Positions 1-36,760 of a stretch of 36,760 nucleotides of DNA are shown piece by piece. The DNA lies in the IMG/VR virus record IMGVR_UViG_3300002143_000233, positions 1 through 36,760 of that record. One strand, given 5' to 3'. Within the stretch, counting starts at the first letter, position 1; every line of letters starts with the position of its first letter. Under the pieces are notes generated by a model. That model did no database searches, was not told the origin of the DNA, and saw only the letters and a program-made list of their open reading frames with translations. Source of the DNA: a virus. Made by a program: the position numbers and the translations under genes.

Positions 1-366
1 TGATAAGTTACCGTCACCAATAAAAGACCCTAGCAAATAACCTTTAGCATAATCAGAGGAATATATATCAATATTTTTATCATTGAAATTAGAATGATTG
101 TTAATTATTACTTTATCTTCAGAAGTAATATCCTTTGCTTCTTTCCAGCCATCAACAGTCAATATTTGATGGTTTGGAGTGCATTTTAATTCACGACCAG
201 AAGCAAAAGCCAATTTAACAACTTCTTTATTCCCTGTTTTCCAAAACCCTTTTTCATTTGAAAAATATACCTTGCCATCTACCAAGGCATTAAATTGTTT
301 TCCGATTAACTCAGAAACTATATCAGTGCCATCTTTTGTAGTAATAATAGTGTCTGCTGTAACGCA
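1..366 (-). other. Intein N-terminal splicing region and start of a LAGLIDADG-type endonuclease; partial
   Basis: Begins at Cys321 of the reductase frame (codon 364-366). 'CVTADTIITTKDG' matches intein block A, with Cys1 as splicing nucleophile. 'GRELKCTPNHQILTVDGW' (about 378-394) matches block B, with the TPNH threonine and histidine that assist the first acyl shift. 'YLLGSFIGDGNLS' at the very edge resembles the first LAGLIDADG motif (block C), so a homing endonuclease domain probably follows. The remaining blocks lie outside the window. Confidence 0.88.
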
Positions 367-1326
367 GGGATTAAATAAAGATTCAGTACTATGACTCCAA
401 ATAATTCCCGGCTCTCCAAATTGTCTAGTAGATTCGAATAAACGATGATAGTCTTCTCTTCCTGTACTGTTTTTTAACAATAATGCACTATTATTAGATC
501 TTCCTCTTTGTGGATTTTCATAATACCAATCTCCAATTTTAGCATTAAGCATCAATTCATCATCGACACTAAACATAGCAAGACACGCACTTCTGCGCAC
601 CCCACCTGACAATACAGCATCAGAAGCATGCATTATTATGTCGTATGCATCAATTGTTCTTAATTTTTTATTGCCAGAATCAACAGACTTGTTAAAAACT
701 TGACGAATTTTTTCTAATGCTCTTTCAAGTGGTTCGTGTCCGGGTGCTTTGCCTACACCATAAGATAAAGATGAACCTTTTGGTCTAATAGCAGAATAAT
801 CAAAAGTTACTTTTTTGCCATAAAAATCAGAATATTCTGAATGCGGACTATAGCTTGCAGTTAATACTCCAAGAGCATCTGACCATCCTTCTATACTATC
901 ATCAATTTTATAAATTTTTTCTTCTGATAAATCAGTTGATTTAGTAATGTGAAACTCTGGTAATTTATCAACATGATGTCGTTGAACAGAGAATCCGGTT
1001 CCGCAACCATTAAGAAGAAGCCAAGTACATTCCTGAAAAAATCTAGGTCTATCACAGTAAGAACTAATGCAATTATAAATTTTTGCATTACGCTTTAAAA
1101 TTGGATCTCCACCAAATTGCAAAGCTCTTTGGCTACCAAGTGCTACTTTATTGTGAACATGTTCAAATGCCCAATTAATGTCATCTGCTACCATTGGGTA
1201 TTTTGTAAGATGCATGCCTTTAACACGCTCAATAGCTTCGTGCCAAGTTTCTCTTCTTTTTTTAGTTTTATCGTATCGTGCATAACGACTTGCAAAAGTA
1301 TAATCCGACAATGCTTTAGTTGACAT
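1..1326 (-). CDS. nrdJ: Class II (adenosylcobalamin-dependent) ribonucleoside-triphosphate reductase, N-extein plus intein start; partial
   Basis: Reduces ribonucleotides to deoxyribonucleotides for phage DNA synthesis. The frame is open from an ATG at 1324-1326 to the window edge (442 codons). A GGAG ribosome site lies just upstream (TGGAGTTTGAATG). Residues 1-320 look like the monomeric RTPR type: 'YNCISSYCDRPRFF' holds the first redox cysteine (C86), followed by 'LLLNGCGTGFSVQ' (about 104-115), 'IRPKGSSLSYGVGK' (about 180-193) and 'SGGVRRSACLAMF' (about 240-252). After 'SLFNP' (316-320) the reductase stops matching and an intein begins at Cys321. The catalytic cysteine of the 'NPC' motif is expected as the first C-extein residue outside the window. 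Because the gene runs off the left edge, its length and the intein's completeness cannot be judged. Calling it class II RTPR rather than another class II type is from motif recall. Confidence 0.87.
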   Translation of the reverse strand, partial: MSTKALSDYTFASRYARYDKTKKRRETWHEAIERVKGMHLTKYPMVADDINWAFEHVHNKVALGSQRALQFGGDPILKRNAKIYNCISSYCDRPRFFQECTWLLLNGCGTGFSVQRHHVDKLPEFHITKSTDLSEEKIYKIDDSIEGWSDALGVLTASYSPHSEYSDFYGKKVTFDYSAIRPKGSSLSYGVGKAPGHEPLERALEKIRQVFNKSVDSGNKKLRTIDAYDIIMHASDAVLSGGVRRSACLAMFSVDDELMLNAKIGDWYYENPQRGRSNNSALLLKNSTGREDYHRLFESTRQFGEPGIIWSHSTESLFNPCVTADTIITTKDGTDIVSELIGKQFNALVDGKVYFSNEKGFWKTGNKEVVKLAFASGRELKCTPNHQILTVDGWKEAKDITSEDKVIINNHSNFNDKNIDIYSSDYAKGYLLGSFIGDGNLS

Positions 1327-1393
1327 TCAAACTCCAGTTAAAAATTCTAGGGAAAGTATTTAAGATTAAAGTTTTCATTTTTATCAAAAAAAA

Positions 1394-3424
1394 TTAATCT
1401 TTTTTAATTTTAGTAAAACCATTTTGATGAATTAATTGAATAACATCAGAACCTTCTAACATTTTAATCAAATCTTGATCGTGACTTGTTATAAAAACCT
1501 GTTTTTCCTCACTTAAAGCGTGAATTATATTGTGAATCCCTTGTACTCCTAAAGGATCTATGTTTGTTGTAACTTCATCTAAGAACATCAAAGAAGGAGA
1601 ACAGCCAGCAGTAACACTCATGACATCAGCAAATGCTTGTGAAACAGCCAAATTCAATCTTCTTCTTTGACCAGCAGACATTGCGTAATAAATATAAGGA
1701 GTTCCATCTGGAGGATTTCTTTCAATTACTTCATTGAATTCACTGTCGAATTTAAGATCAATTACATTATCGTTTAAATATTGAAGCCAAAAAGCTATAC
1801 GATTATTTAATTGAGGAATTATTTCATCCACAATTATTTTTCTTATACCTTTGTCGCCAAAACCTTGAGACCAAAATTGATAATATGGAATTTCTTCTTC
1901 TATTGATTTTATTTCTTTTATTTTCGCATCGTTCTTTACCACGCAATCATCGATTTCTTCTTTGCCTGTTTTTATCATTTCTGTATAAGGATCATTATTC
2001 GCAACATCTAATATTTTTTGATTTATAGATTCTTTGATTTGTTTTATTTTTGTTTGAAGTTCGATTGTTTTAGATTCGGCTTGTGGTTCTTTGATTTTAC
2101 TTTTTTCTAACAATTCCTTAGTGTCGTTTTCTATCTTTGTTTTTAGTTCGTTTAATTTTGTTTTAAATTCTAATTCTATTGATATAACTTTATTAAAGTT
2201 TTCAGTTTTTTCTTGTTGTTGTTGTTCCAAAGGAACTAATTCGTTTAGTTTTTCTTTTATTTGCAATTTTAATTTTTCAATTACATTTGTTTCTTCTTTG
2301 ATTACGAAGTCGATATTATTCGGGTCTATTTCTCCATGACAATAATTACAAACTTTATGATCTTTTTTAGAAGCTAACGAGTCTATATGTGATTGTATGT
2401 CGTTTATTTTATTTTTAAGATCTCTGCAAACAAGTTTTATTTCTGCAATTAAAGGCCTTATAGCTTCGATCTCGTTTGTAATTTTTATTTTTTTATCATC
2501 TATGAATTCTTTTTTATCAGCTAGTTTTTTAAATGATATTTTGTTTTCTTCAATTAAATCATTAAGTTCTTTAATTCTATTTTGCGCTGTGTTGTAAATG
2601 TCAATTAATTCTGAGTAATCGGAATTTTCTAATTCTTTTTCGCATAGTACAAGATCATTTTTAAGTTTTTGTATTTCTGATTTTATAGAATCTTGCCACG
2701 AAGTGCTTTTGAATTTTAATTGCTCTTGTTTTGCTTCTAATGATTTCTTGTGAGAATCCATTAGTTCGTATTCTTTAGTCGATGAAGCGATATTAGATTT
2801 TTTATTTTTGTATCCTTCGTTTGCTTTTTCTTGCCATTTTCTATAAACACCTAATGACAATAAGTTTTCAATAATTTGTCTTTTTACTGGTGTTTCGCTT
2901 TCGAGAAAACTATTGCTTTGATCATCTGAGAAAACACATATACTTAAAAATGTTTCGTAGTTTAATCCTAATTTGTCTTCGATTAAAACTTGAGTTTCAT
3001 CCATAGAACCAGTAGTTATTTCTGTGGTGTCATCCCATTTATGTTCTTCGCTTTCCCAAAGTCGCAAAGTGTTTTTACTTCTTGTTCTAACAATTTTGAA
3101 GTCATCCCAAATGATTACGACCTTGCAATTCTTACCTACTAAATTATGAATCACCCCATCTTTTTTAAGTGCCGTGTGTTTTTTAACGGTCTTGCCGAAT
3201 AATCCATAGACGATTATTTCTTGTATGCTTGACTTTCCACTACCATTGCTGGATATTTTATTTTCTTCCGATAATGAAGCGTCTTCGTTGTTCGATTTAG
3301 CGTCTTTGTTTAATCCTTGAATGAAAATTACATTTGAATGGTCTTCAAAATTAATTTCTATTCCTTCTGGCCCAAAACAAAGGAAATTATAGGCAGATAT
3401 GTGTTTGAATTTTAAATTTTTCAT
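1394..3424 (-). CDS. 46: gp46-like recombination nuclease subunit (Rad50/SbcC ATPase)
   Basis: ATPase subunit of the T4 gp46/gp47 complex, the phage counterpart of Rad50-Mre11. It resects DNA ends for recombination-dependent replication and helps degrade host DNA. The 676 residues show the family layout: Walker A 'NGSGKSS' (about 60-66), a long Lys/Glu-rich coiled coil (about 200-560), a zinc hook 'CNYC' (C359, C362) in mid-coil, the ABC signature 'MSAGQRRRLNLA', and Walker B 'LMFLDEVTTNID' near the C-terminus, then a 'TSHD' switch. An insertion of about 18 polar residues separates the usual 'IQGLN' strand from the P-loop. It lies 67 bases downstream of the gp47 gene on the same strand, as expected for partners. 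I see no strong ribosome site before its ATG. Confidence 0.95.
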   Translation of the reverse strand: MKNLKFKHISAYNFLCFGPEGIEINFEDHSNVIFIQGLNKDAKSNNEDASLSEENKISSNGSGKSSIQEIIVYGLFGKTVKKHTALKKDGVIHNLVGKNCKVVIIWDDFKIVRTRSKNTLRLWESEEHKWDDTTEITTGSMDETQVLIEDKLGLNYETFLSICVFSDDQSNSFLESETPVKRQIIENLLSLGVYRKWQEKANEGYKNKKSNIASSTKEYELMDSHKKSLEAKQEQLKFKSTSWQDSIKSEIQKLKNDLVLCEKELENSDYSELIDIYNTAQNRIKELNDLIEENKISFKKLADKKEFIDDKKIKITNEIEAIRPLIAEIKLVCRDLKNKINDIQSHIDSLASKKDHKVCNYCHGEIDPNNIDFVIKEETNVIEKLKLQIKEKLNELVPLEQQQQEKTENFNKVISIELEFKTKLNELKTKIENDTKELLEKSKIKEPQAESKTIELQTKIKQIKESINQKILDVANNDPYTEMIKTGKEEIDDCVVKNDAKIKEIKSIEEEIPYYQFWSQGFGDKGIRKIIVDEIIPQLNNRIAFWLQYLNDNVIDLKFDSEFNEVIERNPPDGTPYIYYAMSAGQRRRLNLAVSQAFADVMSVTAGCSPSLMFLDEVTTNIDPLGVQGIHNIIHALSEEKQVFITSHDQDLIKMLEGSDVIQLIHQNGFTKIKKD

Positions 3425-3491
3425 TGGTACAAATAACTATAAATTATTTGTTTTAGCAAGACTGATTCTTTAGAATTTTGATTATATTTTA

Positions 3492-4547
3492 TTAGTTCGA
3501 CTCAGAGCAAATAATGTTTCCAATTTCTAAAAGTTTACTCTCATCAAGACCTTCGTGTGGAACAACTTTAATGTACTCTTTCAACATGTCGGAACCTTTT
3601 GATAAAATTGATTTTGCATTATCGATTTTGTGTTCTGATAAATTCTCTTTTACTTGCTTTATTTCTAAAGAACCTAATTTGTTTTCAGAAATTATTTCTT
3701 TTTTTAAATTTAAAACATCCAAAGACGAAATGTCATTAACCGAAACTCTGACGAAATTATTTTCAAGATCATGTTTGTCGATATCTTCTGATTTAATGAT
3801 TAAGTGTTTTGGACTGAAATCGTTCAATATGTATTCGCATTCTTTTTTGTCTTGATCAAAAATAATTAAATGTTTTTCTTGGAATGCTTCTCCAAACGAA
3901 AGTTGCAATGGAGAACCAATGTATTCAACATTCACATCTAATTTTTGACTAGCGTGATAATGACCTAAAAAAACATGCTTGTATCCTTTGAATATTTCCG
4001 ATTTAACAACAACCATGTCTCCATCATGCTCTATGACAACATCAGAAATAACATTAGTATGTAACTTGGCTCCGTCTATGGCCAAGTGACCAATGGCGTA
4101 CTCTTTTTTACCATCTAATTCATTTAATTTTTTTATTGAAACGATTGGGTCGTGTGTGAAGGGAATGAAATCCCAATTGTGATCATCTATTTTAATTCTT
4201 TCGACTTCAGATATCACACGAATATTTGAAATATCTGAAAATGGAATCACACTACTTATATTAGTTTTTTCATTGAACCACAAATCGTGATTACCGAGCA
4301 ACAAATATAAATTAAACTTTTTAGTGTTTAACCATTTTCTTATAATTTCATATGTTTTTTGATAGGCGAAAATTTCTATTTTTTGTCTGTCGTGAAATAA
4401 ATCGCCACCAAAAATAATATTTTTAATATTGTTTTTTTCTGCCGTCTGAAAGACCCAATCTAAAACATCAAGACAATCATTTAATCTCTCTGTTTTTCTT
4501 TTATGGGTCGCAATATGAATATCTGAAAAAAGAAGAACTTTATTCAT
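3492..4547 (-). CDS. 47: gp47-like recombination nuclease subunit (Mre11/SbcD phosphoesterase)
   Basis: Nuclease partner of gp46. The calcineurin-like metallophosphoesterase motifs are present in order: 'FSDIHIATH' (D9, H11), 'FGGDLFHDR' (D49), 'LLGNHDLW' (N86, H87) and 'FLGHYHASQ' (about 195-202). Together they supply the two-metal active site of Mre11-type nucleases. At 351 residues it is close to T4 gp47 size. The C-terminal third has no recognisable motif and probably holds the gp46-binding part. It sits directly upstream of the gp46 gene and is likely co-transcribed with it. No clear ribosome site precedes the ATG (upstream is AAAGATAAAATTTC). Confidence 0.95.
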   Translation of the reverse strand: MNKVLLFSDIHIATHKRKTERLNDCLDVLDWVFQTAEKNNIKNIIFGGDLFHDRQKIEIFAYQKTYEIIRKWLNTKKFNLYLLLGNHDLWFNEKTNISSVIPFSDISNIRVISEVERIKIDDHNWDFIPFTHDPIVSIKKLNELDGKKEYAIGHLAIDGAKLHTNVISDVVIEHDGDMVVVKSEIFKGYKHVFLGHYHASQKLDVNVEYIGSPLQLSFGEAFQEKHLIIFDQDKKECEYILNDFSPKHLIIKSEDIDKHDLENNFVRVSVNDISSLDVLNLKKEIISENKLGSLEIKQVKENLSEHKIDNAKSILSKGSDMLKEYIKVVPHEGLDESKLLEIGNIICSESN

Positions 4548-4576
4548 GAAATTTTATCTTTAATTAGTGCTGAAAA

Positions 4577-4614
4577 TTTAAATCATATGCATTTGTTAAA
4601 TTAACATGATTAAA
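4577..4614 (-). terminator. Possible weak terminator hairpin
   Basis: TTTAAATCAT (4577-4586) pairs with ATGATTAAA (4606-4614), nine pairs with one bulged A. It lies just downstream of the Gly/Pro-rich gene on the minus strand and is followed on that strand by an AT-rich run with TTTT. The stem is AT-rich and the loop long, so this is a weak call. Confidence 0.3.
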
Positions 4615-4628
4615 AATATATTTCAATA

Positions 4629-4964
4629 TTACTTTTCAGATTTTTTGTCACCATATTTTTTTTCTATAAGTTCCCAAACATCTTTTGCTAATATTTTTGC
4701 TGCAACAGGTTTTTGAACAGGTCCAGTTGGCGCACCTCCACCACCCATAGCTGGTGGCATGCCACCACCACCGCCTCCCCCACCGCCCATAGCTGGTGGG
4801 GGCGCACCTCCACCCATAGCTGCTGGTGGCATACCGCCACCGGGAGGAGGGGCTGCTTCTGGTGGCATGCCTCCACCGGGAGGTGCTGCTCCTGCTGCTG
4901 GAGGAGGAGTAGCTTCCATAAAGATACTGCTTCGTACTTTAATAAATTCTAAAAATGTTTGCAT
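4629..4964 (-). CDS. Gly/Pro/Met/Ala-rich low-complexity protein with capsid-targeting-like N-terminus
   Basis: 111 residues in three parts: an amphipathic start 'MQTFLEFIKVRSSIF'; a repeat region (about 17-82) of 'PPGGGMPPEA', 'AMGGGAPPPA' and 'GGGGGMPPAM' type units; and a short charged tail (about 83-111, 'AKDVWELIEKKYGDKKSEK') that could fold as a helix. The function is unknown. The minus-strand reading is preferred over the overlapping plus-strand poly-proline frame because its start and tail look like normal protein, and because a perfect TATAAATA lies four bases before the ATG. The N-terminus resembles the T4 capsid-targeting sequence (MKTYQEFIAE), so an internal head protein is possible. 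No Shine-Dalgarno is visible, as at several other genes here with similar starts. Confidence 0.7.
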   Translation of the reverse strand: MQTFLEFIKVRSSIFMEATPPPAAGAAPPGGGMPPEAAPPPGGGMPPAAMGGGAPPPAMGGGGGGGGGMPPAMGGGGAPTGPVQKPVAAKILAKDVWELIEKKYGDKKSEK

Positions 4965-4968
4965 AATC

Positions 4969-4976
4969 TATTTATA
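4969..4976 (-). promoter_or_regulatory. T4-type late promoter candidate (TATAAATA)
   Basis: The minus strand reads TATAAATA-GATT-ATG in front of the Gly/Pro-rich gene. TATAAATA is the T4 late-promoter core. Transcription would start about at the ATG, giving a leaderless or nearly leaderless message. This is the only perfect copy I found placed directly before a gene start. Confidence 0.45.
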
Positions 4977-5042
4977 TAAGATATTTATTTTTTTTTTAGT
5001 AATAATGACTATATAATAAACCTATAGGATGAATATTGCTTC

Positions 5043-5101
5043 TCCTCAAAAATGTGTGTTGGTACTTACCCAATCAAAACCACACATAATTTTTACGAGG
5101 A
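5043..5101 (+). promoter_or_regulatory. Structured leader motif, copy A (encloses an ACGAGG Shine-Dalgarno)
   Basis: TCCTC (5043-5047) can pair with GAGGA (5097-5101). Inside, ATGTGTG..GGT (about 5052-5063) pairs with ACCACACAT (about 5080-5088) around a loop containing ACTTAC. The order CCTC, GGT, ACTTAC, ACCAC, TTTTT, ACGAGGAA is the same as in the leader of the gp32-like gene (28330-28381). No usable start codon follows the ACGAGG here; a strong terminator does. It may be a small regulatory RNA, an attenuator for the genes at 5193 onward, or a relic. Confidence 0.5.
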
Positions 5102-5112
5102 ATATAAGGTGT

Positions 5113-5160
5113 AGCCTTGGTAGCTAAAAAATTATTAAGCTACCAAGGCTCTTTTTATTT
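5113..5160 (+). terminator. Strong Rho-independent terminator
   Basis: AGCCTTGGTAGCT (5113-5125) pairs perfectly with AGCTACCAAGGCT (5138-5150) over 13 bases, followed by CTTTTTATTT. The U-tract is on the plus-strand side only. No plus-strand gene ends just before it, so it probably ends a short transcript that includes leader motif A; a TATAAT-like box at about 5010-5018 could start that transcript. Confidence 0.85.
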
Positions 5161-5192
5161 AAAAATTTGATACCCAAACATTAAATACAAAT

Positions 5193-5663
5193 ATGATTAA
5201 ATTTTCAGAATATATAAATTTGAAAGAACAAGAAGGAGTAGACTCTACATTTGTCGGCAATGTAGACTCAAACACTGCTAAATCCCCTGTTCCACAACGA
5301 TTGATCAGTCGGCAACAATCATTTGATCAGAAACAATTGCGACAGACTAGCGAAAAATGGAGCATGAGCAAAGAAGAAGTCATAAAACTTTGGCAAGGAC
5401 TTCCTCTAGGAACGCCTATCGCAATGAAACCAGTCGATAGCGACCACAAAGGTTCGACCTTTAGTGAAGACGCTATTCGCATAACTGGCAGCACAGAATT
5501 TATAAAATCTGTAATTTCTAGGCTAAAAGAATTTTTAAAATACGAGAACGAAAATACAAAATTAAATATTTCTTTTAGAGAAACATCTTCTCCAAGTCTC
5601 GAAGAAGAAGGTATGGGTAAAAAATCTTATGTATTTTATATACAAAGCAAAACACGAGGATAA
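5193..5663 (+). CDS. Hypothetical protein with capsid-targeting-like N-terminus
   Basis: 156 residues, unrecognised. It begins 'MIKFSEYINLKEQEG', similar in pattern to the T4 capsid-targeting sequence; 'LKE|Q' would fit the gp21 protease preference for Leu-x-Glu. Residues 15-60 are polar and Gln/Ser-rich (probably disordered). About 60-155 looks like a small alpha/beta domain ('SKEEVIKLWQGLPLG', 'ITGSTEFIKSVISRLKEFL'). The start has no Shine-Dalgarno but is preceded by ATTAAATACAAAT, a loose match to a late promoter. The next gene starts one base after its stop codon, suggesting co-transcription. Whether it is cleaved or packaged is inference. Confidence 0.7.
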   Translation: MIKFSEYINLKEQEGVDSTFVGNVDSNTAKSPVPQRLISRQQSFDQKQLRQTSEKWSMSKEEVIKLWQGLPLGTPIAMKPVDSDHKGSTFSEDAIRITGSTEFIKSVISRLKEFLKYENENTKLNISFRETSSPSLEEEGMGKKSYVFYIQSKTRG

Positions 5664-5664
5664 A

Positions 5665-5907
5665 ATGGCAGATAATAAAAAAGATAATAAAAAAGTAGAT
5701 TCTGGAATAAAAAGTGCAATTGTCGATATCGCAGACAATTTATCCAAGGTATTCAAAAAATACACAAGACACACAAGAGAAAAAGCATGGAAGGTATTGC
5801 TAGACACAGAAGCGGAAAAAGAAATTAAAAAACTATTGCAAGATCCGAGCAGACCACTTAACATGTTCTCTAAGTTAAATTTCAAGGAATGGTTATCACA
5901 AGGCTAA
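5665..5907 (+). CDS. Small Lys-rich hypothetical protein
   Basis: 80 residues, unrecognised. The start at 5665 is chosen because ACGAGGA lies seven bases upstream; an earlier in-frame ATG at 5629 would overlap the preceding gene. The N-terminus is strongly basic and acidic ('MADNKKDNKKVDSG'), then a helical region ('VKKYTRHTREKAW'-like, 'EKEIKKLLQDP'). It ends with 'FSKLNFKEWLSQG', a C-terminal copy of the 'NFKxWL' pattern seen at the N-termini of other proteins in this window. Probably in one operon with 5193-5663 and the Dda-like helicase, which starts 16 bases later. Confidence 0.65.
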   Translation: MADNKKDNKKVDSGIKSAIVDIADNLSKVFKKYTRHTREKAWKVLLDTEAEKEIKKLLQDPSRPLNMFSKLNFKEWLSQG

Positions 5908-5923
5908 CGCTAGGAAGCGAAAA

Positions 5924-7000
5924 ATGCTTTCATCAGAACAACAAAGTGCAATAGATCATCTTTTTCACAATCATCAAAAACAACAAGTGCAAACTCTTGG
6001 TGGATATGCCGGAACTGGTAAGACCACCATTATCAGCAATCTTGTCGATAAATACGAAGAATCTGGAATAAGACCAATCGTTCTTGCGTATACAGGAAAA
6101 GCAGTAAATGTTTTAAAAAACAAAGATGTACCATGTCAAACAATTCATAGCTTACTTTATACTCCAATGATTGATCACGAAGGCAATGTCGAAGGGTGGA
6201 TGCCAGTATGCAGTTATAATATAACAAAAAATTGCGACATTATAATCGTAGATGAATCTTCTATGGTGGATTCTGTTATATACAACGACTTGGTAAACAC
6301 AGGACTACCTTTGATATTTGTTGGAGATCATGGTCAATTAGAACCAATTAGCAATGCTAATGATTTTAATTTAATGCGTGATCCAGATTTAAAATTAGAA
6401 GAAATACATAGAAATTCTGGAGAAATAGCTCACTTTGCTGAACATCTAAGAAAAGGTAAATCGCCAGCATCTTTCCCTAGTAGCAGTCGAGTTCAGATTG
6501 TAACTTGTTCAGCCGTTAAACCGAATCATTATGCAGATTACGATCAAGTAATATGTCTTTACAATAAAACTAGAACAAAAATAAACACCACAGTAAGAGA
6601 ATATAAGAAAATTCATTTTTCATATATTGCTATTGGTGAAAAAATAATATGCCTAAAAAACAATCATCTCGAAGGGCTATTCAATGGAATGCAAGGAATA
6701 GTGACAAAAGTTCATAAAAACGAAAAACTATCTTTTACATCTAACAATGTAAATTACAAAAATGTACCATACGATCCTGATCAGTTTGGAAAAGAAAAAA
6801 ACGATTTTAGAAAAGAAAGAAGTACTAAAAATCCTTTTGATTACGCATATGCAATAACATGTCACAAAGCTCAAGGAGATGAATGGGATGATATAATCGT
6901 ATACGAAGAAAAGAATAATTTTTGCGACACATCACGCTGGCGGTATACAGCTGCTAGTCGTGCCAGAAATAGCATCATCTGGATTCCAACTTTATTTTAA
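5924..7000 (+). CDS. dda: Dda-like SF1B DNA helicase
   Basis: A 5'-3' helicase of the RecD/Dda group, which in T4 helps start origin replication and clears proteins from DNA. Seen in its 358 residues: Walker A 'GGYAGTGKTT' (26-35), motif II 'IIVDESSMVD' (107-116), motif III 'LIFVGDHGQLEPI', a 'HRNSGEIAHFAEHLR' segment, and C-terminal motifs 'ITCHKAQGDEWDDIIV' (motif V) and 'WRYTAASRAR' (motif VI). It is shorter than T4 Dda (about 440 residues), so the pin/tower insertions are probably reduced. AGGAAG lies nine bases before the ATG. It follows two small genes in the same direction. Confidence 0.93.
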   Translation: MLSSEQQSAIDHLFHNHQKQQVQTLGGYAGTGKTTIISNLVDKYEESGIRPIVLAYTGKAVNVLKNKDVPCQTIHSLLYTPMIDHEGNVEGWMPVCSYNITKNCDIIIVDESSMVDSVIYNDLVNTGLPLIFVGDHGQLEPISNANDFNLMRDPDLKLEEIHRNSGEIAHFAEHLRKGKSPASFPSSSRVQIVTCSAVKPNHYADYDQVICLYNKTRTKINTTVREYKKIHFSYIAIGEKIICLKNNHLEGLFNGMQGIVTKVHKNEKLSFTSNNVNYKNVPYDPDQFGKEKNDFRKERSTKNPFDYAYAITCHKAQGDEWDDIIVYEEKNNFCDTSRWRYTAASRARNSIIWIPTLF

Positions 7001-7021
7001 TTTTACTTTATATATAATTAT

Positions 7022-7861
7022 ATGTTAAGTATATTTGTAATATATTCCGTAGACAGAATAGAACAATTTGAAATATTCTATGAGTGTTTGCAAGAAATGC
7101 CGGGATATGAAGATTGTCAAAAAATATTAATTGTAGATGGCGAAGAAACTAATGTTTATCCAGAAGATTTTGAAATATTTTTCTGTAAAAGACCAAACAA
7201 ATACTTTAATTGGGCGGCTGCTTGGAATCTTGGAATCGAAAAATCAGCATACGAAAAAATATGGTATCTAGATTCCGACAGAATATTGCCAATACATTAT
7301 TTGCAAACATTACAACGAAAAATAAAAGATAATACTTTTATTTATTCTTCTCAAATAGTCGCTATGAAACAACATTGTTCTATAGATTTCATAAAAGAAT
7401 GCCGACAAAATCCATATCTTCATTGGGATTCATATGCAGAAGATCATAGACTTCCATGTCCTCCGAATATGAAATTTCTAAGCATGGGTAAAAATCCAAT
7501 GAGTGGAAACACTGGTTTCACCAAAACAAGTTATTATAAATCAGGAGGATTGAGTCTTGCGTTTGAAGGACCAGCCTTGGCTGATACAGATTATTATTAT
7601 AAAACTTATTTAAAAAGATTCGATTTTGAAACCATACCATGTTTGGAATTACACTTGAAGCACAATTATTCGATTTCAGGCAAAGAACGTGATATTATGT
7701 ATATGTATAATGCGATTAAAATATGCAAAAAATACAATTTAAAGCCAAGCGAAAGACTACAAGAAAGAATTAAAAAAAACAACATAGATATTAATTTTGC
7801 TAAATACGATATTGATAAATTTTTAGAACTGTGTCAAAAAAATAAAATAAAATCAATTTAA
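7022..7861 (+). CDS. GT-A fold glycosyltransferase (galactosyltransferase-like)
   Basis: Probably transfers a sugar from a nucleotide-sugar donor. The 279 residues show an N-terminal Rossmann-like half ('ILIVDGEETN'), the metal-binding 'WYLDSDRILP' (DSD, about 82-84), an acceptor-side region 'MSGNTGFTKTSYYKSGGL' and 'ALADTDYYYKTY', typical of the C-terminal part of galactosyltransferase-like GT2/GT7 enzymes. It resembles the enzyme at 14332-15174, which has the same 'DSDRILPE/I' motif. There is no Shine-Dalgarno; TATATATAATTAT directly precedes the ATG, possibly a late promoter. It converges with the UvsW gene, sharing four bases at the stops. The donor and acceptor are unknown. Confidence 0.8.
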   Translation: MLSIFVIYSVDRIEQFEIFYECLQEMPGYEDCQKILIVDGEETNVYPEDFEIFFCKRPNKYFNWAAAWNLGIEKSAYEKIWYLDSDRILPIHYLQTLQRKIKDNTFIYSSQIVAMKQHCSIDFIKECRQNPYLHWDSYAEDHRLPCPPNMKFLSMGKNPMSGNTGFTKTSYYKSGGLSLAFEGPALADTDYYYKTYLKRFDFETIPCLELHLKHNYSISGKERDIMYMYNAIKICKKYNLKPSERLQERIKKNNIDINFAKYDIDKFLELCQKNKIKSI

Positions 7862-9306
7862 ACAATTAACGCTTCATCTAAGGTTATTTCTTTAATAATA
7901 TGACCTTGATCTTTTAAAATTTTAATGCGTTTTTTGCTATGTTCTAATAAATAAGGATTTATATCAAATATAAAATCAAAATATTTCAAGTCTTCTTTAT
8001 CTGAAGACACTCTCAATCCACGACCCATACGCTGTATGATTTGATGGTCGGCTTGCCCACCAGCCGCATTGATCAATTGATGTAAAAACACATTAATTCC
8101 GGTATTAAATATTTGTTGAGTCGCAATAGCTATTAAATTTTCTTTACTATGTTGCAATTCTTTTATTACAAATTTCCTCGTTGCCGAATCGTCTTTTCCT
8201 TGAACCCATAAAGAGTTTGGAATCATTTTATGTAATGTGTCTCCGTGTGCGATTCTATCCACCAAAATCAAAGTTCTTCCTTTTTGTCTTATTGCTATTT
8301 CTTTAACCATATCATGAAACTCGTTGTTTTCCGCTATGCCTCTGGTTACAGCATCGATATAAATATCGTGTGGCAAATCAGGCGATTTGACTGGCATAAA
8401 ATAACCTTTTGATGCAGATAATATACCTCTGTTTTGTAATTCTTTAGTGGTTAGAATTCCAGACTCTACAGAATTTGTTTTAAGTACTGGACCAAAAAAT
8501 CCTTTCACACCATACTTTTGTACCTTGTCTTTTTCTCCAAATTTGAATGGAGTGGCACTCAATGCAACTCTTATATCAGTTCCTTTTAACTTCTTGTAAA
8601 CAGATTTAGGACCCGATGACATCATGTCGTGTATTTCATCGACTATAAGAACTTTTATTTTTGGCAAAAGATTTTCAATTTTTGAAATCGATTGAACACT
8701 TGCAACAGTTATTATGTTGGGGTGTACTTCTTTTCCCCATAGACAACCAACATTGGGTATGTCCCAGCTTTTGATTTCTTCGTAGTTTTGTGATGCCAAT
8801 CCAACTCTATTTTGCAAAACCAATATAGGAGTATTAGGTGGCAATGATTTTATTATACTTACCATAATAAAACTTTTACCAGCAGATGTAGGAGCGTAAA
8901 TCACTCCTCTCTTGTGTTTTATAATTTGATTCACAAAATCAACTTGATAGTCGTGTAATTCGAGACTTGGATTTTTAAATTTAAGATAATCTTTGTCTAT
9001 GCTTTCAATCGCAAATTTAGTTTTAGCTCTTTTATCGTTGTATGATATTTTAAGATTATGATGTTTTATCACCAAGATTACTTCTGGCAATAATCCAGTC
9101 AAAAATTTACCGCTAGTCTTATTGAAAAAATCAATGTATCCATCCCATAACTTTTGTTTGTATCTTCTATTATGGAAATAATTTCTATCTCTAAACCTAA
9201 GACTTTGCCATAAAATATTTAGAATGTCTTGATTGGTGGTGGTACAAATAGAAACATCGTTGTTTATGGTTAAAACAACATCGTTATCTTGCGGATTATT
9301 CGACAT
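7858..9306 (-). CDS. uvsW: UvsW-like SF2 helicase
   Basis: Recombination and branch-migration helicase; T4 UvsW unwinds R-loops and stalled forks and helps switch from origin to recombination-dependent replication. The 482 residues contain the N-terminal UvsW-type domain (about 20-75, 'RFRDRNYFHNRRYKQKLWDG'), a Q-motif region 'LELHDYQVDFV', Walker A 'APTSAGKS' (138-145), motif II 'VDEIHDMM' (222-229), motif III 'ALSATPFKFG', and motif VI 'QIIQRMGRGLR'. The length is near T4 UvsW (about 500). It lies 17 bases downstream of the exonuclease gene, in the same direction. Confidence 0.94.
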   Translation of the reverse strand: MSNNPQDNDVVLTINNDVSICTTTNQDILNILWQSLRFRDRNYFHNRRYKQKLWDGYIDFFNKTSGKFLTGLLPEVILVIKHHNLKISYNDKRAKTKFAIESIDKDYLKFKNPSLELHDYQVDFVNQIIKHKRGVIYAPTSAGKSFIMVSIIKSLPPNTPILVLQNRVGLASQNYEEIKSWDIPNVGCLWGKEVHPNIITVASVQSISKIENLLPKIKVLIVDEIHDMMSSGPKSVYKKLKGTDIRVALSATPFKFGEKDKVQKYGVKGFFGPVLKTNSVESGILTTKELQNRGILSASKGYFMPVKSPDLPHDIYIDAVTRGIAENNEFHDMVKEIAIRQKGRTLILVDRIAHGDTLHKMIPNSLWVQGKDDSATRKFVIKELQHSKENLIAIATQQIFNTGINVFLHQLINAAGGQADHQIIQRMGRGLRVSSDKEDLKYFDFIFDINPYLLEHSKKRIKILKDQGHIIKEITLDEALIV

Positions 9307-9323
9307 GTTAATTTTTCTCTAAT

Positions 9324-9917
9324 TTAAAAGTGTATTTTGTATTTACGCCTAATTAGCTTTATTACTTGTATGGCATCATCCACAGCGTTATGCGTTACCT
9401 TTTCCCTAATAGAAGCTCTGTCTAAACATGTTTCCATGTTGGGCAAATGATTGTCTTTTAAATGATCAAAATATAGTATAGCAGGATCTATCATCCTAGA
9501 TCGAAACGAAATGTTAGACCAATCATTTTTTTGTATTTTTTCTTGCAAGAACATTAAATCAAATGTTGCGAAATTTTTACCAGCAACATTTAAATATATT
9601 TTCTCATTATCATCGTTGTAACCGTTCACGAAAAGAAAATTACTTAGTCTTGTGAACAATTCTTCTGGATAGCAGATGTAAGGCGAATTGTTTTCGACTT
9701 TGTTAGAAATATCTAACAATATATTCCTACTATGTATCTTAATCGCTTTAGGATCGACACAATAAGGTTCTTTTTTATTTAAATGATAATGAAAAACTGG
9801 TAAGTCTTTTATCGGTAAAGGATTCTTCAAATCATCAAGAACCGCTGCAAATTCTAAAATATCATGATTCTTAGGATCTAATCCGCTTGTTTCAATATCT
9901 ATAGATGCGTATTTCAT
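9324..9917 (-). CDS. DnaQ-like DEDDh 3'-5' exonuclease
   Basis: RNase H-fold exonuclease of 197 residues. 'YASIDIETSGLDP' supplies the first two acidic residues (D6, E8), 'GKNFATFDLMFL' the third, and 'THNAVDDAIQVIKLI' the His/Asp pair of the DEDDh class. The start at 9917 is chosen for AAGGAAG seven bases upstream; a longer frame from 9956 lacks such a site. T4 has an exonuclease of this class (DexA) close to dda, so the position here fits. The family A polymerase in this window has no intact proofreading domain, so this enzyme could supply that activity in trans; that is inference. RNase T-like action is an alternative. Confidence 0.85.
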   Translation of the reverse strand: MKYASIDIETSGLDPKNHDILEFAAVLDDLKNPLPIKDLPVFHYHLNKKEPYCVDPKAIKIHSRNILLDISNKVENNSPYICYPEELFTRLSNFLFVNGYNDDNEKIYLNVAGKNFATFDLMFLQEKIQKNDWSNISFRSRMIDPAILYFDHLKDNHLPNMETCLDRASIREKVTHNAVDDAIQVIKLIRRKYKIHF

Positions 9918-9965
9918 AGTGACTTCCTTATCTTGTTGGGCTGTAATAACGAACAAAAATTCCGA

Positions 9966-10115
9966 TCAAATGTCGTCACATGGTTTTTCTTCATTGTTAT
10001 CGCCTTGTTCTATTTTCTTTTTTCTTTCAGATAACAATTGACAAAGCTCTTGATATAAAGAAGGATCTTCCATTTGTATACTGGCCAAAATCCAATCTGA
10101 TATGTTAGGACTCAT
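9966..10115 (-). CDS. Small hypothetical protein, 49 residues
   Basis: Starts at ATG 10113-10115 with TTGGAG eight bases upstream and ends with TGA at 9966-9968. The protein is acidic with a helical, coiled-coil-like middle: 'MSPNISDWILASIQMEDPSL', then 'YQELCQLLSERKKKIEQ' and a hydrophilic tail 'GDNNEEKPCDDI'. The good ribosome site, protein-like composition and position in an otherwise unexplained gap on the same strand as the exonuclease support it. Function unknown. Confidence 0.65.
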   Translation of the reverse strand: MSPNISDWILASIQMEDPSLYQELCQLLSERKKKIEQGDNNEEKPCDDI

Positions 10116-10179
10116 GTTGACTCCAATTGTTAAAAGATCAGAGTACCTTAGAATTCAAAAAAGTAAATGCGAGAATTAA

Positions 10180-10863
10180 ATGAATTTCCCTTCATTCGAT
10201 GAAACTTCTATCTTGATAAAAACTCCTTTTTTCAAGATAGAACCAAAAATAATAGAAAACAACATTCCAAAAAAAATACATCAATTGTGGATAGGAAGCA
10301 AAAACCCACCTTTAGATTGGATGCACACATGGAAAATAAAAAATCCCGATTACGAATACATTCTTTGGGGTGAAGAAAAACTTGAAAAAGAAAATTTTCA
10401 CAATCAAAGTCTTATCGACAAGATGCCAGAACTTAATGGTAAAGCAGATATAATGAGATATGAAATTTTGTATAAATATGGCGGATTTTTCATTGATGCG
10501 GACAGCGAATGTTTAAGGCCATTAAGCGATGAACTAAGAAACTACGAATTCCTTTCTTGTTATGAAAACGAAAAAATAAGAGGAGGAGTAGTTGCGTGTG
10601 CTATTTTAGGTTGTGCTTCTAACAATCAACTTATGGAAAACTGCATATCAAATCTAGAAGAATTAAACTTGCCTATATCGCCAGCATGGTGGTATGTTGG
10701 CCCAATTTTTTTAACTTATGTGATCCATAAGTACAAATACAAAAACATAAACATATTGCCATCTTACACATTTATACCATTTCATTATTCTGGAATGAAG
10801 TATTCTGGAGAATTTTTACCATTCGCAGATCAAAAATGGGCAACTACTTTGAATCTATATTGA
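10180..10863 (+). CDS. GT32-type glycosyltransferase (DXD, OCH1-like)
   Basis: Sugar transferase of 227 residues with the hallmark 'IPKKIHQLWIGSKNPP' N-terminus (about 29-44) and the donor-binding block 'KADIMRYEILYKYGG' followed by 'FFIDADSECLRPL' (DAD motif). This arrangement is typical of the glycosyltransferase sugar-binding DXD family (GT32, OCH1/capsule type). The C-terminal part 'PISPAWWYVGPIFLTYVI' fits the family's 'GP' acceptor region. No transmembrane segment is seen, so it probably acts in the cytoplasm. It converges with the next gene, overlapping it by nine bases. Confidence 0.85.
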   Translation: MNFPSFDETSILIKTPFFKIEPKIIENNIPKKIHQLWIGSKNPPLDWMHTWKIKNPDYEYILWGEEKLEKENFHNQSLIDKMPELNGKADIMRYEILYKYGGFFIDADSECLRPLSDELRNYEFLSCYENEKIRGGVVACAILGCASNNQLMENCISNLEELNLPISPAWWYVGPIFLTYVIHKYKYKNINILPSYTFIPFHYSGMKYSGEFLPFADQKWATTLNLY

Positions 10864-11766
10864 TTTAGACTGACAAAATTCCCATGCTAATTTTTCACAA
10901 AAATCTGTAAGATTCAAAAACGAATCCCTGTCTTCTATTAAATCATTGTATTTTAAAATCACATCATTAAACACAGGATCACAAATCAAATCATATTTTG
11001 AATCTTTGTGATCATATGTGTATCCAGCAGCTGTGTCTTGCAAATCTTTATAGGTAATTTCTTTTTTATTCTTAATCATATCAAATATTTTTTTCCAATG
11101 CGACCATTCTGGTTTTAAATTTTTATTATATGGATTTGCTAATTTAGATAACCATCCAATTAAATACTTAGATTTCATCTGATTTATTGTTCTTATAGGA
11201 AAATGACATATTTTAATGTGTTTTGTGGTGTTTCTATTAATGTATTCATTTTTTCCATAATGAACTTCGTGTTGACCTTCGACATAATATAATCCTTCGT
11301 GTGATTTAAATATGTTTCTATGGACAATAGCTTTAAGTTGATTTAAATTTATCGATTTTGTTCTATGTGTTATTGTGTTTAATATGTTTTTATCATTAGT
11401 CTCTATAGTAGGAACATAATTGTACCAACACGCCATTAACAATTTATTGTCTTCGAACACTATATCTTCTAAATTTTTATCAAAAACAATAAATTCATCC
11501 GCATCTAAAAATACAAACCAATCAGCGATTTCTTTATATTCATTCAATATTCTTGTGGATATTTGCGATTGAATGTGCCAAACAGATTTTTCATCAATTA
11601 CATCAAGTTTTTTATATTCAGTTTGTAATTTCTTCAGAATCTTTCTTGTATTATCAGAACTATCATGTTCGACAATTATTATTTTGTCGAAATACACAGC
11701 GTGGTAACGCACGAATGTTTCGATGATGTCTTCTTCATTTTTAACAATTGATGCTATTATCTTCAT
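10855..11766 (-). CDS. GT2/GT92-like glycosyltransferase
   Basis: Sugar transferase of 303 residues. 'MKIIASIVKNEEDIIETFVRYH' style N-terminus, 'IIIVEHDSSDNTRKIL' and the metal site 'WFVFLDADEFIVF' (DAD, about 98-100) match the family 2-like group that starts with 'KNEE..I..W..YH' (DUF23/GT92-like). The C-terminal half is less conserved. Its start overlaps the end of the upstream glycosyltransferase by 26 bases, so the two are probably translationally coupled in one minus-strand operon (13010 to 10855). Donor and acceptor are unknown. Confidence 0.82.
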   Translation of the reverse strand: MKIIASIVKNEEDIIETFVRYHAVYFDKIIIVEHDSSDNTRKILKKLQTEYKKLDVIDEKSVWHIQSQISTRILNEYKEIADWFVFLDADEFIVFDKNLEDIVFEDNKLLMACWYNYVPTIETNDKNILNTITHRTKSINLNQLKAIVHRNIFKSHEGLYYVEGQHEVHYGKNEYINRNTTKHIKICHFPIRTINQMKSKYLIGWLSKLANPYNKNLKPEWSHWKKIFDMIKNKKEITYKDLQDTAAGYTYDHKDSKYDLICDPVFNDVILKYNDLIEDRDSFLNLTDFCEKLAWEFCQSKSI

Positions 11767-12724
11767 ATGAATCGATTAGGAATTTACCCCATTGTTGTGA
11801 CATGTATTTTGAATCCCATGATTTAATTTCATCGACAATACCGTGATGCATTAATTGAATTTTATTCTTATCGCTTTTTAATTCTAATATTTTATCAACA
11901 CACAAGTCAACATTTCTTTCGATAACATTACAATTACGAAAATAATTACTGTAACCAACATCCGTACACACAGGAACACATCCGCAAGCGGATGCTTCCA
12001 ATAATGTACACGGACCTCCTTCCGACTTGGATAGGCACAAAAAAACCTTGCATTCATTGTAAATTTTATTCATATCTTTTAATGTTCTTTTGTTGTTGAA
12101 AGAATCAACATATATTTCTGCGAAATAAATATCTTTATAATTCGATAGCTTATTTTTTACTTCCTGTAAAATAGAATAACCCTTGTGTTCTAATCGCATC
12201 ACGCTTGATGAAAAAAATACAACAAAATCTCTTTGATCGAATGGTTTTTCTATAAAGAAAGTACTCAAATCAACGCCATCGTATGTAAGGTGTATGTTTT
12301 CAAATCCACTTTTAATCATAATTTCGTAGACATATGGATTGTTTACTGAAACACAATTGAATGCTGATATCCTATCTTTTTTAATCATAATGTCATAAGG
12401 AGATAGTACTTCGTTTATAGTAAGTACAACCTTTGTTCCTTTGGAATTATGATGCTTTATAAAATTTACTAAATCTTTAGTTTCAGCAAAATACTGTTCG
12501 TGCAAATGATGAATGATATCGTAATGTTTTTTTTCCACTTGATCGATCCAATTTAAATTTGCGAACCCTATATCGATATCGAATTGTGGAAGATGCTTTC
12601 TGTAATCTATTCCTTTGAAATGAAAACTCCAATTTGGTGTGTCTGCCAAATACAAAACATTTATTTTATTAATCGTATGATCAAGATTTGGTATTATAAT
12701 TTCAGGTAATTTATTTAATTTCAT
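11741..12724 (-). CDS. GT4-family (GT-B fold) glycosyltransferase
   Basis: Retaining-type sugar transferase of 327 residues. The C-terminal half carries the family signature: 'CKVFLCLSKSEGGPCTLLEA' region with the E-x7-E spacing, then 'SACGCVPVCTDVGYS'. The middle holds the linker strand 'DFVVFFSSSVMRLEHKGYSI' typical of the second Rossmann domain. The N-terminal domain is short compared with usual GT4 enzymes (about 350-400 residues in total). It overlaps its upstream neighbour by 14 bases and its downstream neighbour by 26. Substrates are unknown. Confidence 0.86.
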   Translation of the reverse strand: MKLNKLPEIIIPNLDHTINKINVLYLADTPNWSFHFKGIDYRKHLPQFDIDIGFANLNWIDQVEKKHYDIIHHLHEQYFAETKDLVNFIKHHNSKGTKVVLTINEVLSPYDIMIKKDRISAFNCVSVNNPYVYEIMIKSGFENIHLTYDGVDLSTFFIEKPFDQRDFVVFFSSSVMRLEHKGYSILQEVKNKLSNYKDIYFAEIYVDSFNNKRTLKDMNKIYNECKVFLCLSKSEGGPCTLLEASACGCVPVCTDVGYSNYFRNCNVIERNVDLCVDKILELKSDKNKIQLMHHGIVDEIKSWDSKYMSQQWGKFLIDSYEDNSINC

Positions 12725-13010
12725 TATTGGATAAAACTCTAACTATATCGCCAACAGTAGAAAAGTCTTTATTGTCTATAATATCAATTATGGCATCGAT
12801 TGCGTCTTGATTTAAATCAGAAATGTCTCCTAATCCTAATATTTTTTTCTTAAGACTTTCTTTTGTGTAGCCAGATTCTTTTAAACTTTTAATACTAGTA
12901 GACATACCATCCTTGTTGCCTTCTAAGTTCAAAAACTTTAATAATAAGTCCTTATAATGGTCGAACCCACGTCTTTCTTCTAGCCATAATTTAAAATTTG
13001 ATTTGTTCAT
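12711..13010 (-). CDS. Hypothetical protein with capsid-targeting-like N-terminus
   Basis: 99 residues, unrecognised. Starts 'MNKSNFKLWLEERRGFDHY'; 'LEE|R' fits the gp21 protease preference. The rest looks all-helical ('YKDLLLKFLNLEG', 'KESLKKKILGLGDIS', 'DAIDAIIDIIDN'). AAGGGA lies seven to ten bases before the ATG. It leads a minus-strand operon with two glycosyltransferases. Its start is only 32 bases from the divergent gene at 13043, which also begins with an 'NFKxF' pattern, so a shared bidirectional promoter (TATATAAGATA between them) is likely. Confidence 0.68.
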   Translation of the reverse strand: MNKSNFKLWLEERRGFDHYKDLLLKFLNLEGNKDGMSTSIKSLKESGYTKESLKKKILGLGDISDLNQDAIDAIIDIIDNKDFSTVGDIVRVLSNNEIK

Positions 13011-13042
13011 TTTGTCCCTTAGTAGCTCTATATAAGATAGAT

Positions 13043-13843
13043 ATGAAAAACATTATCAGTAATTTTAAAACATTTTTTGAATTTGCCAATTATGGTTTCG
13101 AAGTTCAGACTTCAAAAACTATAGGTGGAACCGTTATGCAAGATGGCGACAAACCTATTAATTACATAGATTCTAATTTAATTGTGGATGAATTGGTTAG
13201 ACATAAATTAAACGATGTAAATCCAGTAAATTTTTGGGAAAATGTTGTTCAATGGGGTTCCGACCCCGGAGCAATTAAATTAGAAATTACACCTCTTGGT
13301 TCGTATAGAGTTGTAATAAGAAAATTGATAAAAGATTTAGTTGGTAATAGTACTTGGATTACAAAGAATGTAATAGATCTCGATGACACATATTCTGGTC
13401 ACAGTGAAATCGCTTACGCTGAAGATTGTTTAGGTATAATCGAAAGTCTCAATAAAGAAAATTTAGATCATGCATCTGCCAACTGCGAAAACTTTGATAA
13501 ACTTGCTTGGAAACTATGGAATAAATGTAAGGCTGTGTTTCCTTCTTATATAATGTTTCCAATAGGCATGAAAAAAATGAGTGAAAATTATTACAAACTC
13601 ATATATGAATTTAAAGGCGGTGGAGTAGAAGCCCCAACAAGATCGAGAGCAGAACAATTTAATATCGATCTTCACTTTAATAAAACTACAGGAATTATAA
13701 AGTCATGGGGATACGATATTGATTCCGATATCAGACAACATAGCTGGAAAGTTCAAATTTCAGATTTCAACGAATGGTTCGCTCCTTCGCAACCAATGGA
13801 TGAAATAATAGCTGTGGTAAATACTTCGTTTATGACATATTAG
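13043..13843 (+). CDS. Hypothetical protein with capsid-targeting-like N-terminus
   Basis: 266 residues, unrecognised. The start at 13043 is preferred to an in-frame ATG at 12998, which lies inside the divergent gene. Begins 'MKNIISNFKTFFEFANYG'. The body is a mixed alpha/beta protein rich in Trp and Tyr with no known catalytic motif; 'GSYRVVIRKLIKDL', 'KGGGVEAPTRSRAEQFNIDL' and 'SWKVQISDFNEWFAP' are the more distinctive parts. No Shine-Dalgarno is seen; CTATATAAGATAGAT precedes the ATG and may be a late promoter. It could be a virion protein, on the basis of the N-terminus only. Confidence 0.65.
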   Translation: MKNIISNFKTFFEFANYGFEVQTSKTIGGTVMQDGDKPINYIDSNLIVDELVRHKLNDVNPVNFWENVVQWGSDPGAIKLEITPLGSYRVVIRKLIKDLVGNSTWITKNVIDLDDTYSGHSEIAYAEDCLGIIESLNKENLDHASANCENFDKLAWKLWNKCKAVFPSYIMFPIGMKKMSENYYKLIYEFKGGGVEAPTRSRAEQFNIDLHFNKTTGIIKSWGYDIDSDIRQHSWKVQISDFNEWFAPSQPMDEIIAVVNTSFMTY

Positions 13844-13850
13844 GATTTTC

Positions 13851-14339
13851 ATGAAAAAAAAATACATAAACTATTCTTTGAGTCTTACATTTTTAATATG
13901 TATGTTTGTATTTATTTCTTTGACAAAAATAGATCATGCTGGACCTCAAAATCAAATCAGTCAAGATAAATTAACAAACAATGATTATGCACAAAACGAA
14001 GAATCGGATAGTTATCAAAAAATTATCCAGAAATCAAAAGCAGAAAATAAAAAAACAATATTATTCTTTATAGATTCTACATGTGATTGGTCTGATAAAT
14101 TCTTTGAAATATTAAAAGACTCGGAAGTAAACAGTTACATATCAGACAACAATTATATTAAGTACTATGTTAATGTCGAAAAGAACAAAAATGTATTTTT
14201 AAAATACAAAGTAGAATTTACTCCTTGGTATATTGTTGTAGATGAAAACGAAAATATAATTAAAACTGGATCTGGTTATAAACAAAAAAGAGAATTTTTA
14301 ATTTGGTTGAGAAGCATCGTTAAAAATAATTCTAAATAA
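13851..14339 (+). CDS. Membrane-anchored thioredoxin-fold protein with CxxS site
   Basis: 162 residues. An N-terminal signal or anchor (about 7-25, 'YSLSLTFLICMFVFISL') is followed by a polar linker and a thioredoxin-like domain: 'KKTILFFIDSTCDWSDKFFE' region with C78-D-W-S81, then 'YVNVEKNKNVFLKYKVEFTPW' style strand, with the cis-proline before Trp-Tyr (TPWY). CxxS in place of CxxC suggests an isomerase or mixed-disulfide holder rather than a dithiol reductase. It probably faces the periplasm or outer face. It lies seven bases after the previous gene and converges with a glycosyltransferase (eight-base overlap). Confidence 0.72.
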   Translation: MKKKYINYSLSLTFLICMFVFISLTKIDHAGPQNQISQDKLTNNDYAQNEESDSYQKIIQKSKAENKKTILFFIDSTCDWSDKFFEILKDSEVNSYISDNNYIKYYVNVEKNKNVFLKYKVEFTPWYIVVDENENIIKTGSGYKQKREFLIWLRSIVKNNSK

Positions 14340-15174
14340 ACTTTCCAAATTTAACTTTATTATATTCATCGAAAAATCTTTTTTTAATCGATTCGTTTTT
14401 TAAATTATTTGCTATTTTTATATAAAACCTTGCTTCTCTGTATCTTTCGTTAACTTCTATATTCCATTTATTACAATACTTTAACATGTTGGCTACGCAA
14501 CTTACTTCTTTTTCCTCTTTAGTGAAAAAATATGATTTATAAAAAAATTGTTTTTCATGATACAAATGTACTTCGTATTGATTGTGATATATGATATTGC
14601 AACTTGAATTATTTAAAACTTTTTGTGTGATATCATTATCATTAAAGGAATAACCCAAGAAAGTTTCATCCATTCCTCCTAATTCTTTGTATTTTTTTTT
14701 ATAGAACATAACATTGCCAGAAAATAAATTTCTACAATTTATCTTGTTTTCTTTTGATCTTTCTTCTTCTGTGTAATTAAATGAATTGTTTTCTATAGAC
14801 TCGTCACCTTCTTCTTTTTCACATTGTTTAATATACCCAACCGTGACAAAATCATTTTCATTTAAAGTAATCGCATTGTTGTGGAAATAATTTTCGGGCA
14901 ATATTCTATCGCTGTCTAAAATTACTATTTTATCGTTAGTTGAATACTCAACACCTAAATTGCACATAAAAGGTTTGTTGTATATTTGTAAATTTAAATT
15001 GTATTTTTTAATATCAAAAACAGAAGATGTTATTTCTTTATTGAAATAATCATGAAATAAAATTACTAATTCAGAACCTTGTAGTTTTTTTTCTCTTTTT
15101 TCTAAAAACCTTAATGATTGAAATAAATTTTTAATTCTTGATGAGTGCAAACAGATAATAAAAGATATTTTCAT
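14332..15174 (-). CDS. GT2-like glycosyltransferase (galactosyltransferase type)
   Basis: 280 residues. N-terminal strand 'MKISFIICLHSSR', metal site 'KIVILDSDRILPENYF' (DSD, about 91-93), then 'LFSGNVMFYKKKYKELGGMD' region and 'GYSFNDNDITQKVL', which match the acceptor and C-terminal parts of galactosyltransferase-like GT2/GT7 enzymes. It shares the 'DSDRILP' core with the enzyme at 7022-7861 and may be a distant duplicate. The start overlaps the stop of the upstream gene as ATGA, indicating translational coupling. Substrates are unknown. Confidence 0.82.
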   Translation of the reverse strand: MKISFIICLHSSRIKNLFQSLRFLEKREKKLQGSELVILFHDYFNKEITSSVFDIKKYNLNLQIYNKPFMCNLGVEYSTNDKIVILDSDRILPENYFHNNAITLNENDFVTVGYIKQCEKEEGDESIENNSFNYTEEERSKENKINCRNLFSGNVMFYKKKYKELGGMDETFLGYSFNDNDITQKVLNNSSCNIIYHNQYEVHLYHEKQFFYKSYFFTKEEKEVSCVANMLKYCNKWNIEVNERYREARFYIKIANNLKNESIKKRFFDEYNKVKFGKFI

Positions 15175-15920
15175 TTCAATTCATTATAGAATAAAACTTC
15201 ATATATTTTTTTAGTCTTATCACTAATCGACACTTTGTATATGTTTAAATCTATGTTTATTTTATTTAAATCTATTGAATCTTTGCATTTTTCAAAGTAA
15301 TTCGAGAGTATTAGATAATATGGGCTTATTTTTTGTAAAATTATCCACATTTTAAATTCATTATTTAATATTTTTTCTTTATATTCTTTAAATCCATAAT
15401 CTTTTCCTAATTTTTTATTTAGAAATTCATATGTATTTTTTAATCCAAGAATTACTTTTTCTGTTGAAATAGAAATTGGAGCATTTACATTTTTAATTCC
15501 CGATTTCTTTTGTTTTACAAGAGCATCATATCTGTATTTCCATAACTTCCATCTCTTCCATGCTTTTTCGCCAGCCAAACAATTTATGTTTATAAGTGGC
15601 TTTTCGTTGTTGTCTATGTTTATTCTTTTTAAAATATCTAATTGAGCGAAAACATAAAGGTGGTATTCGTCTTCTGATAATTTATCTTTTGTTTCTCGTT
15701 GTAGCTTAAAACAATATTTGAAAACGAGAGACTTTCTAGGATCTCCTTTTAGTTTTCTTCCAGATGCCATATCGGGAAATAGCTTTCTCAAAGAATCGTG
15801 CCAACACAAAGTTATTTTGTAGGCTTTTTCTTCTTCTGCTGTCATTTTGTACTTTTGTATGGCCATTTCGAGCATTTTATTGAATTCGTGAGAAAAGAAT
15901 GTATCTTTATTATTTAACAT
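15171..15920 (-). CDS. Hypothetical helical protein
   Basis: 249 residues, unrecognised. It is strongly basic and mostly helical ('FNKMLEMAIQKYKMTAEEEKA' region, 'AGEKAWKRWKLWKYRYDALV', 'FKEYKEKILNNEFKMWIIL'). No catalytic motif or membrane segment is seen; the 'ITLCWHDSLRKLFPDM' and 'KGDPRKSLVFKYCFKLQRET' segments are the most distinctive. It overlaps the downstream glycosyltransferase start by four bases and is probably co-expressed with it. Upstream GTTAAATAGTTT before the ATG is a loose late-promoter match; there is no Shine-Dalgarno. The Trp/Arg/Lys-rich middle could bind nucleic acid, but that is a guess. Confidence 0.62.
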   Translation of the reverse strand: MLNNKDTFFSHEFNKMLEMAIQKYKMTAEEEKAYKITLCWHDSLRKLFPDMASGRKLKGDPRKSLVFKYCFKLQRETKDKLSEDEYHLYVFAQLDILKRINIDNNEKPLININCLAGEKAWKRWKLWKYRYDALVKQKKSGIKNVNAPISISTEKVILGLKNTYEFLNKKLGKDYGFKEYKEKILNNEFKMWIILQKISPYYLILSNYFEKCKDSIDLNKINIDLNIYKVSISDKTKKIYEVLFYNELK

Positions 15921-15985
15921 AAACTATTTAACTCGCTACTCCAAAAAATTAACATTTTAATTACTGTAAAAACAATATATAAATT

Positions 15986-16528
15986 ATGAAAAATTTCAAA
16001 ACATTTTTAGAACAACGAGATCCAGAACTTTACGATGAGATGAATCGTAGGGATTTTTTTAAAAGTGCAGCCGTTCTTGGAATTGGCAGTACTCTTGGTG
16101 GTATTGGTTTGAAAACATTAACAGATCTTGGGGTTGGAGGTAAAAAAATTGAACCTAAAACTAAAAATTTAAATTGGGGAGATAAAAATAGTTATTCGAT
16201 AACTAGAATTGATTATTCTAAAATAGGGGATAATAGCAATTGGAAACCTGATAAAAACACAGAAGGTTGGAAGTATACATCAAATAACTACACTAAAATA
16301 AAAGCAGAAGAAGAAGTCAAAAAATGGGTTGTAAAAGAATTAATCGATAGGGAATCTGATTTTAAATTTAGTGGCGACGGAAAACATACTAAAACTTCAA
16401 AAGAAACAAGGAATCCAGTTAGAATAGGAAGAATATTAGTTCAATCTGAACCTTCAGAAAAAGAAAACTCTTTTATAATTACTGTTATTCACGATAAGCG
16501 ACCTTTTTCTCTTGGGTTCAACAAGTAA
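15986..16528 (+). CDS. Protein with capsid-targeting-like start followed by a twin-arginine motif
   Basis: 180 residues, function unknown. From the first ATG it begins 'MKNFKTFLEQRDPELYDE', matching the 'NFKxF' starts elsewhere here. Residue 19 is a second Met that would begin 'MNRRDFFKSAAVLGIGSTLG', a textbook Tat signal (RR-x-F-F-K then a hydrophobic segment 28-42). Either a Tat-exported protein starting at 16040 or an internal protein starting at 15986 is possible; neither start has a Shine-Dalgarno. The later part (about 55-180) is soluble, with alternating strands ('RIGRILVQSEPSEKENSFII'). TATAAATT abuts the first ATG. Confidence 0.65.
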   Translation: MKNFKTFLEQRDPELYDEMNRRDFFKSAAVLGIGSTLGGIGLKTLTDLGVGGKKIEPKTKNLNWGDKNSYSITRIDYSKIGDNSNWKPDKNTEGWKYTSNNYTKIKAEEEVKKWVVKELIDRESDFKFSGDGKHTKTSKETRNPVRIGRILVQSEPSEKENSFIITVIHDKRPFSLGFNK

Positions 16529-16554
16529 TCATATTTTTAAAATAAAATCAATCA

Positions 16555-17060
16555 AAGTTATTACATTAGGGTTGCAATAATTTTAATTAAAGCAACAATG
16601 TAAATTAATACTTTGAAAACTTTGAATACTGAGATGAAGGCTCTAATCCTTCCATTATTTTATAATTGGCTGCGTTCCCTTGAGTAATTTAATGAAAAAA
16701 CCTTGGAGCGTCTTACCCAGATGAAGTCTTAGTTGTTAAACACAATACTGTACGAGCAGTATTCTTCTCCAATGGTCAAGGTAGTCTAGGATAGGAAAAA
16801 CCACCCGAATCTTTAGTTAAACTTAATTAACCTTATGTTTTTCTAAAGCTATCTTAGATTTGGCGACCATAACAAACGCACCATAATGTTAGCGTAACTT
16901 TCGGTTGTTAACTTAAGTTACTAAAGTTTTTAAGTGAAACTATTGTTTCAAATATTAACTCTTAACTTAAGTAACATAATGCTAATGGAAGTAACAATCA
17001 AGGTATTACTAATTACCTTAATTAAAAATCCATTTACCCTTAAGTCGGGACCTCGGTACG
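16555..17060 (+). ncRNA. Candidate large structured noncoding RNA
   Basis: About 630 bases between 16528 and 17156 hold no credible gene but many helices. TTACATT..GTTGC (16561-16575) pairs with GCAACAATGTAA (16592-16603). GAAGG/CCTTC at 16636-16652. TTGGAG/CTCCAA at 16703-16708/16767-16772 encloses AATACTG/CAGTATT (16744-16763, loop TACGAG). TCTAGGATAG (16785-16794) pairs with CTATCTTAGA (16849-16858) and encloses CTTTAG/CTAAAG. GTTA-GTAAC/GTTGT-TAAC at 16888-16912. TGAAAC/GTTTCA at 16935-16950 lies between two TAACTTAAG copies. ATGGA/TCCAT encloses AAGGTA/TACCTT (16985-17033). Two helices need G-U pairs that would be A-C mismatches on the other strand, favouring plus-strand transcription. 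Size and position recall phage GOLLD or ROOL RNAs, but I cannot match their consensus. The ends are approximate. Confidence 0.6.
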
Positions 17061-17111
17061 TAAAAATAATACTATTTAACTAAAAGTAACTGTCTATTGT
17101 TTTTTATGTAA

Positions 17112-17140
17112 GTGTTTGTTAGATTTGATTTAACAAATAT
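17112..17140 (+). promoter_or_regulatory. Hairpin just before the polymerase ribosome site (possible translational operator)
   Basis: TTTGTTA (17115-17121) pairs with TAACAAA (17131-17137) around a nine-base loop GATTTGATT, extendable by three pairs including G-U. The Shine-Dalgarno AGGGA follows at 17145-17149 and the ATG at 17156. T4 controls its own polymerase through an mRNA hairpin in the same place; T4 gp43 is family B, so any parallel here would be convergent. Confidence 0.45.
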
Positions 17141-17155
17141 ATTTAGGGAAAATCT

Positions 17156-18460
17156 ATGATTAAGTTCATTTCAGACATAGTTTCGATTAGCGGTACTTCG
17201 AGTACTTTTTATATAAGTCTAGAAAATGATTCGATTGACTTTACAAACTCTGAAACAAGGCAAATTTTGCGTATTTGTTCTTCTGAGGGAGAATGTAGCA
17301 TTCCGATAGAGATAAAGGAATTACCGCTGCTTATTGAGGTTCTAAAAGGCACTGTATTATCAAAGCAATCAAAGGTAGTTGCGTGGAACTGGAAAGACTT
17401 CGTTTCTTATGTTTCATTTCATTTTGGGAAGTTAGTTGAATTTCAAGCTGTAGTACTTGATTTAAAGATTATCGAATCGTATTTTTTCATCAAACAAGAA
17501 AAACCAGTTAACTATTTGTCTGCTTTGATTCGTTTTAAGAAATTAAAGACAGATAAAGATTGGGAAAAGTTTTACAATATATATAATTCTGTTTATTTGC
17601 CTTTAATCACTTTGGTAGTTCCTACGATGGAAAACACTCCTTTACTTGATTGTGAGCTTAAGGATAGGGTATATGCTCATTATTCCATAAACGGACAAGA
17701 CAATGGCAGAATGCTATGTTCTAACGCAAGGATCAAAGGTTATAACCCTCACACGCTATCAAAAGATCAAAAAGGTAAATATAAACCATGCGTTCCTTAT
17801 AATGTATTTTTGAATTTTGATTTTAGAAGCATGGAAGTTGCGGTATTGGCTTATCTGGCTAATGACGAAAAGTTATTAGAATTGATTCAAGCACCAGATA
17901 TTTATTCAAGTATATTTGTGGCTATAACCAATAGCGTTGCAGATGACAATTCTAAGATTTTAGCGAAAAAAATATTTTTACCGACTATATATGGCATGTC
18001 GGCACGGACTCTTGCTGAACAAGCGGATATCCAATTATCTCTTGCCGAACAAATTTGTAGCAATATAAATAAAATATTTTTTAAATCTGTAAATTATGTC
18101 AAAGGCTTCGTGTCTTTGGCTGAATCTCAAGGAACAATAAGTGATTATTTTGGCAAGAGAAGAACATTTACTGAAAATTTCTATAAGGCTCGCAATTTTT
18201 GTATTCAATCACCTGCATCATTAATTTGTTTAGAAAAATTAGTTCAGTTATGGAAAAAAATACAGCATAAGACTAGAATTTGTTATCATGTACATGATGG
18301 TTATTATGTATATGCACAAGATGATAATTGGAAAGAAGTGGCTATTGAAGCGAAAAAGGTTCTTGTTAGTGAATCGCAAATATGTCCCGGCATGAGATTG
18401 AGAGTGGCTTGTCATGGGGGGACTAACTTAAATAAACTGAAGTCACTCGAAAAGCGATGA
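17156..18460 (+). CDS. polA: Family A DNA polymerase with degenerate exonuclease domain
   Basis: Probable replicative polymerase, 434 residues. Motif A 'LNFDFRSMEVAVLAYL' gives D222 and E227; motif B 'KILAKKIFLPTIYGMS' gives K271 (E. coli K758) and Y279 (Y766); the motif 6 glutamine is Q351; motif C 'CYHVHDGYYV' gives H380 and D381. Deviations: Leu275 at the Phe762 position, Lys267 at Arg754, Gly382 in place of the Glu of 'HDE'. Residues 70-125 ('VVAWNWKDFVSYV', 'VLDLKIIESYF') look like a 3'-5' exonuclease domain lacking the first DxE pair, so proofreading is unlikely. No 5' nuclease domain is present. A hairpin and AGGGA precede the ATG. It is followed at four bases by the next gene. Confidence 0.9.
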   Translation: MIKFISDIVSISGTSSTFYISLENDSIDFTNSETRQILRICSSEGECSIPIEIKELPLLIEVLKGTVLSKQSKVVAWNWKDFVSYVSFHFGKLVEFQAVVLDLKIIESYFFIKQEKPVNYLSALIRFKKLKTDKDWEKFYNIYNSVYLPLITLVVPTMENTPLLDCELKDRVYAHYSINGQDNGRMLCSNARIKGYNPHTLSKDQKGKYKPCVPYNVFLNFDFRSMEVAVLAYLANDEKLLELIQAPDIYSSIFVAITNSVADDNSKILAKKIFLPTIYGMSARTLAEQADIQLSLAEQICSNINKIFFKSVNYVKGFVSLAESQGTISDYFGKRRTFTENFYKARNFCIQSPASLICLEKLVQLWKKIQHKTRICYHVHDGYYVYAQDDNWKEVAIEAKKVLVSESQICPGMRLRVACHGGTNLNKLKSLEKR

Positions 18461-18464
18461 GTAA

Positions 18465-19028
18465 ATGAAAGAGATATGCAATAATTTTCCAATCACATCA
18501 GAAGAATATTTTGAATTAGATAAAAAATTTGGCAAACTTTGTTATTACGCAGCACATCAATTAAAAAAGAAAAATTCAAAAAACAATTGCGTTGAAGATA
18601 TAGACGATATAAATCAAGAGCTTCAACTTTCTATTATTCGTGCTGGATCTTATTACAAGAGACAGATTTATATTGAAAGTTCACTTGTGTTGGCCAAGGA
18701 ACACATCAAGAAGACCGTAAAAAATAAAAAGTTAGTTTTAACTTTACAAAACTTGTGGAACAACAGGACTCGTCACGGTGCGAATAGACAAAAATTTGGA
18801 CCTATTCAAGAAAAGTTATTAGACGAGTTGATTAAAAAATATGTTCCCAAAGACATTAGGCCAAGTAAAACCGAATCGTTAAAAATCGACACAAAGTTTT
18901 CTACTTATTGCAAAGCCATTGTTTGGAATGGCCAGAAGAGCATGGGCAAGAAAATTACTAGAGAAAAAGCTATTCGATCAGGTTTGGTTAGTTTATCCGA
19001 ATACGATTATCTTGGTACGAATTTGTAA
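18465..19028 (+). CDS. Hypothetical protein, weakly sigma-region-2-like
   Basis: 187 residues, basic, not firmly recognised. 'LCYYAAHQLKKK', then 'DIDDINQELQLSIIRAGSYY' (about 44-63) resembles sigma-70 region 2.1/2.2 ('DLxQEGxxGLxRA'). Much later 'KFSTYCKAIVWNGQKSMGKK' (about 145-164) resembles region 2.3/2.4 ('KFSTYAxWWIRQA'). The roughly 80 residues between them are longer than in known sigma factors, so the match could be chance. If real, it would be a gp55-like late sigma factor, which would suit the TATAAATA-like elements here. The start lies four bases after the polymerase stop. Confidence 0.6.
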   Translation: MKEICNNFPITSEEYFELDKKFGKLCYYAAHQLKKKNSKNNCVEDIDDINQELQLSIIRAGSYYKRQIYIESSLVLAKEHIKKTVKNKKLVLTLQNLWNNRTRHGANRQKFGPIQEKLLDELIKKYVPKDIRPSKTESLKIDTKFSTYCKAIVWNGQKSMGKKITREKAIRSGLVSLSEYDYLGTNL

Positions 19029-19042
19029 CTTCTGATATTGTT

Positions 19043-19077
19043 CTTCTGCTTAGTTAATGTTATTTCGTAAGCAGGAG
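19043..19077 (+). promoter_or_regulatory. Stem-loop sequestering the ribosome site of the replicative helicase gene
   Basis: CTTCTGCTTA (19043-19052) pairs with TAAGCAGGAG (19068-19077), ten pairs with one G-U, loop of 15 bases. The right arm contains the GGAG Shine-Dalgarno for the ATG at 19086, so the helix would block initiation until melted or bound. Confidence 0.55.
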
Positions 19078-19085
19078 AAATTAAA

Positions 19086-20588
19086 ATGAGTTTGACACCA
19101 GAAGAACAAGCGATAATCGAGTCGTTAACGAATCCAGAAACGCAACAGACTAAGTTTTCATGGGACGATATGTTCCAGAAGAAACTGCTTGGTATGTTGC
19201 TTACTGATAAATACATGTTGATTCAAAGTATCGACAAACTAAAGCCAGAATATTTTTCAAATGAAATACATGTTCTGATATCTAAAATTTTATTTGATTA
19301 CTTTAAAGAAAAGAATTCTATTCCTGATCATTTTATAATGAACACGGAACTCACCTCGAAGATAAAGGACAAAGATAAAACTATTCAGTTGTATCATTGT
19401 GCTGAATTAGGAAGTTTATATAGCTATTATGTTCCCGGACTTGATACGAGAGAATACCTTATCGATAAGGTATTCTACTTTGCTAAAGTACAAGCGGTAA
19501 AAGTAGCATTTCACAATTGTCTTGAAAAAATGAAAAAGGCACCAGAGGAAGAAAAGACTTGGGCGTATGTTTACGAGCAAATGCGTCAGTCTATGTTGAT
19601 CGAGCGATCATATGAACCGGGACTTGAATATTTTTTAAATATAGATTTGATGTTTGATCGCATGGAAGATCAGTTTGCTGGCAAGGATAGATTCACATCT
19701 GGATTTCCTTCTATAGATAACAATTTGACTGGAGGTGGTTTATTTCATGGGCAAATAGCTTCGTGGATAGGATTGCCCGGTACTGGTAAGTCTTTGGCTC
19801 TTTCAAAGGCTGCTGTTGCTAATGTTCTTTTAGGTCATAAAGTTTTATATTTAACTATGGAAATGGATGAGATAGGAATAGCAACAAGGTTTACATCTCA
19901 ATTTACAAAGATTGATATAAATTTATTAAAAGAGAACAGAGAGCAAGTCAAGAATACGATTGAAGAATTTAAAAAGGATAAAGAAAATTCTAATCTTTTA
20001 ATTGTAAAACAATTTCCCGGTGGCATGATCGATGTCAATGGTATTAGAGCATATCACGCTCAATTGCTTCTTAGAGGTTGGAAGCCAGATTTGGTTATTG
20101 TCGATTATGTTGGAGAAATGAAAGATGATCCGACTGTTAAGAAGTACGAGTCTGCTTATAGAATATTAAGAGATTTAAGAGGTTTTGGAGTCGAACAAAA
20201 TCATTGTACATTTACATGTATGCAGCCAAATCAATCAGCAGCAAAATTAGAATTAAACGAATACATTGATGAATCAAACATAGGAACATCGTTTGATCAA
20301 TATAAACCACTTGATGCTTTTTGGTCTATTAATCAAAAAAGTTCCGAGAAAGATGCTGAAATAGGAAGGGTATTTGTTATCAAGCACAGAAATGGACAAT
20401 CAAGGTATAGTTTCAAAATAGGATTTGATTTATCTATGGGTACATTGGATTTGTATGAAATAACAAATGAAAAATATAAAGAATTATTTAGCACTTCGAA
20501 TTCTCATAAAACAGAAGATTTAAATTTCGATCAGTTTAAGGCTGGCGGGAAAAAGAAAAAATCCGAATCATTTGATGATGAAGAATGA
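19086..20588 (+). CDS. DnaB/gp41-type replicative helicase
   Basis: Hexameric 5'-3' fork helicase of 500 residues. A DnaB-like N-terminal domain (about 25-150, 'FQKKLLGMLLTDKYML', 'LKPEYFSNEIHVLISKIL') is followed by the RecA-type motor: 'FTSGFPSIDNNLTGGGL', Walker A 'GLPGTGKS' (229-236), 'LYLTMEMDE', Walker B 'DLVIVDYVGEM', and the late 'FVIKHRNGQ' motif of DnaB family members. The C-terminal tail is charged and probably disordered (ends 'KKKKSESFDDEE'), a possible site for primase or loader contact. The ribosome site GGAG sits in a stem-loop. No primase gene is seen in this window. Confidence 0.93.
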   Translation: MSLTPEEQAIIESLTNPETQQTKFSWDDMFQKKLLGMLLTDKYMLIQSIDKLKPEYFSNEIHVLISKILFDYFKEKNSIPDHFIMNTELTSKIKDKDKTIQLYHCAELGSLYSYYVPGLDTREYLIDKVFYFAKVQAVKVAFHNCLEKMKKAPEEEKTWAYVYEQMRQSMLIERSYEPGLEYFLNIDLMFDRMEDQFAGKDRFTSGFPSIDNNLTGGGLFHGQIASWIGLPGTGKSLALSKAAVANVLLGHKVLYLTMEMDEIGIATRFTSQFTKIDINLLKENREQVKNTIEEFKKDKENSNLLIVKQFPGGMIDVNGIRAYHAQLLLRGWKPDLVIVDYVGEMKDDPTVKKYESAYRILRDLRGFGVEQNHCTFTCMQPNQSAAKLELNEYIDESNIGTSFDQYKPLDAFWSINQKSSEKDAEIGRVFVIKHRNGQSRYSFKIGFDLSMGTLDLYEITNEKYKELFSTSNSHKTEDLNFDQFKAGGKKKKSESFDDEE

Positions 20589-20672
20589 TTGTAAATTTTT
20601 CCAAACTAGCATTGATTAAATTTAATTATATATTTTAATGTGTGTGTATGAACATCAAACGAGGTAACTAAA

Positions 20673-21173
20673 ATGTTAGACGAAATTCCGAACGAATGCA
20701 TTGTTGTAGTGGTGTGTGGCAAAGATGTCAGGTTAGATCCAGAGTACATGAAATTTAACGAAGCCAATATCAATAAATTCATGGAACAAGAGTATGGATG
20801 GATTGATTACTTTGGAAAACAACTTGAATTGGCCCAAAAGGAATTAGCCTTGGCATCATTAGAATATGATGTTTTGTATAACGAAAAATACATTCAAGTT
20901 AAAGATCAGGGAAATTCCGACACATATTCAAAGGCGAAAGCTCAAACAGATACTGTAGTTATCGATAGTTATAAAAAAATGCTTTCAAAGCGAGAAACGG
21001 TTGGGCTTATAAAGGCATATCTCAGAGCTTGGGATAGGAATCACGATAATGCTCAAAATCGTGGTCATACTCTTAGGAAAGAATTCGAAAAGCTGAAGGA
21101 TACTAGGTCGGCTGATTTTCCAGATGTAAGTTACAATCAAGATAAGCAAATAGAGGACATATTAAATGGCTGA
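20673..21173 (+). CDS. UvsY-like recombination mediator (tentative)
   Basis: 166 residues. From about 25 to 150 it resembles T4 UvsY in layout: 'MKFNEANINKFMEQEYGWID' region, a helical 'AQKELALASLEYDVLYNEKY' stretch, 'AKAQTDTVVIDSYKKML', and 'AYLRAWDRNHDNAQNRGHTL', comparable with UvsY's end ('LDFCSGALDAIKSRGFAIKH'). UvsY loads UvsX onto gp32-covered DNA; both partners are encoded at 28388-30701. It is longer than T4 UvsY (137). The ribosome site is ACGAGG. The end overlaps the next gene by eight bases. Recognition is by recalled pattern, not a search. Confidence 0.6.
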   Translation: MLDEIPNECIVVVVCGKDVRLDPEYMKFNEANINKFMEQEYGWIDYFGKQLELAQKELALASLEYDVLYNEKYIQVKDQGNSDTYSKAKAQTDTVVIDSYKKMLSKRETVGLIKAYLRAWDRNHDNAQNRGHTLRKEFEKLKDTRSADFPDVSYNQDKQIEDILNG

Positions 21174-21696
21174 TTTTGAAAATGCAAAGCATTATTCCTT
21201 TTCAGACCACCAACTTGAACAAAACATATTATTTTGGCTGTGTGCCGAAGATAATGATATTTTGAATGTTGCCAAAAATTTAAATGCATTTTTAGATAAA
21301 TGGAACGACAAAGGAAAACTTTCTCCTTTTCAAAGCATAAGAAGTATGGTCGATAAAACAAATGTTCCATTGGAAATTAAAAACTTTGCGATAAAAGATC
21401 ATAACGAAAAAGCTATAGTTTTTATACTCCTTGCTTTTTCTGGAATCAATCTTCGCACTTGTTCGTTTAAAGAATTTTTAAAAGTAAAAGGATTGAAAAA
21501 CAATGTCGTTAAATGTTTTTTAATTCATACAAGACAGCTTTGCGTTGAAGATTATACTTATGAAATAAGTTCGAACAAACCAGAAACAAAAAAAACAATT
21601 AATTCAAATAAACAAAAATCTAAGGACATTATAGACAACAGAGAAATGTTAGATTTTGATTTAAGTGTATGGAACATTATCAGGAAAAATAAATGA
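21166..21696 (+). CDS. Hypothetical protein
   Basis: 176 residues, unrecognised. Mostly helical first 120 residues ('HQLEQNILFWLCAEDNDIL', 'NVAKNLNAFLDKWNDKGKL', 'KEFLKVKGLKNNVVKCFLI') and a polar tail rich in Asn/Lys, ending 'LDFDLSVWNIIRKNK'. No known motif. It overlaps both neighbours by short stretches (eight and four bases), so it is translated as part of the helicase-UvsY-methyltransferase operon and probably serves DNA metabolism. The ribosome site GAGG (AGAGGACATATTAA) precedes the ATG. Confidence 0.7.
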   Translation: MADFENAKHYSFSDHQLEQNILFWLCAEDNDILNVAKNLNAFLDKWNDKGKLSPFQSIRSMVDKTNVPLEIKNFAIKDHNEKAIVFILLAFSGINLRTCSFKEFLKVKGLKNNVVKCFLIHTRQLCVEDYTYEISSNKPETKKTINSNKQKSKDIIDNREMLDFDLSVWNIIRKNK

Positions 21697-22430
21697 TAGA
21701 TGTCAATCGCATTTACAATGAAGATTGTCTTGAAACAATGGCGAGAATGCATGATGGATTTGTTGGATTGACTGTGACGAGTCCTCCATATGATAATTTG
21801 CGTACTTATAATGGTTATATTTTTGATTATAAAAAAACAGCGGAAAGTTTGTATAGAGTGACTAAATCTGGAGGTGTCGTTGTTTGGGTTATTGCCGATG
21901 GAAGTGTAGATGGTGGAGAAACAGGAACTAGTTTTGAACAAGCTCTGTATTTTAAGAATATAGGATTTAAAATTCATGACACTATGATTTATGAAAAAAC
22001 AGGATTCTCAAATCCAAGTTCTACTAGGTATCATCAAGTTTTTGAATATATGTTTGTGTTCAGTAAAGGTTCTCCTAAAACATTCAATCCAATAAAAGAT
22101 AGAGAAAACAAATACAAAGGAGTTCATGGTGGCGAAAGATCTTTTCGTGAAGATTTTGGCATGAGATATAATGTTTGGAAGTATGCTAATGGTGGAGGCA
22201 ATACTTCGAAAGACAAAGAAGCGTTTAAACATCCAGCCCCAATGCCAGAAAAACTTGCTAATGATCATATAGTTAGTTGGAGCAACGAAGGCGATTTAGT
22301 TTATGATCCATTTATGGGAAGTGGAACTACGGCTAAAATGGCAATTATAAATAAGAGAAACTTTATAGGCAGTGAAGTTTCTAGTGAGTATTGTCAAATT
22401 GCAACTCAGAGAATTGGAGAATCAAAATGA
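21693..22430 (+). CDS. Beta-class DNA methyltransferase (N4-cytosine or N6-adenine)
   Basis: 245 residues. Catalytic motif IV 'TSPPY' (29-33) precedes the SAM-binding motif I 'YDPFMGSGTTAKMA' (near 205-217), the order of beta-class enzymes. 'IYNEDCLETM' at the start and 'GSEVSSEYCQIATQRI' at the end are typical of this class. SPPY is commonest in N4-cytosine enzymes, but some N6-adenine enzymes also use it. It probably protects phage DNA from host restriction. No partner endonuclease is seen. ATGA overlaps link it to the genes on both sides (21693-21696 and 22427-22430). Confidence 0.92.
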   Translation: MIDVNRIYNEDCLETMARMHDGFVGLTVTSPPYDNLRTYNGYIFDYKKTAESLYRVTKSGGVVVWVIADGSVDGGETGTSFEQALYFKNIGFKIHDTMIYEKTGFSNPSSTRYHQVFEYMFVFSKGSPKTFNPIKDRENKYKGVHGGERSFREDFGMRYNVWKYANGGGNTSKDKEAFKHPAPMPEKLANDHIVSWSNEGDLVYDPFMGSGTTAKMAIINKRNFIGSEVSSEYCQIATQRIGESK

Positions 22431-22888
22431 ACGAAAAAATACTGCCTATAAGAAAAAAAAACTTAAATGACTTGATTGAATTGGAGTCCATTTGTTTTCC
22501 GACACCTTGGATCGAAAAAGATTTTAAAGTTATTTTGACAAGGGAAAAGACGGCAGCATTTTATTATGAGTTAGATGATAAAATGATAGGATATATTATT
22601 TACGAAATGAAGCCAAAGCATGTGTTGCTTGTTAATTTCGCAGTACATCCCGATTATAGAAACAAAAAAATAGGAACAGAATTATTAGATTTTTTAACAT
22701 CTAAATTAAATCATAAAACTAGATTTGAAATTATTTGCTATGTCGATGAATACAATTTAAACGCACAGCTTTTTTTGAAAAAAAGAAATTTTTTTGCCAC
22801 TCACAATATAAAGAATTTCTTCGAGAATGATTCTGGTGCTATATATTTCATGTATTATCTTCCTCCTAAAAAAGAAAACAAAAAATGA
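22427..22888 (+). CDS. GNAT acetyltransferase (RimI-like)
   Basis: 153 residues. The acetyl-CoA-binding motif is 'VNFAVHPDYRNKKIGTELLD' (R/Q-x-x-G-x-G/A form: RNKKIG), with the N-terminal 'ELESICFPTPWIEKDF' segment typical of RimI-like enzymes and 'VDEYNLNAQLFLKKRNF' at the end. The start at 22427 is chosen for the ATGA overlap with the methyltransferase and GGAG seven bases upstream; an upstream ATG at 22391 lies inside that gene. The substrate could be a protein N-terminus or a small amine; it cannot be told. Operon with the methyltransferase and deaminase. Confidence 0.88.
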   Translation: MNEKILPIRKKNLNDLIELESICFPTPWIEKDFKVILTREKTAAFYYELDDKMIGYIIYEMKPKHVLLVNFAVHPDYRNKKIGTELLDFLTSKLNHKTRFEIICYVDEYNLNAQLFLKKRNFFATHNIKNFFENDSGAIYFMYYLPPKKENKK

Positions 22889-23367
22889 ATTTCAATGAAA
22901 TATTTGAATCTGAAGAATTGTCACTATCTAGTGATGAAAAGTGGGATTATAGATTTTTGGAATTGTGCAAATTAGTTTCGTCTTGGTCTAAAGACCCAAG
23001 CACTAAGGTTGGTGCTGTAATTGTAGACCAAGATAAAAGAGTTGTGTCTTTGGGATATAATGGATTTCCAAAAGGCGTTAGTGATTTTGATTCAAGATAC
23101 GATGATAGAAATTTAAAATATAAATATGTTGTTCACGCAGAAAGAAATGCAATTATATTCGCAAAGACAGATTTAAAAGATTGTATTATTTATACATGGC
23201 CTTTAATGCCATGTTCTGCTTGTGCTGGAATTATAATTCAATCTGGAATTAAAAAAGTTATAAGTGTCGTGAACGACAATGAAAGGTGGAATGAAGAGTT
23301 TGAATTTTCAAAACAAATGTTTAATGAGGTTGGAATTGAATTAGAATTAAAAAAGAGATTTGAGTAA
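22885..23367 (+). CDS. dCMP deaminase
   Basis: Zinc enzyme converting dCMP to dUMP for thymidylate supply. 160 residues with 'DPSTKVGAVIVD' (37-48), 'SLGYNGFPKGV' (55-65), the catalytic 'VHAERNAI' (H84, E86) and the zinc site 'PCSAC' (C110, C113). An extra acidic N-terminus of about 18 residues ('MNFNEIFESEELSL') precedes the usual start of the fold. It overlaps the acetyltransferase gene by four bases (ATGA). Its stop codon lies inside the loop of a strong terminator. It fits with the reductase at the left edge as nucleotide supply. Confidence 0.9.
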   Translation: MNFNEIFESEELSLSSDEKWDYRFLELCKLVSSWSKDPSTKVGAVIVDQDKRVVSLGYNGFPKGVSDFDSRYDDRNLKYKYVVHAERNAIIFAKTDLKDCIIYTWPLMPCSACAGIIIQSGIKKVISVVNDNERWNEEFEFSKQMFNEVGIELELKKRFE

Positions 23368-23383
23368 ACTCAAATCTCTTTTT
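23351..23383. terminator. Strong bidirectional Rho-independent terminator
   Basis: AAAAGAGATTTGAG (23351-23364) pairs with CTCAAATCTCTTTT (23369-23382), 14 pairs, loop TAAA. A-tract on one side and T-tract on the other, so it can stop transcription from both directions. The TAA stop of the deaminase is in the loop. It separates this operon from the convergent gene at 23401-23625. Confidence 0.88.
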
Positions 23384-23400
23384 GTATTATTGAGCTAAAA

Positions 23401-23625
23401 TTAGCCTTCAATTATACCGTCTACATTAAGTAGAGTTTGTTCAACATCATCAAATTCTCCACCATCGACAACGCTTACTGATTTTCGTGCGCCAGCAGTA
23501 CCAACTTCTAAGCAATTGATGGTTCTCTGAAGAGAATTGCCATTTGCGTCGATAGAGGTGTCTAGGCCACTTTCGGTAGCGAAATTCAACAATGAAGGAA
23601 CTAGTTTTGCCATGTAATATGCCAT
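23401..23625 (-). CDS. Small hypothetical protein with a strong ribosome site
   Basis: 74 residues, unrecognised. AAGGAGATATATC before the ATG is the best Shine-Dalgarno in the window, so high expression is likely. The protein begins 'MAYYMAKLVPSLLNFATES' and ends acidic ('GGEFDDVEQTLLNVDGIIEG'); the middle 'NSLQRTINCLEVGTAGARKS' is more polar. No membrane segment or motif. It is a single-gene minus-strand unit with a terminator after it and about 70 AT-rich bases upstream. A small structural or accessory capsid protein is one possibility, not shown by the sequence. Confidence 0.68.
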   Translation of the reverse strand: MAYYMAKLVPSLLNFATESGLDTSIDANGNSLQRTINCLEVGTAGARKSVSVVDGGEFDDVEQTLLNVDGIIEG

Positions 23626-23695
23626 GATATATCTCCTTTTTGTTTATAAACAATTGTATTAAAATACATATTTCAATACTTTATCTATATATCTA

Positions 23696-24454
23696 TCATA
23701 AAAAGAATATTTTTTTGTTATTTTCGGTATTGTCTAGCGGGTAATCGTATTTTTTGCATATTTTTTCGAATTCGATTGCGTGTTCGTTAGTTAGCTGTCT
23801 TTTTTTAATCGGTATCTCGTTGCCTTTTCTCCAAGAATTCTCTCTAGTGTTTTCAAAACATTTGTTGTTATTTTTTTCTTTTTTTAAAAAGTTTAACAAT
23901 TCGTTATTTATTTTTTCTTCTGATTTAAAAATTATATAATTCTTATCTTTAAGTTCTTTTTCTATAATTTTGTGCCATTTAATCATAAAATGCACACATT
24001 TATTTAATAGGTTTTCTGTGTGATCCATGTTTGGAATAATTTTTTCGCAAAAATCAATATATGGCTTTGATTCTTTGATGGGTCTGTTCCACATATGGGC
24101 GCATAGAAACAATGATGTTAATGTATTCCAAGGATCTCTTACCACGAATATAATTTTTGTGTTTTTCAAAATAGGATCGTTTAAATAAGGTGCTGACATA
24201 TAACTTGATTCTGCGATGATTTTTTCGGGATTAAATTCGAAGTCTTTTTTTTTATTTGTTTTCAAATCGACCAATGAGCAGTAACTGGTAGTTGGTTGTA
24301 TTTCTCCTTTAATGATTGTTTTTGCATGTTCTAATCCTTGTGGTTTGAAAATAGATTCGTGTCCACACATGATATTTAGACTAGTTAGCAATCTACACAT
24401 ATAAGTTGTTGCGCCTTTTGGTAAACCAGTCACTAGATATTTTAATTCGATCAT
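23696..24454 (-). CDS. Sulfotransferase-like protein
   Basis: Likely transfers sulfate from PAPS to a sugar or other acceptor. 252 residues. The 5'-phosphosulfate loop is 'VTGLPKGATTYMCRLL' (8-23) and the 3'-phosphate site 'IIFVVRDPWNTLTSLFL' (about 101-117), the two hallmarks of this P-loop family. 'YIIFKSEEKIN' and 'KRQLTNEHAIEFEKICKKYD' match the usual C-terminal end. It sits beside a probable glycosyltransferase (divergent, 12 bases apart) and UDP-galactopyranose mutase, so a sulfated glycan is a reasonable guess. Donor binding is seen only by motif. Confidence 0.8.
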   Translation of the reverse strand: MIELKYLVTGLPKGATTYMCRLLTSLNIMCGHESIFKPQGLEHAKTIIKGEIQPTTSYCSLVDLKTNKKKDFEFNPEKIIAESSYMSAPYLNDPILKNTKIIFVVRDPWNTLTSLFLCAHMWNRPIKESKPYIDFCEKIIPNMDHTENLLNKCVHFMIKWHKIIEKELKDKNYIIFKSEEKINNELLNFLKKEKNNNKCFENTRENSWRKGNEIPIKKRQLTNEHAIEFEKICKKYDYPLDNTENNKKIFFL

Positions 24455-24466
24455 TTAAGGAATTTT

Positions 24467-25324
24467 ATGAAACCTATTGTTAGATGGACAATTGGAGATA
24501 AATGTTCTCCTTTGGGCTTAGTTATATTAAGAGAAGCGGTGTCTAGTTTTACGAGTATTTACAAAAAAATATTTGATTATTATGTTCAATATAATTTTGA
24601 TTGTTTTGATCAAAAAAACAAAGAAGAAAAATTAAAAGACGCATTAAAAGGTTTAAATTTAAATTTTAAAAAACAAACATGGTCTGAGATTCCTGTTGGT
24701 GTAAACAAACCAGAAAATAAAATTTTTAGTCGTGTAGACAATTTAAAAGATTCTGGATCTATTTGGAAAATATGTCCACCAAGAATAAATATAAAAACTC
24801 ATGAAATAATCATGGACAATGATATTGTTATATACAAAAAAATACCAGAAATAGATCAATTTTTAAATTCACATGATAAGTTGTTGGTCTTGGAAGATCC
24901 AATAAAATATTATGGTGTTTATTATCAAAATCATGATGATTCTAAAGTTTTAAATTCTGGTTTATTTGGATTGTATCCTGATTATGATTTTTCAGAAAAT
25001 TTAAAATATTTTTGGAACGAAAATGGTAGCTTTAAAAAATTGTCTTATTCAGATGAGCAAGGTTTTATATGTGGAGTTTTAAGAAAGAAAAAAAACATTA
25101 CAATATCTAAAAATACAATTGTAGAGATGCATTGCAAGGGATTATGTAAAAACTATAAACCAAATATAAATACTGATAATTTTATGATGGAATACACTAA
25201 TGATTTGTTTGATGAATTTTACAATAACGGATGTGGCATTCATTTTGTCCAAAGCAATACTAAAGATTATCATTTGGCTTGGGATCTTTTCAAGAAAAAA
25301 AGAATTAAAAAATTATTTGTTTAA
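24467..25324 (+). CDS. Probable glycosyltransferase (GT-A like)
   Basis: 285 residues. 'HEIIMDNDIVIYKKIPEID' (about 118-136) has the DxD-type metal motif and following sequence of GT-A fold transferases, and 'VLNSGLFGLYPDYDFSEN' and 'YSDEQGFICGVLRKKK' resemble the acceptor and DEQ regions of GT8-like enzymes. The overall family is not certain. AAGGA lies eight bases before the ATG. It is divergent from the sulfotransferase and convergent with the mutase (four-base overlap), within a small sugar cluster. Confidence 0.6.
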   Translation: MKPIVRWTIGDKCSPLGLVILREAVSSFTSIYKKIFDYYVQYNFDCFDQKNKEEKLKDALKGLNLNFKKQTWSEIPVGVNKPENKIFSRVDNLKDSGSIWKICPPRINIKTHEIIMDNDIVIYKKIPEIDQFLNSHDKLLVLEDPIKYYGVYYQNHDDSKVLNSGLFGLYPDYDFSENLKYFWNENGSFKKLSYSDEQGFICGVLRKKKNITISKNTIVEMHCKGLCKNYKPNINTDNFMMEYTNDLFDEFYNNGCGIHFVQSNTKDYHLAWDLFKKKRIKKLFV

Positions 25325-26439
25325 ATTAATTTTTGTGCTTTTTGTATGGCTGATGACATAGAAGCATCGAGATCGAGATATTTATATTCGCCCAATCTCC
25401 CTCCAAATGTTATGTTTGATAAGTCTTTTTTTAATTTAAAATATTTAGCATATAAAATTGAATTTGTTTCATCTCTGATTGGGTAGTATGGTTCGGGGTT
25501 TTCTGCGAACGAAACAGGGTGATCGAATGATACAACTGTTGATTCTTTGGTTTCGATTTTGTGATCATAGTGTTTTTGTTGATTTTTTTGAAGGTGCTTG
25601 TGTTCGATGCTTCTTAAGTACGGAGTGGATAGGTCCACATGATTAAATACTGCGTTTCCTTGATAGTCTCCTGTAAACACCTTATGTTCGAATCTTAAAG
25701 TGTTATATTCAAGTCTTCCAAATTCATAGTTAAAAAACTTATCTATTGGTCCTGTGTAGACCAAGTGATTTGCTATATTTTGCCATTTTGGAATGTTGTA
25801 AAAATCTTCATTAAGTTTCACATCAATGCCATCAAGCATATTTTCTATAAGTTTGGTGTAACCGTGTTTGGGAATGCCTTGGTATTTTGTGGTAAAGTAA
25901 TTTTCTTCATATGTAAGTCTGATTGGAAGTCTTCGAATTATAGATGACGGCAATTCTCTTGGTTCTTTCATCCATTGCTTTTTTGTATATCCGTAGAAAA
26001 ACAATTCATAAATTTGAGTGCCAACTTTATCTAAAATCCATTCTTCGAAGTTCCTTGGGTATTCGCAAGGTATTCTAACTTCATTGAGTTTTTTTCGAGC
26101 TTCTTCTGGTGTAACGACTCCCCAAAGTTGATGAAGTGTCATCATGTTTATGGGGAAAGAATAGACTTTATTATTAGATAGTATTTTTGGTTTATTGATA
26201 AAAGGTTCGATTGTACAAAATCTTGATATAAATTTATAAATTTCATCGCTATTGCAGTGCCATATATGTGCGCCATATGAAGAAATTATTTGTCCGTTTT
26301 CGTGTATATAATCATGTGCTGTGCCTGCAATATGGTAATTTTTATCTATTACTAGGCACTTTTTGCCAGCATCTGTTGCTGTTCTTGCAAAAGTAGATCC
26401 AAAAACACCAGCGCCAACGATTAGAAAATCGTATTTCAT
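25321..26439 (-). CDS. glf: UDP-galactopyranose mutase
   Basis: Flavoenzyme that converts UDP-galactopyranose to UDP-galactofuranose, the donor for galactofuranose glycans. 372 residues with the FAD fold 'FLIVGAGVFGSTFARTA' (4-20) and 'CLVIDKNYHIAGTAHDYI', then 'YGAHIWHCNSDEIYKFI', 'FYGYTKKQWMKEPRELP' and 'VYTGPIDKFFNYEFGRLEYN' region, all characteristic of Glf. 'PYYPIRDETNSILYAKY' near the end is the usual substrate-side segment. Length is as expected (about 370-390). Galactofuranose transfer by one of the window's glycosyltransferases is implied but not shown. Confidence 0.95.
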   Translation of the reverse strand: MKYDFLIVGAGVFGSTFARTATDAGKKCLVIDKNYHIAGTAHDYIHENGQIISSYGAHIWHCNSDEIYKFISRFCTIEPFINKPKILSNNKVYSFPINMMTLHQLWGVVTPEEARKKLNEVRIPCEYPRNFEEWILDKVGTQIYELFFYGYTKKQWMKEPRELPSSIIRRLPIRLTYEENYFTTKYQGIPKHGYTKLIENMLDGIDVKLNEDFYNIPKWQNIANHLVYTGPIDKFFNYEFGRLEYNTLRFEHKVFTGDYQGNAVFNHVDLSTPYLRSIEHKHLQKNQQKHYDHKIETKESTVVSFDHPVSFAENPEPYYPIRDETNSILYAKYFKLKKDLSNITFGGRLGEYKYLDLDASMSSAIQKAQKLI

Positions 26440-26455
26440 ATTCTATAATAGATTT

Positions 26456-27094
26456 ATGTTCAATGATTTTCAGCAATATAAAGATTTATTAGAGTCAAAA
26501 CTTAAAAATGGCATTATAACGCCTAAAATATTATTTAACAGTTGTTCGTTTATTCATGATAATTCAAGGCAAGCTCCTGCTTTTTATGACAATACTTGGA
26601 GTACTATATATTATTATTTGGGGCAAATGGTCGGTGATGTTGAAAATATATGTGAAGTTAATTTTACATTAGGATTATTTACTTGTGCTTTTTTAAAGCA
26701 AAAGTCAGATTTAAAAAACTTTATTGGGTTTTACCCAAAAGATAAACAGAACAAAAATATCGTTCCTTTTAGGTTGGGAAAATCAAATATCCATAGAAAG
26801 GCAAGAAAATGTAATTTTTTTTTGCACGAAGGAGGTTTGTATGATGATGGTTTTATTGATAAATTTAAAAAAAATAGTCTGGATCTGCTAATTTTTTCAG
26901 AGATTAATTCTTATAATAATACATTGGAATTTCTTGATTATTTATATCCTTTTGTTAAGGAAAATGGCTTGGTAATTGTGGATGAATATAACAATAAAGA
27001 AGTCAAGGAAGCTACAAATGCTTTTTGTGATAGTAAAAATAAAAAGCCATTTGTATTTAAGACGAGATACGGAACTGCTGTTTTACAAAAATGA
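26456..27094 (+). CDS. Class I methyltransferase-like protein
   Basis: 212 residues. A Rossmann-like pattern is seen: 'VENICEVNFTLGLFTCAFLK' as a degenerate SAM-binding strand and loop (no clear GxGxG), 'SLDLLIFSEINSYNNTLEFL' as the central acidic strand and 'FVKENGLVIVDEYNNKEV' as the next, resembling TylF/cephalosporin-hydroxylase-like or FkbM-like methyltransferases. The start at 26456 is chosen because the upstream part of the frame is antisense to the mutase gene. TATAATAGATTT precedes the ATG; no Shine-Dalgarno. It may methylate a sugar, given its neighbours; activity is uncertain because of the missing glycine loop. Confidence 0.6.
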   Translation: MFNDFQQYKDLLESKLKNGIITPKILFNSCSFIHDNSRQAPAFYDNTWSTIYYYLGQMVGDVENICEVNFTLGLFTCAFLKQKSDLKNFIGFYPKDKQNKNIVPFRLGKSNIHRKARKCNFFLHEGGLYDDGFIDKFKKNSLDLLIFSEINSYNNTLEFLDYLYPFVKENGLVIVDEYNNKEVKEATNAFCDSKNKKPFVFKTRYGTAVLQK

Positions 27095-27108
27095 TTTGAG
27101 GTAATAAA

Positions 27109-27840
27109 ATGGGATTCGAAGTTGTCTTTAAATATCACGATAAAATCGAAAACGGCTATGATACCGTAGAAAATAAAACATTTAAAAAGAAGTTCGGTGA
27201 TCCTTACGAGGATGTTCCTTTAAGTAAATTAGCTTTGTTTGTAATGGGTCAATTGGCCAGAAGAGACATATGGATAGTGGATGTTGAAATTAATGAATTT
27301 ATAAAAAAATCTATTAGTTTCAGGGAAAACAAGGGTGGTATTATTATAAAAAATAAGAAATTTAGTTTGGATAGCAAACTTGAAGAATCGGTTATTGTCG
27401 AAGAAGAAATAGTTGCTTCTGATAATTCAACACAACAACAATCAGTAAATGTAGTTGTTCCAGTAAACGCAGCTGCTCCAGCCAATAAAATTGTTTATCC
27501 TCATGAAGCGATGAAGCCTAATAAAAGACCAATAGGACAAATGATATTTTCACCAGAAGCACCTCAAATGCATGAGGTTTCGAAGTTCAAACTAACTATC
27601 GATAAGAAGTATTCGATATACGAAAAAAGAATTAGTCCGACAGGCGAGCTATATGTAATTTTAGATGATTTACAGCGAGAGACGGTTATTTCAGATAAAT
27701 ATTTTATCCCAGCAGCAATTAATTTAATTGGGGATGAAGAGTTCGCAAATCAACAATCTGCATATGTTGGTGCAACTGTAAAAGAGCCTAAATTAAGTTG
27801 GAACGGTGTTGTTACTGATAATATTCCACGTATTAGATAA
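27109..27840 (+). CDS. Hypothetical protein
   Basis: 243 residues, unrecognised. An N-terminal domain (1-85, 'KFGDPYEDVPLSKLALFVMG', 'RRDIWIVDVEINEFIKKSIS'), a linker rich in Ala/Val/Gln/Pro (about 103-135) and a C-terminal domain ('FKLTIDKKYSIYEKR', 'ELYVILDDLQRETVISDKYF'). TTGAGG lies seven to twelve bases before the ATG. It leads a plus-strand group with a charged protein, the ssDNA-binding protein and UvsX, so a role in DNA metabolism is likely by context only. Confidence 0.72.
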   Translation: MGFEVVFKYHDKIENGYDTVENKTFKKKFGDPYEDVPLSKLALFVMGQLARRDIWIVDVEINEFIKKSISFRENKGGIIIKNKKFSLDSKLEESVIVEEEIVASDNSTQQQSVNVVVPVNAAAPANKIVYPHEAMKPNKRPIGQMIFSPEAPQMHEVSKFKLTIDKKYSIYEKRISPTGELYVILDDLQRETVISDKYFIPAAINLIGDEEFANQQSAYVGATVKEPKLSWNGVVTDNIPRIR

Positions 27841-27853
27841 AGGAGATTTATAA

Positions 27854-28276
27854 ATGAACAAGCAAGAAAAAAACAAACAAAAGAAGAAAAACGAGCGTAA
27901 AAAAAGAGTTAAATTAAAATTGGCCAATAGAAGGGAATATGCTCGAAAAGAAAGAAAAATTGTTTTAGAAGAAGAAAGAGTAAAAAGAGAAACAGAGTTA
28001 TTGGTCAATGGAAAGCAAAAGCCGATTGTTAATGATAAAAACAAATCAAAAGAGGCGGAAAAATTGAAAGAAGAATTAATAAAAGAACAATTAGAAAAAA
28101 ACTTGAAAATTCTTCAAGCATTAGAAGATCAATATGATTTAGAACAAAAAAATAGAACAGAACTAAATCAACGACTTGAAAGCGAAGGTCATTTTACGCT
28201 TAGAGAAAAACTAGACGCTTTGCACAAAAACAATTTAGATTCGCATGGTGTTTCTGAAGACGCAAAAGAACAGTAA
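27854..28276 (+). CDS. Highly charged coiled-coil-like hypothetical protein
   Basis: 140 residues, unrecognised. Nearly half Lys/Arg/Glu. The first 25 residues are strongly basic ('MNKQEKNKQKKKNERKKRVK'), then long charged helices ('RKIVLEEERVKRETELL', 'EAEKLKEELIKEQLEKNLKI') likely to form a coiled coil. AAAGGAG precedes the ATG. Possibly DNA- or RNA-binding through the basic end. It is 13 bases after the previous gene. The 111 bases after it hold the leader of the next gene. Confidence 0.7.
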   Translation: MNKQEKNKQKKKNERKKRVKLKLANRREYARKERKIVLEEERVKRETELLVNGKQKPIVNDKNKSKEAEKLKEELIKEQLEKNLKILQALEDQYDLEQKNRTELNQRLESEGHFTLREKLDALHKNNLDSHGVSEDAKEQ

Positions 28277-28329
28277 AAGTTTTTTTTAAAATTCCAAAGA
28301 TTTTTTCATTTTGGGCTAAACAAATTTAA

Positions 28330-28381
28330 TCCTCGTGTTATTCTGTGGTGACGACTTACTAACCACTTTTTGAAACGAGGA
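28330..28381 (+). promoter_or_regulatory. Structured leader motif, copy B (sequesters the gp32-like gene's ribosome site)
   Basis: TCCTCGT (28330-28336) pairs with ACGAGGA (28375-28381), hiding the ACGAGG Shine-Dalgarno of the ATG at 28388. Inside, GTGGT pairs with ACCAC around a loop GACGACTTACTA. The element order equals that of copy A at 5043-5101. T4 gp32 represses its own translation by binding a folded leader; this could be the counterpart. Confidence 0.6.
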
Positions 28382-28387
28382 AAAATT

Positions 28388-29401
28388 ATGTCATTTGATT
28401 ATGAACCCTTAGACATCTCTGCTATTGCTCAAGAAAGCCAATTGATTAACGATGATAGCGGTAGTACTGGAAAATCCAAGTACTTAGAAACATATGTTAG
28501 GCTTCCACAAGAGGAAGGCTTTGTGCTTGTAAGATTTCTTCCCGGCAAAAAAGGACAAAAGTTCTTTTGGGCGGAAACTAGAATTCACGCTCTTACAAAC
28601 CCTTCTATTACCGATCCGATGTTCAGAAAAAGAACATTCCATTGCAGAAACACAAGAATAGAGGGTACTAAAAAGTATTCTGGTGATTGTATCATATGCA
28701 AGTACTATCAGAAGCTATGGAGAGATTCAGATGCCGCTCGTTCTGAAAAAGAAAAAGAAGAATTGCAAAGTGCAGCTAGGGCGATCAAGCCAGCAGAAAG
28801 ATATTACTACAACTGTATTGTTAGAAGTGAAAAAGACTTCAACAGCGGAGAAACAAAGAAAAATGTTGGTCCTAAGATTTATTCATGTGGCGTTCAAGTA
28901 TATGGCAAGATAGTAAGGTCGATTACTGGAGATGAAAAACTTGGCGAACCACGACTCGGAGATGTAACGCATCCCAAGACTGGTAGAGACTTTAGGATTG
29001 TAAAGAAAATCAAAGCATCTGGTACTAGAGACTTTCCTAATTATGATTTGTCAAAATTCGAAGAACCATCAGTTGTAGGTACAGCAGATGAGTTTAGGCA
29101 ATGGATGGACAATCTTCATGATCTTCAAGCCTTAAAAGTAATCAAGAGTAACGAAGAGCTTACAACGGCTTTGAAAGTTCATCTTGGCCAGATCAGAGAA
29201 GGTGGAGATGATGATTCGTTATCGGAAATCGTGAATAATTCAAAGGTTTCTTCTAATGTCAAAGATCATGTTGCCGAAAGACCTGCAAAACAGGAAGTTG
29301 CAAGCAAACCTGCAAAGGTTGAAGCGATAGAAGGTAACATGGATGATCTTGCTGACTTGGTTGGCAATGATGATTTTATGAAGGAGTTAAGCGGAATGTA
29401 A
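28388..29401 (+). CDS. 32: gp32-like single-stranded DNA-binding protein
   Basis: Coats ssDNA during replication and recombination. 337 residues. The OB-fold core begins 'TYVRLPQEEGFVLVRFLPG' (35-53). A zinc site is formed by 'FHCRNTR' (H85, C86) and 'DCIICKYY' (C101, C104), as in T4 gp32. Basic and aromatic residues follow ('AERYYYNCIVR', 'GPKIYSCGVQVYG'). The acidic tail ('NMDDLADLVGNDDFMKELSG') matches the protein-interaction tail of gp32. The start at 28388 uses ACGAGGA; an in-frame ATG at 28370 lies within the leader helix. UvsX follows after a hairpin. Confidence 0.92.
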   Translation: MSFDYEPLDISAIAQESQLINDDSGSTGKSKYLETYVRLPQEEGFVLVRFLPGKKGQKFFWAETRIHALTNPSITDPMFRKRTFHCRNTRIEGTKKYSGDCIICKYYQKLWRDSDAARSEKEKEELQSAARAIKPAERYYYNCIVRSEKDFNSGETKKNVGPKIYSCGVQVYGKIVRSITGDEKLGEPRLGDVTHPKTGRDFRIVKKIKASGTRDFPNYDLSKFEEPSVVGTADEFRQWMDNLHDLQALKVIKSNEELTTALKVHLGQIREGGDDDSLSEIVNNSKVSSNVKDHVAERPAKQEVASKPAKVEAIEGNMDDLADLVGNDDFMKELSGM

Positions 29402-29417
29402 TTTGATTGGTCGATTA

Positions 29418-29454
29418 CAACGGCACGATTATGTAAAAAATAATTGTGCCGTTG
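29418..29454 (+). terminator. Long hairpin between the gp32-like and UvsX genes
   Basis: CAACGGCACGATTAT (29418-29432) pairs with ATAATTGTGCCGTTG (29440-29454), 15 pairs with one G-U that favours plus-strand RNA, loop of seven. Only a short U-run (TTTAAATATTTATTTTT) follows, so it may attenuate rather than stop, or protect the gp32 message 3' end. A second small hairpin (GTTTAAA/TTTAAAC, 29454-29475) follows before the UvsX ribosome site. Confidence 0.65.
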
Positions 29455-29489
29455 TTTAAATATTTATTTTTAAACTATAAGGAGCGAAG

Positions 29490-30701
29490 ATGGCTAAGAA
29501 AAAAAATGAAAGTTCGATGGATGATTTCTTTTCTTCGATGGCAAAAGCAACTGGTGGAGATGTTTTGAATGAAATCGATTCGGTAAAGTATTTTATTGAT
29601 TCTGGAAATCTTGCTATAAATTATATTTGCAGTGGAAGGTTTATTGATGGTGGCATTCCCGGTGGTAAATTGACTGAAATTTACGGCCCATCGTCATCAT
29701 CTAAGTCTTTGGTTGGATCTAATATTTTGTATGGTTGCCAGAAAATAAACGGTATACCAATTTTGTTAGATTGTGAAAATTCTGCAAATAAAGAATTTAT
29801 CAAAAAGGCAAGTCATTGTGATCTCAAAAGGGTTCTTAGGTATACACCACAGACACTAGAAGATGTTTTTAAGCAAAAATACACTTCAATAGATTACATT
29901 CGCAAATCCGAAGGCAAAGACATACCAATAGCTATTGTTTACGATAGTATTAGCGTAAGTCCTTGTGCTAGAGAATTCAGAGAAATCAAGCTACCAGACG
30001 GATATAGTGAAGCTGATTTCAAGAGAATAGTTGGAGCGCATGAGCAGCCGGGAGAAAGAGCTAAAATTTGTTCTAGAGAGCTTAGGAAATTAAATACTGT
30101 GATGGAAAAGAATAACGCAACTGTAGTTATTCTTAATCAGACCAGAAATAAAATTGGAACCTATGGCAATCCAGAAACAACTGGCGGTGGCGGTGCTGCT
30201 CTTGAATTTTATGCTTCTTGTAGATTAAGAACTCAAACTCTTAAGAAAATAGAAGAAAAAATTTCATCCAAAAGCACTAGAACTCTTGGTGTTTATGTTA
30301 GGGTGCAAAACAGGAAAAATAAAACTCATAGACCGTTTATTTCTACGGATAATATTCAGTTATTGTTTGAACATGGGATAAATCCAGTTAGTGGATTGCT
30401 TACATGTTTGCTTGATTGCAGAAAGATAGAAGCAAAAAGTGCTGGTAACTTCACTGTTAATCCTAAATTAACCGATGGAAAAGAAATAAACTTTAAAGCA
30501 TCGGTTGACAGGAATGATGTTCCTATAGAAATTTTATTGAAATGCCCAGCTTTGATAGATGCTACTACGGAACAAGAAGTTAGCGACTATTTGGCACCGT
30601 TTCATAATGCTATAAACTTCAATCCTTCTAAAGATGTTGTAGAAACGGAAGTTAGGTCGGAAGACGAAGAAGACTCAATGCTTGATGAAGAATTGAATTA
30701 A
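29490..30701 (+). CDS. uvsX: UvsX (RecA-like recombinase)
   Basis: Strand-exchange protein for recombination-dependent replication. 403 residues. Walker A is the serine-rich 'GPSSSSKS' (66-73), as in T4-type UvsX; 'ILLDCENSANKEF' holds the catalytic glutamate; Walker B 'IPIAIVYDSISV'; loop region 'VVILNQTRNKIGTYGNPETT' followed by 'GGGGAALEFYAS'. The acidic C-terminal tail ('SEDEEDSMLDEELN') is common in RecA-type proteins. AAGGAG lies six bases before the ATG. Partners (ssDNA-binding protein, UvsY-like, UvsW, gp46/47) are all in this window. Confidence 0.95.
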   Translation: MAKKKNESSMDDFFSSMAKATGGDVLNEIDSVKYFIDSGNLAINYICSGRFIDGGIPGGKLTEIYGPSSSSKSLVGSNILYGCQKINGIPILLDCENSANKEFIKKASHCDLKRVLRYTPQTLEDVFKQKYTSIDYIRKSEGKDIPIAIVYDSISVSPCAREFREIKLPDGYSEADFKRIVGAHEQPGERAKICSRELRKLNTVMEKNNATVVILNQTRNKIGTYGNPETTGGGGAALEFYASCRLRTQTLKKIEEKISSKSTRTLGVYVRVQNRKNKTHRPFISTDNIQLLFEHGINPVSGLLTCLLDCRKIEAKSAGNFTVNPKLTDGKEINFKASVDRNDVPIEILLKCPALIDATTEQEVSDYLAPFHNAINFNPSKDVVETEVRSEDEEDSMLDEELN

Positions 30702-30711
30702 ATAACTTTTA

Positions 30712-30747
30712 TAGCCAGTGGTAGCCTTATTGGATTATCACTGGCTA
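30712..30747. terminator. Hairpin between convergent genes
   Basis: TAGCCAGTGGTA (30712-30723) pairs with TATCACTGGCTA (30736-30747), 12 pairs with one G-U, loop of 12. It lies between the end of uvsX and the end of the convergent gene, overlapping the latter's last codons. No good T-tract on either side, so it may be a weak terminator or a 3'-end stabiliser. Confidence 0.55.
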
Positions 30748-31169
30748 ATATAAGTGTATTCATGTCCTTCAAAATTACATTTCTGTCCTTGTAAAAGAAT
30801 GGATTCAAATTTTTCTCCATCTTTGTTAGTAATTAAATTCCAACAATATACTTTTCTATTTTTTTGATAAAATTCTGTCAATGTAAGTGTGCCGTCTCCT
30901 AGAAAAACTTTTCCAACTTTTAAAACAACAAGAAAAGGTATGAATGGGGAGTATTCTCCTATTATTTGAACTGTTTCAAAAAAATGACTATTGTAATCCG
31001 ATTTTGTGTAATAAATATTAATTAAAGATCCATCAACGCATATTGTCGCACTTCTTAAAAAATCAAAATCCGATTCTTCCGATGGGCTTATTTTTGGAAA
31101 AGTAAAATTCACTATAAGATTCGATGTCGCCTTCAAATCTCTTGCTATTGTTTGTAAATTTCTTGCCAT
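30738..31169 (-). CDS. Hypothetical protein
   Basis: 143 residues, unrecognised. Begins 'MARNLQTIARDLKATSNLIV' and is mostly beta in pattern ('ATICVDGSLINIYYTKSDYN', 'FIPFLVVLKVGKVFLGDGTL', 'KVYCWNLITNKDGEKFESIL'). No signal peptide or catalytic motif. AGGAAAA (GGAGGAAAAATG) directly before the ATG is a good ribosome site. It follows the amidoligase gene by 22 bases on the same strand and is probably co-transcribed with it, so it could be a partner or substrate; nothing in the sequence proves this. Confidence 0.7.
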   Translation of the reverse strand: MARNLQTIARDLKATSNLIVNFTFPKISPSEESDFDFLRSATICVDGSLINIYYTKSDYNSHFFETVQIIGEYSPFIPFLVVLKVGKVFLGDGTLTLTEFYQKNRKVYCWNLITNKDGEKFESILLQGQKCNFEGHEYTYISQ

Positions 31170-31191
31170 TTTTCCTCCATTAAAATATATA

Positions 31192-32139
31192 TTAAATCAT
31201 TGATTTGATTTGTTCGTAAGCGTGTTGTCTACTTTCTAAATTTGAAAACCCAATAATTTTTTTTGAAATTAAATTTCGCTTGATTCTTTTAATCAGCCAA
31301 TTTTTAATTTCTGTTAATTCTTTGGTTAATTCGTAATCATCATTCATCTTCAGAAGAGTAAAGAAATCATGAGGATCAAGCCAGCAATAGCCAGACATGT
31401 AATCGTTTTCCTTATATGCATCTGGCATTCCTTTTACGATGCAACATTCGCAAAAATGTAAAATCAGTTTAATCCAATTCCTCATATCATCTGAATTGTT
31501 GCAGCAATCATTGTCCATTATTCTGAATTCTATTGTGTCTCTTCTTTTGTTTTTTTTATGATAAGTATTCAAGCTGTAATATTTGACTACTCCGAAAAGA
31601 TTCATTAATTCATTTAATGTATAGAAGCTATAATTTACTTTAAACATTTTGTTCATACTTACAAACATACAATAGGAATTTAACTTTCTGCAATCCATCA
31701 CAGAATCAAAAAAAATCGGTTCGCATTTGATCCACCAAGTTAAAATGCTCAGTAATTTTTTATCTGTCATATCAGAAACATCAACATGAACATGTACAGA
31801 GCATCTTTTATCGGCAGAAAAATTGTTTTTATCAATCAAGTCAACAACATCACAAACTTTTTCTATGCCATGTGTTCCTTTGAGTACTGGGGATACAATT
31901 TCTATTCCGCAGCTACTATCGGGTTTAACACCCCAATTAGAATTATTGTGATCATTTTGCCATTTGGTTACAACTACATTTGTGCAAAGAGTCTTGCTTA
32001 TTTTACAGGCAACTTCTTCGATTCCTTTTGGCGAAAGTTTATCGTTTAGTGGTTTGTTCAATAAGTCGAAAGCGTTTAATTCGATTTCTACGCCAAAACG
32101 CCTATTACTTTTATAATTTGAAATTTCTTTAGAGTCCAT
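31192..32139 (-). CDS. Amidoligase-family (glutamine-synthetase-fold) enzyme
   Basis: Predicted ATP-dependent enzyme joining a carboxylate to an amine. 315 residues with the family's conserved points: 'RRFGVEIELNAF' (13-24), 'WGVKPDSSCGIEIVSPVLKG' (69-88), 'CSVHVHVDVSD' (113-123) and 'RRDTIEFRIMDND' (199-211). These match the phage-type amidoligase_2 family, for which peptide or cell-wall amino-acid ligation has been proposed but rarely shown. No gamma-glutamyl cyclotransferase partner, often found beside such genes, is visible here. It is Cys-rich (about 14), unusual for the family as I know it. Upstream lie about 130 AT-rich bases and the divergent gene at 32269. Confidence 0.8.
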   Translation of the reverse strand: MDSKEISNYKSNRRFGVEIELNAFDLLNKPLNDKLSPKGIEEVACKISKTLCTNVVVTKWQNDHNNSNWGVKPDSSCGIEIVSPVLKGTHGIEKVCDVVDLIDKNNFSADKRCSVHVHVDVSDMTDKKLLSILTWWIKCEPIFFDSVMDCRKLNSYCMFVSMNKMFKVNYSFYTLNELMNLFGVVKYYSLNTYHKKNKRRDTIEFRIMDNDCCNNSDDMRNWIKLILHFCECCIVKGMPDAYKENDYMSGYCWLDPHDFFTLLKMNDDYELTKELTEIKNWLIKRIKRNLISKKIIGFSNLESRQHAYEQIKSMI

Positions 32140-32268
32140 AACACCTGATTTTTATGATATATATATCATACATTTTAAATGTGTAAAAACCAAAAAATAC
32201 GGTTGTGGAATTTATATATACATTGTTATTTGTCAAAATTCATCTCACTCTTAATAAGAGGTTTTGCC

Positions 32269-32568
32269 ATGAGTATAAATAAAATACAGTCTGGTATTAT
32301 AGAGCATCTTTTAAAACATGGACAAGTTAGTCTTTTACTTCCCGATGGAATGGAGCTAGAAATAGGAATAACCCAAGAAGAACAGGACGGCAAATTAGTC
32401 AAAAAGAAAGACTATTGCTGGGTTATAGCGTCTCATAATGGAAGATCCACAAGTATCGATCCATATAATATGGGATTAAGATTTTATCAGGATGATAATT
32501 CAATCATATTAGAAGATAATTTTTTAGATTTTAATGGCGAAAAAATAAAAAGACTAGATGTTGTTTGA
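32269..32568 (+). CDS. Small hypothetical protein
   Basis: 99 residues, unrecognised. The start at 32269 is chosen for AAGAGG eight bases upstream; a longer frame from 32179 has an unlikely N-terminus. The protein looks like a small beta-rich domain ('GQVSLLLPDGMELEIGITQE', 'KKDYCWVIASHNGRSTSID', 'GLRFYQDDNSIILEDNFLD'). The ribosome site can pair with CTCTT just upstream (CTCTT-AAT-AAGAG), another small Shine-Dalgarno hairpin. It stands alone between the amidoligase and the next small gene. Confidence 0.7.
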   Translation: MSINKIQSGIIEHLLKHGQVSLLLPDGMELEIGITQEEQDGKLVKKKDYCWVIASHNGRSTSIDPYNMGLRFYQDDNSIILEDNFLDFNGEKIKRLDVV

Positions 32569-32612
32569 TTTGTTTTTTTGTTAAATCTATAATTTATTAG
32601 TGTTTTTTAGTA

Positions 32613-32632
32613 TATCTTTTTTATAAAAGATA
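32613..32632 (+). terminator. AT-rich hairpin after a small gene
   Basis: TATCTTTT (32613-32620) pairs with AAAAGATA (32625-32632), loop TTAT. It lies in the 93 bases between two small genes. Weakly stable; could be a minor terminator or chance in AT-rich DNA. Confidence 0.3.
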
Positions 32633-32661
32633 ATATTTCATTTATTTCGAGGCTCATTTTT

Positions 32662-32910
32662 ATGAAGAGACCGGAAATTTATTTGCGTGAATATTGTTCT
32701 AGATTAACGGATGATCAATTAAATATGTTGGCGACAAAATTGTTTAATAGACAATCTGGCGATGTTGCTGATGTTTTAAACTTTATGGGATCAGTAAAAG
32801 AAATAGACAAATGGTTTGTTTCTTCGACTACTGCTTGGGAATTATATGATATGTTAGATTTAGCTTTAAATGTTTCAAAAAGAGAATGCGACAAAAGATT
32901 TTCTAAATAA
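32662..32910 (+). CDS. Small helical hypothetical protein
   Basis: 82 residues, unrecognised. All-helical pattern ('PEIYLREYCSRLTDDQLNML', 'DVADVLNFMGSVKEIDKWFV', 'WELYDMLDLALNVSKRECD'). CGAGG lies ten bases before the ATG. It precedes the gene at 32924 by 13 bases and probably shares its transcript. No motif that would indicate function. Confidence 0.68.
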   Translation: MKRPEIYLREYCSRLTDDQLNMLATKLFNRQSGDVADVLNFMGSVKEIDKWFVSSTTAWELYDMLDLALNVSKRECDKRFSK

Positions 32911-32923
32911 TTAGGTTTATACC

Positions 32924-33787
32924 TTGCAGAAACATAAATTATATTTCAGATCGGTTTATGGCAACGCAAATATAAAGAAAATTAAAGTTGAATTTCCCGG
33001 ATGGGCTGGGGATAGCAAAAATCATTCAGACGGAGCTACCCCTCAGCCATGGCATTGTGTGCCTTTTTTAGAAGCATCGACATATGGTTTGGAATTAATA
33101 TATCCTTTCAATTCCGAAGCTATAATCAGGACTGTAGATAAAAAAATCCAAGTAGACCCGTCAAACAATAAAAGCTGGGAAGAGGAAGAGATTCCTTTTA
33201 ATTGTCCACGACCAGCTTTTATGCAATTTGCACCGGGTCATTTTGGCATGTCTTCGTGTCTTGAAATAGTGCCACCAAAAGATCATGTGATAAGAATTGA
33301 GCCACACCCTGCTTTTTTTACCGATAACTCTGGAACATTTCCTTGTTTAGTTACTGGTCATTTGCAAGGTGATTGGTGGCCCAAAGTTTTTTTTGTGGTT
33401 TTCAAATCGCCTTTGCCAAATCAAGAGTTGCATTTTAAAAAGAATATGCCTTATGGGAAAATCATATTTGTGCCTAAAAAAGTCGAGTACGAAATAGAAG
33501 ACATGCCAAACTCTTTGATCTCGAAGCGCATGAAAAGAGACGAATTTATAAATTCTTTGGTTAAGAAATTAACTACAAATAGGTGGCTTGATTATCTTGG
33601 TAATAGTTTCGATAACAAGTATCGAATTCTTTCTAATATTGTGACTAAATATGGAGAAGAAGGTCTTGATGACATTCTATCTAAACTTTATAATCAATCC
33701 TTTGGTAAGGCTATCACCATGTTTCGTCCAATCCTAAAAACAAGAAAAAATAATGTCGAAAATAATACAGATAACAGATCAGAATGA
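32924..33787 (+). CDS. Hypothetical protein with TTG start
   Basis: 287 residues, not firmly recognised. The frame has no ATG near its beginning; TTG at 32924 (after TTAGGTTTATACC) gives a sensible N-terminus. A beta-rich domain with conserved-looking Pro/Gly/Trp positions occupies the first two thirds: 'ATPQPWHCVPFLEASTYGLE', 'RPAFMQFAPGHFGMSS', 'THLQGDWW'-like 'GHLQGDWWPKVFFVVFKSPL' and 'MPYGKIIFVPKKVEYEIEDM'. This recalls DUF6065-type proteins, a low-confidence resemblance. The C-terminus is helical and basic. It overlaps the helicase gene start by 35 bases, so the two are translationally linked. Confidence 0.65.
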   Translation: MQKHKLYFRSVYGNANIKKIKVEFPGWAGDSKNHSDGATPQPWHCVPFLEASTYGLELIYPFNSEAIIRTVDKKIQVDPSNNKSWEEEEIPFNCPRPAFMQFAPGHFGMSSCLEIVPPKDHVIRIEPHPAFFTDNSGTFPCLVTGHLQGDWWPKVFFVVFKSPLPNQELHFKKNMPYGKIIFVPKKVEYEIEDMPNSLISKRMKRDEFINSLVKKLTTNRWLDYLGNSFDNKYRILSNIVTKYGEEGLDDILSKLYNQSFGKAITMFRPILKTRKNNVENNTDNRSE

Positions 33788-35777
33788 AATACTTCCAACA
33801 TCATCTTTTAAATTAGGCAAATGGGATTACGAGTTTTTTAACCCTGTTCAAAGTAGGGTCTGTGAAATATATGAGTCAGACAACAGCAGCATAATAGCAG
33901 CTTCGACATCGTCTGGAAAAACCACCATTGCCGAAATGTATCTCGCACATGAAATCAAGCAACGAAAAGGCAAAGGAATGTTCTTAGTTCCTTTGAAGGC
34001 TCTGGCTCAAGAAAAAATAGATCAATGGTCGAGTCCTAATCATTTTTTTAGTGAATTTAAAATAAGTATATGCACTGGTGATTACAGACTTGATAAATCA
34101 CGCATGAATGAATTGCGTGAGGCCGATCTTATTATTATGACATCTGAAATGTTAAATCATAAAGTAAGAAATGTTGGAAGCGATGAAAATGATTGGCTTA
34201 AATCGGTTGGAACAATAGTCTGTGATGAATCACATTTGCTTACTGTTCCGAACAGAGGAGATCATTTAGAAATAGGATTTATAAATTTTTCTAGAGCTAA
34301 TCCAAATGGAAGATTTGTGTGTCTTTCTGCGACAATGCCAAATGTTGATGAAATTGGCGAGTGGATATCCGAGTCTTTGACTCATAAGCCAACATATGTT
34401 TTAAAATCTCAATATAGACCAGTACCACTTAATATACATTATGAGATTTATGACAATTACTCTAGAACTTATGATTCGTTAGAGCTTGAAAAAGTTAAAC
34501 AAGCACTTAAAATTGTAAGATCACATCCAGAAGATAAATTTTTGATTTTCGCTCACACCAAAAAAACTGGCGAAAAAATGGTTCAAATGTTGAATGCTTA
34601 TAAAATAGATGGAGAATTTCACAATGCAGATTTAACTAAAGAAAAAAGAATAGAGTTGGAAAACAAATTTAGAAACGATAAAAATTTCAAAGTCATAGTA
34701 GCAACATCAACTCTCGCTTGGGGAATTAACGCACCAGCAAGAAGAGTTATCATTCTTGGTATAGAAAGAGCTACCCAAAGAATAGAACCTTATAACATTA
34801 CACAAATGGTAGGCAGAAGCGGAAGATTAGGTATAGACACACAAGGCGATGCGTATGTTTTATTGCCAAGAACTAAATTTACAGAATATAAAAATTATTT
34901 ACAAATACCACAATTAATTAAAAGTCAACTTTTAAATGCATTTGGCACTAAATATAAAACTTTGGCTTTTCATATTACAAGTGAAGTTTGGCATGGAAAT
35001 ATTAAAAATTATAAAGATTTAGAATTGTGGTTTTCAAAATCGTTAGCACATTTTCAAAAAATGAAAATAAATCAAAAGGACTTAGAAGGAACTATTGAAT
35101 TTCTACACAAGAAAAACATTATCAAAATCAATGAAGACGGATCGTATACAGCAACTAAGTTGGCAATGATAAGTTCTAGTTTTTACTTTTCTCCATTCGA
35201 TGTTGCGGACCTTTCCCATAATTTTTACTTTTTGTTTAAAGAAAAAAACTTTGAGAAAAATGATATAAGAATAGCTTTGGCTCTTGGGTATATCGATAGC
35301 AATAAGGCTGGTATAGTATCTAAAAGCGAAGAAGCAGAAATGAATTCGTTTTTCGAAAGTGTTAAGATCATGCCTAATTCTTTTTATTCTGATAAATCTG
35401 CAATAAAAACATCTTATTGTTATTATTGTATGCTTACCGGAAAACGTAATGTGACAATGGCTGGGTATGCTAAAAATTTACAATTTGATTTCGAACGGGT
35501 CGCACAGGTTTTGTATGCAATTTGTAGAGTTACTAAAGATTTTAAAGATAAAAAAGGATTCTTTACGGAGCTAGAAGCAAGAGTTAGATACGGTGTACCT
35601 GCTTATTTGTTGGACCTTTGTAATATTCCAAATATTGGTAAAGTAAGGGCTAAAAAATTATACGACTTTGGAATTAAAAGCAAAGATGACTTCAAGAAAA
35701 CCAACATCGATACATTGGTTAAAATTATAAATTTAAAGAAATCAATTGTCGAAGATGTTTTAAAGTCTTTGGATTAA
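33753..35777 (+). CDS. Hel308/Ski2-like SF2 DNA helicase
   Basis: 674 residues. Walker A 'ASTSSGKT' (50-57), motif Ia 'LVPLKALAQEK', motif II 'VCDESHLL' (157-163, DESH), motif III 'CLSATMPN', motif IV-V 'VIVATSTLAWGINAPARRV', motif VI 'QMVGRSGRLG', then a winged-helix-like and ratchet region, and a C-terminal helix-hairpin-helix 'CNIPNIGKVRAKKLYDFGI' (about 625-643). That order matches Hel308/HelQ enzymes, which unwind lagging-strand forks in archaea and eukaryotes. It is close in size to archaeal Hel308 (about 700). No good Shine-Dalgarno; translation probably depends on the overlapping upstream gene. It ends four bases into the convergent gene. Confidence 0.85.
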   Translation: MSKIIQITDQNEILPTSSFKLGKWDYEFFNPVQSRVCEIYESDNSSIIAASTSSGKTTIAEMYLAHEIKQRKGKGMFLVPLKALAQEKIDQWSSPNHFFSEFKISICTGDYRLDKSRMNELREADLIIMTSEMLNHKVRNVGSDENDWLKSVGTIVCDESHLLTVPNRGDHLEIGFINFSRANPNGRFVCLSATMPNVDEIGEWISESLTHKPTYVLKSQYRPVPLNIHYEIYDNYSRTYDSLELEKVKQALKIVRSHPEDKFLIFAHTKKTGEKMVQMLNAYKIDGEFHNADLTKEKRIELENKFRNDKNFKVIVATSTLAWGINAPARRVIILGIERATQRIEPYNITQMVGRSGRLGIDTQGDAYVLLPRTKFTEYKNYLQIPQLIKSQLLNAFGTKYKTLAFHITSEVWHGNIKNYKDLELWFSKSLAHFQKMKINQKDLEGTIEFLHKKNIIKINEDGSYTATKLAMISSSFYFSPFDVADLSHNFYFLFKEKNFEKNDIRIALALGYIDSNKAGIVSKSEEAEMNSFFESVKIMPNSFYSDKSAIKTSYCYYCMLTGKRNVTMAGYAKNLQFDFERVAQVLYAICRVTKDFKDKKGFFTELEARVRYGVPAYLLDLCNIPNIGKVRAKKLYDFGIKSKDDFKKTNIDTLVKIINLKKSIVEDVLKSLD

Positions 35778-36760
35778 CGTTTCTTAGTTCTTTTCAATCT
35801 TTCTGAAACATTTCTTATTATATGCTCTTTGTTGAAATATACTTTTTTTCTATCGTTTTGCAAATTATTAGTACGGAATATTATTTTGTTTTTAATATTT
35901 TTAAATGGATCTATCGCACCAAATTCAACGCACTCACAACAAGCAAGGGAACAAGGGCAGTTTTCGGGAATACCGTCGACTCCTAATTTTTCTAATCTTT
36001 GAACAACCAAATCATTAGAATTTTCTTTTTTTTCGCCTATGCTTACATCTATCTTTATATAAGATCCGGCTTTTACTTGTGCTACTTCTCCGCTGTTATT
36101 TATATTTATAAATACTTTTTTGTTATAAGGATTCGATTCTACTTCGGCAGTTATAATTGCGTCACATGATGCTTTTATGAATCCGTTTACTGGACATTCC
36201 AAGCAACCATCTTCGGGAACACACACTATCAAAGTCACTATAGCGCAGTCGATAGGACAAGGTATAGATCCTGCTCCCAAATTTACTCCAGCATATAAGT
36301 TTCCATTTTCATCCCATTCTGGCGTACCAAAAGTAAATTTTCCATCTTTACTATAAATTGGATCAAAGCTAAATTCAGGAAATTCATTTATAGATTCTTC
36401 TGATATTTTCCAAATATGCTTTGGTTCTATTTTGTTTTTTATTAATTGTCCGTATTTGCCTGTTTTTTCAACATAACTTTCTGTGTTTATTTTGTTGTTT
36501 TTATTTAATAAAATATTAGCACATGGAATTGGTGGGCATGTTGCTAAATTTTTTCCGCATTTGTATGTGTATCTTATACACTTGCAACAAGTGCTTGGGC
36601 AGCAGCAGCTACAGCTGCATCCGCAAATGCTAATTGGAGTTTTTACTGTACCTTCTGGGCATCCACCACCGCCACCATCACCGCCACCATCACCGCCACC
36701 ATCACCGCCACCATCACCGCCACCATCACCACCACCATCACCACCACCATCACCACCACC
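35774..36760 (-). CDS. Cys-rich protein with Gly-Gly-Gly-Asp repeat; partial, open at the window edge
   Basis: The frame stays open from the stop at 35774 to the right edge (328 codons seen), so the start is outside the window. In order: seven GGGD units and five Gly (36662-36760); a very Cys-rich segment ('ICGCSCSCCCPSTCCKC', about 36561-36620); a polar stretch; a beta-like domain with paired cysteines ('GSIPCPIDCAIVTLIVCVPE', 'GCLECPVNGF', 'CPCSLACCECVEFG'); and a basic C-terminus ('RNVSERLKRTKKR'). The repeat may be a flexible linker, and the cysteines may bind metal or form disulfides. A virion surface or tail-fibre role is plausible; I do not recognise the family. Confidence 0.75.
   Translation of the reverse strand, partial: GGGDGGGDGGGDGGGDGGGDGGGDGGGDGGGGGCPEGTVKTPISICGCSCSCCCPSTCCKCIRYTYKCGKNLATCPPIPCANILLNKNNKINTESYVEKTGKYGQLIKNKIEPKHIWKISEESINEFPEFSFDPIYSKDGKFTFGTPEWDENGNLYAGVNLGAGSIPCPIDCAIVTLIVCVPEDGCLECPVNGFIKASCDAIITAEVESNPYNKKVFININNSGEVAQVKAGSYIKIDVSIGEKKENSNDLVVQRLEKLGVDGIPENCPCSLACCECVEFGAIDPFKNIKNKIIFRTNNLQNDRKKVYFNKEHIIRNVSERLKRTKKR
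36662..36760. repeat. 12-base tandem repeat coding for Gly-Gly-Gly-Asp
   Basis: On the plus strand seven ATC-ACC-(G/A)CC-ACC units are visible. The three nearest the edge have ACC in the middle position and the four inner ones GCC, so the array expanded from at least two variants. The reading frame is kept (12 bases). It continues past the window. Confidence 0.92.

Follow-up and report, generated by a model that had tools for sequence, protein, structure and literature searches.

Analysis of a 36,760-base virus fragment (hereafter the window), which is T4-like and belongs to a clade of very large phages, showed that a short amphipathic leader of the form F-x-x-[W/F/Y]-[L/I/M] opens five unrelated proteins and closes another, and that in relatives of the window the leader heads about 100 or more unrelated bodies. 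Most probably, this leader is a T4-type capsid-targeting tag that has come to mark tens of proteins which are expressed late and probably ejected. We infer that the tagged proteins are packaged, cleaved and ejected.

The window and its relatives

Family HMMs linked window proteins to T4 gp46, gp47, Dda, UvsW, gp41, gp32 and dCMP deaminase, and also to UvsX-like proteins of other T4-like phages. In viral contigs we found 79 loci related to the window. Longer relatives are G002 (225 kb), G007 (223 kb), G008 (299 kb), G003 (173 kb), G021 (533 kb, of which 400 kb were read) and LR756511.1, an uncultured phage record of 595 kb without annotation. A single simple gene caller of our own, which defines the gene starts in all counts, was run on eight related genomes or contigs, the 595-kb record and six control phages.

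The window also encodes a family A DNA polymerase (17156–18460) adjoining T4-like helicase and recombination genes, and an amidoligase-like enzyme (31192–32139) that is kept in most relatives. At its left end (1–1326, minus strand), a ribonucleotide reductase-like protein, whose B12-dependent insertion domain scored below cut-off, is split by an intein splicing domain. At the opposite end (35774–36760, minus strand), a Gly/Asp repeat protein with a Cys-rich region runs past the end of the window.

Tagged proteins of the window

All six open reading frames, with the termini quoted for them in the initial annotation, are present in the sequence where they had been placed. On the minus strand, a 111-aa Pro/Gly/Ala-rich protein (4629–4964) starts with MQTFLEFIKVR (tag MQTFLEFIKVRSSIFME) and carries TATAAATA just 5′ of its ATG; in relatives, similar Pro-rich tagged proteins adjoin a gp47-like gene. 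It is followed on the plus strand by a 156-aa protein (5193–5663) with the N-terminus MIKFSEYINLKEQ and the tag MIKFSEYINLKE, the tag being found in all six members of this family, and by an 80-aa protein (5665–5907). The latter had been described as ending in a similar NFKEWL segment, and its sequence indeed ends in NFKEWLSQG, with KLNFKEWLSQG as a C-terminal tag.

Two further tagged genes are divergent and separated by an intergenic region at 13011–13042. The minus-strand gene (12711–13010) encodes a 99-aa small helical protein conserved in the clade, with the N-terminus MNKSNFKLWLEER and the tag MNKSNFKLWLEE; the leader is kept in 20/20 aligned relatives and W9 is invariant. On the plus strand, a 266-aa protein (13043–13843) has the N-terminus MKNIISNFKTFFEFA and the tag NFKTFFE, followed by a body that is presumed mature from FANYGF. 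Its ATG lies at 13043, and a longer frame with a TTG start opens at 12998. By a simple pattern, 22 of the 23 relatives aligned to this protein have the leader. Its sequence and length vary between relatives, but F8 and E13, the latter being the Glu that immediately precedes the conserved body, show at least 90% conservation in the 23 sequences. AlphaFold2 models place the leaders apart from the folded bodies: in the 99-aa protein a separate low-confidence helix (residues 4–12) precedes a compact domain, and in the 266-aa protein residues 1–40 are of low confidence except for a helix at 4–13.

The last tagged protein (180 aa, 15986–16528, plus strand) begins with MKNFKTFLEQR (tag MKNFKTFLEQRDPELYDE), has TATATAAATT directly 5′ of its ATG, and continues into a Tat-like signal, NRRDFFKSAAVLGIG. 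The Pfam TAT_signal match to this signal is sub-threshold (E=5e-4; 20.3 bits, cut-off 22.7 bits), and the G017 ortholog retains the signal. If leader and Tat-like signal both work, the injected protein would then be exported by the host to the periplasm.

Apart from this sub-threshold signal and weak matches to the 99-aa and 266-aa proteins, Pfam and PHROGs gave no family for the tagged bodies of the window. PDB fold searches with the bodies of these two proteins returned no significant match, and the 26-residue leader of the 180-aa protein had no hits when searched against cultured phages.

Similarity to the T4 capsid-targeting sequence

In T4 IPIII the first ten residues suffice, with residues 4 and 7 serving targeting and residues 8 and 10 processing (PMC9026906). 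The likeness to this sequence that had been proposed for the window is supported, as the aromatic pair of the leader corresponds to T4 residues 4 and 7 (targeting) and the Glu that follows to residue 10 (processing). The leader profile has F at position 0 in 116/142 families and W, F or Y at +3 in 135/142, and continues with L/I/M and a Glu at about +7 or +8. The motif is followed by a putative gp21-type cleavage site, [LIMF]xE, in 115 of 254 cases (45%) versus 391 of 2776 other N-termini (14%, p=2e-29). A strict L/IxE is present in two of the five window leaders and absent from the other three; the two that had been said to offer Leu-x-Glu were correctly identified (LEE in the 99-aa and LKE in the 156-aa protein). 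At the position aligned with LTE65, after which T4 gp23 is cleaved, the major capsid protein of the clade has INE or MNE, and many leaders end in LNE or INE. The F codons in the family of the 266-aa protein vary (TTT 10, TTC 10), for which reason we rejected an mRNA-level cause of the motif; it is evidently at the protein level that selection acts.

Genome-wide enrichment of the leader

It had also been suggested to look for the same start elsewhere, and this revealed an overwhelming excess in relatives and a weak one inside the window. In the window the leader was detected in 4 of 41 proteins versus ∼1.5 by shuffling, an approximately three-fold excess; the true count is five, since the gene caller missed the start at 4964. 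In relatives (the 595-kb record and contigs of 172–533 kb), ∼6–11% of the proteins open with the leader, three to ten times the chance expectation. A strict pattern, F..[WFY][LIMV] at residues 2–10, was compared with shuffled N-termini and yielded 21 versus 2.3 in G007, 25 versus 3.7 in G002 and 30 versus 3.9 in G008. A looser pattern yielded 37 versus 11.9 in G021 and 69 versus 21 in LR756511. The excess over shuffled N-termini is thus about five- to nine-fold for the strict pattern in the larger relatives and three- to six-fold for the looser one.

In a cross-validation, a profile built from G007/G008 families tagged 36 of 407 unrelated families, compared to a mean of 2.6 (maximum 9) after shuffling and two to four internal hits. 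Altogether 142 families, weak ones included, exceeded the profile threshold, of which 91 are singletons. With the same caller, no leader excess was found in phiKZ, HTVC008M or Microcystis phage Mel-JY01. In T4 the pattern finds just the known internal-protein leaders MKTYQEFIAE and one more, MKTFKEFIKE, and cyanophage P-SSM2 and KVP40 have a few leader-bearing proteins. This distribution among the control phages indicates that the leader is a trait of the T4 superfamily which is strongly expanded in the clade of the window.

Many tagged genes carry late-type promoter boxes near their start codons

T4 and cyanophage late promoters read TATAAATA/NATAAATA (PMC2984593). In the window, a TATATA box lies shortly 5′ of the ATG at 13043, and such a box is found a few bp before the ATG in 16/16 relatives of this gene that were read. 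Considering genes with at least 25 bp of upstream space, a T4-late-type box (TAAATA or TATATA starting 9–14 bp before the ATG) was found at −14 to −9 for 44% of the tagged genes versus 5% of the others. Counting one gene per family, the box precedes 30 of 72 tagged genes (42%) versus 34 of 836 others (4%, p=4e-19). Shine-Dalgarno sites are rarer before tagged genes (24% versus 56%), which are often single units. Some untagged, structural-looking genes also have the late-type box. At the same position the box occurs in 1% of cases in T4 and 0% in KVP40, which marks the near-leaderless layout as a trait of the clade of the window. A box ∼10 bp 5′ of the ATG suggests leaderless late mRNAs and, judged by their promoters, the tagged genes look late-expressed.

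Head genes and a prohead protease in relatives

According to the initial annotation, the proposal would not hold if the genome lacked a matching prohead protease. The window fragment reaches no head genes, and an S77 gp21-type protease was found in its relatives. In G007 and G008 the portal gene is followed, in this order, by genes for a small tagged protein (encoded on the other strand), a 630-aa protein, the S77 protease, a protein in the scaffold position and a T4-type capsid protein. The S77 protease is present in 79 of 80 capsid-gene loci fetched from other contigs. All eight low-GC capsid loci that were listed gene by gene contain a tagged gene between the portal and capsid genes. In G002 itself, whose helicase is 69% identical to that of the window, no gp21 match was found, a gap that we traced to contig ends. 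With its left end, G002 overlaps three contigs that bear head genes (L257, L259 and L260; 95% DNA identity), which ties the head module to the G002 lineage.

Portal genes seem to bear large insertions (at the start of the locus in L239, L243 and L247, and at 59–63 kb in G008). In L239 the sequence resembles an intein (CLVGDTRIRTSDG); in G008 a stretch of ∼1.3 kb interrupts the portal match.

Portability of the tag

An extended leader, F..FLExRDPELxxE, opens five proteins, namely the 180-aa window protein and proteins of L292, L039, L072 and L105. Similarity to the window protein covers only the first 15–22 residues in L292, L039 and L105 and 58 residues in L072, and the bodies are otherwise not significantly similar; the L072 and L105 proteins are weakly alignable to each other. 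In the family of the 80-aa protein, the tag is C-terminal in the window and G021 and N-terminal, more or less intact, in G007, L248, L252, L275 and L276, where the C-terminal end is without a tag. The homology within this family holds with the tags removed (E=4e-7 for an HMM built from the bodies alone and 3e-9 in the reverse comparison). Hence, the tag moves from body to body, and in one family it has also switched ends on the same body.

A Nudix hydrolase family carries a C-terminal tag in four genomes, and in LR756511 three N-tagged genes and a C-tagged Nudix gene lie side by side (473239–474877). The C-terminal tags have no evident cut site. To our knowledge, no C-terminal capsid-packaging tags have been described so far. 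Overall, such tags are few, and we rejected the idea that they match the N-terminal form in frequency: at a threshold of 11 they numbered 16 versus a background of 4, and the C-terminal helices of thioredoxins are false positives among them.

Domains of the tagged proteins

Most of the tagged cargo is without annotated function. Among the exceptions are a G005 protein that combines ArdC-N with a HEIAH motif, C39-type proteases (G021 and LR756511), 2H phosphoesterases with similarity to Acb1 (above cut-off in G021), HAD phosphatases including an RNA-repair type, poly(A)/tRNA nucleotidyltransferases, an alpha/beta hydrolase and a weakly matching phospholipase-A2-like protein. G008 encodes a tagged ART-PolyVal-like protein (below cut-off) and a tagged Arr-like protein (weak, below cut-off) which adjoins an ADP-ribosylglycohydrolase gene. 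An ArdC-domain protein in G021 has no tag, and thus defence-like domains do not invariably come with one. To the extent that domains indicate function, the cargo fits early action on host defences.

Discussion

In the model that we favor, the tag would bind the prohead core (scaffold) late in infection and draw each protein into the prohead, where gp21 would cleave after the Glu and free the mature protein. DNA would be packaged around the freed proteins, which would enter the host with it and, in the first minutes, serve host takeover and counter its defences (anti-restriction, anti-CBASS, ADP-ribosylation, proteolysis, RNA repair). A C-terminal tag, with no obvious cut site, may remain attached, and a number of tagged proteins might belong to the core instead of being effectors that are ejected. 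An extension of this model has, in our judgement, an even chance of being right: a cassette of a late promoter abutting the ATG, a packaging tag and an optional cut site would load ∼20–50 effectors into the head, with the tag working at either end. What is injected (anti-CBASS, anti-restriction, ADP-ribosylation, proteases, RNA repair) could hence be listed from sequence, and a gene would become a new effector by gaining ∼12 codons.

T4 gp67 and gp68 are a model for core proteins that are digested or expelled at maturation, and all tagged proteins might likewise be prohead core or assembly factors that dock on the scaffold and never reach the host. The tagged 110–140-aa protein inside the head gene module and the non-enzymatic appearance of the Pro/Gly-rich tagged protein speak for this reading, which we nevertheless regard as improbable, given too many lineage-specific families (91 of the 142 tagged families are singletons) and the many tagged bodies that are enzymes with defence or RNA-repair domains. 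It is even less probable that the motif docks proteins onto some other machinery of the phage, such as the sliding clamp, the late RNA polymerase or a replication complex. Clamp-binding tails of T4-like phages are short hydrophobic/aromatic peptides, and the C-terminal examples (the 80-aa protein and the Nudix family) could be taken for such tails, as could the conserved family 8 (window 20673–21173), whose FEDYLK/FEDFLK-like C-terminal tails in several relatives (L071, L014 and G002) are reminiscent of a sliding-clamp binding peptide. However, the tag is mostly N-terminal, a docking role is at odds with the conserved E, the cut-site statistics and the late-type promoter bias, and the core replication families (UvsX, gp41-like and gp32-like) are untagged apart from isolated weak hits.

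The detached helix in the AlphaFold2 models and the Tat-like signal of the 180-aa protein would also suit an amphipathic helix for membrane or compartment localisation in the host that is unrelated to the capsid and, in the 180-aa protein, is just the Tat n-region. We consider this very unlikely, as bodies that lack a signal peptide repeatedly bear the +3 aromatic pair with the acidic cut site, and the leader matches the T4 mutagenesis. Chance, or an annotation artefact of AT-rich coding, might be considered from the three-fold excess in the window alone, but is refuted, for practical purposes, by the shuffled and internal controls and the cross-validation, and the same signal is seen in G021 (52% GC) and none in phiKZ.

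If the leader is indeed a capsid-targeting tag, a 12-residue pattern together with the promoter position would identify the packaged proteome of a whole uncultured clade of very large phages, and much of the arsenal that these phages possibly inject into bacteria might be readable from sequence. Such a proteome, mostly without assigned function, would be a natural place to seek counter-defence effectors. Moreover, the targeting sequence, which has been tested in T4 so far, would become a general cargo system, C-terminal tags included, and provide new packaging tags for phage-based protein delivery. Within the literature that it covered, our search found no report of such a tag in very large phages.

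Among known systems, the internal proteins IPI–III of T4 (MKTYQEFIAE) share with the clade a short N-terminal leader with aromatics three apart followed (in the clade, often) by hydrophobic-x-Glu, its presence on otherwise unrelated, variable proteins, and a gp21-type protease and scaffold (here in relatives). In contrast to T4, where a few families carry the leader, the clade has tens of tagged families per genome; Trp is often the second aromatic, the Glu lies one to two residues later, and C-terminal versions, a promoter box just 5′ of the ATG and large enzymes among the cargo are found in the clade. T4 Alt, a head-ejected ADP-ribosyltransferase, has possible counterparts in the tagged ART-like proteins of G008, but these differ in the ART family, being ART-PolyVal and Arr-like, both below cut-off. 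Polyvalent proteins (PMC5512222), described as injected with phage DNA (PMC7824862), likewise combine ArdC-N and ART-PolyVal domains with predicted delivery; whereas each is one giant multidomain polypeptide, the clade has single-domain proteins, each with a short tag. Finally, SPN3US and phiKZ (PMC5694885) are also large phages with many ejected head proteins that are processed after Glu, as ejection and cleavage are predicted in the clade. Unlike the clade, they mostly use long propeptides, often of more than 100 residues, and phiKZ is without a leader excess in our analysis.
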